A stretch of DNA of 60,916 bases. It comes from Pseudomonas eutrophicaquae (GTDB lineage Bacteria; Pseudomonadota; Gammaproteobacteria; Pseudomonadales; Pseudomonadaceae). The DNA is taken from contig NZ_JAMJEZ010000015.1 of the NCBI RefSeq assembly GCF_023544715.1, positions 1 through 60,916 of the forward strand. Reading direction: 5' to 3'. Of the stretch, positions 1 to 60,916 are shown in pieces (position 1 is the first letter of the stretch; each line of letters begins with the position of its first letter). A program made the translations under genes and the position numbers. The notes beneath the pieces are model-generated. The model did no database searches and had not been told where the DNA came from. It saw only the letters and a program-made list of their open reading frames with translations.

Positions 1-91
1 TCCACCAAAAAACAGGTGGACACCATGCCGCGATCTGGATGGCGTGAGGAGATGGGTTCGGCGGACGGTTACGCTAACCCTCACACAATCT
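1..91. other. Leader-distal flank of the CRISPR array
   Basis: This is the trailer side of the array, because the array is read leftward. I see no gene in it. It holds two small hairpins: TCCACC/GGTGGA at 1-6 and 15-20, and GGTTA-CGC-TAACC at 67-79. The 11 bases GGTTACGCTAA at 67-77 recur in the leader on the opposite strand. Whatever lies to the left is outside the window. Confidence 0.5.
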
Positions 92-1584
92 CGGTTCATC
101 CCCGCAGGCGCGGGGAACACCGGACGGCTACGAACTGCCGACGCTCGCGGAGCGGTTCATCCCCGCAGGCGCGGGGAACACGCCAGCGCGCCAGTCCCAT
201 GAGCCTTGACTGCCGGTTCATCCCCGCAGGCGCGGGGAACACCGTCCAGACATATCGCCTCGCACGTCGTAACGCGGTTCATCCCCGCAGGCGCGGGGAA
301 CACGAAAGAACCAGCTGACAGAGCAGATGAGGCTACGGTTCATCCCCGCAGGCGCGGGGAACACGGACTGGTCGCCGAACTCGCCGAGATCCTCGACGGT
401 TCATCCCCGCAGGCGCGGGGAACACGACTGAGCGTCGGCATCGCCCAGCACTGTACCCGGTTCATCCCCGCAGACGCGGGGAACACGAAAGAACCAGCTG
501 ACAGAGCAGATGAGGCTACGGTTCATCCCCGCAGGCGCGGGGAACACGCCATCACGCAGAACTCGTTCCTGACCGGTGCCGGTTCATCCCCGCAGGCGCG
601 GGGAACACTCGACCCCAACGGTTACACAGGAAGTGTTAGTCGGTTCATCCCCGCAGGCGCGGGGAACACGCATCGTTATTTCGGTTGCTCTTGCTGGGGG
701 CCGGTTCATCCCCGCAGGCGCGGGGAACACAACTCGTCGATGCGCAGCTTGATCACAACGTCCGGTTCATCCCCGCAGGCGCGGGGAACACCCAGTTTGG
801 CGAAGTGCGCCCATGACTACCCCCGGTTCATCCCCGCAGGCGCGGGGAACACCCGCCTGGAGCAGTTGCTTAGTACCGGCCGCGCGGTTCATCCCCGCAG
901 GCGCGGGGAACACCTCTGGCAAAGGTTGACGATCTGTGGGAGCAGCGGTTCATCCCCGCAGGCGCGGGGAACACCAGGCCCGCTTAGCCGCATACCCTGG
1001 GATTGACGGTTCATCCCCGCAGGCGCGGGGAACACTTGAAAGTAGACAAGAACAGCGACTTCTACGGCGGTTCATCCCCGCAGGCGCGGGGAACACGGGT
1101 GATCGAGGTGCCGCAGCACATCAAGGAGCGGTTCATCCCCGCAGGCGCGGGGAACACGACACCGGCGCCGCCGCCACCGCCCTCGAGGCCGGTTCATCCC
1201 CGCAGGCGCGGGGAACACCTCCCGTCCGCTTTCATCGACATAAGGAACGCCGGTTCATCCCCGCAGGCGCGGGGAACACTTCCACAGGCGCGGGGCGGTG
1301 CCGTCCTGGGGCGGTTCATCCCCGCAGGCGCGGGGAACACTGGTACTTCGCTCCGTTTAGCCGCCGGTCTGACGGTTCATCCCCGCAGGCGCGGGGAACA
1401 CCTCCGCCTTCTGAGTAATGAGCCTCCGCTGGTCGGTTCATCCCCGCAGGCGCGGGGAACACAGACCGGCCCACATGCCGAACATGTCTCGGGCCGGTTC
1501 ATCCCCGCAGGCGCGGGGAACACGCGCCCCTGGCTGACGATCATCCGCGAGATAGCGGTTCATCCCCGCAGGCGCGGGGAACAC
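92..1584 (-). CRISPR. Type I-E CRISPR array, 25 repeats and 24 spacers
   Basis: A 29-bp repeat recurs at an exact 61-bp period from 92 to 1556, with 32-bp spacers. Read on the minus strand it begins GTGTTCCCCGCG and ends GGGGATGAACCG, matching the type I-E repeat class. The GC-rich inverted core CCCCGCG/CGCGGGG forms the hairpin recognised by Cas6e, leaving an 8-nt 5' handle AUGAACCG. The leader lies on the right beside cas2, so transcription runs leftward. All but one of the repeats that I read look identical; the repeat at 458-486 has a G-to-A change in the hairpin loop. The spacer at 304-335 is repeated exactly at 487-518. The open frames across this region are rotations of the repeat and are not genes. 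Confidence 0.98.
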
Positions 1585-1648
1585 ACTTAGCGTAACCATA
1601 TGACTCATAAAGAAAAATATGGCTCCGAAAAATCCACCAACTTTTTTG
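1585..1648 (-). promoter_or_regulatory. CRISPR leader
   Basis: A 64-bp AT-rich stretch lies between the cas2 stop codon and the first repeat, which is where a type I-E leader sits. The leader normally carries the array promoter and directs new spacers to the first repeat. I could not find a good match to the IHF consensus or an unambiguous -35/-10 pair. The sequence next to the repeat contains GGTTACGCTAA on the minus strand. Confidence 0.75.
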
Positions 1649-1948
<300 letters not shown>

Positions 1949-2863
1949 TCACTGGCTCCTGTGGCCAGCATCACCCAAGCTGTCAGGGTTGGGGATAGCA
2001 GGCGGGACCGACTCCACAGGCGCAGGGGGTGGCTGGATGCCCCCGGCGGACAGCACGTCCTCGATCGCGGGAATGATGCGCCGTAACAGCTTGCTGGATC
2101 GAAACATGTCGCGGCAGGCCAGCCGGACTTCACGATCTGGCTGGCGCGGATTTTTCGCAGCAATACGGAAGGCTACAGGCACTACTGTTTCGAATTTGAA
2201 CAAGTCAGCTATGTCATACACGAACGACAAGGGCTTTCCGGTATGAATGAAGCCAACCGCCGGGGCATAGCCGGCGGCCAGGACAGCCGCTTCCGTCAAT
2301 CCGTATAAACAGCTGGTCGCTGCTGACAGACAACGGTTGGGTACATCGGCGCTGTCCCAATCGGTGTAGTCATAGTTGCGCGAGCGCCAGTTGACACCGT
2401 ACTCGCGGGCCAGCTGCTTGTAGATCTCACGCACCCGCGCGCCCTCGATACCCCGCAACTGCTCGACGCTACGGCGCTCCGGCGCTTTCTCTCGAAAGCG
2501 CAGCTCATACATCTTGCGCACCACCTTCAGGCGCAAGTCGTCATCCAGCGCCAGCTTGGCCTGGTACAGCAACCGATCTGCCCGTGCCCCGCCGGGCTGG
2601 CCGCTGGCGTACAGGCGCACCCCGGCCTCGCCAACCCAGACCAGCAGGGTTCCAACAGTCGCGGCCAGCCTGACGGCGGCATGAGAGACACGGGTACCGG
2701 GCTGGAGCATGATGCAGGCCACCGAACCCACCGGGATATGCTTGCGCACCCCGTTCTGGTCAATGACCACAAACGCACCGTCCAGCACGTCAATCTGACC
2801 GTAGTCGATGAACACCATCGAAATACGATCCTTCATCGGCAACGGCTTGAGCGGCGGCAGCAT
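1949..2863 (-). CDS. cas1: CRISPR-associated integrase Cas1, type I-E
   Basis: This is the metal-dependent integrase that inserts new spacers as a Cas1-Cas2 complex. The 304-residue product closely follows the E. coli Cas1 sequence as I recall it. The metal ligands equivalent to E. coli E141, H208, D218 and D221 are visible as E140 (RGIEG), H207 (GFIHTG), D217 and D220 (VYDIAD). The start chosen is the ATG at 2863, giving the usual N-terminus MLPPLKPLPMKDR. It overlaps the cas6e stop by one base (TGATG). An in-frame start further upstream would add 29 residues that overlap cas6e and do not resemble the family. Confidence 0.97.
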   Translation of the reverse strand: MLPPLKPLPMKDRISMVFIDYGQIDVLDGAFVVIDQNGVRKHIPVGSVACIMLQPGTRVSHAAVRLAATVGTLLVWVGEAGVRLYASGQPGGARADRLLYQAKLALDDDLRLKVVRKMYELRFREKAPERRSVEQLRGIEGARVREIYKQLAREYGVNWRSRNYDYTDWDSADVPNRCLSAATSCLYGLTEAAVLAAGYAPAVGFIHTGKPLSFVYDIADLFKFETVVPVAFRIAAKNPRQPDREVRLACRDMFRSSKLLRRIIPAIEDVLSAGGIQPPPAPVESVPPAIPNPDSLGDAGHRSQ

Positions 2864-3480
2864 CAAGCGCTCCCAAGACTCAACAAGCCACACCCGAACG
2901 CCTTGGCTGGACCGATACCGCCCAGCAACGCACCCGCCAGTGCATCGCAATCGCGTACCTGCAGATGCCCTTCGAAGCAGACACGCTGCAATACGATGCC
3001 AAGGCTATGCTTGCGCTGGCAGTTCAGCCGCTCGCTGGCCGTGACTAGCGCACCCAGCACGGCAAAGCCATGGCGCTCGCCCTGACGTGCCAGCCAGTCG
3101 AGCTGTGCTGACTCATCGACCAGTCCATAACGCTTGCGCTCACGGGTCACCGTGGGATTGGCCAGCAGACGAAAGCGAAAGCGCCGATCGGGCTGCAGCA
3201 TGGCGGTCTGATCCATCGCACGGCATTCAGCTGCGCACTGCAGATAACCGGGCAGCGCTTGCAATACCTCCCAGTTTCCCGCCATGGCTGACTGCACCAG
3301 CAGTTGCGGCGTGGCCCAGGCATTGCTGCCGGCTTCCAGTCGCCACAGAAAGCGCGCCGGGCTGTCGTCCGCCCCGCTGACGAACGCGCGGGTCAGCGTG
3401 CGATGCATGTCGTAGGGGTCGGCCAGATCGCGCCGCGCCAGGGCGCTGCGCGGGTCAAGCGTCAGTCGGGTGAGGTGCAT
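2863..3480 (-). CDS. cas6e: crRNA-processing endoribonuclease Cas6e (Cse3/CasE)
   Basis: Cas6e cuts the CRISPR transcript at the base of each repeat hairpin and stays bound to the 3' stem of the crRNA in Cascade. The product has 205 residues. The catalytic His expected near residue 20-26 is present as H26 in YDMHRTLTRAF. The glycine-rich loop near the C-terminus, GGIGPAKAFGCGLLSL, is present. The start lies inside the end of cas5e (26-bp overlap) with AGGAAG upstream, and the stop overlaps the cas1 start. Confidence 0.96.
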   Translation of the reverse strand: MHLTRLTLDPRSALARRDLADPYDMHRTLTRAFVSGADDSPARFLWRLEAGSNAWATPQLLVQSAMAGNWEVLQALPGYLQCAAECRAMDQTAMLQPDRRFRFRLLANPTVTRERKRYGLVDESAQLDWLARQGERHGFAVLGALVTASERLNCQRKHSLGIVLQRVCFEGHLQVRDCDALAGALLGGIGPAKAFGCGLLSLGSA

Positions 3481-4102
3481 GGATCACTTCCTGTTTGACG
3501 AAGCGCGGGCCGAAACGCCGCTCGATGAAGGGGGCGACCGGCTGGTCGAGACGCACGCTGCCTTCGGCGGCATCTTCCAGCAGCAGACGCTGGCTTGCCG
3601 CCGGCTTGTCCAGCAGCGACGGCCAGCCCAGCAGGGCACTGCGCAGATCGGCCTCCTGCAGCGCATCAACCAGCGCCACCGGCTGGCCGGGCACGAAGGC
3701 CTTGCGTCCCAGCGCCAGCGGCCAGTGCGGCGTCAGCAGCGCCTGCTGGATCTGCGCCAGCAGGCGGCGCTCGCCTTCCAGCCCGACCAGAAACACCGCA
3801 TCGGATAGGTAGTAACGCGGGCTGACCACGGTGCGGTTGTGATCCGGCTTGCCGCTGGCGATCAGCACGCCGGTGGCAGTCTGGTAGTCGCGCATCAGCA
3901 CGCCTTCACGGTCGATGCGCACGCCCATGCGCAGGGCGGCCAGATCGTCCACCGGCTCGCTGCGATCACGCCCCAGCGCGGCACACACCAGGCCGAGCAC
4001 CCCGGACTTGGAGGGCTCCAGCTGGGTGTCGCGCTCGTCGAAGCGGCTGGTGGTGCCCCATGACTGCATCGGCCCCTGCAGGCGTAACAGCAAGGTGGCC
4101 AT
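3455..4102 (-). CDS. cas5e: Cascade subunit Cas5e (CasD)
   Basis: Cas5e caps the 5' handle of the crRNA and contacts Cas8e and Cas7 in Cascade. The 215-residue product opens with the family motif LLLRLQGPMQSWGT and continues with the conserved PSKSGVLGLVCAALGRDR. The ATG at 4102 has GGAGG about 9 bases upstream and follows the cas7 stop by two bases. The 3' end overlaps cas6e by 26 bases, which suggests translational coupling. Confidence 0.96.
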   Translation of the reverse strand: MATLLLRLQGPMQSWGTTSRFDERDTQLEPSKSGVLGLVCAALGRDRSEPVDDLAALRMGVRIDREGVLMRDYQTATGVLIASGKPDHNRTVVSPRYYLSDAVFLVGLEGERRLLAQIQQALLTPHWPLALGRKAFVPGQPVALVDALQEADLRSALLGWPSLLDKPAASQRLLLEDAAEGSVRLDQPVAPFIERRFGPRFVKQEVIHAPHPTDA

Positions 4103-4104
4103 GC

Positions 4105-5271
4105 TCAGCCCTCCAGTTCAGCGGCGACCTGCTCGCTGACCCAGCTGGCCAGCGCATCGAGGTTTGCCAGCGCCTCGCCCTTGCCCTGCGGCCAGGCGGT
4201 GCTCAGATCCAGCACCGCCCAGCGATCGCGCGCATCGGCATACACGTTGGCCAGCTTGCCTTCGTGCTCGGCCATCGCCTGCACCGACTGCTCGGTCAGC
4301 GACTTGTCCGCCTGCGGACGTACCGGCGACTCGAAGGCATTGGCCAGGTTGATCGGGCTGGCATGGCGCAGGCACACGCCGACGAAGGCCGGCAGGTTGT
4401 GCGCAGCGAAGGTGTTCTGCTTGCCGGTGGGGATGGCGCGCACCATCGCCTGGGTGAAGGCCTTGAGCGCCGCCAGCGTCAGCTCGCGGTCGCCCTGCAG
4501 ATTGCTGCGCAGCTTGCCGGCATCGACCACGGCATAGCGGTAGAAGGTGGCGGAGTTGAATTCCGTGTAATTGATCATGGCCGCACCGCTCTCATCCGGG
4601 CGCAGAGCCTCATCCACGGCCGTGAAGTAGTCGAATTCGCGCTCGACCTTATGAGTGCTGATGGCATGCGCGACCTGGCAGGCAGCGTACTGGTTGGCCG
4701 ATCGCAGATCAGCCAGCATTCGACCAAACAGCGCAATATCGACTGCCCGGCTGCGTGCCAGGCAGGCCAGAGTGTCCTTCTTCAAAGCGTCTGGAATGTC
4801 GGTGGGCTTGATCTTCTTCTTGCCAGCGAGAGCCAGCAGACTCTCTGCATGCTCGGCAATCACGGCTCGGAAACTTTCAACCTCTGTAGCAGACACAAAT
4901 AACAGATAAGAAAGCGCCTTCTCACCGGAGTCTTCCTTATCAGCTGCCTTGTCTTGCTCATCCGACTTCTTCTTGCTCTTGGCTGACAACTTCACCACTT
5001 CATTGAAAAGCGAACAGTCCTGCAGCCCAATGGCTTTCAGCTCCGTTTCCAGCAGGCGATCCAGATAACGGGTACGCACACCGATAACCTCATTCCCCAG
5101 CAGATCGCTGCTCTTGAACCAGTCCCGCACATTTTTTTTCTGGCACTGGCTGCTGACCCGCGCCCGGCGATAGCCACCGAACAGCGCATCCTTGGGCGCG
5201 CCGGTGTCATCGCGGTTGAGGTTGGACGGGGCGAAGTTCTGGATCAGGTGAAATTCGACGAACAGACTCAT
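4105..5271 (-). CDS. cas7e: Cascade backbone subunit Cas7e (CasC/Cse4)
   Basis: Six copies of Cas7e form the helical filament along the crRNA spacer. The start at 5271 gives 388 residues beginning MSLFVEFHLIQNFAPSNLNR, the usual N-terminus, with AGGGA upstream; a frame extending to 5328 adds 19 unrelated residues. The C-terminal half has the conserved KQNTFAAHNLP and VRPQADKSL segments. The central part is markedly less GC-rich than the ends: about 45% in the 60 bases at 4861-4920 against about 72% at 4141-4200. It also carries a Lys-rich insert (around residues 120-135) with runs such as KSKKKSDEQDKAADK. Confidence 0.96.
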   Translation of the reverse strand: MSLFVEFHLIQNFAPSNLNRDDTGAPKDALFGGYRRARVSSQCQKKNVRDWFKSSDLLGNEVIGVRTRYLDRLLETELKAIGLQDCSLFNEVVKLSAKSKKKSDEQDKAADKEDSGEKALSYLLFVSATEVESFRAVIAEHAESLLALAGKKKIKPTDIPDALKKDTLACLARSRAVDIALFGRMLADLRSANQYAACQVAHAISTHKVEREFDYFTAVDEALRPDESGAAMINYTEFNSATFYRYAVVDAGKLRSNLQGDRELTLAALKAFTQAMVRAIPTGKQNTFAAHNLPAFVGVCLRHASPINLANAFESPVRPQADKSLTEQSVQAMAEHEGKLANVYADARDRWAVLDLSTAWPQGKGEALANLDALASWVSEQVAAELEG

Positions 5272-5299
5272 GACATCCCTCTCAGGGTTGGCGGGCCGC

Positions 5300-5845
5300 T
5301 CAGGCGGCCGGGCTCGGGTTCTGGGCAAGTGGGTTCAGGGCAAGGTAGAAGGCACGCGCCCACTGCTGGCGGATGCGGTCGCGCCAGTCCGGGTCGGCAT
5401 AGGGGTTGAGCAGCACGCGCAGGTCATCCAGCAGCGCGGCGTAGTCGATGGTCTTCTCGTCAGCGGCCAGCAGGCTGATGATCTGGCGCAGGTAATCCAT
5501 CAGGTTTTCGGCATCGGCGGCCAGCAGGGCGACGAAGCGTTTCTCGATGCTGGCGCTGCCGCGCTCACGCATCAGCTGGCCGAGTGCGGTGGCCAGCGTG
5601 GTGCTGCCCTGCTTCGGATGGCGGGCATACAGCGCCGCCACCGCATACAGCGCGCGGCGCTGGCTGGAGCTGGCGCTGCAGTCGGCCGGCACGAAGCGTT
5701 CGACCCAGGGATAGGCCGGCGGCCAGCAACCCGGCTCGAACGCCAGACTGCGGCGCAGGGTGGCGCGCGCGGCGCTGTCACGCTCGAAGGCCTCGCGCAG
5801 GTGGTTGATGAAGGCCTGGGAATAGCCGGTTTCAGTGCTGCTCAT
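5300..5845 (-). CDS. cse2: Cascade small subunit Cse2 (Cas11/CasB)
   Basis: Cse2 forms a dimer in the belly of Cascade that stabilises the R-loop. The product has 181 residues and is mainly helical, with an Arg-rich C-terminal region (DWRDRIRQQWARAFYLAL). The start chosen is the ATG at 5845, which overlaps the end of cse1 by 14 bases. The frame stays open upstream inside cse1, but that upstream translation is Pro/Arg-rich and looks like a shadow. The gap to cas7e is 28 bases. The family is defined by position and fold more than by sequence motifs. Confidence 0.92.
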   Translation of the reverse strand: MSSTETGYSQAFINHLREAFERDSAARATLRRSLAFEPGCWPPAYPWVERFVPADCSASSSQRRALYAVAALYARHPKQGSTTLATALGQLMRERGSASIEKRFVALLAADAENLMDYLRQIISLLAADEKTIDYAALLDDLRVLLNPYADPDWRDRIRQQWARAFYLALNPLAQNPSPAA

Positions 5846-7400
5846 CGACAGCCTCCTCCTTGCTGTGGTCGGGTTGCGCGACTTGCTTGAGTTTGTTGCA
5901 GATGCCCTGGAATTTCGGCCACTGCTGCGCCTCGGCGCGCAGCGCGCGTGCGGTGCGGCCCAGCACGCCCTGCAACTGATCCCACCAGGCGCGTGCCGCT
6001 GCCAGCTGCACACCGGCCCAGTGCCGCACCAGCGCATCGCCGTCGCCACTGGCTTCCAGCGCCAGCAGTTGCGGCAGGCCACGTTCAGCGATGGCAAAGA
6101 AGGCGGGGGTGGCTCCGCTGGCGTCCAGCAGGGCGCGGGCGCGGGAACGGGTGTCCTTGTGCTCCGGGTCGGGCATGCTGGTGGCCAAGGCAGCCACACC
6201 GTAGCCACACAACTTGGTGTGCAACGTTTCAAGCTCTTCCAAGCAGTCACGGATATGGCTGGCAATCTCGGCAGAGATCAACGCCTGCTTTGGCAACCGC
6301 AACGATTCACTCCGCCACCTCAACAGCGCCGCAACACGTTTGGGATTACACGTCACTCCAGCTACCAACAGAGACTGCCACCCCACTTCATCCCCGCGAG
6401 CGCGGTGCAGGCTGCTAGCCCACCCCAGCACCGTGGCGGGATGGCCCATTTTGCGGTCGGGATCGGGCAATAAAGCTGGTAGATCTCGCCAGAACGCACG
6501 CCCACCCTCAAACCGCAACCGTACTGGATCAGGGCTACCTGCTCGCCAGCTAGCCATGGGGTCAGGTGCCATGACGTCCTCGGTCAATCCCAAGCCTTCG
6601 CAAAAGTGCAGCCACTGAATGGAGTCACCATCCTGAGGTCGTAGCAACACAGCTCGGGTAGGACGGGTGTAGCGGTCATTAGGCCCAGAAGCCAATGTCG
6701 CTGCAGCCAGAAGGTCAGCACGAGTGGTAATTGGCCTTTCCCAGCTTGGGAGATCATCCACTCGGCCCGCTGGGTGCAAGGCAAGACACAATGTTTGCTG
6801 CAGGGTATGTCCCAATGGCAGCACCGCTGCCGTATTAGCCAGTGGCCCAGCCTTATCCGCATCACGCAGACACTTAACAAGCCCAGGCGGAACAAACTGC
6901 AGGTACCCGAGTAGCGTCCGCACAGCGAAGGCAGGAGAGATAGACACAGGGAGTGTGTCCACCGAGTGATCAAGTACTGCTGCGTTATTGCCACTGGCAC
7001 TGGCCAGCGACACCTGCGTCCAGGGCTTGAGCTTGTCGCGCGTTTCCTCCAGCTGCGCCAGCGCCGCCACCTGCATGAACGGCTGCTCGGGATGGAACAG
7101 CCAGAAATGCTCGCGCCATTGCTGCAAGTAGCGGGCAATCGCCTCCTGCGGCAGCCCCTCACGGAACCAGGCCGCACGCTCACGATCTTTCCAGCGCCCA
7201 AGCTGGCAGCTCAGCGCGCGGTGGGTGATCGCCAGCAGCAGCCGGTATTGCGCCACCAGACTCGGCGGCGCGGTTTCCGCCAGCGAGTGAATCTCGCTGG
7301 CGCGCTGGAAAGCCTCCAGCAGCCCGACCTCGCACACCCGGCCATCCAGCAGGCGCACGGGCAGCCAGGGTTCATCCAGCAGGTTGAATCGAGGACTCAT
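5832..7400 (-). CDS. cse1: Cascade large subunit Cse1 (Cas8e/CasA)
   Basis: Cse1 recognises the PAM and recruits Cas3. The 522-residue product starts with the family-typical FNLLDEPWLPVRLLDG and has its expected place between cas3 and cse2. Two tandem ATGs exist at 7403 and 7400. The ribosome-binding GAGGAGGA is almost touching the first and better spaced for the second, so 7400 is used. That start overlaps the cas3 stop by one base (TGATG). The middle (about 6190-7020) is lower in GC (55-62% in sampled 60-base blocks) than the 3' part (about 77% at 5941-6000), so the gene looks mosaic. Confidence 0.95.
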   Translation of the reverse strand: MSPRFNLLDEPWLPVRLLDGRVCEVGLLEAFQRASEIHSLAETAPPSLVAQYRLLLAITHRALSCQLGRWKDRERAAWFREGLPQEAIARYLQQWREHFWLFHPEQPFMQVAALAQLEETRDKLKPWTQVSLASASGNNAAVLDHSVDTLPVSISPAFAVRTLLGYLQFVPPGLVKCLRDADKAGPLANTAAVLPLGHTLQQTLCLALHPAGRVDDLPSWERPITTRADLLAAATLASGPNDRYTRPTRAVLLRPQDGDSIQWLHFCEGLGLTEDVMAPDPMASWRAGSPDPVRLRFEGGRAFWRDLPALLPDPDRKMGHPATVLGWASSLHRARGDEVGWQSLLVAGVTCNPKRVAALLRWRSESLRLPKQALISAEIASHIRDCLEELETLHTKLCGYGVAALATSMPDPEHKDTRSRARALLDASGATPAFFAIAERGLPQLLALEASGDGDALVRHWAGVQLAAARAWWDQLQGVLGRTARALRAEAQQWPKFQGICNKLKQVAQPDHSKEEAVDEQH

Positions 7401-10108
7401 CATTCCTCCTCGCGGTCGATGGAAGTTTCAGGCGTGCTGTACAGCAGCCCGAGTTCAGGATCGAGCTGCACCAGCAGCCGGCCGATCTGGCAGCGGCCGT
7501 CCTGCAGCAGCAACGGATAGGCATGGCACAGCAGCGGACTCTCGCTGAAAGCCGGGGGCAGCGCTTGCTGGCGGCAATGGGCCACCAGCGCCTTGCGGCT
7601 GCATTTGAGCTGACGGGCATACAGCGTGCGCGCCAGCGCCGGCGGCAAGGCCTGCTGGGGATCAAAGACCTCGCCATCCGACTGCAGACTCCAGCCAGCG
7701 GCCAGCTGGTGAAGCGGAATCAGGGTGATGCTGTCCTCACCCAGCCGAGTCTGGTTCACCAACCCCTGCCCTTCGCCTTCCTCATTGCCACGCGGCTTGT
7801 CAGCATAGGCACTCTGCGGTTCGTCCTCGGCATCCAGCACGATGTTGCTGGCGCGCCGGCTCTGATCGGTCTGCTTGCCGAGGTGCCGGCCCATTGCCTC
7901 GACATCAATGAAGTCACGGATGTCCTGCGCCAGCTCGGGCGGCAGCGGCGAGTCGTCGTAGACCCGCTGCACCAGCCGGTCGATATCGCCGGGCAGCTTC
8001 AGCTCGCTTTCCTGTGACAGAAAGGCCCAGCTGCGTGCCAGTACCCAGAGGTCGTAGACAAATTCCCAGGCGGTTTCCTTCATCTCGGGCAAGCGCTCCG
8101 GCGACAGACCAGCCACCCACAGACGGGGCTGCGCATGGTCCGCCGGGCGCACACGCTGATGCCGGTGCAGCCGGCCGGCACGCTGCAGGATCAGATCGAC
8201 CGGAGCCAGGTCGCTGATCAGGAAGTCGAAGTCGATATCCAGCGATTGCTCGGCCACTTGAGTGGCAATCAGCAGCACACGCCCCGTGCGCGGCGGCTGG
8301 TCTTCGTACTTGCCGAAGGTCGCCAGCACCTGCCTCTCACGAGCACTGCGCTCATCGGCGGGGAAACGGGCATGGAACAGCAGCAGTTCGATGCCATCCC
8401 CCTGCTGCTGCAACAACCGGTACAGCTGCTGCGCGCGCTGTACGGTATTGACGATCACCGCGCCATGCCCTTCCACCTCCAGCAGACACAGCGCCAGTGC
8501 CGCCAGCTCCGATAGCGACTCGCCCACGGGGTGAAGCTGAATCGGCGCCTGCTGGCGTGATTCGAAAGTTTCACCCTGCACGCCGCGCACATCCGCCAGC
8601 AGCAGACGCGGATATGCCAGCGGCGGCACTTCGTCCTGTACGCCCCAGGCCTGCAACAGCGCACGCTGGCGAGCCGCCGGCAGGGTGGCACTCATCAGCA
8701 CTACCGAAGCACCGAGTGGGCGCAGCCAGCGCAGCAGGTTTTCGATCAGCTGGGAGGTATAGGTATCGTAGGCATGCACCTCGTCCAGAACCACCACCCG
8801 GTTGGCCAGGCCCCACAGGCGCACGAAGTGATGCTTGACGTTGAGCACCGCCAGCAGGCTCTGATCCACGGTGCCGACACCGTAGGGTGACAGGAGCGGT
8901 CGGCGTCGGCGCGAGAACCAGCTGGAGGCGGTGACCGCTGCCCTGTGCCGCTCGCTGTCATCATGAATACCCTGCAGACGATGCTGGTCACGCAGTGCCT
9001 CGACCCGCTCGTCCAGCATCGCCCCGCCATGCACCAGCTGGATATCCAGCTGGCGCTCATCGGCGAAGGCACGCAGGAACGTCAGCGCGCGCTCGTACAG
9101 GGCATTGCCGGTGGCCTGGGTTGGCAGCGCCACATACAAGCCGCGATGCCCATTTGCGCGCTGCAGGCGCAAATGGGCCAGAAAAGCCAGTTCCGTCTTG
9201 CCCTCGCCCATCGGCGCTTCCACCAGCAACAGCGCGGGCCCTTGATTACCCGCCAGCAGGCGCTCGGCAGCCTCTTGCAGTGGACGTGGTGTCAGCGGCT
9301 CGCACCGACCCAGTATCTGGCCCAGCAGCACCTCAGTCGGTGCATCACCCTGTAACAGGTTGTCGAATGCTGGCCAGCCAATAGCCTGCAGCGCCTGAGT
9401 AGCCAGATGTCGAGCCGCGGCGAAGTGGCTATCCAGCTCATCTGCACGCTCACCTAAGGGGAACCACTCGGGGTTTGAGCCAATCCAGTCGGAAATGCTG
9501 GTCAGGCCAGCCAGCCACTCGACAGCCGGTAACGATGGCACCACCGCAGAGGGCTGTACCGGCTGCAAGCATGTCCAATAGGCATCCAGCAGCAGTTGAC
9601 GCGCCGTAGCCCAACCGGCCGCCTCAAAGGCCGGCATTTCCCAGTCTCGCTCAGAACGGATGTTGTAGCCGTGATGCGCACTAATCGCTTGCAGAGCGCC
9701 ATAGCGCCAGTCGGGGTCAGGCAGGCGTTCACGCAGCAGGCGATCAAGGAGGGCGCCACTGGCCATGGCATGGTCAGCAACCCGCAGAGACTGTGGATGA
9801 AACGCCAGCCCCGCCTGCTCGACCCGTTGACGCCCCTGCTCCCACTTACACTGAAAACCGGGAATCGCCTTGCCAAAATCATGCAGACCAACCAATGCAG
9901 CCACTGTGCGAGGAAAGTCGGTCACGGGCAGGCCGAACGCGGCGGCCATACGCTGAATCGTGGCGGGAGATTCATGCTCCAGCAAGGTCAGCGCGACGGC
10001 TGCAACATCCAGCATGTGAGCCAAGAGTCCATGTCCCTGAGGCTCGCCACTCTTGGCCCAGATGCTGCGGGCAGGATCAGAAAGATCACTGAAACAGTGT
10101 GATGACAT
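7400..10108 (-). CDS. cas3: CRISPR-associated helicase-nuclease Cas3
   Basis: Cas3 is recruited by target-bound Cascade and degrades the invading DNA processively. The 902-residue product has an N-terminal HD nuclease: H31, H76-D77 in GLHDFGK, H113, and H145-H146 in SAHHGY. An SF2 helicase follows: Walker A APMGEGKT at 298-305, DEVH at 442-445, SAT at 473-475 and QRAGRLHRH at 642-650. All catalytic positions appear intact, so it should be active. The start is the ATG at 10108 with AGGAG upstream; an extension to 10174 lacks family similarity. It is the first gene of the operon. Confidence 0.97.
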   Translation of the reverse strand: MSSHCFSDLSDPARSIWAKSGEPQGHGLLAHMLDVAAVALTLLEHESPATIQRMAAAFGLPVTDFPRTVAALVGLHDFGKAIPGFQCKWEQGRQRVEQAGLAFHPQSLRVADHAMASGALLDRLLRERLPDPDWRYGALQAISAHHGYNIRSERDWEMPAFEAAGWATARQLLLDAYWTCLQPVQPSAVVPSLPAVEWLAGLTSISDWIGSNPEWFPLGERADELDSHFAAARHLATQALQAIGWPAFDNLLQGDAPTEVLLGQILGRCEPLTPRPLQEAAERLLAGNQGPALLLVEAPMGEGKTELAFLAHLRLQRANGHRGLYVALPTQATGNALYERALTFLRAFADERQLDIQLVHGGAMLDERVEALRDQHRLQGIHDDSERHRAAVTASSWFSRRRRPLLSPYGVGTVDQSLLAVLNVKHHFVRLWGLANRVVVLDEVHAYDTYTSQLIENLLRWLRPLGASVVLMSATLPAARQRALLQAWGVQDEVPPLAYPRLLLADVRGVQGETFESRQQAPIQLHPVGESLSELAALALCLLEVEGHGAVIVNTVQRAQQLYRLLQQQGDGIELLLFHARFPADERSARERQVLATFGKYEDQPPRTGRVLLIATQVAEQSLDIDFDFLISDLAPVDLILQRAGRLHRHQRVRPADHAQPRLWVAGLSPERLPEMKETAWEFVYDLWVLARSWAFLSQESELKLPGDIDRLVQRVYDDSPLPPELAQDIRDFIDVEAMGRHLGKQTDQSRRASNIVLDAEDEPQSAYADKPRGNEEGEGQGLVNQTRLGEDSITLIPLHQLAAGWSLQSDGEVFDPQQALPPALARTLYARQLKCSRKALVAHCRQQALPPAFSESPLLCHAYPLLLQDGRCQIGRLLVQLDPELGLLYSTPETSIDREEE

Positions 10109-10254
10109 CCTTTTCTCCTGATGTGAGGTGCGAAACACGCACCCGCACATTGTCACACTCCCGCGACAAGCCATGTCGCAGTTCGCAAGAGATACATCAC
10201 ATTACGCGACGAATCTCTGAGCACGGATGAGCCAAAGCCCCCCTGCTTACCGCC
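10109..10254 (-). promoter_or_regulatory. cas operon upstream region with an inverted repeat
   Basis: This 146-bp gap between cas3 and gcvH should contain the cas promoter on the minus strand. It holds a perfect 6-bp inverted repeat, GCGACA-AGCCA-TGTCGC, at 10163-10179, about 55 bases before the cas3 start codon. That is the size and position of a regulator-binding site. No strong -35/-10 pair stands out. The regulator cannot be named from sequence. Confidence 0.4.
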
Positions 10255-10638
10255 TTACCCCACGCAGCTGGCCTGATAGCCGGCAGCATCCAGCAGGGTC
10301 TGCAGCGCGCCGAGATCATCCGGCTGCAGGCGGTAGATCCACTGGCCATAAGGGTCTTCGTTGATCCGCTCGGGGGCATCGGCCAGCGCCTCGTTGACGG
10401 CGGTGATGGTGCCGGCAAGCGGGGCGTAGATGTCCGAGGCAGTCTTCACCGACTCGACCACCCCCACCTGCTCACCGGCACTCAGGCGCCGGCCAGGCTC
10501 AGGCAGTTCGACAAAGACCACATCGCCCAGCGAGGTCTGGGCGTGATCGGTGATACCGACGCTCAGGCTGCCGTCGGCTTCAAGACGGGCCCAGGAGTGG
10601 CTGTCGGTGTAGTGCAGGTCGGCCGGGGTATGGCTCAT
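10255..10638 (-). CDS. gcvH: Glycine cleavage system H protein
   Basis: GcvH is the lipoylated carrier that shuttles the aminomethyl group between the P, T and L proteins of glycine cleavage. The product has 127 residues. The lipoyl-attachment lysine is K65 in the classic [13 protein letters not shown] context. gcvT lies 70 bp upstream on the same strand, so the two probably form an operon. gcvP, which normally adjoins gcvH in Pseudomonas, is not in the window; the cas3 end of the CRISPR operon lies there. Confidence 0.97.
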
Positions 10639-10708
10639 GGGAGCATCCTTCTGCGAAGCGGCGCCGGGCGCCGGCGTAGGGAAAGGCCCGCAGCGGCGGG
10701 CCGCAGGG

Positions 10709-11794
10709 TCAGATCAGCGCCTTGCCGTGGCGCACGAAGCACGGCCGGACCACGCGCACCGGGTACCATTTGCCGCGCACTTCCACTTCGGCACGCTCGC
10801 CGGTGGCGACCGGTACGCGGGCCAGGGCAATCGATTTGCCCAGGGTGGGCGAGAAGTTGCCGCTGGTGATTTCGCCCTCGCCCACTCCGGCGATGCGTAC
10901 CCCCTGATGCGGACGCAACACAGCGCGCTCCTCCAGCACCAGACCGACCAGCTTGCGCTCGGCGCCGCCGGCATCGCGCTGCGCCTCAAGCGCCGGGCGG
11001 CCGATGAAGTCACGGGCGGCCGGCTCCCAGGCCACGCACCAGGCCAGGTTAGCCTCCAGAGGGGTGGTGTGGCGGTCCATATCCTGGCCGTACTGGTTGA
11101 AGCCCGCCTCAAGGCGCAGGGTGTCGCGTGCGCCCAAGCCCACCGGGGCAATGCCGGCGCCGACCAGATCGTTGAAGAACTCCAGCGCCTCTTCAGCCGG
11201 CAGGAGAATCTCCAGACCGTCCTCGCCGGTATAGCCGGTGCGGGCGATGAACCAGTCACCCTCGGCCAGGCCGTGGAACGGCGGCAGGTCGCGCAGCAGC
11301 GCGGCGCGGGCAGGGCTGAGCAGGTCGCTGCAGCGCTCCAGAGCATGGGGGCCCTGAATGGCCAGCAGGGCCAGATCGTCACGCTCGCGCAGCGACACGT
11401 CCAGCGAGCCGCACTGTGCCTCGATCCAGGCCAGGTCCTGGTCGCGGGTCGCGGCATTGACCACCAGACGGTAGCCCTGTTCGAGGCGGTAGACGATTAG
11501 GTCGTCGAGGATGCCGCCCTGCGCGTCGAGCATCAGGCTGTACAGCGCCTGACCGGTGCGCTGCAGGCGGCTGATATCGCCGGCCAGCAGGCGGCTCAGC
11601 AGGGCTTGCGCATCCGCACCGGCCAGATCCAGTACGGTCATGTGGGAGATGTCGAAAACCCCGCAATCCTGACGCACCTGGTGGTGCTCATCGACCTGTG
11701 AGCCGTAGTGCAGCGGCATGTCCCAGCCGCCGAAATCGACCATCTTGGCACCCAGTGCCAGGTGCAGGTCATGCAGGGGGGTGTGCTGTCCCAT
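10709..11794 (-). CDS. gcvT: Glycine cleavage system T protein (aminomethyltransferase)
   Basis: GcvT transfers the methylene group from aminomethyl-lipoyl GcvH to tetrahydrofolate and releases ammonia. The 361-residue product starts [27 protein letters not shown]. It has the expected VFDISHM motif, the [10 protein letters not shown] folate-domain motif, and [12 protein letters not shown]. The ATG at 11794 was chosen because the N-terminus then matches the family; an extension to 11854 adds 20 unrelated residues. gcvH follows on the same strand. Confidence 0.97.
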
Positions 11795-11893
11795 GGGGGT
11801 ATTCCTTGCGGGCGTCAAATGGCGCGCATTGTAGCCGCAATCCGCGTCAGTCACATGGCAGGCGCGCCGATCGGCGCGCTCTCTGGGCGGTGT

Positions 11894-13510
11894 TCAACCA
11901 TAACGGCGCGCCGAACGGCGGATCAGGCCGATCACCGGCAACAGCCCGACCAGCACCAGACTCAGCGCCGGCAGCGAAGCACGCGCCCACTCCCCTTCAC
12001 TGGTCATCTCGAAGACCCGCACGGCGAGGGTGTCCCAGCCGAACGGGCGCATCAGCAGGGTGGCCGGCATTTCCTTGAGCACATCGACAAACACCAGCAG
12101 CGCCGCACTCAGGGTGCCGGGCAGCAGCAGCGGCAGGTAGAGGCGACCAAACAGCGGCAATCCGCTCACCCCCAGGCTGCGCGAAGCCTCTGGCAGCGAC
12201 GGGCGAATCCGCGCCAGGCTGTTTTCCAGCGGCCCGTAAGCCACCGCCATGAAGCGGATCAGGTAGGCCAGCAACAGGGCCGCCAGACCGCCCAGCAGCA
12301 GCGGCTTGCCCGCCCCGCCCAGCGCGGTGGAGAGCGGGATCACCAGCTCGCGGTCGAGGTAGCTGAAAGCCAGCATGATCGACACCGCCAGCATCGAGCC
12401 GGGCAGCGCGTAACCAAGATTGGCCAGCCCGACCAGCCCGTGCATGCGCCGGGTCGGCGCCATGCGACGGGCAAAGGCCAGCAGCAGGGCCAGCGCCACG
12501 GTAATCAGCGCCGCCAGGGCGCCGAGGTAGAGGGTGTGCAGGATCAGCGCCACATAGCGCTCATCGATATCCAGGCGCCCGCGCTGCCAGAACCACACCA
12601 ACAGCTGCAGCACCGGCACCACAAAGGCACAGAGAAATACCAGCCCGCACCAGGCGCTGGCGGCCAGCGCCTTGACGCCGCGCAAACGATACAGCGGCGC
12701 CGCCCGGGCGCGCTCGTTGCCGGTGCGCGCTGCCCCGCGCGAACGGCGCTCGGCATAGAGCACCAGCATCACCAGCAGCAGCAGCAGGCTGGCCAGCTGG
12801 GTGGCGCTGGACAGGCTATAGAAGCCGTACCAGGTCTTGTAGATGGCGGTGGTGAAGGTGTCGTAATTGAACACCGACACCGCACCGAAATCCGCGAGGG
12901 TTTCCATGATCGCCAGCGCCAGCCCCGCGCCGATCGCCGGACGCGCCATCGGCAGCGCCACCCGCCAGAAGGCCTGCCAGGGCGACTGGCCAAGCACCCG
13001 CGCCGCCTCCATCAGACCGCGCCCCTGGGCGAGAAAGGCGTTGCGCGCCAGGAGGTAAACGTAGGGGTAGAAGACCAGCACCAGCACCAGAATCACCCCG
13101 CCGGTGGAGCGCACCCGGGGCAGGCGCAGGGCGCTGCCGAACAGCTCGCGCAAGAGGCTCTGCACCGGCCCAGCAAAGTCCAGCAGCCCGACAAACACGA
13201 AGGCCAGCACATAGGCCGGAATGGCGAACGGCAGCATCAGCGCCCAGTCCAGCCACTTGCGGCCGGGGAACTCGCACAGCGCGGTCAGCCAGGCGAGGCT
13301 GACGCCAAGCAGCACCACACCGCTGCTGACCCCAAGCACCAGCGTCAGGGTATTGCCGAGCAGGCGCGGCAACTGGGTCTCCCAGAGGTGCGACCAGATC
13401 TGGCGATCCACCTCGCCCCAGCTCAGCAACAGGACACTCAGCGGCAACAGCACCAGAGCGGCGATCGCCGCCGCAATCGGATACCAGCGGCGTTGAATGG
13501 AATGGGCCAC
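11894..13510 (-). CDS. fbpB: Ferric iron ABC transporter permease (FbpB/HitB type)
   Basis: This inner-membrane permease belongs to the duplicated-core iron(III) ABC family. The 538-residue protein has about twelve hydrophobic segments in two homologous halves. Each half carries an EAA-type loop (MEAARVLGQSPWQAFWRVALP and PEASRSLGVSGLPLFGRLYLP). The start is a GTG at 13510 with AGGAG five bases upstream; a frame reaching 13606 adds an implausible Cys/Arg-rich leader. It lies downstream of the iron-binding protein gene on the same strand, with a terminator between them. No ATPase gene is adjacent. Confidence 0.93.
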   Translation of the reverse strand: MAHSIQRRWYPIAAAIAALVLLPLSVLLLSWGEVDRQIWSHLWETQLPRLLGNTLTLVLGVSSGVVLLGVSLAWLTALCEFPGRKWLDWALMLPFAIPAYVLAFVFVGLLDFAGPVQSLLRELFGSALRLPRVRSTGGVILVLVLVFYPYVYLLARNAFLAQGRGLMEAARVLGQSPWQAFWRVALPMARPAIGAGLALAIMETLADFGAVSVFNYDTFTTAIYKTWYGFYSLSSATQLASLLLLLVMLVLYAERRSRGAARTGNERARAAPLYRLRGVKALAASAWCGLVFLCAFVVPVLQLLVWFWQRGRLDIDERYVALILHTLYLGALAALITVALALLLAFARRMAPTRRMHGLVGLANLGYALPGSMLAVSIMLAFSYLDRELVIPLSTALGGAGKPLLLGGLAALLLAYLIRFMAVAYGPLENSLARIRPSLPEASRSLGVSGLPLFGRLYLPLLLPGTLSAALLVFVDVLKEMPATLLMRPFGWDTLAVRVFEMTSEGEWARASLPALSLVLVGLLPVIGLIRRSARRYG

Positions 13511-13590
13511 GCGGACTCCTCGGCAGACGGGGGTGCCGCCAACAGCCGGCACCCGGGACGGTACGCCGCAGCACAGCACGGCGCGCCAAC

Positions 13591-13617
13591 AAAAACGCCC
13601 CGGCACGGGCCGGGGCG
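13591..13617 (-). terminator. Rho-independent terminator after the iron-binding protein gene
   Basis: On the minus strand CGCCCCGGC and GCCGGGGCG form a 9-bp GC stem with a 4-nt loop, followed directly by TTTTTGTT. It lies just past the stop codon of the iron-binding protein gene and before the permease. It would attenuate rather than fully separate the two, so that the binding protein is made in excess. Confidence 0.85.
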
Positions 13618-13644
13618 TCGAGTATAACCGTTGTCAGACGCGAA

Positions 13645-14646
13645 TCAGTTCCAGCCAGCGCGATCCATCAGGCGGATCGCCTCGGCCTGGCGCTTGCCCG
13701 CCACTTCCACCGGCAGGGTATCAGCCTTGAAGGTACCCCACGCCAGCACCTCGGCAGACGGCTTGACCTGCGCATTGGCCGGGAACTCCTGATTGACGCC
13801 GGCGAACACAGCCTGCGCCGGGGCAGTGGTCATCCACTCCAGGAGCTTCTGCGCGGCCTCGGCATTCGGCGCATGCTGGGTCACCCCGGCACCGGCCAGA
13901 TTGACGTGCACGCCGCGGTCAGCCTGGTTCGCCCAGAACAGCTTGGCCTTGAGATCCGGCTGCTGCTTCTGCAGGCGGCCGTAGTAGTAGCTGTTGACGA
14001 TGCCCACATCACACTGGCCGGCATCGATCGCCTGAATCAGCGCGGTGTCATCGGCGAACGGATCGGTCGCCAGATTGGCTACCCAGCCCTTGACCACCTG
14101 CTCGGCCTTCTCGGCGCCGTGGGTCTCGATCAGGGTGGCGGTCAGCGACTGGTTGTAGACCTTCTTGCTGGAGCGCAGGCACAGGCGACCTTCCCAGTTC
14201 TTGTCAGCCAGCGCCTCGTAGCTGGACAGCTCCTCCGGCTTGACCCGCTCGGTGGAGTAGACGATGGTCCGCGCGCGCAGCGACAGGCCGGTCCAGGCAC
14301 CGGTACTGGAGCGGTACTGGCTGGGGATGTTGGCTTCGATGACCTTGGAGGTCAGCGGCTTGAGCACGCCCTCCTGCTCGGCCTGCCAGAGGTTGCCGGC
14401 ATCCACGGTGATCAACAGATCCGCCGGGGTGTTGGCGCCTTCGGCCTTGAGGCGGGCCAGCAGCGGCGCTTCCTTGTCGGTGATGAACTTGACCTTGACC
14501 CCGGTTTCGCGGGTGTACTGATCAAAGACCGGCTTGATCAGCTCATCGATCCGCGAGGAATACACCACCACTTCATCGGCGGCTTGAACGGTACCGGCCA
14601 GGGTCGTCAGGGCCAGGGCGGCCAGGAGCGTGTGGTTTGCCTGCAT
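13645..14646 (-). CDS. fbpA: Periplasmic ferric iron-binding protein (FbpA/HitA type)
   Basis: This is the substrate-binding component of an iron(III) ABC importer. The 333-residue precursor has a signal peptide ([22 protein letters not shown], with cleavage likely after AQA or QAA). The mature start DEVVVYSSR is typical of the family. The pair of tyrosines that coordinates Fe3+ is present in NSYYYGRLQ. The start at 14646 is chosen because it begins the signal peptide directly. A Fur-box-like sequence and a good sigma-70 promoter lie upstream, consistent with induction by iron limitation. Confidence 0.95.
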
Positions 14647-14680
14647 GGAGTGCGCCTCTAAGGATGGGAAACTGAGGCAG

Positions 14681-14709
14681 ATGATAAGCAGTCCTATTTG
14701 CAGGTTCAA
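14681..14709 (-). promoter_or_regulatory. Predicted sigma-70 promoter of fbpA
   Basis: On the minus strand a -35 element TTGAAC (14709-14704) is separated by exactly 17 bases from a -10 element TATCAT (14686-14681), which matches TATAAT at five of six positions. It lies 35 bases before the fbpA start codon. Confidence 0.65.
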
Positions 14710-14727
14710 CGGCTGACACACTGCAGA

Positions 14728-14742
14728 CGAAAATAATTTTCA
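14728..14742 (-). promoter_or_regulatory. Candidate Fur box upstream of fbpA
   Basis: On the minus strand TGAAAATTATTTTCG fits the 7-1-7 Fur motif TGATAATnATTATCA at 11 of 14 positions. It sits just upstream of the predicted -35 element of fbpA. Fur repression is the usual control of this transporter family. Confidence 0.55.
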
Positions 14743-14770
14743 ACTAAGCGACCAATGGTCGATGCCGCCG

Positions 14771-16000
14771 CTACGCCGGTAGCGCACGGGCCAGCGCCGG
14801 CAGATCCCCGCCCAGCCCCAGCGCCTGACGCGCGAACAGCCCCTTGGCCAGGTAATGACGATCCACCAGACGCAGACCGGCATTGCGCAGCCAGCGCAGG
14901 CGCAGGTCATTGGACTGGAACAGGCGCTCGAAGCCCTCCATCGCCGCCATCATCGCCAGGTTATGGGGCATGCGCCGCCGCTCATAGCGGCCCAGCACCC
15001 GGGTGCTGGCCAGCGTCTCGCCCCGCGCCTCGGCCTGCTGCAGCACCTCGGCCAGCACCGCGGCATCCAGCAGCCCCAGATTGACGCCCTGCCCGGCCAG
15101 CGGGTGAATGCTGTGGGCGGCATCGCCGATCAGCACCAGCCCTGGCTCGACATAACGCCGGGCATGGCACTGGCGCAGCGGCACGCAGTGGCGCGGATCG
15201 ACCTGCAGCACCCGGCCGAGGCGCGCCTCGAAAGCGCGCTCGAGTGCCGCGGCAAAGTCAGTATCCTCCAGTGCCATCAGCGCCTCGGCCTCGGCCGGCG
15301 GGCAGGACCAGACGATCGAACACCAGTGGGCATCGCCAGCGCGGGTCAGCGGCAGGAAGGCCAGCGGGCCGCTGTCAGTGAAGCGCTGCCAGGCGGTCGC
15401 CTGATGCGGCTGACTGCAGCGCACGCTGGTGACGATGGCATGGTGCAGATAATCCCATTCACGGGTCGCACAGCCGGCCAACTGGCGCACCCGCGAACGG
15501 GCGCCGTCCGCCGCCACCAGCAGTGGGGTGCGCAGCTGGCGGCCATCGGCGAGGGTCAGCAGCCAGCCCCCGGCCGAACGGCGCAGCTGCTCAAGACGCG
15601 CCTCACCCAGACGCTCGATCGGTGCCGCGCGCAGACGCTCCAGCAGCGCCTCCTGCACCACGCGGTTCTCGACGATGTGCCCGAGGTGCTCGGCATGCAC
15701 GCTGGCGGCGTGAAAGTCGATCTGCCCGGTGCCCGAGCCATCCCACACGCACATCGCATCGTAGGCAGTGGCGCGGCGGGCGATGATCCCCGGCCAGACC
15801 GCCAGCCGCTCGAGAATCCGCTGGCTGGCCACCGACAGCGCACTGACCCGCGGCTCGAAGGCGGCATCCGCCGCCAGCGCCGGGCCAGGCTCCAGCGAGG
15901 CGCCGTCGAGCAACAGCACCCGCAGGCCACTCTCCTGCAGGGCCAGCGCCAGGGTGCTGCCGACCATGCCGGCGCCGACGATGATCAGATCCGCGTGCAT
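14771..16000 (-). CDS. ubiI: FAD-dependent ubiquinone hydroxylase (UbiI/VisC family)
   Basis: This is a flavin monooxygenase for one of the ring hydroxylations of ubiquinone synthesis. The 409-residue product has the FAD dinucleotide-binding motif IIVGAGMVGSTLALAL near the N-terminus. The middle has the DG motif ADGARSRVRQ, and the C-terminal FAD motif is LIGDAAHSIHPLAGQGVNLG. Two ATGs are in tandem at 16003 and 16000; the second has better spacing from AGGAGG. It is the last gene of the ygfB-pepP-ubiH-ubiI cluster. UbiI and VisC are the same family; assignment to the C5 step is from synteny. Confidence 0.93.
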   Translation of the reverse strand: MHADLIIVGAGMVGSTLALALQESGLRVLLLDGASLEPGPALAADAAFEPRVSALSVASQRILERLAVWPGIIARRATAYDAMCVWDGSGTGQIDFHAASVHAEHLGHIVENRVVQEALLERLRAAPIERLGEARLEQLRRSAGGWLLTLADGRQLRTPLLVAADGARSRVRQLAGCATREWDYLHHAIVTSVRCSQPHQATAWQRFTDSGPLAFLPLTRAGDAHWCSIVWSCPPAEAEALMALEDTDFAAALERAFEARLGRVLQVDPRHCVPLRQCHARRYVEPGLVLIGDAAHSIHPLAGQGVNLGLLDAAVLAEVLQQAEARGETLASTRVLGRYERRRMPHNLAMMAAMEGFERLFQSNDLRLRWLRNAGLRLVDRHYLAKGLFARQALGLGGDLPALARALPA

Positions 16001-16026
16001 CATGCCTCCTCGTGCTCTCTGCCGGC

Positions 16027-17232
16027 TCAGCGGCGGGTGCCCAGGCCCATGGCCTGGCGGGCAAAGGCCTGGCGGGCCGGAGCGCACAGCTCCAGCGCCA
16101 GCAGGCCCAGACTGCGCCCGCAGGCCAGCAGCGGGTGCGCATTGGAAAACAGCCGGGTGACCCGGTCGGAAAAGCCGATGGTCAGCGCCTGATCATCGCG
16201 CTGGCGTTGCAGGTAGCGCTGCAGCGTCGCCAGCTCACCCAGAGGCGCAGCACTGCCCAGCAGGGTCTCGCTCAGCGCCATCACGTCGCGCAGCGACAGG
16301 TTGAAGCCCTGTCCGGCAATCGGGTGCAGGCCGTGGGCGGCATTGCCGAGCACCACCAGATGGCTGCGCACCTGCTCTTCGGCCTCGTGCAGCGCCAGCG
16401 GGTAGCTGTAGCGGGTGCCGACCCGGCGCAGACGTCCCAGCCGGTAGCCGAAGGTCTGCTGCAGTTCAGCCAGAAACGCCGCGTCAGGCAGTGCCTGCAG
16501 ACGGGCGATCTCCTCGGGGCTGCGGGTCCAGACCAGTGCGCTGCGCTGCCCGGCCAGCGGCAGCAGCGCCATCGGCCCATGACGGGTAAAACGCTCGAAA
16601 GCCTCACCGCCGTGGGGCTGGCCGAGGCCGATATTGGCGATCAGCGCGCTCTGGCCGTATTCGGTGCGGCGCACGTGGATGCCGAGCTGGGTGCGCAGAT
16701 CGGAGCGACCGCCATCGGCCAGCACCAGCAGGTCGCAGTCCAGCGGGCTGCCGTCATCGAGGGTCAAGTGATAGCCACCGGGCACCGCCTGCACACGCTC
16801 GACGCGCGCCGGGCAGTACCAGGTCAGGCCCTCGGCCGCGCGCAAACGCTGCCACAGGCAGTGGCCGAGCCAGGCGTTGTCCACCACATAGCCCAGTGCC
16901 GGCACGCCCTCCTCCTCGGCGCTCAGCCGGGTGGCGGCGGCGCGGCCCTGCTCACCGACATGGATGCGGGTGATCGGCTCGGCCTGGGCGGCAATCGCCG
17001 TCCACAAGCCCAGGCGCTGGTAAGTCTGGCGCGAGCCCCAGGACAATGCGGAGCTGCGCGCATCAAAACTCGGCTGAAAGCCCTCACCCGGCGCATGGGG
17101 CTCGACCAGGCTGATCCGCCAGCCCCGCGCACGCGCCCCGCCCTCCAGCAGCGCCAGCGCCAGGCTGGCACCGACCAGCCCGCCCCCGGCAATCACGATA
17201 TGCCCGCCCGCTGCCTGCTGTGTGGTCGGCAT
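16027..17232 (-). CDS. ubiH: 2-octaprenyl-6-methoxyphenol hydroxylase UbiH
   Basis: This second ubiquinone-pathway flavin hydroxylase acts at C1 of the ring. The 401-residue product has the N-terminal FAD motif HIVIAGGGLVGASLALALLEGG. It also has LADGGRSDLR, and the C-terminal VLGNAAHGLHPIAGQGFNLS. The start at 17232 lies one base after the pepP stop and has GAGG upstream. The following ubiI gene starts 26 bases after the ubiH stop. The adjacent ubiH/ubiI order after pepP is the usual gammaproteobacterial arrangement. Confidence 0.95.
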   Translation of the reverse strand: MPTTQQAAGGHIVIAGGGLVGASLALALLEGGARARGWRISLVEPHAPGEGFQPSFDARSSALSWGSRQTYQRLGLWTAIAAQAEPITRIHVGEQGRAAATRLSAEEEGVPALGYVVDNAWLGHCLWQRLRAAEGLTWYCPARVERVQAVPGGYHLTLDDGSPLDCDLLVLADGGRSDLRTQLGIHVRRTEYGQSALIANIGLGQPHGGEAFERFTRHGPMALLPLAGQRSALVWTRSPEEIARLQALPDAAFLAELQQTFGYRLGRLRRVGTRYSYPLALHEAEEQVRSHLVVLGNAAHGLHPIAGQGFNLSLRDVMALSETLLGSAAPLGELATLQRYLQRQRDDQALTIGFSDRVTRLFSNAHPLLACGRSLGLLALELCAPARQAFARQAMGLGTRR

Positions 17233-17233
17233 C

Positions 17234-18568
17234 TCAGGCGGCCTCACCGCCGGCAGCCGCCATCAGCGCCTCGATCTCGGCCACTGTTTTGGGCACCCCG
17301 CCGGTCAGCACCCGGCAACCCTCAGCGGTCACCAGCACATCATCCTCGATGCGCACGCCAATCCCGCGCCAGCGCGCCTCGACCTGCAGGTTATCCGCGG
17401 CGATGTACAACCCAGGCTCGACGGTCAGCACCATGCCCGGCTGCAGGGGCCGCCACTGGCCCTCGACCTTGTAATGCCCGACATCGTGCACATCCATGCC
17501 CAGCCAGTGACCGGTGCGGTGCATGTAGAACGGCTTGTAAGCCTCGCCCTCCAGCAGGGTCTCCAGCTCGCCGTGCAGCAAGCCCAGCTCGATCAGCCCG
17601 GCGGTGAGGGTGCGCAGCGCCGCCTCGTGGGCTTCGTTCCAGTGCCGTCCGGGAGCGATGGCGGCAAACGCCGCCGTCTGGGCCGCCAGCACCAGCTCAT
17701 AGATGGCACGCTGCTCGGGCGAGAAGCGGCCACTGACCGGGAAGGTGCGGGTGATGTCGCTGGCATAGCAGTCCAGCTCGCAACCGGCGTCGATCAGCAC
17801 CAGATCACCGTCCTTGAGCGGCTGATCGTTCTCCCGGTAATGGAGGATGCAGGCGTTGTGACCACTGGCGACGATCGAGCCATAGGCCGGCAGCTTGGCC
17901 CCGCCGAGGCGGAAGGCGTACTCCAGCTCGGCCTCCAGATGGTATTCATTGAGCCCGGCCCGGCAGGTCTGCATGGCGCGCACATGGGCCTTGGCAGAAA
18001 CATCGGCGGCCGCCTGCATCAGCGCTATCTCGGCCTCGCTCTTGATCAGGCGCATCTCGTGCAGCAGGTGATCAAGGGCAACGAACTCGACCGGCGGATT
18101 GATACCCTGCCGGGCCCGCTGGCGCAGGCTGGCCAGCCAGCCGCTGACCTGACGATCGAAGGACTCGCTGATGCCCAGCGGGTAGTAGAGCCGGGTGCGA
18201 TTTTCCACCAGACCCGGCAGCACCTCATCCAGATCATCAATGGCATAGGCCTGATCGGCGCCGTAATCACGCACCGCCCCATCCTGACCGGCGCGCTTGC
18301 CATCCCACAGCTCGCGCTCAGGGTCACGCTCGCGGCAGAACAGCACATACTCGCCCTGCGCCCGGCCGGGGATCAGCAGCAGCAGCGCCTCCGGCTCGGG
18401 GAAACCGGTCAGGTACTGGAAGTCGCTATCCTGCCGGTAGACCTGCTCGACATCCCGGTTGCGCAGCTGTACCGGCGCGGCCGGCAGCAGGGCGGCGCTG
18501 CCCGGGGTCATCTGTGCCATCAGTGCCTGACGGCGGTGGGCATATTCACGGGCGGGAAGACGGATCAT
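17234..18568 (-). CDS. pepP: Xaa-Pro aminopeptidase
   Basis: This is a dinuclear-manganese peptidase that removes an N-terminal residue before proline. The 444-residue product has an N-terminal creatinase-like domain and a C-terminal pita-bread domain. Metal ligands are visible in VLIDAGCELDCYASDITRTFPV (two Asp), MHRTGHWLGMDVHDVG (His), LTVEPGLYI (Glu) and GVRIEDDVLV (Glu). The start at 18568 gives the family N-terminus MIRLPAREYAHRRQ with GGAG upstream. Confidence 0.96.
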   Translation of the reverse strand: MIRLPAREYAHRRQALMAQMTPGSAALLPAAPVQLRNRDVEQVYRQDSDFQYLTGFPEPEALLLLIPGRAQGEYVLFCRERDPERELWDGKRAGQDGAVRDYGADQAYAIDDLDEVLPGLVENRTRLYYPLGISESFDRQVSGWLASLRQRARQGINPPVEFVALDHLLHEMRLIKSEAEIALMQAAADVSAKAHVRAMQTCRAGLNEYHLEAELEYAFRLGGAKLPAYGSIVASGHNACILHYRENDQPLKDGDLVLIDAGCELDCYASDITRTFPVSGRFSPEQRAIYELVLAAQTAAFAAIAPGRHWNEAHEAALRTLTAGLIELGLLHGELETLLEGEAYKPFYMHRTGHWLGMDVHDVGHYKVEGQWRPLQPGMVLTVEPGLYIAADNLQVEARWRGIGVRIEDDVLVTAEGCRVLTGGVPKTVAEIEALMAAAGGEAA

Positions 18569-18587
18569 CGACGGCACTCCGAAAGAA

Positions 18588-19148
18588 TCAATGCACAGAT
18601 GGCGGGGTCGCCGCGGGCGCGGCCGGCAGGCCCGCGCATTCGTTGAGCAGCAGCAGCGGCGCGACACGCAGGTATTCGGTGACTTCCATGTAGTCGTTCT
18701 CGGCGTCCTCGGACTCCTCGAGGCTTTCCTCGATGCGGGCGATGGCGGCCAGATCCTCCAGCACCTCGCGCGCCTCGCGGGATAGCTCGCCGCGCCGTGC
18801 GGTCAGGCCAAAACCGGCCAGAAAGCCCTGACACCATTGCCCGAGGGCAGTGGCCCGCTCGGCCAGCGGGGTTTCGTCGTCCGGCAGCAGCAATACCAGC
18901 GACAGCTCGCCGGCCTCCAGCTCACTCTTGAGCATGCCCTGCAAGCCCGCCAGCGCCTGGCGCAGCCGCTCTTCGGGCGGGCAGTCGAGCAGCTCGCTCG
19001 CCGCCTGAAGCCAGGGTTCGACAGCAAAACCGGCCCCCGCACAGGTGCGCCCGACCAGCACTCCGTGCAGTTCGGCAGGCGAAAGGGACTGGCCGGCGCT
19101 GGTGAGCAGGGCGGCAAAGGCGGAATACGCAGAGGCAGAGCGGGACAT
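18588..19148 (-). CDS. ygfB: UPF0149 family protein YgfB
   Basis: YgfB-family proteins are small soluble helical proteins found upstream of pepP across gammaproteobacteria. The P. aeruginosa member has been linked to control of ampC expression. The 186-residue product shows the family segments [15 protein letters not shown] and [13 protein letters not shown], and an acidic patch [17 protein letters not shown]. It is the first gene of the cluster leading to ubiI and starts divergently from zapA. Confidence 0.92.
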
Positions 19149-19354
19149 GGCAGCAGGTGTACCGAGGACAAGGAGCGAAAGAAGGCTGTCATCCTAGCAC
19201 CGGCGCCCCGCTCAAGACCATCGAGGCTCGGGCAGGTGGACGGGGCATCTTGTATAGTCAATCAACCACCCCGGCGGTTCGAACCACCGGGGTGGCCGAG
19301 TTCGCGCGGCTCTCGCGGCGCGCTCACCTGCCTGCGCTTTCTGGAACCATCGCC

Positions 19355-19660
19355 ATGACCCAGCACCCTGTCGTTACCGTCCAGATTCTGGACAAGGATT
19401 ACCCGATCGGCTGTCCGCCCCAGGCGCGTCATGGCTTGGAGCGGGCCGCCCACTATGTGGATGCCAAGATGCGCGAGCTGCGCAGCAGCGGCCGGGGGGT
19501 GGATGCCGAGCGGATCGCCGTGCTGGCCGCCCTGAACATCGCCCATGAACTGCTGCAGCTGCAGGAGCGTGACAGCGCGGCGCTAGAGGGGGATACCCGC
19601 AGCCGGGTACGCGAACTGCTGGAGCGGGTCGATCGCGCCCTGCAAGAGCCTTCGGCCTGA
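19355..19660 (+). CDS. zapA: Cell division protein ZapA
   Basis: ZapA binds FtsZ and cross-links protofilaments in the Z ring. The product is 101 residues, the usual length, beginning MTQHPVVTVQILDKDYPIGCPP. A C-terminal coiled coil follows (AALNIAHELLQLQERD). The ATG at 19355 is used; a frame reaching back to 19157 adds 66 residues without family likeness. It is followed by the 6S RNA gene and ygfA, the conserved gammaproteobacterial order. The small coiled-coil gene often found between ygfB and zapA in pseudomonads is not visible here. Confidence 0.95.
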   Translation: MTQHPVVTVQILDKDYPIGCPPQARHGLERAAHYVDAKMRELRSSGRGVDAERIAVLAALNIAHELLQLQERDSAALEGDTRSRVRELLERVDRALQEPSA

Positions 19661-19679
19661 CCGGCGGGCCATCGCGGGG

Positions 19680-19707
19680 ATGACAATGCGCGCATATGCG
19701 GTAAACT
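19680..19707 (+). promoter_or_regulatory. Predicted promoter of the 6S RNA gene
   Basis: An ATGACA -35 element (19680-19685) and a TAAACT -10 element (19702-19707), spaced by 16 bases, lie immediately upstream of the predicted 6S RNA 5' end. Confidence 0.6.
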
Positions 19708-19714
19708 GCGCCCC

Positions 19715-19893
19715 AGCTCCCTGGTGTGTTGGCCAGTCGGTACGTCCCTGAGCCGATTCTCATACCCCGGGGGCTGCAGCCGAGGCCGGTGTGCATGTCC
19801 GCTCGACGGAAAGCCTTAACGCTTCTTGCAGCTCCCAACCTGAACTTTCGGGTTCAGGGCCACCCCGACAGCGGCACTTCGGGGAGTCATCCT
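19715..19893 (+). ncRNA. ssrS: 6S RNA
   Basis: 6S RNA mimics an open promoter and sequesters sigma-70 RNA polymerase in stationary phase. The sequence carries the stretches I recognise from Pseudomonas 6S RNA: TCCCTGGTGTGTTGGCCAGT, then CCCTGAGCCGA, GTGTGCATGTCCGCT, GACGGAAAGCCTTAA and TGAACTTTCGGGTTCA. Its position between zapA and ygfA is the universal one for this RNA. The 5' end is inferred from the promoter spacing and the 3' end from similarity, so either may be off by several bases. Confidence 0.93.
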
Positions 19894-19966
19894 TCTACCT
19901 GCGCAGCCCGCGTGGTACGCGCTCTGATCGCCACCCCGCGCGCCAGTCTCCAAGGGCCGCCATGGG

Positions 19967-20587
19967 ATGCCCGCCGTCATGATCCGCGCCGAACACCTCT
20001 CCCGCCCTGCCCTGCGCCGCGAGTTGCGTGCGGCACGCCGTGCCCTGACCCCTGCCGAGCAGCGCCAGGCCGCCCGCGACCTGTATCGCCAGCTGGCCCA
20101 GCACCCACTGTTTCGCCGGGCACGGCACATTGCCCTCTATCTGCCCAATGATGGCGAGATCGACCCGCGCTGGCTGCGCGAGGCCGCCTGGCGACGAGGC
20201 AAGACGGTTTATCTGCCGGTGCTGGCCCGCTGGCCGCGCACACGCATGCACTTTCAGCGCCTGGACGCTGGCGAGCGCCTGATCCGCAACCGGCTGCGCA
20301 TCGCCGAACCTGCCCGCGACCCGGCCCGCCAGCGTAAACCTTGGACACTGGATCTGCTGCTGATGCCGCTGGTGGGATTCGATGCCCAAGGGGGGCGTCT
20401 GGGCATGGGCGGTGGTTTTTATGATCGGGCGCTGGCTTACCGGCAGCGCCATCGCCAGTGGCAGAAGCCTCTGCTGATCGGGCTGGCCCACGCTTGCCAG
20501 CAGGTCGATCAACTGACGCTGGCCGACTGGGATATCCCGCTGTATGCCACGGTCACCGACCGTGGCTGGCACTACGCGCCGTGCTGA
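19967..20587 (+). CDS. ygfA: 5-formyltetrahydrofolate cyclo-ligase
   Basis: The enzyme converts 5-formyl-THF to 5,10-methenyl-THF using ATP, and the gene is commonly co-transcribed with 6S RNA. The 206-residue product has the family C-terminal motif LLLMPLVGFDAQGGRLGMGG followed by GFYDRAL. The N-terminus has the basic RPALRRELRAARRAL segment. A second in-frame ATG at 19979 would give 202 residues; neither start has a strong ribosome-binding site. Confidence 0.94.
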   Translation: MPAVMIRAEHLSRPALRRELRAARRALTPAEQRQAARDLYRQLAQHPLFRRARHIALYLPNDGEIDPRWLREAAWRRGKTVYLPVLARWPRTRMHFQRLDAGERLIRNRLRIAEPARDPARQRKPWTLDLLLMPLVGFDAQGGRLGMGGGFYDRALAYRQRHRQWQKPLLIGLAHACQQVDQLTLADWDIPLYATVTDRGWHYAPC

Positions 20588-20593
20588 GGGGCG

Positions 20594-20728
20594 CTAGCGT
20601 GGCAGCGGTTCGCCGGTGAACGGTGGCGGCTCGGGCGGCGTCCACAGGCTCTGGGCGTAACCGGTGGTCACCACGCCCAGGCAGAACAGCATGACCAGCA
20701 TCCATAGCAGATCGGGCTTGCGCCTCAT
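20594..20728 (-). CDS. Small single-span membrane protein, 44 residues
   Basis: This frame begins at an ATG with AGGGG upstream and encodes MRRKPDLLWMLVMLFCLGVV followed by a Pro-rich tail (WTPPEPPPFTGEPLPR). The basic N-terminus followed by one hydrophobic segment suggests an inner-membrane anchor or an uncleaved signal. I recall similar tiny proteins in Pseudomonas genomes but know no function. It lies convergent with ygfA, with a six-base gap between the stops, and downstream of ubiD on the same strand. Confidence 0.7.
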   Translation of the reverse strand: MRRKPDLLWMLVMLFCLGVVTTGYAQSLWTPPEPPPFTGEPLPR

Positions 20729-20928
20729 CCCCTTGCCCCCTCCCGCCGGGTAAGAACAGCTCCGCAATACGCGCCAGCAGCCCATCTGCGCAGCACCTTG
20801 CGGGGCGCGATTGTCGGGCAAGCCCACGCGCCCCGCAACGCACAAACGCCATAATCGCTCGCCAATTCCGAAAACCTTGCCCGCAGCCCGCAACCGGGGA
20901 TCGCCGGGATCGGGCCGCGGCGCCCGGC

Positions 20929-22395
20929 TCAGTCGATGCCCAGCGTGCTCCACAGTGCATCGACCCGCGCCACGGTGGCCGGATCGCGCTCGATGGCCCG
21001 GCCCCACTCGCGGTCGGTCTCGCCCGGCCACTTGTGGGTGGCGTCGAGGCCCATCTTGCTGCCCAGCCCGGAGACCGGCGAGGCAAAATCCAGGTAGTCG
21101 ATCGGCGTATTGTCGATCAGCACCGTATCGCGGCTCGGGTCCATGCGCGTGGTGATCGCCCAGATCACATCGTTCCAGTCGCGAGCGTTGATGTCATCGT
21201 CGGTGACGATGACGAACTTGGTGTACATGAACTGGCGCAGGAAGCTCCACACGCCGAGCATCACCCGCTTGGCGTGGCCGGGGTACTGCTTCTTCATGGT
21301 CACCACCGCCATGCGGTACGAGCAGCCTTCCGGCGGCAGGTAGAAGTCGGTGATCTCCGGGAACTGCTTCTGCAGGATCGGCACGAACACCTCATTGAGC
21401 GCCACGCCGAGAATCGCCGGCTCATCCGGCGGTCGGCCGGTGTAGGTGCTGTGATAGATCGGGTTCTTGCGGTGGGTGATGCGCTCGACAGTGAACACCG
21501 GGAAGGTATCCACCTCGTTGTAATAGCCGGTGTGATCGCCGTAGGGGCCTTCCGGAGCGGTCTCGCCGGGATGGATGTGCCCTTCGAGGACAATCTCGGC
21601 ATGCGCCGGCACCTGCAGATCCGAGCCGCGCGCCTTGACCAGCTCGCTGCGCGAGCCGCGCAGCAGGCCGGCGAAGGCGTATTCGGAGAGGGTATCCGGC
21701 ACCGGAGTCACCGCGCCGAGGATGGTCGCAGGATCCGCGCCCAGCGCCACGCACACCGGATAGGGGCGATCGGGGAACTTCTGGCACCACTCGCGAAAAT
21801 CCAGCGCGCCGCCACGGTGGCTCAGCCAGCGCATGATCAGCTTGTTGCGACCGATCACCTGTTGGCGGTAGATACCGAGGTTCTGCCGCTCCTTGTTCGG
21901 CCCGCGGGTGATAGTCAGCCCCCAGGTGACCAGCGGTGCCACGTCCCCCGGCCAGCAGTGCTGCACCGGGATCTGCCCCAGATCGACGTCATCCCCCTCC
22001 AGCACCACCTCCTGACACGGCGCATCCTTGAGCACCTTGGGCGACATGCTCAGCACCTTTTTCAGCAGCGGCAGCTTGCTCAGCGCATCCTTGAAGCCCT
22101 TGGGCGGCTCCGGCTCCTTGAGGTAAGCCAGCAGCTTGCCGATCTCGCGCAGCTCGCTGACCGCCTCGGCACCCATCCCCAGCGCCACCCGTTTCGGGGT
22201 GCCGAACAGGTTGCCGAGCACCGGCATGCGGTGGCCGGTGGGCTGTTCAAACAGCAGGGCGGGACCGGCACGGCGCAGGGTGCGGTCGCAGATTTCGGTC
22301 ATTTCCAGCACGGGGGAAACCGGCGTCTGGATGCGCTTGAGCTCGCCGCGCGCCTCCAGGCCATGGATGAATTCGCGCAGATCGCGATACTGCAT
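20929..22395 (-). CDS. ubiD: 3-octaprenyl-4-hydroxybenzoate carboxy-lyase UbiD
   Basis: UbiD is the prenylated-FMN-dependent decarboxylase of ubiquinone synthesis. The 488-residue product has the expected features: an N-terminal [20 protein letters not shown], the metal and prFMN-site region [18 protein letters not shown], the active-site glutamate region [14 protein letters not shown], and [15 protein letters not shown]. The ATG at 22395 has GAGG seven bases upstream, so it is preferred over the TTG two codons earlier. Confidence 0.97.
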
Positions 22396-22446
22396 GCTCA
22401 AGCCTCGGGATGATGCGAAGGGCGGCCAGTCTAGCGCCGAACGGCC

Positions 22447-22508
22447 GCGCGGCGGAACAGCCGCGCAATGTACAGAACCGACAACGGCCGGGGTTGGCCG
22501 GCCGTTGT
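22447..22508 (-). terminator. Two stem-loops downstream of rho, without U tracts
   Basis: GCGCGGC/GCCGCGC (22447-22466) and a stronger 11-bp hairpin ACAACGGCCGG/CCGGCCGTTGT with a 6-nt loop (22481-22508) lie just past the rho stop codon. Neither is followed by a clear U tract on the minus strand. They may act as 3' stabilisers or weak terminators. Confidence 0.4.
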
Positions 22509-22526
22509 CAGGTCTTCCCGCAGCGA

Positions 22527-23786
22527 TTACTTGCGCTTCATCGACTGGAAGAATTCCTCGTTGGTCTTGGTGTCCTTGAGCTTGTCGATCAGGAACTCGA
22601 CCGCCGCGATCTCATCCATCGGGTGGAGGATCTTGCGCAGGATCCACATGCGCTGCAGCTCCTCCTCACTGGTGAGCAGCTCCTCACGGCGGGTGCCGGA
22701 CTTGTTGATGTTGATCGCCGGGAACACACGCTTCTCGGCGATGCGCCGATCGAGGATCAGCTCCATGTTGCCGGTACCCTTGAACTCCTCGTAGATCACC
22801 TCGTCCATCTTCGAGCCGGTCTCGACCAGCGCGGTGGCGATGATGGTCAGGCTGCCGCCCTCCTCGATGTTGCGCGCCGCGCCAAAGAAGCGCTTGGGCT
22901 TTTCCAGGGCATGAGCATCGACACCGCCGGTCAGCACCTTGCCGGAGCTGGGGATCACGGTGTTGTAGGCGCGAGCCAGACGGGTGATGGAGTCGAGCAG
23001 GATCACCACATCCTTCTTGTGTTCGACCAGACGCTTGGCCTTCTCGATGACCATCTCGGCGACCTGCACGTGGCGGGCCGGCGGCTCGTCGAAGGTCGAG
23101 GCCACCACCTCGCCGCGCACGGTGCGCTGCATCTCGGTGACTTCCTCGGGGCGCTCGTCGATCAGCAGCACGATCAGGTAGCAGTCGGGGTTGTTGCGGG
23201 TGATATTGGCCGCGATGTTCTGCAGCATGATGGTCTTGCCCGCCTTGGGCGGAGCGACGATCAGGCCGCGCTGGCCCTTGCCGATCGGCGCACAGAGGTC
23301 GATCACCCGGCCGGTGAGGTCCTCGGTGGAGCCATTGCCGGCTTCCATTTTCATGCGCTTGTTGGCAAACAGCGGCGTGAGGTTCTCGAAGAGAATCTTG
23401 CTCTTGGCGTTTTCCGGACGGTCGAAGTTGATGGTATCGACCTTGAGCAGCGCGAAGTAACGCTCACCTTCCTTGGGCGGACGGATCTTGCCGACGATGG
23501 TGTCGCCGGTGCGCAGGTTGAAGCGCCGGATCTGGCTGGGCGAGACGTAGATATCGTCGGGGCCGGCCAGGTAGGAGGAGTCGGCGGAGCGCAGGAACCC
23601 GAAGCCGTCCTGCAGGATCTCCAGCACGCCATCACCGGAAATCTCCTCGCCACCTTTCGCGTGTTTTTTCAGCAGGGCGAAAATGATGTCCTGCTTGCGC
23701 GAACGGGCCATGTTCTCAAGGCCCATCTGGTCGGCCATGGCGAGCAGTTCGGGAATCGGCTTTTGCTTGAGTTCGGTCAGATTCAT
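22527..23786 (-). CDS. rho: Transcription termination factor Rho
   Basis: Rho is the hexameric RNA-dependent ATPase that releases transcripts. The 419-residue protein has the normal length and no insertion. It has the N-terminal helical domain, the RNA-binding cold-shock-like domain ([34 protein letters not shown]), Walker A APPKAGKT, Walker [15 protein letters not shown], the Q-loop [10 protein letters not shown] and the R-loop KGTGNME. No strong Shine-Dalgarno sequence precedes the ATG. The 195 bp upstream to the trxA terminator holds no other gene that I can see and probably carries the rho leader. Confidence 0.99.
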
Positions 23787-23981
23787 AGGATGGGGGCAGG
23801 TTGGCAGAAGGGATGCAGGGAGCCTGAGGCCGCGCCGCGGGAAGTGCGGCAGGATCGCGGCGAAAGCCCGATCGGGGTGCTCGGCATGGGGGGCGTCGGC
23901 GACGGCATGGGGAAGGCAGTCAGCGTGGACTGCGGGCCGAATCTATCACTGCCGTTGCGACAGCGTCCAGCCTAAGAGGGC

Positions 23982-24007
23982 AAAAACCCCGCCATCGACG
24001 GGGTTTT
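23982..24007 (-). terminator. Terminator between trxA and rho
   Basis: AAAACCCCG and CGGGGTTTT pair around a 7-nt loop. Read on the minus strand the stem is followed by TTTTTG, so it terminates trxA. Confidence 0.85.
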
Positions 24008-24019
24008 CACGAAGATCGA

Positions 24020-24346
24020 TCAGATATTGCTGTCGAGGAACGCCGCCAGCTGCGACTTGGACAGCGCACCGACCTTGGTGGCCTCGACGTTGCCGTTCTT
24101 GAACAGCATCAGGGTCGGGATGCCACGCACACCGTACTTGGGCGCGGTTTCCTGGTTCTCGTCGATGTTCAGCTTGCAGACCTTAAGCTTGCCCTGATAG
24201 TCGCGGGCGATTTCATCGAGCACCGGAGCAATCATCTTGCACGGGCCACACCACTCGGCCCAGTAGTCGACCAGCACCGGGCCCTCGGCCTTGAGCACAT
24301 CCTGCTCGAAGCTGGCATCGGTGACATTGGTGATGAATTCGCTCAT
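24020..24346 (-). CDS. trxA: Thioredoxin 1
   Basis: This is the general cytoplasmic protein-disulfide reductase. The 108-residue product has the active site WCGPC at 32-36 and the conserved cis-proline region [14 protein letters not shown]. Length and motifs are canonical. It lies divergent from ppx and upstream of rho, the usual Pseudomonas order. Confidence 0.98.
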
Positions 24347-24523
24347 GGGGATTCTCCGTGACGGGCTGCGGATAAAAGGTGCGCCATGATAGCCCCACTC
24401 GCGGCACTCCGGAAGCTATCGCCCGGCAGGCGTGGCCCCGGCTGTCTGGCAACTGTCATCCAGCCTTCGCAATTTTTGCTCTATCATGGCGAAATTGTGT
24501 CGCTTCTTCGAGATTTGCCCAGC

Positions 24524-26026
24524 ATGCCGCATACCCCCACCGATGTGTTCCCGCTGATCGCTGCCATCGATATTGGCTCCAACAGCATTCATATGGTGCT
24601 GGCCCGTGTGGACCAGGGCGAGGTCCGTCTGCTGGAGCGCCTGGGCGAGAAAGTACAGCTGGCGGCCGGCATCGACGAGCAGCGCAACCTCGATGAGGCG
24701 GCCATGCAGCGCGGCCTCGACTGCCTGCGCCGCTTCGCCCAGCTGATCAATGGCCTGCCCCAGGGCGCGGTGCGGATCGTCGCCACCAACGCCCTGCGCG
24801 AGGCGCGTAACCGTGCGGTGTTCATCCGCCGCGCTGAGGAGCTGCTCGGTCATCCGGTCGAGGTGGTGTCTGGTCGCGAGGAAGCGCGCCTCATCTACCT
24901 GGGCGTCTCCCACAGCCTGCCGGCGGCCGAGGGGCGCCGTCTGGTGGTAGACATCGGCGGCGGCAGTACCGAGTTCATCGTCGGTGAGCGCTTTGACTCG
25001 CTGCTGCGCGAAAGCCAGCAGATGGGCTGCGTCAGCTACACCAAACGCTTCTTCGCCGAGGGCAAGCTCAGCGCCTCCCGCTATGCCCAGGCCTACACCG
25101 CCGCGCGCCTTGAACTGATGGGCTTCGAGCAGGCCATTCACCGTCTGGGCTGGAGCGAGGCGGTCGGCTCCTCCGGCAGCATCCGCGCCATTGCCCAGGC
25201 CCTGCAGTGCGCCGGCCAAGGCAACGGCGAGATCACCCCGGCGGGGCTCGCTTGGCTCAAGCGCCGGCTACTCAAGGCCGGCAACCTGAATGAGCTGAGC
25301 CTTGAGGGCGTCAAGCCCGAGCGCCTCCTGATCCTGCCGGCTGGGCTCGCGATCCTTGAGGCGACCTTCGATGCCCTGGGCATCCAGAGCATGTGCCACA
25401 CCGAGGGCGCGCTGCGCGAGGGCGTGCTCTACGACATGATCGGCCGGCAGAGCCATGAAGATGTCCGCGAACGCACCCTCTCGGCGCTGCAGGAGCGTTA
25501 CCACGTCGATCTGGAACAGGCCGCGCGGGTCGAGGCCAAGGCGCTGTCGATCCTCGACAAGGTCGGTGCCGCCTGGGGCCTGAATGATGACTGGCACCGC
25601 GAACTGCTCGGCTGGGCGGCGCGGGTCCACGAGGTCGGGCTGGACATCGCCCACTACCACTACCACAAGCACGGCGCCTACATCCTCGAACATGCGGATC
25701 TGGCCGGCTTCTCGCGCCTCGATCAGCAGATGCTCGCCCTGCTGGTGCGCGGCCACCGCCGCAATATCCCGGTGGATCGCTTTGCTGAGCTGGCCGAGGA
25801 AGGCGACAAGCTGGTGCGCCTGTGCATCGTGCTGCGCTTTGCCATCCTCTTCCACCACATCCGCGGCATGCAGGACATGCCTGAGGTGGCGTTTGTCGCC
25901 GGGCCGCGCAGCCTGGAAGCAGTCTTCCCCGACGGCTGGCTGGCCGCCAATCCGCTGACCGAGGCCGACATCGCCGCCGAGGCGCAGTGGCTGGCCCGCG
26001 CCGGCTACACGCTCAGCGGCCGCTGA
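24524..26026 (+). CDS. ppx: Exopolyphosphatase
   Basis: Ppx hydrolyses terminal phosphate from inorganic polyphosphate; members of the family also degrade pppGpp. The 500-residue product has the ASKHA-fold phosphate motifs [15 protein letters not shown] and [17 protein letters not shown]-terminal HD-like helical domain follows, including [19 protein letters not shown]. The ATG at 24524 gives a sensible N-terminus; the frame continues upstream without family likeness. It converges on ppk, with a shared terminator between them. Confidence 0.96.
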
Positions 26027-26049
26027 CGCGCCTCCCCCGCGCAGCCAAC

Positions 26050-26081
26050 AAAAAGGGCGGCCCCATCAGGAGCCGCCCTTT
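26050..26081. terminator. Bidirectional terminator between ppx and ppk
   Basis: GGGCGGC (26055-26061) and GCCGCCC (26072-26078) form a stem flanked by A-rich and T-rich tracts. The U tract is better on the minus strand (TTTTTG), so ppk is terminated more strongly than ppx. Confidence 0.85.
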
Positions 26082-26118
26082 ATCGTCAGGGCGGCGACAG
26101 GCGCCGCCCATCTCTTGC

Positions 26119-28413
26119 TCAGCGACTGATCGGCGCCGGGCTCGCCAGCTTCTCCATCATCAAGGCCTGGGCATTGCGCGGGTTCTGGTTGCCGGTCGGC
26201 TGCAGACGCTGATAGCTGCCATCAGCCTGCAGCACCCAGGCCTGGGTGTTGTCGGTCAGGTAGGCTTCCAGCTCCTTCTTGACCCGGCTGATCAGCTTCT
26301 TGCCCTCCAGCGGGAAGCAGGTCTCCACCCGCTTGTCGAGGTTGCGCTCCATCCAGTCGGCGCTGGCCAGATAGATCTGCTCATCACCGCCGTTGAGGAA
26401 GTAATAGGCACGGGTGTGCTCCAGGAAGCGACCGATGATCGAGCGCACCTGGATATTGTGCGACACCCCGGCAATCCCCGGACGCAGGCAGCACATGCCG
26501 CGCACCACCAGATCGATCTTCACCCCGGCCTGACTGGCCTTGTACAGCGCCTTGATGATCTTGGGGTCGGTCAGCGAGTTCATCTTGGCGATGATATGCG
26601 CAGGCTTGCCCTCACTGGCGAACTGCGCCTCGCGGGCAATCATGTCCAGCAGGGTCTTCTTCAGGGTGAAGGGCGCGTGCAGCAACTTCTTCATCCGCAG
26701 GGTCTTGCCCATGCCGATCAGCTGGTTGAACAGCTTGGACACGTCCTCGCAGAGCACGTCATCGGAGGTCAGCAGGCTGTAGTCGGTGTACAGGCGGGCG
26801 TTGCCGGCGTGGTAGTTGCCGGTGCCAAGGTGCGCGTAGCGCACCAACTCGCCGTTCTCGCGGCGCAGGATCAGCATCATCTTGGCGTGGGTCTTGAAGC
26901 CGACCACGCCGTAGATCACCACCGCCCCGGCCTGCTGCAGACGGCTGGCCAGCGCCAGGTTGGACTCCTCGTCAAAGCGCGCGCGCAGTTCGATCACCGC
27001 GGTGACTTCCTTGCCGCTGCGCGCTGCATCAACCAGCGCATCGACGATTTCCGAGTTGGCGCCCGAGCGGTACAGGGTCTGCTTGATCGCCAGCACGTTG
27101 GGGTCCTTGGCCGCCTGGCGCAGCATATCGACCACCGGGGTGAACGACTCGAACGGGTGCAGCAGCAGCACGTCCTGCTTGCTGAGCACGTTGAACAGCT
27201 TGTCGCTGCTCTGCATGACCTTGGGAATCACCGGGGTCATCGGCGGGTATTGCAGCGCCCGCTGGCTTTCAAGGCCGGTGATCGAGAACAGCCGGGTCAG
27301 GTTGACCGGCCCGTTGACCTGATACAGCTCGGCCTCGGTCAGGCTGAACTGCTTGAGCAGGTAGCTGGTCAGGTGCTCGGGGCAGTTGTCGGCCACTTCC
27401 AGACGCACCGCATCACCAAAGCGCCGCGAGTACAGCTCGCCGCGCAGCGCACGCGCCAGGTCATCCACATCCTCGGCATCCACCGACAGATCAGCGTTGC
27501 GGGTCAGGCGGAACTGATAGCAACCCTTGACGCTCATGCCGTGGAACAGGTCATCGGCGTGGGCGTGGATCATCGAGGAGAGGAACACGAAGTTGTCACC
27601 GGGCCCGCCAACCTCCTCGGGCACACGGATCAGGCGCGGCAGCAGGCGCGGCGCCGGCAGGATCGCCAGGCCCGAATCGCGACCGAAGGCATCGATGCCT
27701 TCCAGTTCTACGATGAAGTTCAGGCTCTTGTTGACCAGCAGCGGGAACGGGTGGGTCGGGTCGAGGCCGATCGGCGTCATGATCGGCGCAATCTCCTCGC
27801 GGAAATACTTGCGCACCCAGTTCTTGATCTTCAGCGTCCAGTTGTGCCGACGAATGAAGCGGATCTGGTGCTGCTCCAGCGCCGGCAGCAGCACCTCGTT
27901 GAGGATGTGGTACTGGCGGGCCACCTGCTCGTGGACCACGCTGGAAATCTGCGCCAGCGCCTGATGGGGCTGCAGGCCGTCGGCGCCGGCCAGCTCGCGG
28001 GCAAAGGCGACCTGCTTTTTCAGCCCGGCGACGCGGATCTCGAAAAATTCATCCAGGTTGCTGGAGAAGATCAGCAGGAACTTCAAGCGCTCCAGCAGCG
28101 GGGCCGATTCATCCAGCGCCTGCTCCAGCACGCGGATGTTGAACTGCAGCTGCGACAGCTCGCGGTGGATGTACAGGCTGCTGTCATCCAGGCTCGGCGG
28201 CGGCACGGGCAGCAGGGCAGCGTCACTGTCGGCCTGCGCAGCGGGTGCCTCGACCGGCGGTTCGACCGCGACCTCAGCACTCGCCAGCGGCAGGGCACCC
28301 TGGGCCTCGGGCAGCGGCGCCTCGGCCGGGGCGGGGTCTGCGCTGACGAGCGTGGCCGGATCGCTGCCGGGCAGGGCGTCGGCGGTGGAAACGGAGGGAA
28401 CTTCGCGATTCAT
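26119..28413 (-). CDS. ppk: Polyphosphate kinase 1
   Basis: PPK1 makes inorganic polyphosphate from ATP. The 764-residue protein has the four PPK domains, with the autophosphorylated-His motif region [18 protein letters not shown] and the second His in [16 protein letters not shown]. The C-terminal domain has [17 protein letters not shown]. The first 75 residues are a low-complexity Ala/Pro/Glu extension before the conserved [12 protein letters not shown]; this makes the protein longer than the roughly 690-residue E. coli enzyme. It starts 17 bases after the hemB stop, so the pair is probably an operon. Confidence 0.97.
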
Positions 28414-28430
28414 GGGGGCTTCCTGTCGGC

Positions 28431-29483
<1,053 letters not shown>

Positions 29484-29679
29484 CTATGAAGACATTATGA
29501 CCAATTTGCGACAGCTGCTGGCCCGGACCGTTCGTCCCGGCCACGCTGATGCCCGGCCCGCCTACCATAGTCGCCCAGCCGCCGGCGGGCCAGCCGGGCG
29601 TGGCCGCCAGGCAGGCTTGCCGCTAGGATTAGCACCCCTGCCCCGGCCTGACCGGGTTGATCGTCGAGGAGAGTCTGCC

Positions 29680-30333
29680 ATGAGCAAGAAAGTCGCTGTG
29701 ATTCTGTCCGGCTGCGGTGTCTACGATGGCACCGAGATTCACGAGAGCGTGCTCACCCTGCTGCGCCTGAGCCAGCGCAACGCCCAGGTGCAATGCTTTG
29801 CCCCGAACATCGCGCAGCTGCACGTCATCAACCATCTGAGCGGCGCGGAAATGGCCGAAAGCCGCAATGTGCTGGTCGAATCGGCGCGCATTGCCCGCGG
29901 CAATGTGCGTGATGTGCGCGAACTGAACGTCGCGGACTTCGATGCGCTGATCGTCCCCGGTGGCTTTGGCGCGGCGAAGAACCTCTGCGACTTCGCCCTC
30001 AAGGGCAGTGACTGCCGCGTGCAGGCCGATGTGCTGGCCGCCGGACAGGCGTTTGCCCGCGCCGGCAAGCCGATCGGCCTGATCTGCATCGCCCCGGCCC
30101 TGGCCCGCGCCTTCTGCGGCGAGGGCGTGTTCTGCACCATCGGCCAGGATGCCGACACCGCTGCGGCGCTGAACGCGATGGGCGCCAGCCACGTCGAGTG
30201 CGCGGTGGACGACATCGTCGTCGATCCGGCGCACAAGCTGGTGACCACCCCAGCCTACATGCTGGCGCAGAGCATTGCCGAGGCGGCCTGCGGCATCAAT
30301 AAGCTGGTTGATCGCGTGCTGGAGATGGCCTGA
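29680..30333 (+). CDS. elbB: Isoprenoid biosynthesis glyoxalase ElbB
   Basis: This is a DJ-1/PfpI-superfamily protein with weak glyoxalase activity, historically linked to isoprenoid synthesis. The 217-residue product has the nucleophile elbow GLICIAPALARAF with Cys136 and the family N-terminus VAVILSGCGVYDGTEIHE. The start at 29680 has GAGGAG nine bases upstream; the frame reaching 29497 is less likely. It converges on the YaiI-family gene. Confidence 0.93.
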   Translation: MSKKVAVILSGCGVYDGTEIHESVLTLLRLSQRNAQVQCFAPNIAQLHVINHLSGAEMAESRNVLVESARIARGNVRDVRELNVADFDALIVPGGFGAAKNLCDFALKGSDCRVQADVLAAGQAFARAGKPIGLICIAPALARAFCGEGVFCTIGQDADTAAALNAMGASHVECAVDDIVVDPAHKLVTTPAYMLAQSIAEAACGINKLVDRVLEMA

Positions 30334-30340
30334 ACCGCTG

Positions 30341-30372
30341 CTGCGTCTGCCGGAAACACCCGGCAGGCGCAG
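30341..30372. terminator. Strong hairpin between convergent genes
   Basis: CTGCGTCTGCCGG and CCGGCAGGCGCAG pair over 13 positions (one U-G wobble) around a 6-nt loop. It sits between the ends of elbB and the YaiI-family gene. There is no U tract on either strand, so intrinsic termination is uncertain. Confidence 0.4.
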
Positions 30373-30382
30373 CCCTGACTGT

Positions 30383-30838
30383 TCAGGGCCGGCGATTCAG
30401 CGCCGCCAGCAAACGATCCAGCGCATTGGCAAACGCCTGACGATCCTTCTCGCCATAAGGCGCCTGCCCGCCGCCGATCTGTCCCTGCTCACGCAGGTCG
30501 GTGAACAGGTTGCGCACCGCCAGCCGCTCGCCCATGTTGCGCTCATCGAACCCGCGCCCGCGCGGGTCCAGCGCGGCTACGCCCTTTTTTACCAGCCGAT
30601 CGGCCAGCGGCACGTCCGAGCAGATCACCAGATCGCCCGGCTCGGCATGCTCGACCAGATGATCGTCCGCCGCATCCGGGCCGCTGGGCACCACGATCAG
30701 CCGCACACAGGCGAAGTTGGGCCGCGCCACCGGCTGACCGGCCACCAGCACCACCTCGAAGCCGCGCTTCAGGGCGAATTTCACCACCAGATCCCGCGCT
30801 GCCCGCGGGCAGGCGTCGGCATCGATCCATACGCGCAT
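30383..30838 (-). CDS. UPF0178/DUF188 family protein (YaiI/YqxD)
   Basis: This small NYN/PIN-like protein family has no established function. The 151-residue product begins MRVWIDADACPRAARDL, with the conserved acidic DADACP motif. It continues with VICSDVPLADRLVKKG and DPRGRGFDERNMGERLAVRN, as in other members. The acidic residues would fit a metal-dependent nuclease-like site, but that is only inference from the fold. The ATG at 30838 has GGGGA upstream. Confidence 0.92.
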   Translation of the reverse strand: MRVWIDADACPRAARDLVVKFALKRGFEVVLVAGQPVARPNFACVRLIVVPSGPDAADDHLVEHAEPGDLVICSDVPLADRLVKKGVAALDPRGRGFDERNMGERLAVRNLFTDLREQGQIGGGQAPYGEKDRQAFANALDRLLAALNRRP

Positions 30839-30961
30839 CGTTCTATCCCCACTCAGATTCGGCCGGCATGGTAGAGCATATCGCCCCGGCGCCGCAGCCA
30901 CTTGCCTTTGCCGGCGCAGGCGCCAAGACTGGACGCCCCGCCCACTGCTGCGAGATGTGTG

Positions 30962-31735
30962 ATGAGCCTGTACCTGCCCTTTGGCGAACCGGCCGATGTG
31001 CTGATCTGTGGTGCCAGCCGCGGCATCGGTCTGGCCCTGTGCCAGCAATTGCTGGCCCGGGATGATGTGCGTCACGTCTGGGCCGTGGCGCGCCGTGCCA
31101 CCCAGAGTCCGGGCTTGGCGGCGCTGGCCGAGCAGTATGGCGAGCGCTTCAAACGGCGCGATCTGGATGCCTGCGATGAAGAGGCGCTGACCGCTCTGGC
31201 GCTTGAGCGGCAGCAAAGCGGCGCACCGCTGCGGCTGGTGATCAGCACCCTCGGCGTACTGCAACAGGGCGAGGCACGGGCAGAAAAGCACCTCGGCCAG
31301 CTGAATCTGGCCGGCCTGATGACCACCTTCAGCACCAACGCCTTTGCCCCGCTGCTGCTGCTCAAGCACCTGCTGCCGCAGCTGCGTGGCCGCCAGCCCT
31401 GTTGCTTTGCCGCCCTGTCGGCGCGGGTCGGCTCGATCGGCGATAACCGGCTGGGCGGCTGGTACAGCTACCGGGCCAGCAAGGCCGCCCTCAATCAGCT
31501 GCTGCACACCGCCAGCATCGAACTGCGCCGCCTCAACCCGCAGGCCTGCCTGCTGCTGCTACACCCGGGCACCACCGACACCGAGCTGTCGCGCCCTTTC
31601 CAGGCCAACGTGCCCGCTGAGCGGCTGTTCAGCCCTGCCTTTGTCGCCGAGCGCCTGCTGACCGTAATCGCCGCCCGCACCCCGGCCGACAGCGGCAGCT
31701 TCCGTGACTGGAACGATCAGCCGGTGCCGTGGTGA
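30962..31735 (+). CDS. Short-chain dehydrogenase/reductase
   Basis: This is an NAD(P)-dependent oxidoreductase of the classical SDR type. The 257-residue product has the cofactor motif CGASRGIG (residues 16-23), the catalytic Ser in AALSARVGS and the YxxxK pair in WYSYRASKAALNQ. It resembles the C-factor-like SDRs found at this place in pseudomonads; the substrate is unknown. A strong terminator follows 22 bases after the stop. Confidence 0.92.
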   Translation: MSLYLPFGEPADVLICGASRGIGLALCQQLLARDDVRHVWAVARRATQSPGLAALAEQYGERFKRRDLDACDEEALTALALERQQSGAPLRLVISTLGVLQQGEARAEKHLGQLNLAGLMTTFSTNAFAPLLLLKHLLPQLRGRQPCCFAALSARVGSIGDNRLGGWYSYRASKAALNQLLHTASIELRRLNPQACLLLLHPGTTDTELSRPFQANVPAERLFSPAFVAERLLTVIAARTPADSGSFRDWNDQPVPW

Positions 31736-31753
31736 ACACGCCTCATCCCATGC

Positions 31754-31783
31754 AAAAGGGCGACCCGTGGGTCGCCCTTTTTT
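31754..31783 (+). terminator. Terminator between the SDR and TerC-family genes
   Basis: AAAA-GGGCGACC and GGTCGCCC-TTTTTT form an 8-bp stem with a 4-nt loop and a six-T tract on the plus strand. Four T on the minus strand allow it to serve the convergent TerC-family gene too. Confidence 0.92.
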
Positions 31784-31800
31784 GTACAGAACCGCCAGAC

Positions 31801-32559
31801 TCAGCCCGGCAGATCCTTGTTGAGCTTGAGCGGATCGGCCAGTTTGCGGCGCATCGCCGTGCGCACCCGGATATTCACCGCCTCGACCGCCAGCGAGAAG
31901 GCCATGGCGAAGTAGACGTAACCCTTGGGCACATGCACCTCGAAGGCCTCGGCCACCAGCAGGGTGCCGACCACCACCAGGAACGACAGGGCGAGGATCT
32001 TCAGCGACGGATGCTTCTCGATGAAGTCACTGATGGTGCCGGCCGAGGCCATCATCACCAGCACGGCAATGATGATCGCCGCGACCATCACCGGCACATG
32101 CTCGACCAGCCCCACCGCGGTAATCACCGAATCCAGCGAGAAGACGATATCGATCACCGCAATCTGCAGGATGATGGCCATGAAGCCGGCTTTGGCCGCG
32201 CTGCCGCCCTCGGCCACCTCGGCCTCGCCCTCGACGCTGTGCCAGATCTCCATGGTGCTCTTGAACAGCAGGAACAGGCCGCCGAAGAACAGGATCAGAT
32301 CACGCCCGGAAATGCCCTGGCCGAACACGCTGAACAGATCCGCCGTCAGGCGCATGACCCAGGCAATCGACAGCAGCAGCAGGATGCGGGTACCCATCGC
32401 CAGCGCCAGACCAAAGAAGCGGGCCCGCGGCTGCTGCTCCTTGGGCAGGCGCCCGACGAGGATCGAGATGAAGATGATGTTATCGATGCCGAGGACAATT
32501 TCCAGGGCAGTCAGGGTGAAGAATGCCACCCAGATTTCCGGGCTGGTCAACCATTCCAT
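31801..32559 (-). CDS. TerC-family integral membrane protein
   Basis: TerC-family proteins are membrane proteins implicated in metal (often manganese) export and in tellurite resistance. The 252-residue product has about seven hydrophobic segments and the two conserved acidic membrane motifs EIVLGIDNIIFIS and VIDIVFSLDSVITAVG. The C-terminal half matches the YkoY/YgdQ-type members. It starts 6 bases after the stop of the MscS-family gene, so it probably belongs to that transcript. The transported ion is not evident. Confidence 0.93.
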   Translation of the reverse strand: MEWLTSPEIWVAFFTLTALEIVLGIDNIIFISILVGRLPKEQQPRARFFGLALAMGTRILLLLSIAWVMRLTADLFSVFGQGISGRDLILFFGGLFLLFKSTMEIWHSVEGEAEVAEGGSAAKAGFMAIILQIAVIDIVFSLDSVITAVGLVEHVPVMVAAIIIAVLVMMASAGTISDFIEKHPSLKILALSFLVVVGTLLVAEAFEVHVPKGYVYFAMAFSLAVEAVNIRVRTAMRRKLADPLKLNKDLPG

Positions 32560-32565
32560 GAGGGA

Positions 32566-33159
32566 TCAGGTCTCTTGAGATTTACGGGGAAGTACGGTGA
32601 CGGACAGCGCGTCGGTGCCGCGCCAGCGGCGCACGACTTTCTGAAAGAACAGGCTGTTGGGGATTTGCAGCAGTGCGCCGCTGGCGAGTTCGCCCTCCTC
32701 TTCAAGGGTGGTGTAAAGCAAGTTGATGGCCACGACCCGGCCCTTGGCGCCGGGCTTGTCGAAACCGTCCATCACCTCGACCCGATCGCCTAGGCGAAAC
32801 GGCCCGACGGTGAAGATCAGCACCGCACAGAACAGGTTGGAGAGCACGCTCCAGATCGCGAAAAAGGCCACGGCAGCAACGGCGACAAAGCCGGAGAACG
32901 CCGCCCACAGCACCCCGGCCGAAACGCCCAGATGCTCCAGCGCCAGCAGCAGCGCACTGCCCATGATCAGCCAGCGCAGCGCCCCGCGCAGCGGCAACAG
33001 CAGCTCGCCTGGCAGCTGATAGCGCGTGGCGATGCGGGTCAGGCCGCGCGCCACCAGACGCTGCAGGACAAAGGCCACCAGCAGGATCAGCAGCACCCGC
33101 GTACCCAGCAGCAGGGTCTCGCTCCATTCGCCCAGCCACTGGGCCAGCCAGCCTTTCAT
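32566..33159 (-). CDS. Small MscS-family mechanosensitive channel protein
   Basis: The 197-residue product has about three hydrophobic segments and the MscS beta-domain signature (FAIWSVLSNLFCAVLIF, then GPFRLGDRVEV and GRVVAINLLYTTL). MscS-type channels open under membrane tension to release solutes. It is shorter than E. coli MscS (286 residues) because the C-terminal alpha/beta cage is mostly missing. The ATG overlaps the stop of the upstream ABC-F gene by four bases (ATGA), showing translational coupling. Confidence 0.9.
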   Translation of the reverse strand: MKGWLAQWLGEWSETLLLGTRVLLILLVAFVLQRLVARGLTRIATRYQLPGELLLPLRGALRWLIMGSALLLALEHLGVSAGVLWAAFSGFVAVAAVAFFAIWSVLSNLFCAVLIFTVGPFRLGDRVEVMDGFDKPGAKGRVVAINLLYTTLEEEGELASGALLQIPNSLFFQKVVRRWRGTDALSVTVLPRKSQET

Positions 33160-35072
33160 GCCGCACCGCCCAGCTCGGCCTCCAGCGCCTCGAGCTCTTC
33201 GAGGGCCAGCAGCCAAGCCTCTTCCAGCTCGGCCTCGCGGGCCTTGAGCTGGGCCTGTTCGGCGAGCAGCGCGCGCAGCTCGTCCTTGCGCGCCGCCTCG
33301 TAGAGCGCGCTGTCGCCAAGGCGGGTTTCCAGTGCGGCGAGTTTTTCGTGTACGCCGCTGAGGTCTTTTTCCAGCTTGTCAGCAGCCTTCTTGCGCGGGG
33401 CCAGTTGCTGGCGCAAAGCCGCCGCGGCCTGACGCTGAGCGCGCTTGTCGGTCTTATCGCCGCGCTCGGCGCTGTCGCTACTGCTTGGCGGCTGCTGACG
33501 GGCGCGGTAGTCGATCAGCCAGCGGCCGTAGTCATCCAGATCGCCGTCAAAGGCCTGCACGCGGCCATCGGCGACCAGCAGGAACTCATCGGTGGTGCTC
33601 TTCAGCAGTTGGCGATCGTGGGAGACCACCAGCACCGCGCCGTGGAACTCCTGCAGGGCCAGGGTCAACGCCAGGCGCATCTCAAGGTCAAGGTGGTTGG
33701 TCGGCTCATCCAGCAGCAGCAGGTTGGGCTTCTGCCAGGCGATCAACGCCAGGGCCAGACGGGCTTTCTCGCCACCAGAGAAGTTGAGCACCGGCTCGTC
33801 GCAGCGATTGCCACGAAAATCGAAACCACCGAGGAAATCCCGCAGGGTCTGCTCGCGCTCGGCCGGGGCGATGCGCGCAAGGTGCAGCAGCGGGCTGGCC
33901 TTGGGATCGAGCGAGTCGAGCTGATGCTGGGCGAAGTAGCCGACCGCCAGATTCTCGCCGCGGGTCAGGCGGCCACCGAGCGGTTCGAGCTCGCCGGAGA
34001 GGGTCTTGATCAGGGTCGATTTGCCGGCGCCGTTGGGGCCGAGCAGGCCGATCCGCGCACCGGGCACCAGCTGCAGCTTGACCTTCTCCAGCACCGCCCG
34101 CTCGCCGTAGCCAAGGCGCCCTTCACTGAGATCCAGCAGCGGGCTGGAGACCTTGTCGGCCTCGCGGAACACGAAATCAAACGGCGAGTCGATGTGCGCC
34201 GGCGCCAGCTCCTCGAGGCGCTCCAGCGCCTTGATCCGGCTCTGCGCCTGACGGGCCTTGCTGGCCTTGGCCTTGAAGCGGCGGATGAAGTCTTCCATGT
34301 GCGCGCGCTGCGCCTGCTGCTTCTCGAAGGCCTGCTGCTGCTGGGCCAGCCGCTCAGCGCGGGCGCGCTCGAAGGCCGAGTAGCCGCCGCGGTACAGGGT
34401 CAGGGTCTGCTGCTCGAGATGCACCACGTGATCGACCACCGCATCGAGAAAATCGCGGTCGTGGGAGATCAGCAGCAGGGTGCCGGGGTAGCCCTTCAGC
34501 CACTCCTCCAGCCAGAGGATCGCGTCAAGATCAAGGTGGTTGGTCGGCTCATCGAGCAGCAGCAGCTCGGAGGGGCACATCAGCGCCTGGGCGAGGTTCA
34601 GGCGCATCCGCCAGCCGCCGGAGAAGTCGCCGACCGCGCGTTCCATCTGCGTGGCATCAAAGCCGAGGCCGGCGAGCAGCTTGCGCGCCCGCGCATCGGC
34701 GCTGTAGCCGTCGGCGTTGTCCAGCTCGGTGTGCAGGGCGGCGATCGCGCTGCCATCGTGGGCGACTTCGGCGGCGGTCAACGCGCGCTGGATGCGCCGC
34801 AGGTTGGCGTCGCCATCCAGCACATAGTCCACCGCGCGGCGCTCGAGGGTATCGACCTCCTGACGCATGTGGGCGATGCGCCAGTCAGCGGGCAGCTGGC
34901 AGTCGCCGGCATCGGCGTGCAGCTCACCGCGCAGCAGGGCAAACAGCGACGACTTGCCGGCGCCATTGGCACCGATCAGGCCGACATGCTGGCCGGCGTG
35001 CAGGGTCAGGTCGGCGTGTTCAAGCAGGCGCTGCGGGCCGCGCTGCAAGGTAAGATTGACGATTCGGATCAT
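33156..35072 (-). CDS. ABC-F family ATPase (YheS type)
   Basis: ABC-F proteins are soluble twin-ATPase factors that act on the ribosome. The 638-residue product has two complete ABC domains: Walker A GANGAGKSS and GPNGAGKST, signature motifs VGDFSGGWRMRL and NFSGGEKARL, and Walker B LLLLDEPTNHLDL twice. A linker with the ribosome-contacting arm lies between them, and a C-terminal coiled coil ends the protein (residues about 535-638). The start at 35072 gives MIRIVNLTLQRG; the longer frame to 35138 is unlikely. Confidence 0.95.
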   Translation of the reverse strand: MIRIVNLTLQRGPQRLLEHADLTLHAGQHVGLIGANGAGKSSLFALLRGELHADAGDCQLPADWRIAHMRQEVDTLERRAVDYVLDGDANLRRIQRALTAAEVAHDGSAIAALHTELDNADGYSADARARKLLAGLGFDATQMERAVGDFSGGWRMRLNLAQALMCPSELLLLDEPTNHLDLDAILWLEEWLKGYPGTLLLISHDRDFLDAVVDHVVHLEQQTLTLYRGGYSAFERARAERLAQQQQAFEKQQAQRAHMEDFIRRFKAKASKARQAQSRIKALERLEELAPAHIDSPFDFVFREADKVSSPLLDLSEGRLGYGERAVLEKVKLQLVPGARIGLLGPNGAGKSTLIKTLSGELEPLGGRLTRGENLAVGYFAQHQLDSLDPKASPLLHLARIAPAEREQTLRDFLGGFDFRGNRCDEPVLNFSGGEKARLALALIAWQKPNLLLLDEPTNHLDLEMRLALTLALQEFHGAVLVVSHDRQLLKSTTDEFLLVADGRVQAFDGDLDDYGRWLIDYRARQQPPSSSDSAERGDKTDKRAQRQAAAALRQQLAPRKKAADKLEKDLSGVHEKLAALETRLGDSALYEAARKDELRALLAEQAQLKAREAELEEAWLLALEELEALEAELGGAA

Positions 35073-35136
35073 GGTCACACACGGGCATTCGGCAAACGCG
35101 CAGTCTAGCAGTTCGCCTTTCGCCCCCGGAGGCATC

Positions 35137-35607
35137 ATGCAGCAGGAACTGTGGGATTTTGCCGCCGCGCTCTACGCCCGCCCGGCGCTGGCGCAGCACT
35201 GCCTCACGGCACAGGATGAGTACGGGGCGGATGTCTGCCTGCTGCTGACGGCGCTGTGGCTTGAACAGCGCGGCCAGCCGCTGGATCGCGCCCTCGCCGC
35301 CCGGCTCCAGCAGGTGGCCGGTGACTGGCAGCAAGCGGTCTGCACGCCGCTGCGCACCCTGCGCCGCGCCTGGAAGGCCGCCGCCGCCACCGATGCCGCG
35401 CTGGCCGGTCTGCGCCAGCAGCTCGCCAGTCTGGAGCTGGACGCCGAGCGCTGCCTGCTGGCGCGCCTGCAGCAGTGCATCGACGCCTGGCCCCGCACCT
35501 CAACGCCCGACGCGCTCACCGGCGACTGGCTGGGTGCACTGCTGCCAGCGCCGGCAGCCGCCGGGCTGGCCGCCGCGCTGCGCGAGCAGGCCCGCCCTCA
35601 GGCCTGA
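35137..35607 (+). CDS. TIGR02444 family protein
   Basis: This 156-residue protein begins MQQELWDFAAALYARPALA and contains LLLTALWLEQRGQPLD and RTLRRAWK, matching the small Pseudomonas family TIGR02444. Its function is unknown. It is helical and Leu/Ala-rich with no membrane segment. The ATG at 35137 has a near-perfect GGAGG spaced four bases upstream. Its 3' end overlaps that of the convergent algP-like gene by ten bases. Confidence 0.85.
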   Translation: MQQELWDFAAALYARPALAQHCLTAQDEYGADVCLLLTALWLEQRGQPLDRALAARLQQVAGDWQQAVCTPLRTLRRAWKAAAATDAALAGLRQQLASLELDAERCLLARLQQCIDAWPRTSTPDALTGDWLGALLPAPAAAGLAAALREQARPQA

Positions 35608-36191
35608 GGGGGCTTGGCTTTGCGCGGCCGCCCGCGCCGCGGCGCCGTCGCCGCTTCGGGCTCGGCTGCGGTGTGCACCGCCTGCGGGAGCGCGCCACGG
35701 CTGCCGGTGGCGGATGCCGCATGCGGTGCCGGCGGCGCTACGGCAGCCGGCGACTCGCCCTGCCCGGCGCTGCAGGCCGCGCGGCTCAGGGCGCGATGGG
35801 TAAGCCTTGAGGCGGCGGCCTGCGCGATCTTGCCGATCCCCTGGGCCAGCTCGAGGCTCTCGCGAACATCAAGACGCAGCTGCTGCAGGTACTCGAGCAA
35901 CTCGGCATGCCGGGATTCGAGGGTCGCCAGCAGCTCGTCCAGTTCGGTGATCCGCGCCCGGTACTTGGCCTGACGCCCGGCCTTGCCAGCGTGGACCGCA
36001 TCACTGAGCCGGGTGTTGGCCTTGTAGAGCCGCTCCTGGGTTCTGGCACGCTGGCGCTCCAGCTTGGCCAGCAGCTGCTCGGTATTCTCCAGAGCCTCGG
36101 CACAGGCCTGATCGAAGTGCTCCAGCAGATTGCCGGCGAGCTGCTGCAGCAGCTGCAGCGGGGTGGTGAGCGGAGCTTGCGGATGTGACAT
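35598..36191 (-). CDS. algP: AlgP-like protein without the KPAA repeat tail
   Basis: The 197-residue product matches the N-terminal domain of Pseudomonas AlgP (TTPLQLLQQLAGNLLEH, LLAKLERQRARTQERLYKA, LDVRESLELAQGIGKI), a helical phasin-like region. P. aeruginosa AlgP continues with a long histone-H1-like Lys-Pro-Ala-Ala tail. Here the tail is short and Ala-rich, and ends in one AT-hook-like motif RRGRPRK. DNA binding, if any, would rest on that motif. The gene sits next to algQ as in other pseudomonads. The ATG has GAGGAGG upstream. Confidence 0.85.
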   Translation of the reverse strand: MSHPQAPLTTPLQLLQQLAGNLLEHFDQACAEALENTEQLLAKLERQRARTQERLYKANTRLSDAVHAGKAGRQAKYRARITELDELLATLESRHAELLEYLQQLRLDVRESLELAQGIGKIAQAAASRLTHRALSRAACSAGQGESPAAVAPPAPHAASATGSRGALPQAVHTAAEPEAATAPRRGRPRKAKPPQA

Positions 36192-36256
36192 GGGCGCCTC
36201 CTCGGGATGGAATCAATCCACCCTCAGCCTAGACGCCCGCCACGACTCCCACCAGC

Positions 36257-36715
36257 TCAGGCGCGCTGCTGGGCGCTGTGCGCGGTATGCAGCACCTCGA
36301 TCAGGCAATCTTCCAGCTCGAAGCGCTCCTCAAGCTGGCGGCCCAGCGGCTGCAGCACGCTACCCAGTCCCAGGTTGTCGCGCAGATCGCCATTGTCGCA
36401 GCGGTCGTTGAAGTCGAGGGCTGCATCCGTGCTGGCCTGCAGACGCGGGTAGAGCTGCTCGGCCAGCTCCAGGGCGCGCTGATCCCCAAAGGCGCGCGCT
36501 TCATCGAGCAGCTGGCCGTAGATTTCAAAGTGCCCGGCTGACACATAATCCAGCAGACGACTGCAGAAGCCTTCCAGCTCGCCGGCACCCTGCTGCGGAC
36601 GCTGACACAGCGCCTGATAGGCCTCGATCAGGTGCTGACGCTCCTGCAACCAGCGATCCAGCAGACGGTGTACGCCGCCCCAGCGCTCCTGAGCGTCCCG
36701 GCAATCTTCGAGCAT
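36257..36715 (-). CDS. algQ: Anti-sigma-70 factor AlgQ (Rsd family)
   Basis: Rsd/AlgQ binds the sigma-70 factor and shifts polymerase toward alternative sigma factors; in P. aeruginosa AlgQ influences alginate and siderophore production. The 152-residue product has the family segments [34 protein letters not shown] and [11 protein letters not shown]. The start at 36715 has AAGGGGAAGG upstream and gives the normal N-terminus [14 protein letters not shown]. Confidence 0.95.
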
Positions 36716-36836
36716 GACCTTCCCCTTGAATGAATCCACGGTGCGTGGCAATCGACGACCGGGGATCGGCAGATCTCCGGCCCGGCTTTTCTCCAGACTA
36801 TGCCGAGTCCCCGGTGCCAGCAAGCCGCCTTGCGGC

Positions 36837-37328
36837 TCAGCGCCGGCGCAGCAGCTGATAGCCCTGCAGGCCGATCAGGGCGATGAAGCCCAGCAGGCTC
36901 CACTCGGGAATCCCCAGCCCCAAGAGCGTCCAGCTGATCTCCGTGCAATCGGCGGTGCCATGCAGCACCAGCCCGACGATCTGCTGCAGCGGCAGGGCTT
37001 CGAGCATGTAATCCAGGCTCGGCAGGCATGCCGGCAGCTGGTCCGGCGGCAGGCTCTGCAACCAGAGCTGGCGCCCGGCGGTGGCCGCGCCACCCAGCGC
37101 ACACAACAGGCTCAGCCCGGCATAGATCCGCCGCCCCTGGCGCTGCGGGCCGTGCAGCGCCGCCAGCAGCGCCAGCAGCCCCACCCCGGCAAAGGCGATC
37201 CGCTGCACGATGCACAGCGGGCAGGGCTCAAGGCCCTGGACGTGTTCCAGATAAAGGCCGATGGCCAGCAGCAGGCTGCAACCGGCGAAGATCAGCAGAT
37301 TCAGCAAGCGGGGATTGCCCAGCGCCAT
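36837..37328 (-). CDS. dsbB: Disulfide bond formation protein DsbB (DsbH type)
   Basis: DsbB is the inner-membrane quinone reductase that re-oxidises DsbA. The 163-residue product has four hydrophobic segments. Both cysteine pairs are present: C36-C39 (EPCPLC) in the first periplasmic loop, and C101 and C128 in the second. The start at 37328 has GGGAG five bases upstream. It lies between algQ and the heme cluster as in P. aeruginosa, whose copy here is called dsbH. Confidence 0.94.
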
Positions 37329-37389
37329 GATGACTCCCGTGACATTGATTGAGCAGATCGGATCGGGCGGCCAGCGCCGCCCGCCCGGT

Positions 37390-38628
37390 TCAGCGCGCCG
37401 GCCCCGGCTGCGGCAGTGCCGGCAGCTCGCGGCCCAGCAGCCCCAGCCCCTGCTGCAGGACCTGCTGGCTGCGCGCGGTGTCGCCCAGATGCTCAAGCAG
37501 GCGGGCCAGCTCGATGCAGGCCTCGGCGCTGCGCTCACACTGCAGGCTGCGCTCGAAATAATCGCGCGCCTTGCCCCACAGGCGGTTACGCAGCGACAGA
37601 CGCCCCAGCGCCAGCAGCAGCGCCGCATCGCCCGGATGGGCCTTGAGCCAGCCCTCGGCGCGGCGCAGCTGGGCGGCCAGATCCTGGCCCTGCAGCCGCC
37701 CATAAAGCGGCACCAGCTGCGGATCGTATTCACGCTGCAAGGCCGCGCTCAGCAGCGCCTCGCCTTGGGCCTCGGCGCTCTGGCCAAAACCGCGCAGCAG
37801 CTCGACGTAGGCGACCAGCAGCGCCGGCTGCTGACGCTGTGCCTGCCCAAACGCCTGCCAGGCCTCCTGCAGCGCGGCCGGATCACCGGGCGCACAGCGC
37901 TCAGCGGCGGCGCGCAACTGGGCGCGCCAGGCGTGGGCTTCAAGGGCCTCGAGACGCGCCAGCGGCAGGGTCTGTACCCGGCGCAGCTCGGGGAGCAGCG
38001 CGCTCAGGGCGTACCAGTCCTGCAGGCGCTCCAGTACGCCTGGCAACAGACGCAGCGCCTCGGGATGCCGGGGATGATGCTCGCGCACCCGCTGCAGCGC
38101 ATCGCGCGCTTGGCTGTCGCAGCCACGCTCGATCAGCATCCGCGCGTGCTCCAGTGCCACCAGTACCTCGGCCTCGGGATCACGCTCCAGCGCCTCGGAC
38201 AGCAGGGCTTCTGCCTGGGCATGCTCGCCCAGCGCATGGGCCGCACGCGCCGCGCCGAGACTAGCCAGCAGCGGCTGCGGAGCATGCCGGGCCGCCTGGG
38301 ACAACAGCTTGAGGGCGCTCGACCAGTCCCCGGCCGCCAGCGCCAGCACGCCACGGCGCACCGCCTGCTGGACACGGCGCTGACGATTGCGCCCCGACCA
38401 GGGATTGACCACCCGCCCCGACGCGCCCAGCAGCCGCAGCAGCAGGCGCGCGCCGTACACCAGCCCCGCCAGCAGCGCACAGAGCGCGAGGAACACCCAG
38501 AAGGTCGCCTCAAAGCGCAGGCCACCGTAGGCAATCAGCACATAACCGGCCTGATCGGCGACCGCCAGCCCCAACAGGGCGGCGGCGACAATGACCAGCA
38601 ACAGCAGCAACAGGAGGCGGTTGTTCAT
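37390..38628 (-). CDS. hemY: HemY-like tetratricopeptide membrane protein
   Basis: In gammaproteobacteria this HemY is not protoporphyrinogen oxidase but a membrane-anchored TPR protein of uncertain role, co-transcribed with heme genes. The 412-residue product has two N-terminal hydrophobic helices (residues about 4-24 and 40-62). A run of TPR-like helical pairs follows, such as GDWSSALKLLSQAARHAP and GDAALLLALGRLSLRNRLWG. It overlaps the hemX stop by four bases. Confidence 0.93.
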   Translation of the reverse strand: MNNRLLLLLLLVIVAAALLGLAVADQAGYVLIAYGGLRFEATFWVFLALCALLAGLVYGARLLLRLLGASGRVVNPWSGRNRQRRVQQAVRRGVLALAAGDWSSALKLLSQAARHAPQPLLASLGAARAAHALGEHAQAEALLSEALERDPEAEVLVALEHARMLIERGCDSQARDALQRVREHHPRHPEALRLLPGVLERLQDWYALSALLPELRRVQTLPLARLEALEAHAWRAQLRAAAERCAPGDPAALQEAWQAFGQAQRQQPALLVAYVELLRGFGQSAEAQGEALLSAALQREYDPQLVPLYGRLQGQDLAAQLRRAEGWLKAHPGDAALLLALGRLSLRNRLWGKARDYFERSLQCERSAEACIELARLLEHLGDTARSQQVLQQGLGLLGRELPALPQPGPAR

Positions 38629-39869
38629 GGGCGGACCTCCTCAGTCGCCGCAGCGGCCGGAGTGGATTCGGCCGGCGCCGGTGCGCTCTCTGCGGGCGCT
38701 GCCGACGCCTCGGCGGCTGCCGCGCGGGCCGAGGCTTCGGGTGCTACCTCGGAGGTCGCGGGGGTCTCTGCGAGGCTCTGCTGCAAGGCCGCGCGGGCGC
38801 GCTGCTCCAGATAGGCCTGCAGGGCATTGAGCGCCGGGGCCAGATCCGGCAGCGCCACGGCCACCGGCTGGGCCTGCAGCTCACCCAGACGCGCATACAG
38901 CGCCTGATTGTGCGCATCCTCCAGGCCGAAGAACTGCTGCACCAGCTCGCGAGCCTGCTCCAGCGCGCGGGCATAGACCGGCGCATCGGCATGTAGCGCC
39001 GCCCACTGCGCCTGTTCCAGCGCCAGGCGCAGGGCCAGACGCAGCTGCTCGCGGGTCTGCCCGGCCAGCAGCGGCGCCACCTCGTCACTGGCGGTAAATT
39101 CCAGCCGCACAAAGCCGCTCAGCTGCTGCCACCAGGCCTGCCAGCCATCGCGGTTAGCCGGTGCGGCGGGTGCTGCAGTCGGCTGGAAGACCGGCAGACG
39201 GCTGTCCAGCCCGGCGGCCTGCTCACCGAGCGCCGCCAGCTGCAGGAACAGGCCGGTGCGGTCGATCACCGGCAGGCGCCGCAGCGCTTCCAGGCTGCGC
39301 GCCAGCTGCTCGCGGGCGGCAAAGGCCGAGGGATCATCGTGATCGCGCAGGATCTGGTCACTGGCCTGCACCAGCGCGCGGGCGCTGTTGACGTCCTGCA
39401 GGGCGCTCAGGCGCAGCGAGGCCAGACGCAGCAGGTATTCGGCTTCCGCCAGCCGCCACTCCTGCCGGCTGGCGCCCAGCACCTGATCGATGCGCACCGA
39501 CAAGGTCTGCTGCTGGGTCTGCAGATCCGCGAGCAGGCGCTGCTGCTCGCTCAACACCTCAGCGCCCGGCAGGGCCGCCAGGCGCGCGTTCAGTGCCTGC
39601 GCGCTTTGCGCGCTGCGCTGCGTCTGCTCGGTGAGGCGCATCTCCAGGCTCTGCAGCTGGGCCACCAGCTGCGGGTCGGTCGGCTTTTGCAGCTGACTGA
39701 CGCTCCAGCCGCCCAGCAGCAGCGCGCCGCCGGCCAGCAGCAGCGCCAGCAGGCTCAGACGGGAGCCGCCACGGGGTGCCGGCGCGGGCGCCGCAGGGGC
39801 TGCGCTCGGGGTGGGGGTTGCCGGTTCAGCCGGCGGCAGTTGTTCGGGTTGCGAGGCGGCGTCGGTCAC
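38625..39869 (-). CDS. hemX: HemX family protein (putative uroporphyrinogen-III C-methyltransferase)
   Basis: HemX is a single-span membrane protein in the hemCDXY operon; its annotated methyltransferase activity is not established. The 414-residue product has an Ala/Pro-rich cytoplasmic start, one hydrophobic helix (SLLALLLAGGALLLGGW) and a long coiled-coil periplasmic part. The conserved LAEAEYLLRLASLRL motif and an Ala/Glu-rich tail are present. The start is a GTG at 39869 with AAGGA upstream. Its stop overlaps the hemY ATG (ATGA). Confidence 0.9.
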   Translation of the reverse strand: MTDAASQPEQLPPAEPATPTPSAAPAAPAPAPRGGSRLSLLALLLAGGALLLGGWSVSQLQKPTDPQLVAQLQSLEMRLTEQTQRSAQSAQALNARLAALPGAEVLSEQQRLLADLQTQQQTLSVRIDQVLGASRQEWRLAEAEYLLRLASLRLSALQDVNSARALVQASDQILRDHDDPSAFAAREQLARSLEALRRLPVIDRTGLFLQLAALGEQAAGLDSRLPVFQPTAAPAAPANRDGWQAWWQQLSGFVRLEFTASDEVAPLLAGQTREQLRLALRLALEQAQWAALHADAPVYARALEQARELVQQFFGLEDAHNQALYARLGELQAQPVAVALPDLAPALNALQAYLEQRARAALQQSLAETPATSEVAPEASARAAAAEASAAPAESAPAPAESTPAAAATEEVRP

Positions 39870-39915
39870 GGAGGCATCCTTCGGTAAGGTACGCCGCAGT
39901 GCGGCGCACCGACGG

Positions 39916-40683
39916 TTAACGGGATTCGGACTGGTCGGCCAGGGCCGCCAGCAGGGCCGCAGCGCTGGCGCCGTGGCAGTTGCGTACATCAAGGGCGCCC
40001 GCTGCGCGGGCCAGTTCGGCGACCCGCTCACTGGGCACGAACAGCGGCAGACGCGCCACCTCTGGCCAGTGCGCGCCGGCCAGCTGCTGCAGATTGCTCA
40101 GCCCCTCACCACTGCTGACCACCAGGCCATTGAGCGCCTGCTCGCGCAGCGTGGCCAGCAGGGTACCGGCCGGATAGTCCGGCAGCACACGCCGGTACAG
40201 CGGCAGAAAATCGACCCGCACACCGCGTGCGCGCAGCTGAGCAGCAAGCCAGTCGCGCCCGCTGTCGCCGCGCAGGATCAGCACCTGCGCATCGGGCATA
40301 TTCAGCAGTGCCTGCACAGCCGGCAGCGCCAACAGCGCTTCGCTGTTATCGCCGTGCTCAGGCCAGTGGGCATCCAGGCCATAAGCCTCCAGCAGCGCGC
40401 CGGTGGCCGGGCCGACCGCAAACCAGCGCTGGCGGGCCGGTGGTTGCGGCCAGTAGCGATCCAGCAGCTCAAGCCCCAGGCGCGCGGCCGGTTTGCTGAC
40501 CGCAATCACCGCATCGTAGCGATCCAGATCGAGCAGCAGGCTGCGCTGCTCGGGAGTTTCCGCCAGCGGCTCGATGGCCAGCAGCGGCAGGCAATGGCCG
40601 AAGATTCCCTGCGCGGCGAGGGTCTGGGCCAGAGCGGCGCAGTCCTCGGCCGGACGGGTCAGCAGCAGACGCCAGTCGCTCAC
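39916..40683 (-). CDS. hemD: Uroporphyrinogen-III synthase
   Basis: HemD closes and inverts ring D of hydroxymethylbilane to make uroporphyrinogen III. The 255-residue product shows the weakly conserved HemD pattern: [17 protein letters not shown] at the N-terminus, [34 protein letters not shown] and a C-terminal SSGEGLSNL. The start is a GTG at 40683 overlapping the hemC stop by four bases (GTGA). Confidence 0.93.
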
Positions 40684-41618
40684 GGCTGGCCTGCGTCGCC
40701 GTAGACGGCGGCGAGGATGCGATCCGCGCCCTGAGCCAGCAGCGCCTCGGCCACCTGAACACCGAGCGCCTCGGCTTGCGCACGCGGGGCACATGCTTCG
40801 GCGCGCAGCAGCTCGCCGCCATCGGGCTGACCGACCAGTCCACGCAGCCACAGATCATCGCCATCGAGCAGCGCGTAGCAGGCAATCGGCACTTGGCAGC
40901 CGCCGTTGAGGTGCTTGTTCAGCGCGCGCTCAGCGTTGACCCGATCGGCAGTATCGGCGTGATGCAGCGGCGCCAGCAGCGCGTGCAGCTCAGCATCGGC
41001 CGTGCGGCACTCGATGCCCACCGCGCCCTGACCACCGGCCGGCAGGCTGTCTTCGGCGCTGATAAAGGCGCGGATGCGCGCCTCAAAGCCCAGGCGAATC
41101 AGCCCGGCGGCGGCGAGGATGATGGCGTCATACTCGCCGGCATCCAGTTTGGCCAGACGGGTGTTGACGTTGCCGCGCAGGAAGCGGATTTCCAGGTCCG
41201 GGCGGCGCGCCAGCAGCTGGGCCTGACGGCGCAGGCTGGAGGTACCGACCACACTACCGGCCGGCAGCGCGTCGAGGCTGGCGTAGGTATTGGAAACAAA
41301 GGCATCGCGCGGGTCTTCACGCTCGCAGATGCAGTACAGACCGAGGCCTTCGGGGAAGTCCATCGGCACATCCTTCATCGAATGCACAGCGATGTCGGCT
41401 TCGTTGTCCAGCAGGGCGGTTTCCAGTTCCTTGACGAACAGGCCCTTGCCGCCGATCTTGGCCAGCGGCGCATCGAGCAGCTTGTCGCCGCGACTGACCA
41501 TCGGTACCAGGGTCACGATCAGGCCCGGGTGGGCCGCTTCAAGGCGGGCCTTGACGTACTCGGCCTGCCACAGGGCGAGGGCACTCTTGCGGGTGGCGAT
41601 GCGGATTTCGCGGGGCAT
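40680..41618 (-). CDS. hemC: Porphobilinogen deaminase (hydroxymethylbilane synthase)
   Basis: HemC polymerises four porphobilinogens on a dipyrromethane cofactor. The 312-residue product has the cofactor-binding Cys at 241 in [13 protein letters not shown] and the catalytic Asp in [10 protein letters not shown] (residue 83). It also has [12 protein letters not shown] and [12 protein letters not shown]. The ATG at 41618 is used; a TTG two codons upstream is possible. It is the first gene of hemC-hemD-hemX-hemY. Confidence 0.97.
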
Positions 41619-41711
41619 GGGCAATTCCAGACGATCAGGGAAGTCGGCCGATGATAGCAGCTTGCCCGCCCGCCTCCGCAGGCCTGCCCGGCCAGATCAG
41701 CGCACCCGCGC

Positions 41712-42449
41712 TCACGACAATCCGCGCATCAGCTTGCGCAGGCCGCTGACATGCCGGCGACTGACCGTCAGGCTCGCCTCATCCAGCCCGCGCAGATAGA
41801 GCTGGAAGTAGCCATGCACATCGCGCTGCAAGTGATCGATGCGCTCGCGCATCACCAGCGCGTTGCGGTGGATGCGCACCAGGCGTTCGCCAAACTCCTC
41901 CTCCAGCCCCTTGAGGGTCTCATCGAGCAGCAGCTCGCCACCGGTATGGCGCAGGGTCACGTACTTGTGATCGGCAATGAAATACAGCACCTCCCCAAGC
42001 GCCACCAGCTCGACGCCGCGCCGGGTGCGCGCGCCGATATGGCTGCGCGGCGCCTGCCCCGGCTGGGGTGCGGCCACCAGGGCCAGCAGCTGGGCGCGAC
42101 TGGGCGCCACGGCAGCCGCCAGTGCGGCAGCCAGCCCATCAACGCCCTCGCTCAGGCACAGCAGCGCCAGCGCCTCGCGGCGCAGCCCGGCCAGCTGCGC
42201 CGCCTCGCCACACAGCACCAGCGCCGGGGACGGCTCGTATTCGCACAGGCGGGCCGCGACCTGCAGGCCATCGCCGGGCAGCGCCACATCTAGCAGGACG
42301 ATGTCCGGCTGCAGGCTGTCGATCTGCGCCAGCGCCTCGGCAACGCTGGCCACCTCGGCCGCAAGAGGGCGATAGCCCGGCAGCTGGCTGATCCACTCGG
42401 CCAGCTGCGCGCGGATCAGGGGTTCACCGGTGACGATCAGGACATTCAT
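41712..42449 (-). CDS. algR: AlgR-like LytTR regulator with a degenerate receiver domain
   Basis: AlgR is the LytTR-type response regulator of alginate, pili and virulence genes in Pseudomonas. The 245-residue product has an intact LytTR DNA-binding half (RSHIGARTRRGVELVALGEV, FIADHKYVTLRH, RLVRIHRNALV, TVSRRHVSGLRKLM). The receiver half keeps D54 in VLLDVALPG. It has lost the acidic pair (VDDEP is VTGEP, residues 6-10), the conserved Thr (the FCTA position reads LCGE) and the conserved Lys (the VKP position reads LSEGV). Phosphotransfer is therefore doubtful. The AlgZ kinase gene expected between algR and argH is absent. The ATG at 42449 has GGAG upstream. Confidence 0.92.
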   Translation of the reverse strand: MNVLIVTGEPLIRAQLAEWISQLPGYRPLAAEVASVAEALAQIDSLQPDIVLLDVALPGDGLQVAARLCEYEPSPALVLCGEAAQLAGLRREALALLCLSEGVDGLAAALAAAVAPSRAQLLALVAAPQPGQAPRSHIGARTRRGVELVALGEVLYFIADHKYVTLRHTGGELLLDETLKGLEEEFGERLVRIHRNALVMRERIDHLQRDVHGYFQLYLRGLDEASLTVSRRHVSGLRKLMRGLS

Positions 42450-42548
42450 GGGATCAGCTCCCTGCAAGGGTCACGTTCAAGCGTAGACTAACGCGCCCTG
42501 TGACCGTCGGTCATGATCAAAGTCATTTCCCGGCCAAACAGGCATTTC

Positions 42549-42564
42549 TGGCACGAAAAGTGCC
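42549..42564. promoter_or_regulatory. Near-palindromic sigma-54-like element between algR and argH
   Basis: TGGCACGAAAAGTGCC keeps the GG-N10-GC spacing of a -24/-12 promoter on the plus strand, 82 bases before the argH start. Because GGCAC/GTGCC is palindromic, it also reads as GG-N10-GC on the minus strand toward algR. It could equally be an operator hairpin. A second palindrome, TGACCGTCGGTCA, lies at 42501-42513. Confidence 0.35.
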
Positions 42565-42645
42565 CGCGAGGCATCGCCCGGCGGCCGTAGGCGACCTGCT
42601 ATCATGCCGGCCATTTTCGACCCGCATGCAGCACGAGAACTCCCA

Positions 42646-44040
42646 ATGAGCAGCGAAAAAACCAACCAGTCCTGGGGCGGCCGCTTCAGCGAGCCGGTCG
42701 ACGCCTTCGTCGCCCGCTTCACCGCCTCCGTCGACTTCGACAAGCGCCTGTACCGCCACGACATCATGGGCTCGATCGCCCACGCCACCATGCTCGAACA
42801 AGCCGGCGTGCTCACCGCCGCCGAGCGCGATGTGATCATCGACGGCCTGACACAGATCCAGGCCGAGATCGAGGCCGGCACCTTCGACTGGCGCGTCGAC
42901 CTGGAAGACGTGCACATGAACATCGAGGCGCGCCTGACCGACCGCATCGGCATCACCGGTAAGAAGCTGCACACCGGGCGTAGCCGCAACGACCAGGTCG
43001 CCACCGACATCCGCTTGTGGCTGCGCGACGAGATCGACGTGATCCTTGCCGAGATCACCCGTCTGCAGGAAGGTCTGCTGGAGCAGGCCGAGCAGCACGC
43101 CGAAGTGATCATGCCCGGCTTCACCCACCTGCAGACCGCGCAGCCGGTGAGCTTCGGCCACCACCTGCTGGCCTGGTTCGAGATGCTGTCGCGCGACTAC
43201 GAGCGCCTGGTCGACTGCCGCAAGCGGGTCAACCGCATGCCGCTGGGCTCGGCGGCGCTGGCCGGTACCACCTACCCGATCCAGCGCGAGATCACCTGTG
43301 AGCTGCTGGGTTTTGAGGCGATCGGCGGCAACTCGCTGGACGGCGTGTCGGATCGCGACTTCGCCATCGAATTCTGCGCCGCCGCCTCGCTGGCGATGAT
43401 GCACCTGTCGCGCTTCTCCGAGGAGCTGGTGCTGTGGACTTCCGCGCAGTTCAACTTCATCGAGCTGCCGGATCGTTTCTGCACCGGCTCCTCGATCATG
43501 CCGCAGAAGAAGAACCCCGACGTGCCCGAGCTGGTGCGCGGCAAGAGCGGCCGCGTGTTCGGCGCGCTGACCGGCCTCTTGACCCTGATGAAGGGCCAGC
43601 CGCTGGCCTACAACAAGGACAACCAGGAGGACAAGGAGCCGCTGTTCGACGCCGCCGACACCCTGCGCGACAGCCTGCGCGCCTTCGCCGACATGATCCC
43701 GGCGATCAAGCCGCGCGTCGAGGTGATGCGCGAGGCGGCGCGTCGCGGCTTCTCCACCGCCACGGATCTCGCCGACTACCTGGTGCGCAAGGGCCTGCCG
43801 TTCCGCGACTGCCACGAGATCGTCGGCCACGCGGTGAAGTACGGCGTCACCACCGGCAAGGACCTGGCCGAGATGAGCCTGGATGAGCTGCGCCAGTTCA
43901 GCGACCAGATCACCGACGACGTATTCGCCGTGCTGACCCTGGAAGGCTCGGTCAACGCCCGCAACCACATCGGCGGCACCGCCCCGGCGCAGGTGCGCGC
44001 CGCCGTGGCCCGCGGCCGCGAACTGCTGGCCGCACGCTGA
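42646..44040 (+). CDS. argH: Argininosuccinate lyase
   Basis: ArgH splits argininosuccinate into arginine and fumarate, the last step of arginine synthesis. The 464-residue product carries the fumarase/aspartase signature [11 protein letters not shown] at 281-291 with the catalytic Ser283 and the base His161 in [10 protein letters not shown]. The ATG at 42646 gives the usual N-terminus [14 protein letters not shown]. It is divergent from algR; no algZ lies between. Confidence 0.98.
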
Positions 44041-44159
44041 CGGATGGCCGGGTGCAGCGCTACCGTACCGCGCGCGGCACCCGGCACGACCAATCAGCGC
44101 TTGCCGCCCGCAGCCAGGGCGGGTTATGAAGAAGGCCTGCGCGTTCTGGAACCCCCGCC

Positions 44160-44624
44160 ATGTCTGACTCTGACCGCCCACGCTTTCGTGTTGCCGCCGA
44201 CCGCCAGTCGGCCAGCCGCCGCGTGCGCTACATCGAGACCAGCCGCCCGGACGATGGCAGCTGCACCCTCTGCCAGCTGGATGAAGAGAATCCGCCGGCC
44301 CCCGACGAGACCCCCGCCATGACCGAACACAGCGCCGAAGACGATGCGCTCTTCGCCGAAGAAAAGCTGATCGAGGCCATCGAGAATCAGATCGCCGCCG
44401 GTGAGCCGCCCGCGACCCAGGCGACCCTCAACAAGCTGACCCTGGTCGGCTACGCCCGCGAGGACGCGGTGCGCCTGATGGCGCTGATCCTCGCCCACGA
44501 GATCGAGAACATGCTCGCCGAGGACCGCCCGTTCGACGGCGCCGGCTACGAGCAGATGCTGCGTGCCCTGCCCGAGCTGCCCGAAGCGCTCGGCAACGCG
44601 GACGACGACGAACAAGACGAATAA
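44160..44624 (+). CDS. Conserved hypothetical protein of pseudomonads
   Basis: I do not recognise a characterised family. The 154-residue product has a basic N-terminus (RPRFRVAADRQSASRRVRYIE), a CTLC pair, a central helical domain (EKLIEAIENQIAAGEPP, LVGYAREDAVRLMALILAHEI) and a very acidic tail ending DDDEQDE. A second in-frame ATG at 44319 is preceded by almost the same bases as the first (both CCCCCGCCATG) and would give a 101-residue protein. Which start is used cannot be settled here. Confidence 0.75.
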   Translation: MSDSDRPRFRVAADRQSASRRVRYIETSRPDDGSCTLCQLDEENPPAPDETPAMTEHSAEDDALFAEEKLIEAIENQIAAGEPPATQATLNKLTLVGYAREDAVRLMALILAHEIENMLAEDRPFDGAGYEQMLRALPELPEALGNADDDEQDE

Positions 44625-44669
44625 CCGAGGGTGGCCACGCTGGCCGCCCCGCCGTGCTCTGGAGGCACT

Positions 44670-44906
44670 ATGAAACTGACCGCCGAACTGATTGCTGAGC
44701 TGGAACTGCTGACTCTGTTCAACCCCGACAACACCCAGGAGGGGCTGAAGATCCATCACGACGCTGCGCCGGCGATGGTCGCTGCCGGTGAGCGTCTGTT
44801 CGCCAAGGGCCTGATTTCCCAGGTCGATGGTGGCTACCTGACCAGCCTCGGTCTGGATGCCGTCGAGCAGCTGCGCACCGTGCTGACCATCCTCAAGCCG
44901 GCCTAA
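44670..44906 (+). CDS. TIGR02647 family protein
   Basis: This 78-residue protein begins MKLTAELIAELELLTLFN and contains TQEGLKIHHDAAP, GLISQVDGGYLTSLG and LRTVLTILKPA, typical of the small Pseudomonas/Shewanella family TIGR02647. It looks like a winged-helix-sized helical protein, but no function is known. The ATG has GGAGG seven bases upstream. A strong terminator follows. Confidence 0.9.
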   Translation: MKLTAELIAELELLTLFNPDNTQEGLKIHHDAAPAMVAAGERLFAKGLISQVDGGYLTSLGLDAVEQLRTVLTILKPA

Positions 44907-44950
44907 GCGGCTCGCTCAAGGATGCACGCTTAGCGCGGGCTCCTTAGCCA

Positions 44951-44990
44951 AACAGCCCGCGCCGGGTTTCCGGTCGCGGGCTGTTTTGTT
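44951..44990 (+). terminator. Terminator after the TIGR02647 gene
   Basis: AACAGCCCGCG and CGCGGGCTGTT form an 11-bp stem enclosing a smaller CCGG hairpin, followed by TTTTGTTT on the plus strand. Confidence 0.92.
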
Positions 44991-45013
44991 TGGCCTTGCG
45001 GCGCAGATCCGGC

Positions 45014-45418
45014 TCAGCGCAGCTCGCCAGCTGCCTCCGGCTGGTACTCGACGCCCAGCAGGGTCAGGGTGAGAGGTTTGCCGCCGGGCATCGTCCAGTC
45101 AATCGACTGCCCGACCGAGAGCCCAAGTAGCGCGCAGCCGACCGGTGCCAGCACCGACACCGTGCCCTCGGCACCCGCCTCGTGGGGATAGACCAGCGTC
45201 AGGTGATACTCCTTGCCGCTGGCTTCCTCGCGGCAATGGGCGGTGGAGTTCATGGTCACTACGCCCGGCGGGATGGCGTCATGGCTGACCACCTCGGCAC
45301 GCTCGAGCTCGCGCTCCAGCGCCTCGGCGGTGGGGCCGAAGTCCTCCAGGCTGTCCAGCAGCTTTTCCAGACGCTGCAGGTCGAGACGGGTGAGAGTGAT
45401 GGGTGGGGACAGGCTCAT
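45014..45418 (-). CDS. rnk: Regulator of nucleoside diphosphate kinase (Rnk)
   Basis: Rnk is a GreA-like polymerase secondary-channel protein with a short coiled coil. The 134-residue product has the C-terminal FKBP-like domain (VTMNSTAHCREEASGKEYHL, TVSVLAPVGCALLGLSVGQ, IDWTMPGG) and an N-terminal coiled coil. The ATG at 45418 gives MSLSPPITLTRLDLQRLEKL; the frame reaches further upstream but without family likeness. It is convergent with the TIGR02647 gene. Confidence 0.94.
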   Translation of the reverse strand: MSLSPPITLTRLDLQRLEKLLDSLEDFGPTAEALERELERAEVVSHDAIPPGVVTMNSTAHCREEASGKEYHLTLVYPHEAGAEGTVSVLAPVGCALLGLSVGQSIDWTMPGGKPLTLTLLGVEYQPEAAGELR

Positions 45419-45460
45419 GATCGCGGCACAACTCCTCGGAACGGTGGATATAAGGGTGAA

Positions 45461-45491
45461 AAGAAAAGCCCCACCGAAACGGCAGGGCTTT
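45461..45491 (-). terminator. Terminator between the DUF1289 gene and rnk
   Basis: On the minus strand AAAGCCC and GGGCTTT enclose a GCCG/CGG inner stem with a TTT loop, followed by T-rich TTCTTTTC. It separates the cyaY-DUF1289 unit from rnk. Confidence 0.8.
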
Positions 45492-45536
45492 GAAAGATTT
45501 GCCGTGACCATAGCACAGCCTAGGGAATAGGCAAGC

Positions 45537-45734
45537 TCAGCGCTCGCGCCGCGCCTGCACCGCATTCAGGATCGCCAGACGCTCGGCATCATCGGCATCG
45601 CGCCAGGCGCGGATCTCGCTGCGCAGCCGTCCGCAGCCACGGCACACGTCATACTCATCCAGACCGCACAGGCTTACACAGGGCGAGGCGATGCGCCCCT
45701 CGTCATCGCGGCGCACCCGCAGCTCAGAGGCCAT
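45537..45734 (-). CDS. DUF1289 domain protein
   Basis: This 65-residue protein has the DUF1289 cysteine pattern ASPCVSLCGLDEYDVCRGCGR, which probably binds a metal or Fe-S cluster. A short helical C-terminus ends the protein. The start at 45734 overlaps the cyaY stop by 11 bases, so translation is likely coupled. The pairing with cyaY (frataxin) is consistent with Fe-S metabolism, but that is inference. Confidence 0.9.
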   Translation of the reverse strand: MASELRVRRDDEGRIASPCVSLCGLDEYDVCRGCGRLRSEIRAWRDADDAERLAILNAVQARRER

Positions 45735-46056
45735 CGAAGCACACCTCGGCACCGCCCTGCTCACGCACCAGGCGCGGCAGCATGCTCATCAGCGGCTCGG
45801 CGTTGCTGTCGCAGATCCAGCCGGCAGCGGCTTCGTCATAGTCGAAGTGGAAACCGCCCGAGCGGGCCGCCAGCCACAGCTGGCGCAGCGGCTCCTGGCG
45901 GCTGAAGATCAGCTGGCTGCCGTTATCGAATCGCACAGTCAGCACGCCGCCGCTGCTCTCAAGGTCGACATCCAGATCGCTGGCATCAAAGGCGTCCTCG
46001 ACGGCTGCCTGCAGGGCATCCACCAGGGTGTGGAAACGGGCTTCGGTGAGGCTCAT
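45724..46056 (-). CDS. cyaY: Frataxin-family protein CyaY
   Basis: CyaY modulates iron delivery and cysteine desulfurase activity in Fe-S cluster assembly. The 110-residue product has the frataxin pattern: an acidic first helix ([20 protein letters not shown]), [34 protein letters not shown] and a C-terminal helix. The ATG at 46056 has GGAG eight bases upstream. It diverges from lppL, as in other pseudomonads. Confidence 0.95.
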
Positions 46057-46183
46057 GGGTTGGTCTCCGCAGACTCGAAACACAGGGCAGACCCCGCGCC
46101 GGCCGCGCGTTTGGGCACATAGGCAAGCCATCGGGGGGTCGGTATACTCCGGCGCAATCGTTGCTTTTACAAGGATTTCCGCC

Positions 46184-46318
46184 ATGAAGCGCCTGTTGCT
46201 TCCCCTGCTGGCACTGCTCGTACTCGGTGCCGGCCTCAGCGGTTGCGGGCAGAAAGGTCCGCTCTATCTGCCAGGCGATGAAAAAGCCGGCAACAGCAAG
46301 GACCGTTTCGAACTCTGA
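46184..46318 (+). CDS. lppL: Small lipoprotein LppL/LptM-like
   Basis: The 44-residue precursor has a basic start, a hydrophobic core and a lipobox LSGC with the lipidated Cys at 21. The mature sequence [10 protein letters not shown] is the signature of the LptM/LppL family found before lysA. E. coli LptM helps the LptD-LptE translocon fold; the same role here is inference. A TATACT -10-like element lies at 46143-46148. lysA starts 49 bases downstream. Confidence 0.92.
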
Positions 46319-46367
46319 GCCTTTTTGCGGCCCGGCACCTGAAGCCGGTTCCGCCCGGGAGACCTGC

Positions 46368-47615
<1,248 letters not shown>

Positions 47616-47628
47616 CCCGGAGACTGGC

Positions 47629-48459
47629 ATGCTGCTGCGATTCACCAAGATGCACGGGCTGGGCAACGATTTCATGGTCATCGACCTGGTCAGCCAGCAC
47701 GCCCACATCCAGCCCAAGCACGTGCGCCAGTGGGGCGATCGCCACACCGGCGTCGGCTTCGACCAGCTGCTGATCGTCGAGCCGCCGAGCCGTCCGGATG
47801 TAGATTTTCGCTACCGGATCTTCAACGCCGACGGCAGCGAGGTCGAGCAGTGCGGCAACGGCGCGCGCTGCTTTGCCCGCTTCGTGCTGGACAAGCGCCT
47901 GACCGCCAAGAAGCGCATCCGCGTCGAGACCAAGAACAGCATCATCGAGCTGAATGTGCGCCCGGACGGACAGATCACCGTGGACATGGGCGCGCCGCGC
48001 CTGCTGCCGGCCGAGGTGCCCTTCCTCGCCGAGCAGGCCGCGCTGAGCTACCCGGTCGAGGTGGACGGGCAGACCGTCGAGCTGGCGGCGCTGTCGATGG
48101 GCAACCCGCACGGCGTGCTGCGGGTCGCCGATGTCGCCCAGGCACCGGTGCAAAGCCTTGGCCCGCAACTGGAAACCCACCCGCGCTTCCCGCAGAAGGC
48201 CAACATCGGCTTTTTGCAGGTGATCGATCGCCAGCAGGCGCGGCTACGGGTCTGGGAGCGCGGCTGTGGCGAGACCCAGGCCTGCGGCACCGGCGCCTGT
48301 GCGGCGGCGGTGGCCGGTATCCGCCAGGGCTGGCTGGACTCGCCGGTGCGCATCGAGCTGCCGGGCGGCGCCCTCAGCATCGAGTGGCGCGGCGAAGGCC
48401 AGCCGGTGCTGATGACCGGCCCGGCGCTGCGGGTGTTTGAAGGCCAGGTGCGCCTGTGA
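47629..48459 (+). CDS. dapF: Diaminopimelate epimerase
   Basis: DapF interconverts LL- and meso-diaminopimelate with a two-cysteine acid/base mechanism. The 276-residue product has both catalytic cysteines, C75 in EQCGNGARC and C219 in [12 protein letters not shown], with the N-terminus [17 protein letters not shown]. It starts 13 bases after lysA and its stop overlaps the GTG of the next gene. Confidence 0.97.
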
Positions 48460-49136
48460 GCGAGCCGCGCGAAACGCCGGTGCTGGATGCCGAACAGGTC
48501 GCCGCCTGGCTGGCGGCGCACCCGCAGTTTTTTGTCGGGCGTGATGCGCTGCTGGCCAATATGGAGATCCACCACGAAGCCGGGCACGCCATCTCGCTGG
48601 TCGAGCGCCAGCTGGGGCTTTTGCGCAGCCGCAACCAGAGCCTGAGCGCCCAGCTGAGCACGCTGATGGAAGTGGCGCGCCAGAATGACCGGCTGTTCGA
48701 GCGCAGCCGCCGGCTGATCGTGCAATTGCTGGATGCCGAATCCCTGGAGGAGCTGGTCGCTGCGGTCGAAGACGGGCTGCGCCATGACTTTCAGGTGCCC
48801 TACGTCAGCCTGTTGCTGTTCGGGCCGACCGGCAATGCGGGGCGGCAGGTCACCATCGACAGTGCCCGCCAGGCACTCGGCGGCCTGCTGGAAGGTCCGT
48901 TGGTAGCCTGTGGCGTGCTGCGCGCCAGCGAGCTGGATTTTCTGTTCCCCGGCCAGCACGGCGACACGCTCGGCTCGGCGGCGGTGGCGCGTCTGGAGCA
49001 TCAAAGCCTGCACGGCGTGCTGGCGCTGGGCAGCCCGGACCCGCAGCAGTACCGCAGCAGCCTGGGTGGGGTGTTCCTTGCCCAGATTGCCGAGGTGCTG
49101 GCGCGGCGGCTGACCACGCTGGGCGCCGCGTCCTGA
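48456..49136 (+). CDS. DUF484 family GAF-like protein
   Basis: The 226-residue product has the DUF484 layout: an N-terminal helical segment ([37 protein letters not shown]), then a coiled coil and a GAF-like domain. Function is unknown; the gene conventionally sits between dapF and xerC. Translation starts at a GTG that overlaps the dapF stop (GTGA). In this genome the downstream xerC is replaced by a reduced protein. Confidence 0.93.
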
Positions 49137-49166
49137 GCGGCCGGCCTGCACACGCCGGAGGTGCCG

Positions 49167-49730
49167 ATGTTCGACTGGCCGGATGACGCCCAGCCCAGCC
49201 CAGCGCCAGAGGGGCTCTTCACTGCCTGCCGCGACCGGGCGATGCTCGCCCTGTTTGACGCTGCCGGCCTGCGCCCGGCGGCCCTGAGCGCTCTGACCCT
49301 GCAGGATCTGGATCTGCCGGCCCGTCGCCTGTGGCGCCCGGCCAGCGCCGGTCTGCCCCGCGAGTGGCCCCTGCCGGAGGCAGCCTGCGCGGCGCTGCAA
49401 AGCTGGCTGGACTGGCGCCAGCGCCTGCCCGGTGGCGATAACCCAGCCAGCGCGCTGTTCGTCACCCGCCATGGCCAGCGCCTGAGCATTGCCGCCGTGC
49501 AGCAGCGGATTCGCCTGGCGGGCCTCGCCCGCGTGCGGCAGGCCGCCGCCTTGGCCCGCACCCAAGCTCTCGATGCCGAGCGCGAGGCACCCTATGACCG
49601 GGCGCTGTATGCGCCGCTGGATTTTCGTCAGCTGGTGCAGGCCTATCGCAAGGCCCATCCGCGGGCGCGGCGCACGACCGAGACCACGCCCGGCCACCCA
49701 CCGCCCGAGCACGACGACGACAGCCCCTAA
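49167..49730 (+). CDS. Eroded XerC-like tyrosine recombinase remnant
   Basis: This 187-residue protein occupies the xerC site. Residues 20-122 follow the start of a XerC catalytic domain (CRDRAMLALFDAAGLRPAAL, with R36 at the first catalytic Arg; LFVTRHGQRLSIAAVQQRIR). Residues 146-169 follow its end (ALYAPLDFRQLVQAYRKAHP, with Y148 at the nucleophile position). The N-terminal DNA-binding domain is missing. So are the catalytic Lys, the HxxR motif and the following His, which would lie between. It cannot be a working recombinase on its own. The frame is open, with GGAGG upstream, so it may be expressed. Confidence 0.75.
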   Translation: MFDWPDDAQPSPAPEGLFTACRDRAMLALFDAAGLRPAALSALTLQDLDLPARRLWRPASAGLPREWPLPEAACAALQSWLDWRQRLPGGDNPASALFVTRHGQRLSIAAVQQRIRLAGLARVRQAAALARTQALDAEREAPYDRALYAPLDFRQLVQAYRKAHPRARRTTETTPGHPPPEHDDDSP

Positions 49731-49756
49731 TTCCCCCTGCCGCCCCTGGAGCCGCC

Positions 49757-50446
49757 ATGGCGATCCGCCTGATCACCTTCGACCTTGATGACACCCTCTG
49801 GCACACCGCGCCGGTGGTGCAGGCCGCCGAGGCGGTGCTGCTGGACTGGCTGGCCCAGCACGCCCCACGCCTGACGGACGCCGCGCAGCAACTGCGCCAG
49901 CAGCGCCAGCGCCTGCTCGCAGCAGAGCCTGCGCTGGCGGTGCGGCTCAGCAGCCTGCGCCGGCGCATGCTGCAGGCCAGCCTGGAAGCGGCCGGTTACC
50001 CGGCCGAGACCGCCCGCGTGCTGGGCGAGCAGGCCTTCCAGCAGTTTCTCGCCGCCCGCCAGCGGGTGACCCTGTTCCCCGAAGTGCGCCCGCTGCTGAG
50101 CCAACTGGCGCAAAGCCATGTGCTGGGTGTGCTGAGCAACGGCAACGCCGATGTCGGCGCCATCGGCATCGGCGAGTACTTTGCCTTTGCCTTCAACGCC
50201 GAGATGCTTGGCATCGGCAAGCCGGACCCGCGGGTGTTCCAGACCGCCCTCGCCCGCCTGAACCTGCAACCGGACGAGGCGCTGCACGTCGGTGATCACC
50301 CCATCGATGACATCGCCGGCGCCCAGCAGGCGGGCCTTAGAGCGGTGTGGTTCAACCCGCAGCGCCAGCCCTGGACAGGCCCACTGGCGCCGGACGGCGA
50401 GATCCAGCGCCTCGATCAGCTGCCGGCGCTGCTGGCACGCGGCTAG
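49757..50446 (+). CDS. HAD-superfamily hydrolase (YigB-like)
   Basis: The 229-residue phosphatase-like protein has the HAD motifs in order: DLDDTLW (nucleophile Asp), GVLSNGNAD (motif II), KPDP (Lys) and HVGDHPIDDIAGAQQAG (motif IV). A helical cap domain lies between motifs I and II. Its position after xerC matches the YigB family, some of which act on FMN or sugar phosphates; the substrate here is not certain. The ATG has GGAG upstream. Confidence 0.93.
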   Translation: MAIRLITFDLDDTLWHTAPVVQAAEAVLLDWLAQHAPRLTDAAQQLRQQRQRLLAAEPALAVRLSSLRRRMLQASLEAAGYPAETARVLGEQAFQQFLAARQRVTLFPEVRPLLSQLAQSHVLGVLSNGNADVGAIGIGEYFAFAFNAEMLGIGKPDPRVFQTALARLNLQPDEALHVGDHPIDDIAGAQQAGLRAVWFNPQRQPWTGPLAPDGEIQRLDQLPALLARG

Positions 50447-50476
50447 ACGCGGCCCAAGGGCCGGGAGGCGCGCAAC

Positions 50477-50511
50477 AAAAAGGCGATCATGCCGCGGACA
50501 TGATCGCCTTT
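50477..50511 (-). terminator. Terminator of sutA
   Basis: AAAGGCGATCATG and CATGATCGCCTTT form a perfect 13-bp stem around a 7-nt loop. On the minus strand it is followed by TTTTTGTTG, placing it at the end of sutA; it can also stop the convergent HAD gene. Confidence 0.9.
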
Positions 50512-50530
50512 GGGGTGGTGCGACAGGGCC

Positions 50531-50866
50531 TCAGATCGGGCGGCTGCCGTACTTGCCTTCCGGCTTCTTCGGCGGGTCGGCGACCACATTGGAGTCGATT
50601 TCCTGCACCTTGCCACCGCGCGCGAGGAACTCCTCCATGGCACGGGCCAGCGCATCGCGCTCCTTCTGCTTGGCCTCGATGGAGGGCAGCTCCTCGGGCT
50701 CAACGGCCTTCTTGGCCTTCTTGGCGACCGGGGCCGGAGCCTCGTCGTCGCTGTCACCGTCGTCATCGGCGCCGCCGGCAAAGCCGTCATCGCCCTCTTC
50801 GGCGTCCTCGCCTTCGACGTCCTCAACGTCCTCCAGGTCGTCCTGTTCCAGTTCTTCTTCGTTCAT
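50531..50866 (-). CDS. sutA: RNA polymerase-binding factor SutA
   Basis: SutA is a small, mostly disordered Pseudomonas protein that binds RNA polymerase and aids transcription, especially of ribosomal genes, during slow growth. The 111-residue product has the acidic N-terminal tail (MNEEELEQDDLEDVEDVEGE), a KKAKKA patch and a central helix (EAKQKERDALARAMEEFLAR). The conserved end EGKYGSRPI is present. It closely resembles the P. aeruginosa protein as I recall it. Confidence 0.93.
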   Translation of the reverse strand: MNEEELEQDDLEDVEDVEGEDAEEGDDGFAGGADDDGDSDDEAPAPVAKKAKKAVEPEELPSIEAKQKERDALARAMEEFLARGGKVQEIDSNVVADPPKKPEGKYGSRPI

Positions 50867-51005
50867 AGCGAACCCCCGTGGTGCTGGCAGAGCCGGTTGA
50901 TCAGAGTCCGCCAACGCTCGATCGCAGGCGGACGGCAATACGCAGTGCGCCGGAGCCGAGCCCCTGGCCGGCAGCGCATGGGCGCGCATTCTAGCGCGGC
51001 GCCGG

Positions 51006-51035
51006 AAAAAACAAAGGGCACCCGCAGGTGCCCTT
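51006..51035 (-). terminator. Terminator of amtB
   Basis: AAGGGCACC and GGTGCCCTT pair around a 4-nt loop. On the minus strand the stem is followed by TGTTTTTT, 24 bases after the amtB stop. Confidence 0.9.
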
Positions 51036-51058
51036 GTCGTGCTCATCGGGGGGGAGGC

Positions 51059-52312
51059 TCACGCCTTGCGGGTGAACTCCGGGTAGGCTTCCATGCCGCA
51101 TTCGGCCAGATCGACGCCGGTGTACTCCTCCTCGGCGTCCACCCGCAGGCCAAACAGCACCTTGAGCAGGCCCCAGACCAGCAGGCTGGCGACGAACACC
51201 CAGCCGACGATGCAGACGATGCCCAAAAGCTGCGCGGCAAAGGTGGCGTCCGCATTGGTCAGCGGCACCGCCAGAAGGCCCCAGATCCCGGCCACCCCGT
51301 GCACCGACAGCGCACCGACCGGATCATCCAGATGCAGCTTGTCGAGCAGCAGGATGCTGCCAAACACCAGCGCACCCGCGACCATGCCGATCAGCGTGGC
51401 GGAGAGCACCGAGGGCGTGACCGGCTCGGCAGTGATCGCCACCAGCCCGGCCAGTGCGCCGTTGAGGGCCATGGTCAGGTCGGACTTGCCGAAGATCAGC
51501 CGCGCCAGCAGCAGCGCAGCGATCAGCCCGCCGGCCGCGGCCATGTTGGTGTTGACGAAGGCGCTGGCCACCGCGTTGGCATCCTCGACGGTGCTCATCT
51601 TCAGCTGCGAGCCGCCGTTGAAGCCGAACCAGCCCAGCCAAAGGATCAGCGTGCCCAGGGTGGCCAGCGGCAGGTTGGCGCCTGGCAGGGCATTGATCTG
51701 CCCGTTCGCGCCGTACTTGCCGCGCCGCGGGCCAAGCAGCAGCACCCCGGCCAGCGCCGCCGACGCGCCGCACAGGTGCACCACACCGGAGCCTGCAAAG
51801 TCCAGGAAGCCGGCTTCATTGAGGAAGCCCGAGCCCCACTTCCAGTAGCCCTGCACCGGGTAGATGAAGCCGGTCATCACCACGGCGAAGGCAAGGAAGA
51901 TCCAGAGCTTCATGCGCTCGGCTACTGCGCCGGAGACGATCGACATGGCGGTGGCCACAAACACCACCTGGAAGAAGAAGTCCGCGCGCGCCGAGTAGTA
52001 AGGGGCATCAGCACCGCCGGCCAGCACGCTCTCGACGCTGTGCTCGTCACCGATCAGGAACCCGAGGCTGGGCAGGAAGCCGCCTTCGGGGCTGGAGTAC
52101 ATGAGGTGGTAGCCGACCAGCATGTACATCAGACAGGCCACCGCGTAGAGGGTGATGTTCTTGGTGAGGATCTCGGTGGTGTTCTTGGCCCGTACAAGGC
52201 CGGCTTCAAGCATGGCAAAACCTGCGGCCATCCACATCACCAGCGCGCCGCAGATCACGAAGTAGAAGGTGTCGAGCCCGTATTGCAGGGCCCGCAGATC
52301 GGGGGTTTCCAT
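51059..52312 (-). CDS. amtB: Ammonium transporter AmtB
   Basis: AmtB is a trimeric inner-membrane ammonium channel blocked by GlnK when nitrogen is sufficient. The 417-residue product has about eleven hydrophobic helices. The twin pore histidines are in VVHLCGASAALAG and SVHGVAGIWGLL, and the family signature is in MTGFIYPVQGYWKWG. It lies 44 bases after glnK on the same strand, the standard glnK-amtB operon. There is no cleavable signal peptide evident. Confidence 0.97.
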   Translation of the reverse strand: METPDLRALQYGLDTFYFVICGALVMWMAAGFAMLEAGLVRAKNTTEILTKNITLYAVACLMYMLVGYHLMYSSPEGGFLPSLGFLIGDEHSVESVLAGGADAPYYSARADFFFQVVFVATAMSIVSGAVAERMKLWIFLAFAVVMTGFIYPVQGYWKWGSGFLNEAGFLDFAGSGVVHLCGASAALAGVLLLGPRRGKYGANGQINALPGANLPLATLGTLILWLGWFGFNGGSQLKMSTVEDANAVASAFVNTNMAAAGGLIAALLLARLIFGKSDLTMALNGALAGLVAITAEPVTPSVLSATLIGMVAGALVFGSILLLDKLHLDDPVGALSVHGVAGIWGLLAVPLTNADATFAAQLLGIVCIVGWVFVASLLVWGLLKVLFGLRVDAEEEYTGVDLAECGMEAYPEFTRKA

Positions 52313-52356
52313 GGGGGTACTCCTGGGGCAGAGGGGGGTTCAGGGGAGTCGCGGTA

Positions 52357-52923
<567 letters not shown>

Positions 52924-52950
52924 CTACGGCGGGCGAGGCAGCAGAGATCG

Positions 52951-52967
52951 CGCACCAGATCGGTGCA
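52951..52967 (-). promoter_or_regulatory. NtrC-like enhancer site
   Basis: TGCACCGATCTGGTGCG (minus strand) matches the NtrC palindrome TGCACC-N5-GGTGCA with one mismatch. It lies about 80 bp upstream of the sigma-54 promoter, a normal enhancer distance. Confidence 0.7.
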
Positions 52968-53020
52968 ACCATGCGCTCGCGGCGGGCGCCGTAGCGGTCC
53001 CGCGCACGGCAATGGGCATC

Positions 53021-53029
53021 TGCTAGACT
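53021..53029 (+). promoter_or_regulatory. Extended -10 promoter of ubiK
   Basis: TGCTAGACT is an extended -10 (TGn plus TAGACT) 28 bases before the ubiK start codon. No good -35 is visible. Confidence 0.45.
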
Positions 53030-53057
53030 GCGCCCTCACGTTGTCTGGAAGATCGCC

Positions 53058-53318
53058 ATGCTGCCGCCCAAAGCCGTTTTCGACCTGCTCGCCACCCAGG
53101 CCAGCCGCCTGTTCAGTGCGGATAACCCGCTGCCCCGCGCCGAACTGGAAGCCCAGTTCAAGGCCCTGCTGCAGGGTGCGTTCGGCAAGCTGGATCTGGT
53201 CGGGCGTGACGAGTTCGATGCGCAGATGGCGGTGCTGGCCCGCACCCGCGCCCGCCTGGAAGCCCTCGAGGCGCGCGTGGCCGAACTCGAAGCCCGCCTG
53301 GAGCCCCCGCGCGACTGA
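53058..53318 (+). CDS. ubiK: Ubiquinone biosynthesis accessory factor UbiK
   Basis: UbiK (BMFP family, formerly YqiC) is a small trimeric coiled-coil protein that assists late ubiquinone hydroxylation with UbiJ. The 86-residue product has an N-terminal amphipathic segment (FDLLATQASRLFSA) and a C-terminal coiled coil (RARLEALEARVAELEARLE). It diverges from glnK and precedes yifB, as in other pseudomonads. Confidence 0.93.
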   Translation: MLPPKAVFDLLATQASRLFSADNPLPRAELEAQFKALLQGAFGKLDLVGRDEFDAQMAVLARTRARLEALEARVAELEARLEPPRD

Positions 53319-53351
53319 CGCGCCACCAGCGGGCCTGATCAGGGAGAGATC

Positions 53352-54857
53352 ATGTCCTTTGCCATCATTCACAGCCGCGCCCAGCTCGGCATCGACGCGC
53401 CGCCGGTCAGCGTGGAAGCCCATCTGGCTAACGGCCTGCCCTCGCTGACCCTGGTGGGCCTGCCGGAAACCGCGGTGCGCGAAAGCAAGGACCGGGTGCG
53501 CAGCGCGATCCACAGCTGCGGCTTCGAGTTCCCCAGCCGGCGCATCACCCTGAGTCTCGCCCCGGCCGATCTGCCCAAAGAGGGCGCGCGCTTTGATCTG
53601 GCCATCGCGCTGGGCATTCTGGTCGCCAGCGGCCAGTTGCCGGGCGAGGCCCTGGACTCGCTGGAATGCCTCGGTGAGCTGGCCCTGTCCGGTGCGCTGC
53701 GCCCGGTCAGCGGCGTGCTGCCGGCCGCGCTGGCCGCCCGCAAGGCCAAGCGCGCGCTGCTGGTGCCGCGGGCCAATGCTGAAGAAGCGGCGCTGGTCAG
53801 CGGTCTGGAGCTGTACGTCGCCGAGCACCTCACCGAGATCGCCGCCCACCTGCGTGGCGAGCAGCCGCTACAACGCTGGCGGGCCGACGGACTGGAGCCG
53901 CACGCAGCGCCCACTTCGCACGCCGATATCGCCGAGGTGCAAGGCCAGCTGGCCGCCAAGCGCGCCCTGCTGATTGCCGCCGCCGGCCGCCACAACCTGC
54001 TGCTCAGCGGCTCGCCCGGTACCGGCAAGACCCTCCTGGCCAGCCGCCTGCCGGGGCTGCTGCCGCCACTCAGCGAAGAAGAAGCGCTGCAGGTGGCCGC
54101 CATCCAGTCCCTGGAGCGCTACACGCCACTGACCGGCTGGCCGCAGCGCCCGTTCCGCCAGCCCCACCACAGCGCCTCGGCGGCCGCGCTGGTCGGTGGC
54201 GGCAGCAAGCCGCGCCCGGGTGAAATCACCCTCGCCCACCACGGCGTGCTGTTTCTCGATGAGCTGGCCGAATTTGCCCGCAGCGTGCTCGAGGTGCTGC
54301 GCGAGCCACTGGAGAGCGGCGAGATCCTGATTGCCCGCAGCCAGCAGCGCCTGCGCTTTCCCGCGCGCTTTCAGCTGGTGGCGGCGATGAACCCCTGCCC
54401 CTGCGGCTACCTGGGCGATCCGGAGCAGACCTGCCGCTGCACCCCCGAGCAGATCCAGCGCTATCGCAGCCGTCTGTCCGGCCCGCTGCTTGAGCGCATC
54501 GACCTGCACCTGACCGTGCGCCGCGAACCGACCCGCCTGCACGCGCCCGCCGAGGGGCCGGACAGCGCCAGCCTCGCCCGGCAGGTCGCGGCCGCGCAGG
54601 CGATCCAGCAGGCCCGTCAGGGCTGCGCCAATGCCCATCTCGACCTCAACGGACTCAAGGCCCACTGCCCGCTGGACGAAGCCGATCGCCTGTGGCTGGA
54701 GCGGGCCGGCGAGCGCCTGCGCCTGTCGCTGCGCGCCCTGCACCGGGTGCTCAGGGTGGCGCGAACCCTCGCCGATCTGGAGCCGGTCGCGCAGATCCAG
54801 CGCGCTCATCTGGCCGAGGCGCTGCAGTACCGGCCGGGTAGTGTCGGCGCCGACTGA
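53352..54857 (+). CDS. yifB: YifB/ComM family Mg-chelatase-like AAA+ protein
   Basis: ComM-type proteins are hexameric helicases that promote branch migration during natural transformation. The 501-residue product has an N-terminal Lon-protease-like fold (LVGLPETAVRESKDRVRSA), Walker A SGSPGTGKTLLA and Walker B VLFLDELAEF. The zinc-site cysteines are in NPCPCGYLGDPEQTCRCT, with the C-terminal Mg-chelatase domain after them. The ATG at 53352 has AGGGAG upstream. No competence genes are nearby. Confidence 0.96.
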   Translation: MSFAIIHSRAQLGIDAPPVSVEAHLANGLPSLTLVGLPETAVRESKDRVRSAIHSCGFEFPSRRITLSLAPADLPKEGARFDLAIALGILVASGQLPGEALDSLECLGELALSGALRPVSGVLPAALAARKAKRALLVPRANAEEAALVSGLELYVAEHLTEIAAHLRGEQPLQRWRADGLEPHAAPTSHADIAEVQGQLAAKRALLIAAAGRHNLLLSGSPGTGKTLLASRLPGLLPPLSEEEALQVAAIQSLERYTPLTGWPQRPFRQPHHSASAAALVGGGSKPRPGEITLAHHGVLFLDELAEFARSVLEVLREPLESGEILIARSQQRLRFPARFQLVAAMNPCPCGYLGDPEQTCRCTPEQIQRYRSRLSGPLLERIDLHLTVRREPTRLHAPAEGPDSASLARQVAAAQAIQQARQGCANAHLDLNGLKAHCPLDEADRLWLERAGERLRLSLRALHRVLRVARTLADLEPVAQIQRAHLAEALQYRPGSVGAD

Positions 54858-55094
54858 CCCATACACCCGAACTATCGAGAGGACATTTTTTCTCTAAAAA
54901 ATCTATCAGGATGCTAGACTGACGCCTCGCCCCAGCGATTAACCGGCAGCATCTGCCGGCTAATCTCTGGAAAATTCTGCAATCTGGCGAGCATGCTCGC
55001 CGCTAGGCCTGCTGGCATCCCGCGCGAATCTTCTGCGGCTGTGCCTGCGTGCCCCGCCCTTGGCGGCCATCCGATCAAAAGGAGCGCTTGCACA
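54858..55094 (+). promoter_or_regulatory. betT upstream region with two palindromes
   Basis: This 237-bp gap holds no gene. A TAGACT -10-like element is at 54915-54920. Downstream of it lie an inverted repeat, CCGGCAG-CAT-CTGCCGG (54943-54959, with GATTA/TAATC as an outer pair), and a perfect 16-bp palindrome, GGCGAGCATGCTCGCC (54986-55001). Both would be in the 5' leader of betT and could be operators or RNA hairpins. Confidence 0.45.
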
Positions 55095-57056
55095 ATGGAA
55101 ACCTCCCCGCGCCTGGCGCGCACCCTCAACCCCCCGGTGTTCTTCGGCTCGGCCCTGCTGATCTTCGCCCTGGTCACCTTCGCCGTGGCCCTGCCACAGA
55201 CCGCCCAGGCCCTGTTCGGCCAGGTGCAGAACTGGATCGTCGGCAACGCCAGCTGGTTCTATGTGCTGGCCGTGGCACTGATCCTGATCACCGTGGCGTT
55301 TCTCGCCGTCAGCCGCTACGGCGACATCAAGCTCGGCCCCGACCACAGCCAGCCCGACTACAGCAACACCACCTGGTTCGCCATGCTGTTCTCCGCCGGC
55401 ATGGGCATCGGCCTGATGTTCTTCGGCGTCGCCGAGCCGGTGATGCACTTCGTCGCCCCGCCGGTCGGCGAGCCGAACACCGTGCAGGCAGCGCGCGAGG
55501 CACTGAAGCTGACCTTCTTCCACTGGGGCCTGCATGCCTGGGCGATCTACGCCATCGTCGCGCTGATCCTCGCCTTCTTCTGCTACCGGCATAACCTACC
55601 GCTGACCCTGCGCTCGGCGCTTTATCCCTTGATCGGCGAGCGCATCCACGGCCCGATCGGCCATGCGGTGGACATCTTCGCCATCCTCGGCACGGTGTTC
55701 GGCGTGGCCACCTCGCTGGGCTACGGCGTGCTGCAGATCAACAGCGGCCTCAACCACCTGTTCGGCGTGCCGGTCGGCACTGCGGTGCAGATCGGCCTGA
55801 TCATCGGCGTCACCGCGCTGGCCACCCTGTCGGTGGTCACCGGGCTGGACAAAGGCATCCGCCGCCTCTCCGAGCTGAACCTTGGCCTGGCCGTCTTGCT
55901 GCTGACGCTGGTGCTGGTGCTCGGCCCCACCGTGTACCTGCTGCAGACCTTTGTGCAGAACACCGGCAGCTATCTGTCGGAGATCGTCAGCAAGACCTTC
56001 AACCTCTACGCCTACGAGCCGACCGACTGGCTGGGCGGCTGGACCCTGCTGTACTGGGGCTGGTGGATGTCCTGGTCGCCGTTCGTCGGCATGTTCATCG
56101 CACGGGTCTCGCGCGGGCGGACCATCCGCCAGTTCGTCACCGGGGTGATGTTCGTCCCCGCCGGCTTCACCTTGCTGTGGATGACCGTGTTCGGCAACGG
56201 TGCTATCCACATGATCATGCAGGATGGTCTGGTCAGCCTGGCTGAGACGGTCAACCAGGACAGCTCGCTGGCGCTGTTCGCCTTCCTTGAGCAGTTCCCG
56301 CTGTCCAGCGTGCTGTCGGTGGTGGCGATCCTGATGGTGGTGGTGTTCTTCGTCACCTCGGCCGACTCCGGCGCCCTGGTGGTGGACATGCTCGCCTCTG
56401 GCGGTAACAGCCACACGCCGCTGTGGCAGCGGATCTTCTGGGCCGGCTCGATCGGCGTGGTGGCCATCGCCCTGCTGCTGGCCGATGGCCTCAGCGCCCT
56501 GCAGACCGCCACCATCGCCAGCGCCCTGCCGTTCTCGGTGATTTTGCTGGCCTCGATGTGGGGGCTGCTCAAGGCGCTGCACCTGGATTCCACCAAGCGC
56601 GTGCTGCGTCACCAGACCTCCGGGCATGCTCGCCAGACCCGCAGCCCCGGCGGCTGGCAGCGCCGGCTGCGCAATCTGGTGATGTTCCCGCGCCGCGCCC
56701 ACGTCAACCGCTTCCTCGATGAGGTGGTGCAGCCGGCGTGCCTGGCGGTGGCCGAGGAGCTGCGCAAGCAGAACCTCGTCGGTGAGGTGCAAAGCGGTGA
56801 CGATCACCGCGTGCGCCTGGAAGTGCGCCACGGCAGCGAAGTGGACTTCGTCTACGAGGTGCGCCCGCGCGCCTATGTGCAGCCGAGCTTCGTGATGCTC
56901 GAAGGCAACGAGGAGCGCAAGTACTTCCGCGCCGAAGTGCACCTGCTTGAGGGCGGCCAGGACTATGACGTGATGGGCTGGTCACGCGATGAGGTGATCG
57001 AGGACATCCTCGACCAGTACGAGCAGCACATGCACTTCTTGCATGTGGTGCGCTGA
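55095..57056 (+). CDS. betT: Choline transporter BetT (BCCT family)
   Basis: This is a secondary transporter of the betaine/choline/carnitine family for osmoprotectant uptake. The 653-residue protein has about twelve membrane helices and the BCCT glycine and tryptophan motifs (FSAGMGIGLMFFGVAEPV; LLYWGWWMSWSPFVGMFIAR). A long cytoplasmic C-terminal domain (after about residue 505) is typical of osmoregulated BetT. The ATG at 55095 is used; the frame extends to 54993 without membrane-protein character. Choline specificity is from family likeness and synteny. Confidence 0.93.
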   Translation: METSPRLARTLNPPVFFGSALLIFALVTFAVALPQTAQALFGQVQNWIVGNASWFYVLAVALILITVAFLAVSRYGDIKLGPDHSQPDYSNTTWFAMLFSAGMGIGLMFFGVAEPVMHFVAPPVGEPNTVQAAREALKLTFFHWGLHAWAIYAIVALILAFFCYRHNLPLTLRSALYPLIGERIHGPIGHAVDIFAILGTVFGVATSLGYGVLQINSGLNHLFGVPVGTAVQIGLIIGVTALATLSVVTGLDKGIRRLSELNLGLAVLLLTLVLVLGPTVYLLQTFVQNTGSYLSEIVSKTFNLYAYEPTDWLGGWTLLYWGWWMSWSPFVGMFIARVSRGRTIRQFVTGVMFVPAGFTLLWMTVFGNGAIHMIMQDGLVSLAETVNQDSSLALFAFLEQFPLSSVLSVVAILMVVVFFVTSADSGALVVDMLASGGNSHTPLWQRIFWAGSIGVVAIALLLADGLSALQTATIASALPFSVILLASMWGLLKALHLDSTKRVLRHQTSGHARQTRSPGGWQRRLRNLVMFPRRAHVNRFLDEVVQPACLAVAEELRKQNLVGEVQSGDDHRVRLEVRHGSEVDFVYEVRPRAYVQPSFVMLEGNEERKYFRAEVHLLEGGQDYDVMGWSRDEVIEDILDQYEQHMHFLHVVR

Positions 57057-57066
57057 GGGGGGCCTA

Positions 57067-57133
57067 GGTCAGAGCATAGCATTGCAGTCTCGCCAGAACT
57101 CCGCCGTCGAGGCAACGATGCCACGCTCTGACC
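57067..57133. repeat. 67-bp imperfect inverted repeat between betT and hsdR
   Basis: GGTCAGAGCATAGCAT at 57067-57082 is the reverse complement of 57118-57133 at 14 of 16 positions, and weaker pairing continues inward. A further CAGAGCAT copy sits near 57159. The element lies at the edge of the restriction locus. It may be a small mobile-element remnant or a long hairpin. Confidence 0.5.
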
Positions 57134-57213
57134 TTCATCGAACTCCAGAATGAAAGCCAGAGCATGTCACCGCGCGATCGGAGCCGGAGCCGCGCGAATA
57201 GATCAGCGTTGCC

Positions 57214-60200
57214 TTAGATCTGCCCACCCACACCTTTGAACTTCTCTACAAAAGCCGCGATTTTCTGGAAGACAGTCTGCTTCTTGGTCAGGAATTGCGG
57301 GTTCAATGGGCTCATCTTAGGCAGAACCGCGTTGAGCTCCGTGCCATTCTCGGTGGCAAACTCGCGCTTCAGTGAGTTGGTGATATAGCGCTTGGCGGCT
57401 TCTGCGTTCAGGCCCTCGTCGCTAATCAGCTCTGCAGCCTCTCGCTGCTGTTCCGCCTGAGCGAAAGTGAAGAAGGCCTCAATTACGCTGGCCTTGTCGC
57501 CAATCTTGTCCAGATCGGTCTGGTTGATGAAGTCCACCACCAGACTTTCTTTCGCGCGGTTACCCAGACTGGCGCGAATCACACGCCGCACTTCATCCAC
57601 CAGTTCCAACTTGCTCTTGGTCTTCTTGTTGTGCTCGAAAATCAGTTCCAGGATGTAGTCCAGGTTAATCTCTTGCGACTTCAGCAGGTCCACCTCAAAG
57701 ACCACGTCATCCCAGTCGATGGTGGACTTCTCTTTCTCGGCCCCCGCCTTCTCCCGGCGTAGCCAGTCGCGCACGTCGTTGTAGGTCGAGCGATAGTCCT
57801 GAACCTTCCGCTCGGGCGGGAGCGTGATGGCTTGCAGCGCGGTCAGGTCTTCGTCACTCAGGTAGTGCTTGGCCTTGAATGTCTCAACTGCGGCAGGGTC
57901 GGCCAGATCGACGCTTTGCAACTCCTTCAAGCTGGCAAATTCGTCATAGTTCTGCAGCACGTTCTCGACGCGTAGGTATTCGCCGAACAGCTTGGCGAAG
58001 GCCTTCTTGTCCGACTCTTTCTCAATGGCGGCCGGGTCAGGGAAGCGGGCTTCCAGTTCCTGCACCACATCCATGAAGCCCCGCCGCGCTTCACCTGTAG
58101 CCGCATCGGTGAAGCCTTCCATGTACTCCTTGTAGCTCTTCTCCAGCACCACGTTCTTGGTGTTCTTGTCACCGAACAGAGTGATGGCGTCGATGGTTGC
58201 CTGCTCCAGGTCGCGGAAGGTGACGATGTTGCCGAAGGTCTTGGTGGCGTCGAAGATGCGATTGGTACGTGAGTAGGCCTGCATCAGCCCGTGATAACGC
58301 AGGTTCTTGTCGACAAACAGCGTGTTGAGCGTGGGGGCATCAAAGCCGGTCAGGAACATACCCACCACGATGAGCAGGTCGATCTCCTTGGCCTTCACCT
58401 GTTTGGCCAGATCGCGGTAGTAGTTCTGGAAGCCGTTGCTGTCCACGCTGAAGTTGGTCTTGAACAGGGCGTTGTAGTCAGCGATGGCCGCGCTCAGGAA
58501 CTCCTTGGCGCTGCTGTTCATGGCCGAGACATCAAAGCTCTCGTCCTGGATGTCGCCAATCGCGTCCTGCTCTTCGTTGGCGGCAAACGAGAAGATGGTC
58601 GCCACTTTCAGCGGCTTGTCGCTGCTCTTCTGCAACTCGCGGAAGCACTCGTAGTACAGTTTGGCGGCATCCACACTGCTGACCGCAAACATAGCGTTAA
58701 AGCCCTTGTTGCCCGCGTGCAGGCGGTGGGTCTTTTGCCGGAAGTTGTTCAGGATGTACTGGGTGATCTCGCGGATACGATCCGGGTGCAGCAGGGCTTG
58801 CCGGTTCTCCGCCGCACTCAGCTTCTTCTCGTCCTGTTCGGTCTCGATAGCCTTGAACTGCGGGCGCACATCGTTGTAGTCCACCTTGAACTTCAGCACC
58901 TTCTCGTCGCGGATCGCATCGGTGATCACATACGAATGCAGCTCACGGCCAAACACGCTCGCCGTGGTTTCGGCGCCCAAGGCGTTCTCCGGGAAGATGG
59001 GCGTGCCAGTGAAGCCGAACTGGCAGAATTTCTTAAACTTCTTCTTCAGGTTCTTCTGGGCTTCACCAAACTGGCTGCGGTGGCACTCATCGAAAATGAA
59101 CACCACTGGCTTGCCGTAGATGGGCAAGTCCGCCTCACTTTTCATCAGGTTGTTGAGCTTCTGGATGGTGGTGACGACGATCTTGTTGTCGTCCTTCTCC
59201 AGGTTGCGCTTCAGGCCCGCCGTGCTGTCCGAGCCGTTGACGCTGTCCGGCGAGAAGCGCTGGTATTCCTTCATGGTCTGGTAGTCCAGATCCTTGCGGT
59301 CCACCACGAAGAACACCTTGTCGATGAAGTCCAGCTCCGTGGCCAGGCGCGCGGCCTTGAAGCTGGTCAAGGTCTTGCCGCTGCCGGTGGTGTGCCAGAT
59401 GTAGCCGCCACTTTCGGTGGTGCTCCAGTTCCTGGCCTGATAGCTGCTGTTGATCTTCCACAGAATGCGTTCCGTGGCAGCGATCTGATAGGGCCGCATC
59501 ACCAGCAGCGTGTTGCTGACGTCGAACACCGAGTAATGCAGCAGCACATTGAGCAGTGTGTGCTTCTGGAAGAAGGTGGCCGTGAAGTCCTTCAGGTCCT
59601 TGATCAGCGTGTTGTCCGACTTCGCCCAGTTCATGGTGAAGTCGAAGCTGTTTTTGTTGCGTTGCGTGGTGTTGGCGAAGTAGCGGCTGTCGGTGCCGTT
59701 GGAGATCACGAACAGCTGCAAATACTTGAACAGGGAATGCTCGCTGTTGAAGCTCTCCTTGCTGTAGCGGTGCACCTGGTTGAAGGCTTCGCGGATGGCC
59801 ACGCCACGCTTCTTCAGCTCCACCTGCACCAGCGGCAGGCCATTGACCAGAATCGTCACGTCGTAGCGGTTGGCGTGGCTGCCGGTCTGCTCGAACTGCT
59901 TGATCACCTGCACCTTGTTGCGGGTGATGTTTTTCTTGTCCAGCAGGTAGATGTTCTGGATGCGCCCGTCGTCAAACACGAAGTCGTGGATGTAGTCGTC
60001 GTGTATCTTGCGGGTCTTCTCGACGATGCCATCGCTGGGCTTGTCGAGGAAGGTTTCAACAAACCGCAGCCACTCGCCATCGGCAAACTGCACGTCATTC
60101 AGTGCTTGCAGCTGTACGCGCACATTAGCGAGCAAGGCATCGGGCGCGTTCAGTCCGGGCAGATATTCATAACCCTGGTTCTGCAGATCCTGAATGAACT

Positions 60201-60312
60201 CGCGCTCCAGATCGCCTTCGCTCTGGTAGCTTTCGGCAACCGGCCATTCCTTGGTGTATTTATCCAGAACGATGAAGTTGCTGGATTCGGCGATGGTCTT
60301 GTAGGCAGTCAT
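57214..60312 (-). CDS. hsdR: Type I restriction enzyme subunit R (HsdR)
   Basis: HsdR is the translocase and nuclease subunit of a type I restriction system. The 1032-residue product has the N-terminal PD-(D/E)xK nuclease region ([21 protein letters not shown]). The SF2 motor has Walker A TTGSGKT, DECH in [18 protein letters not shown] and the late helicase motif [13 protein letters not shown] helical C-terminal domain contacts the methylase. It looks complete and resembles the EcoR124I (type IC) class. The ATG directly follows the stop of a small upstream frame. hsdM must lie beyond the right edge, if present. Confidence 0.96.
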
Positions 60313-60408
60313 TTACTCGCTCTCGTCCTTGCTGATCGGCGCAATCAACTCACGACACAGGGGGAAGCCCTTCCATTGGCGGGGGCGAAGGCCGGGTGGT
60401 TTGTTCAT
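60313..60408 (-). CDS. 31-residue open frame between hsdS and hsdR
   Basis: An ATG at 60408 overlaps the hsdS stop by four bases (ATGA), and the frame ends in TAA immediately before the hsdR ATG. The predicted peptide begins MNKPPGLRPRQWKGFPLC and ends ISKDESE, basic then acidic. The exact overlaps favour translation coupled to hsdS and hsdR. I know of no family. It may be a real small protein or only a coupling leader for hsdR. Confidence 0.5.
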   Translation of the reverse strand: MNKPPGLRPRQWKGFPLCRELIAPISKDESE

Positions 60409-60916
60409 GCCACTATTTGTTCAGGTCTTGGAAAGCTCAACAGCAGATCGCGGTAATACTCATATTGCCTCTGGCGCAGCTCGATTTCACGCGGCAAGCC
60501 CTCGGTGATGGAGGTGATCAGAGTGTCAAACTTGTCGAGGATGGCAACGATGCGCGCCTGCTCCGCGAGTGACTTTTCACGATCATTCGGGTATGGCACC
60601 GGCACCCTGACCTTTTTGACCCCATCAATCAACAGCCTGTTAACCTTCCCCCGGGACACATGCTTTGCCTTCTCATCAATGAAGGCTGCCGTTTGCATTA
60701 CATAGGAAATGTATTTCGGATTCATGGAGTGCCGAAAGGCGTAGCTGTCATCATGTATGGCCACTTTTCCACTGCCAAGCCAAGCCACGGCTTTACCCAC
60801 ATCTTCAACCGTCTCACCAACACCCGCCATGACAACATCGTAACCGATCCATGAACCCCATCTGCTAATAACCGGCGCATCCGCCGATGCTGTGCTCCCG
60901 ATCATTTTCAGGAGCC
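60405..60916 (-). CDS. hsdS: Type I restriction specificity subunit HsdS, C-terminal part
   Basis: The frame is open to the right edge, so only the last 169 or so residues are present. It shows part of the second target-recognition domain (SWIGYDVVMAGVGETVED, YISYVMQTAAFIDEKAKHV, VRVPVPYPNDREKSLAEQ). The conserved C-terminal helix follows (ARIVAILDKFDTLITSITEG), with the end LRQRQYEYYRDLLLSF. The segment fits the HsdS family well. An ATG at 60905 is internal and not the true start. Confidence 0.93.
   Translation of the reverse strand, partial: LLKMIGSTASADAPVISRWGSWIGYDVVMAGVGETVEDVGKAVAWLGSGKVAIHDDSYAFRHSMNPKYISYVMQTAAFIDEKAKHVSRGKVNRLLIDGVKKVRVPVPYPNDREKSLAEQARIVAILDKFDTLITSITEGLPREIELRQRQYEYYRDLLLSFPRPEQIVA

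Follow-up and report, generated by a model that had tools for sequence, protein, structure and literature searches.

The window analysed here is the whole 60,916-nucleotide stretch of contig NZ_JAMJEZ010000015.1 of Pseudomonas eutrophicaquae (assembly GCF_023544715.1; 2,547,935 bases in 57 contigs, rated 99.85% complete). It carries algR, located between hemC and a divergent argH. This genome is referred to as G000 and other genomes by similar labels; G051, which belongs to the same genus and has AlgZ, served as the reference for residue numbering. The features of the locus, in positions of the window, are as follows.

40680–41624, minus strand: hemC, the neighbor downstream of algR.
41712–42449, minus strand: algR, 245 amino acids, stop codon included, ATG at 42449; Pfam domains Response_reg and LytTR.
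41727–42011, minus strand: LytTR DNA-binding domain, conserved (Pfam and alignment).
42117–42446, minus strand: receiver half of AlgR, a pseudo-receiver by its pocket residues, with borders that we set from the alignment.
42153–42155, minus strand: codon of Leu99, which aligns with the switch residue Lys102.
42207–42209, minus strand: codon of Gly81, which aligns with the switch residue Thr82.
42288–42290, minus strand: codon of D54, the phospho-acceptor; Asp is kept here and gone in G062, G027, and G052.
42426–42431, minus strand: codons of residues 7 and 8, Thr-Gly versus Asp-Asp in relatives.
42450–42645, no strand: algR-argH gap of 196 bp, from which algZ is missing; its algR-proximal part aligns with the algZ end of G051.
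42536–42563, minus strand: putative remnant of an AlgU-type algR promoter, with GCACTT kept, N17, and TGTTT in place of TCTnA.
42646–44040, plus strand: argH, the divergent neighbor of algR.

The initial annotation had described a decayed AlgR at 41712–42645; the gene itself covers 41712–42449, and the remainder of that range is the gap. Orthology to AlgR is indicated by synteny between hemC and argH; in P. aeruginosa, hemCD is co-transcribed with algZR (PMC5790918). The protein is 57–61% identical over residues 1–244 to the AlgR proteins of eight other genomes of the genus, and its reading frame is open, without a stop codon or frame break. Elsewhere in the window, G+C content drops to 0.594 at 56001–60000, compared with 0.637–0.704 in the other 4-kb steps.

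Asp7, Asp8, Asp54, Thr82, and Lys102 are the AlgR receiver residues named for phosphorylation (PMC4064291). Compared with AlgR of G051, the window protein has Thr, Gly, Asp, Gly, and Leu at these positions (T7, G8, D54, G81, and L99 in its own numbering). It thus lacks the five-residue set of a canonical response regulator and falls under the definition of a pseudo-receiver in PMC12632262, for which the absence of any one of the five suffices. Pfam and the alignment bear out what had been read from the sequence at first, namely that the LytTR half is intact and D54 is retained, that the acidic pair is changed from VDDEP to VTGEP, and that the switch Thr and Lys are replaced (T82 to G, K102 to L). 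Both domains are found by Pfam. An alignment of 34 rows shows no variation at the LytTR residues N196, R231, and R232, and AlphaFold2, run on a 34-row alignment, still predicts a receiver fold (mean pLDDT 91.8).

In G051, algZ is a gene of about 1.1 kb upstream of algR. The 196-bp gap at 42450–42645 is shorter and leaves no room for it, which agrees with the earlier observation that algZ is gone from this interval. A search of the whole window genome for PF06580, the domain of AlgZ-type kinases, gave no match (the same search gave matches in 3 of 14 control genomes), and a protein search with AlgZ of G051 also gave none; the cognate kinase of a canonical response regulator is therefore absent by both searches. 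The only LytTR protein found in the genome is AlgR. Based on these results, both a relocated algZ and a second canonical algR, either of which would have contradicted the initial annotation, were rejected.

To place the locus in its genus, we compared nine genomes including that of the window. AlgR is present in all nine; PF06580 and a full AlgZ at the algR locus occur in seven, and neither occurs in G000 or G062. In the seven AlgZ-bearing genomes, all five pocket residues are canonical. The receiver of G062 has Ala for Asp7, Pro for Thr82, and Leu for Lys102, and a gap in the alignment takes the place of the stretch around Asp54, so that D54 is lost; the decay is deeper than in G000 and mostly involves other substitutions. 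Thus, the expectation that close relatives without algZ share the changes holds for the decay as such and for the intact state of the AlgZ-bearing genomes, but mostly not for the individual substitutions.

G062 is a one-contig genome whose algR-argH gap is also 196 bp. The two gaps can be aligned with each other, and the algR-proximal part of both aligns with the end of algZ in G051. The equal length and common algZ end favor a single event and suggest, at the sequence level, that G000 and G062 descend from one shared algZ deletion. Among three treatments of argH, hemC, and hemD, the trees paired G000 with G062 for all codon positions, with low support, and did not do so for codon positions 1+2 or for proteins; the pairing was rejected in no treatment (AU P-values 0.14, 0.40, and 0.49). 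A two-gene tree of the family puts them apart.

We then examined the association between AlgZ and the receiver pocket across the family. Of 199 Pseudomonadaceae genomes drawn evenly, 170 gave a PF06580 match and 29 did not. A full AlgZ was detected in none of these 29; fragments were detected in 14, almost always immediately upstream of algR and in some cases interrupted by stop codons. AlgR was found in 26 of the 29, the other three all belonging to g12. All 26 AlgZ-less AlgRs were compared with 75 controls from the 170 PF06580-containing genomes, seven from this genus and the others from a range of genera; two of the 77 loci considered had been dropped before counting as not AlgR (L001 of G029, with 33% identity, and L010, a paralog in G095). 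The five residues are kept in all 75 AlgZ-bearing sequences, and at least one is lost in 18 of the 26 AlgZ-less sequences: Thr82 in 18 (alone in 13), Lys102 in five, Asp54 in three, and Asp7 and Asp8 in two each. The second sample is not random: it comprised the best 80, by likeness to the window AlgR, of at least 462 confirmed GTDB loci found by two peptide patterns. Here, none of the 34 AlgZ-bearing loci has a changed pocket, six of them sharing their AlgR sequence with a genome of the first sample; among the 46 AlgZ-less loci, 21 are altered.

In both samples together, the pocket is altered in none of 109 AlgZ-bearing loci (102 unique AlgRs) and in 39 of 72 AlgZ-less loci, the other 33 keeping all five residues. 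As no AlgZ-bearing locus is altered, the occurrence of pocket changes without AlgZ is more than chance, and the proposal that kinase loss and acceptor decay fit together finds support in this comparison. Among the 72 AlgZ-less loci, median identity to the nearest AlgZ-bearing AlgR is 0.787 for the receiver and 0.962 for LytTR; the same medians in the 109 AlgZ-bearing loci are 0.974 and 0.990. Record names of AlgZ-less loci include P. fluorescens, koreensis, mandelii, chlororaphis, lactis, P. capeferrum, and P. guariconensis, of which we counted the last two as P. putida type in a grouping of our own. Two other observations concern the distribution. In g12, AlgR and AlgZ were not found in three of four drawn genomes (G012, G042, and G054, the last 77% complete), and in the fourth, G029, the regulator beside the PF06580 match (L001) is just 33% identical to AlgR. 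G135 (L275) is labeled g9, yet argH and hemC group it with P. putida-type g14 genomes, with which it shares the loss of AlgZ.

Assuming no regain, a family tree built from the proteins of argH and hemC implies ten losses of algZ; it has 127 tips, and 5 of 128 loci were without at least one of the two genes. Since several nodes of this tree are weak, we counted lineages conservatively by genus label and tree, which points to at least seven that lost algZ (g1, g10, g15, g17, g18, P. fluorescens type, and P. putida type); the split between the last two hangs on one AlgZ-bearing genome (L236; node support 0.75). Pocket changes appear in all of these but the P. putida type, whose five tips all have the five residues intact, giving at least six lineages by the same conservative count. 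Pseudo-receiver status requires 13 parsimony changes, all of which can be placed on AlgZ-less branches, and such branches account for 1.645 of the 5.144 units of tree length. Because 33 of 72 AlgZ-less pockets are intact and 0 of 109 AlgZ-bearing pockets are altered, it seems that the kinase was lost first and receiver decay came after. Similarly, Thr82 is changed in all 39 altered loci, mostly alone, and therefore seems to be the first pocket residue to go; the remaining residues follow in no clear order.

The two halves of AlgR appear to be under different constraint, as the initial annotation had anticipated. Pairwise NG86 estimates, which are not independent of each other, gave dN/dS of 0.63–0.87 for the receiver and 0.31–0.56 for LytTR in genus pairs that include G000 or G062; in pairs of the seven AlgZ-bearing genomes, the receiver ranged over 0–0.175 and LytTR over 0–0.255. 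The LytTR value is thus lower than that of the receiver but above that of AlgZ-bearing relatives. Codon models gave omega of 0.090 (receiver) and 0.010 (LytTR) for 61 AlgZ-less sequences of P. fluorescens/P. putida type, 0.206 and 0.031 for four g17 genomes, and 0.035 and 0.022 for 67 AlgZ-bearing sequences, all rough values from short alignments with more parameters than sites. Seven of the 181 sequences are exact duplicates, kept in the locus counts (109 and 72) and left out of the codon-model sets; of the 102 and 72 unique sequences, the models used 67, 61, and 4. By these estimates, selection is more relaxed on the receiver than on LytTR in all three AlgZ-less sets tested, and the receiver is near neutral in this genus. 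LytTR of the window genome is preserved yet somewhat relaxed, and the whole protein may be loosening. The claim that DNA binding is preserved is accordingly to be read with some reserve: conservation of LytTR argues for it, while the domain is itself somewhat relaxed.

In P. aeruginosa, algR has an AlgU site of the form GCACTT-N17-TCTGA (PMC4064291). We searched the upstream region of algR with a looser AlgU-type pattern, set independently of that published site from the consensus and the alignment. In the 200 bp preceding algR, an AlgU-type site was detected in 95 of 109 AlgZ-bearing and 59 of 72 AlgZ-less loci, and its position is -106/-107 for 88 and 57 of these matches, respectively; base-shuffled sequences match at 0.6%. 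In G051, the position of this site falls inside the end of the algZ frame. G062 has GCACTT-N17-TCTnA, and the window genome does not, its -10 half being gone. The window genome is one of 13 AlgZ-less loci without a match, the other 12 being the four g17 genomes, G027, G046, G052, G135, G167, G191, L177, and L210. By eye, conservation in many AlgZ-less P. fluorescens-type loci is high from GCACTT on and much lower ahead of it. Such a pattern would be expected if the promoter rather than the kinase had been kept in these loci. Directly upstream of algR in L101, L102, L104, and other P. fluorescens-type loci lies an algZ remnant in which the last ~70 codons are recognizable, some with stop codons, with the AlgU-type site at the end. 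RseA_N, the domain of MucA-type anti-sigma factors, was matched in 25 of 26 genomes queried, including that of the window, and was missing only from G052, which is rated 70% complete.

In P. aeruginosa, AlgR produced from the AlgU/RpoS-driven promoter is described as mostly unphosphorylated, and unphosphorylated AlgR as active at algD and algC and as inducing nrdJ and, less clearly, nrdA; fimU-pilVWXY1Y2E needs phosphorylated AlgR (PMC4064291, PMC10134789). The window genome gave no match to PilY1, and strong matches were found in G062, G010, G027, and other genomes. As PilY1 is absent from G000 yet strong in these three, a phosphorylation-dependent target of AlgR is not cleanly lost together with AlgZ. 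The alginate exporter AlgE had no match in G000 or G062, and its matches are weak in AlgZ-bearing genomes of the genus. With neither an exporter nor a PilY1 match, known AlgR targets are partly missing in the window genome. A link between algZ loss and loss of alginate or type IV pili was considered and set aside, as 60 genomes showed no clean relationship, with PilY1 and AlgE matches occurring in some and missing from others among both AlgZ-bearing and AlgZ-less genomes.

The region upstream of nrdA was scanned for a sequence that we take to be the AlgR box, allowing one mismatch at most; one site each was found in G000 and G158, and none in G062, G128, G051, and G070. With regard to nrdJ, which AlgR is known to target in P. 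aeruginosa, G051, G070, G158, and G057 each have a further PF02867 match of the NrdJ kind, and G000 and G062 have none; G128 also has a single PF02867 match. The NrdA of G057 (L305 and L310; G057:C1:3403710-3406451) matches PF02867 in two pieces separated by an open frame of ~1.1 kb, and its 1390-amino-acid frame, without a stop, looks like that of an intein-containing protein.

Taken together, we consider it likely that the window AlgR is an atypical response regulator with a pseudo-receiver, which acts independently of phosphorylation after loss of the kinase and subsequent decay of the receiver. The phosphorylation-independent AlgR proposed at the outset is thereby supported by comparison and refined with regard to order. 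First, as comparison with relatives shows, algZ was deleted, and what remains of the interval is the argH leader with a fragment of the algZ end. The receiver would then have decayed under weak constraint, the loss of residues being observed; given the known behavior of receivers, the missing pocket residues imply that phosphorylation has been lost. The receiver fold may be kept as a scaffold, with the LytTR half still binding promoters, a state that would correspond to that of unphosphorylated AlgR in P. aeruginosa. Finally, the amount of AlgR would vary by transcription and not by a phosphoryl signal, and most AlgZ-less relatives would transcribe algR from an AlgU-type promoter embedded in the algZ remnant. 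AlgZ-less lineages may thus have settled on the unphosphorylated mode, in which AlgR output follows AlgR amount. For the family as a whole, we lean, with less confidence, toward the view that at least seven Pseudomonadaceae lineages lost the kinase, often sparing the promoter embedded in the end of algZ, and that the receiver then decayed in at least six of them, Thr82 first and the other pocket residues later without a clear order, so that kinase control gave way to AlgU-driven abundance.

A different possibility is that the window genome is in the course of losing AlgR, LytTR following the kinase and the receiver, with little function left in a reduced genome. The genome size of 2.55 Mb versus 3.2–4.7 Mb in the genus, the raised LytTR dN/dS (0.31–0.45 for the window genome), the AlgU-type site without its -10 half, and the lack of AlgE and PilY1 matches are all compatible with such a course, as are the three g12 genomes, one of them 77% complete, in which neither AlgR nor AlgZ was found. 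We regard it as unlikely, because the frame is open, the proposed DNA-contact residues of LytTR are invariant, LytTR dN/dS is well below 1 and below that of the receiver, and AlgR is retained in 26 of the 29 PF06580-less genomes of the family draw. Somewhat more doubtful is recruitment of the receiver to a new signal that needs no phosphorylation, such as a partner protein or a small molecule, which has been suggested for certain known pseudo-receivers. The receivers of G000 and G062 are strongly unlike each other, and pairs that include either are near neutral (0.63–0.87), which speaks against such recruitment despite the fold still predicted and the purifying selection on the receiver (omega 0.090) among the 61 AlgZ-less sequences of P. 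fluorescens/P. putida type.

That another kinase or acetyl phosphate still phosphorylates AlgR is very improbable for the window protein, in which neither the Asp pair nor Thr and Lys remain, and Asp54 itself is gone in G062, G027, and G052; the AlgRs of the 33 of 72 AlgZ-less loci with five intact residues could still accept a phosphoryl group from small donors or another kinase, and small donors are reported to phosphorylate P. aeruginosa AlgR (PMC4064291). An assembly or sequencing error that removed algZ and altered the receiver can practically be dismissed even for an assembly in 57 contigs, since a single contig holds algR, the gap, and argH, the algR frame is uninterrupted, the substitutions are scattered across the receiver half, and the one-contig G062 has an equal gap length and a decayed receiver of its own.

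The phosphorylation-independent AlgR favored here can be set against known systems. It resembles AlgR of the AlgZ/AlgR (FimS/AlgR) system of P. aeruginosa in having two domains and in lying upstream of hemC and beside argH, and most relatives have GCACTT-N17-TCnnA upstream of algR, matching the published site; unlike that system, the window genome has no kinase and four of the five phosphorylation residues are changed. FimS/AlgR has also been listed for three P. syringae strains (PMC2222644). For P. putida KT2440, a published table gives algR as PP_0185 and algZ as nd, in line with the absence of AlgZ here; the portion of that paper concerned with these genes does not discuss the receiver (PMC12112638), and the P. 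putida-type loci sampled here keep the five residues. Pseudo-receivers are already known, and CosR/CosS of Campylobacter is a close precedent. As described in PMC3938529, the kinase gene is present in one species group and absent in another, and CosR of the species without the kinase has no phospho-acceptor Asp and may function unphosphorylated. CosR differs from AlgR in being an OmpR-type regulator, and the description there is of one split between two groups, with no repeated staged series and no promoter remnant. According to a 2025 review, pseudo-receivers seem to have evolved many times, and their functional convergence is not clear (PMC12632262). The AlgR proteins of G062, G027, and G052 are likewise aspartate-less receivers, and differ in that the canonical state and the kinase survive in close relatives; neither AlgR nor LytTR occurs in the main text of that review. 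No description of AlgZ loss combined with receiver decay was found in the literature searched, mainly non-subscription papers.

Within a single orthologous regulator, AlgR offers a replicated series whose stages are intact, half-decayed, and Asp-less, and close relatives still have the kinase-regulator pair intact. It is thus a natural experiment on the breakdown of signaling pairs, performed several times in related bacteria. Results on AlgZ-dependent signaling in P. aeruginosa may not transfer to kinase-less groups such as those of P. fluorescens type and P. putida type.
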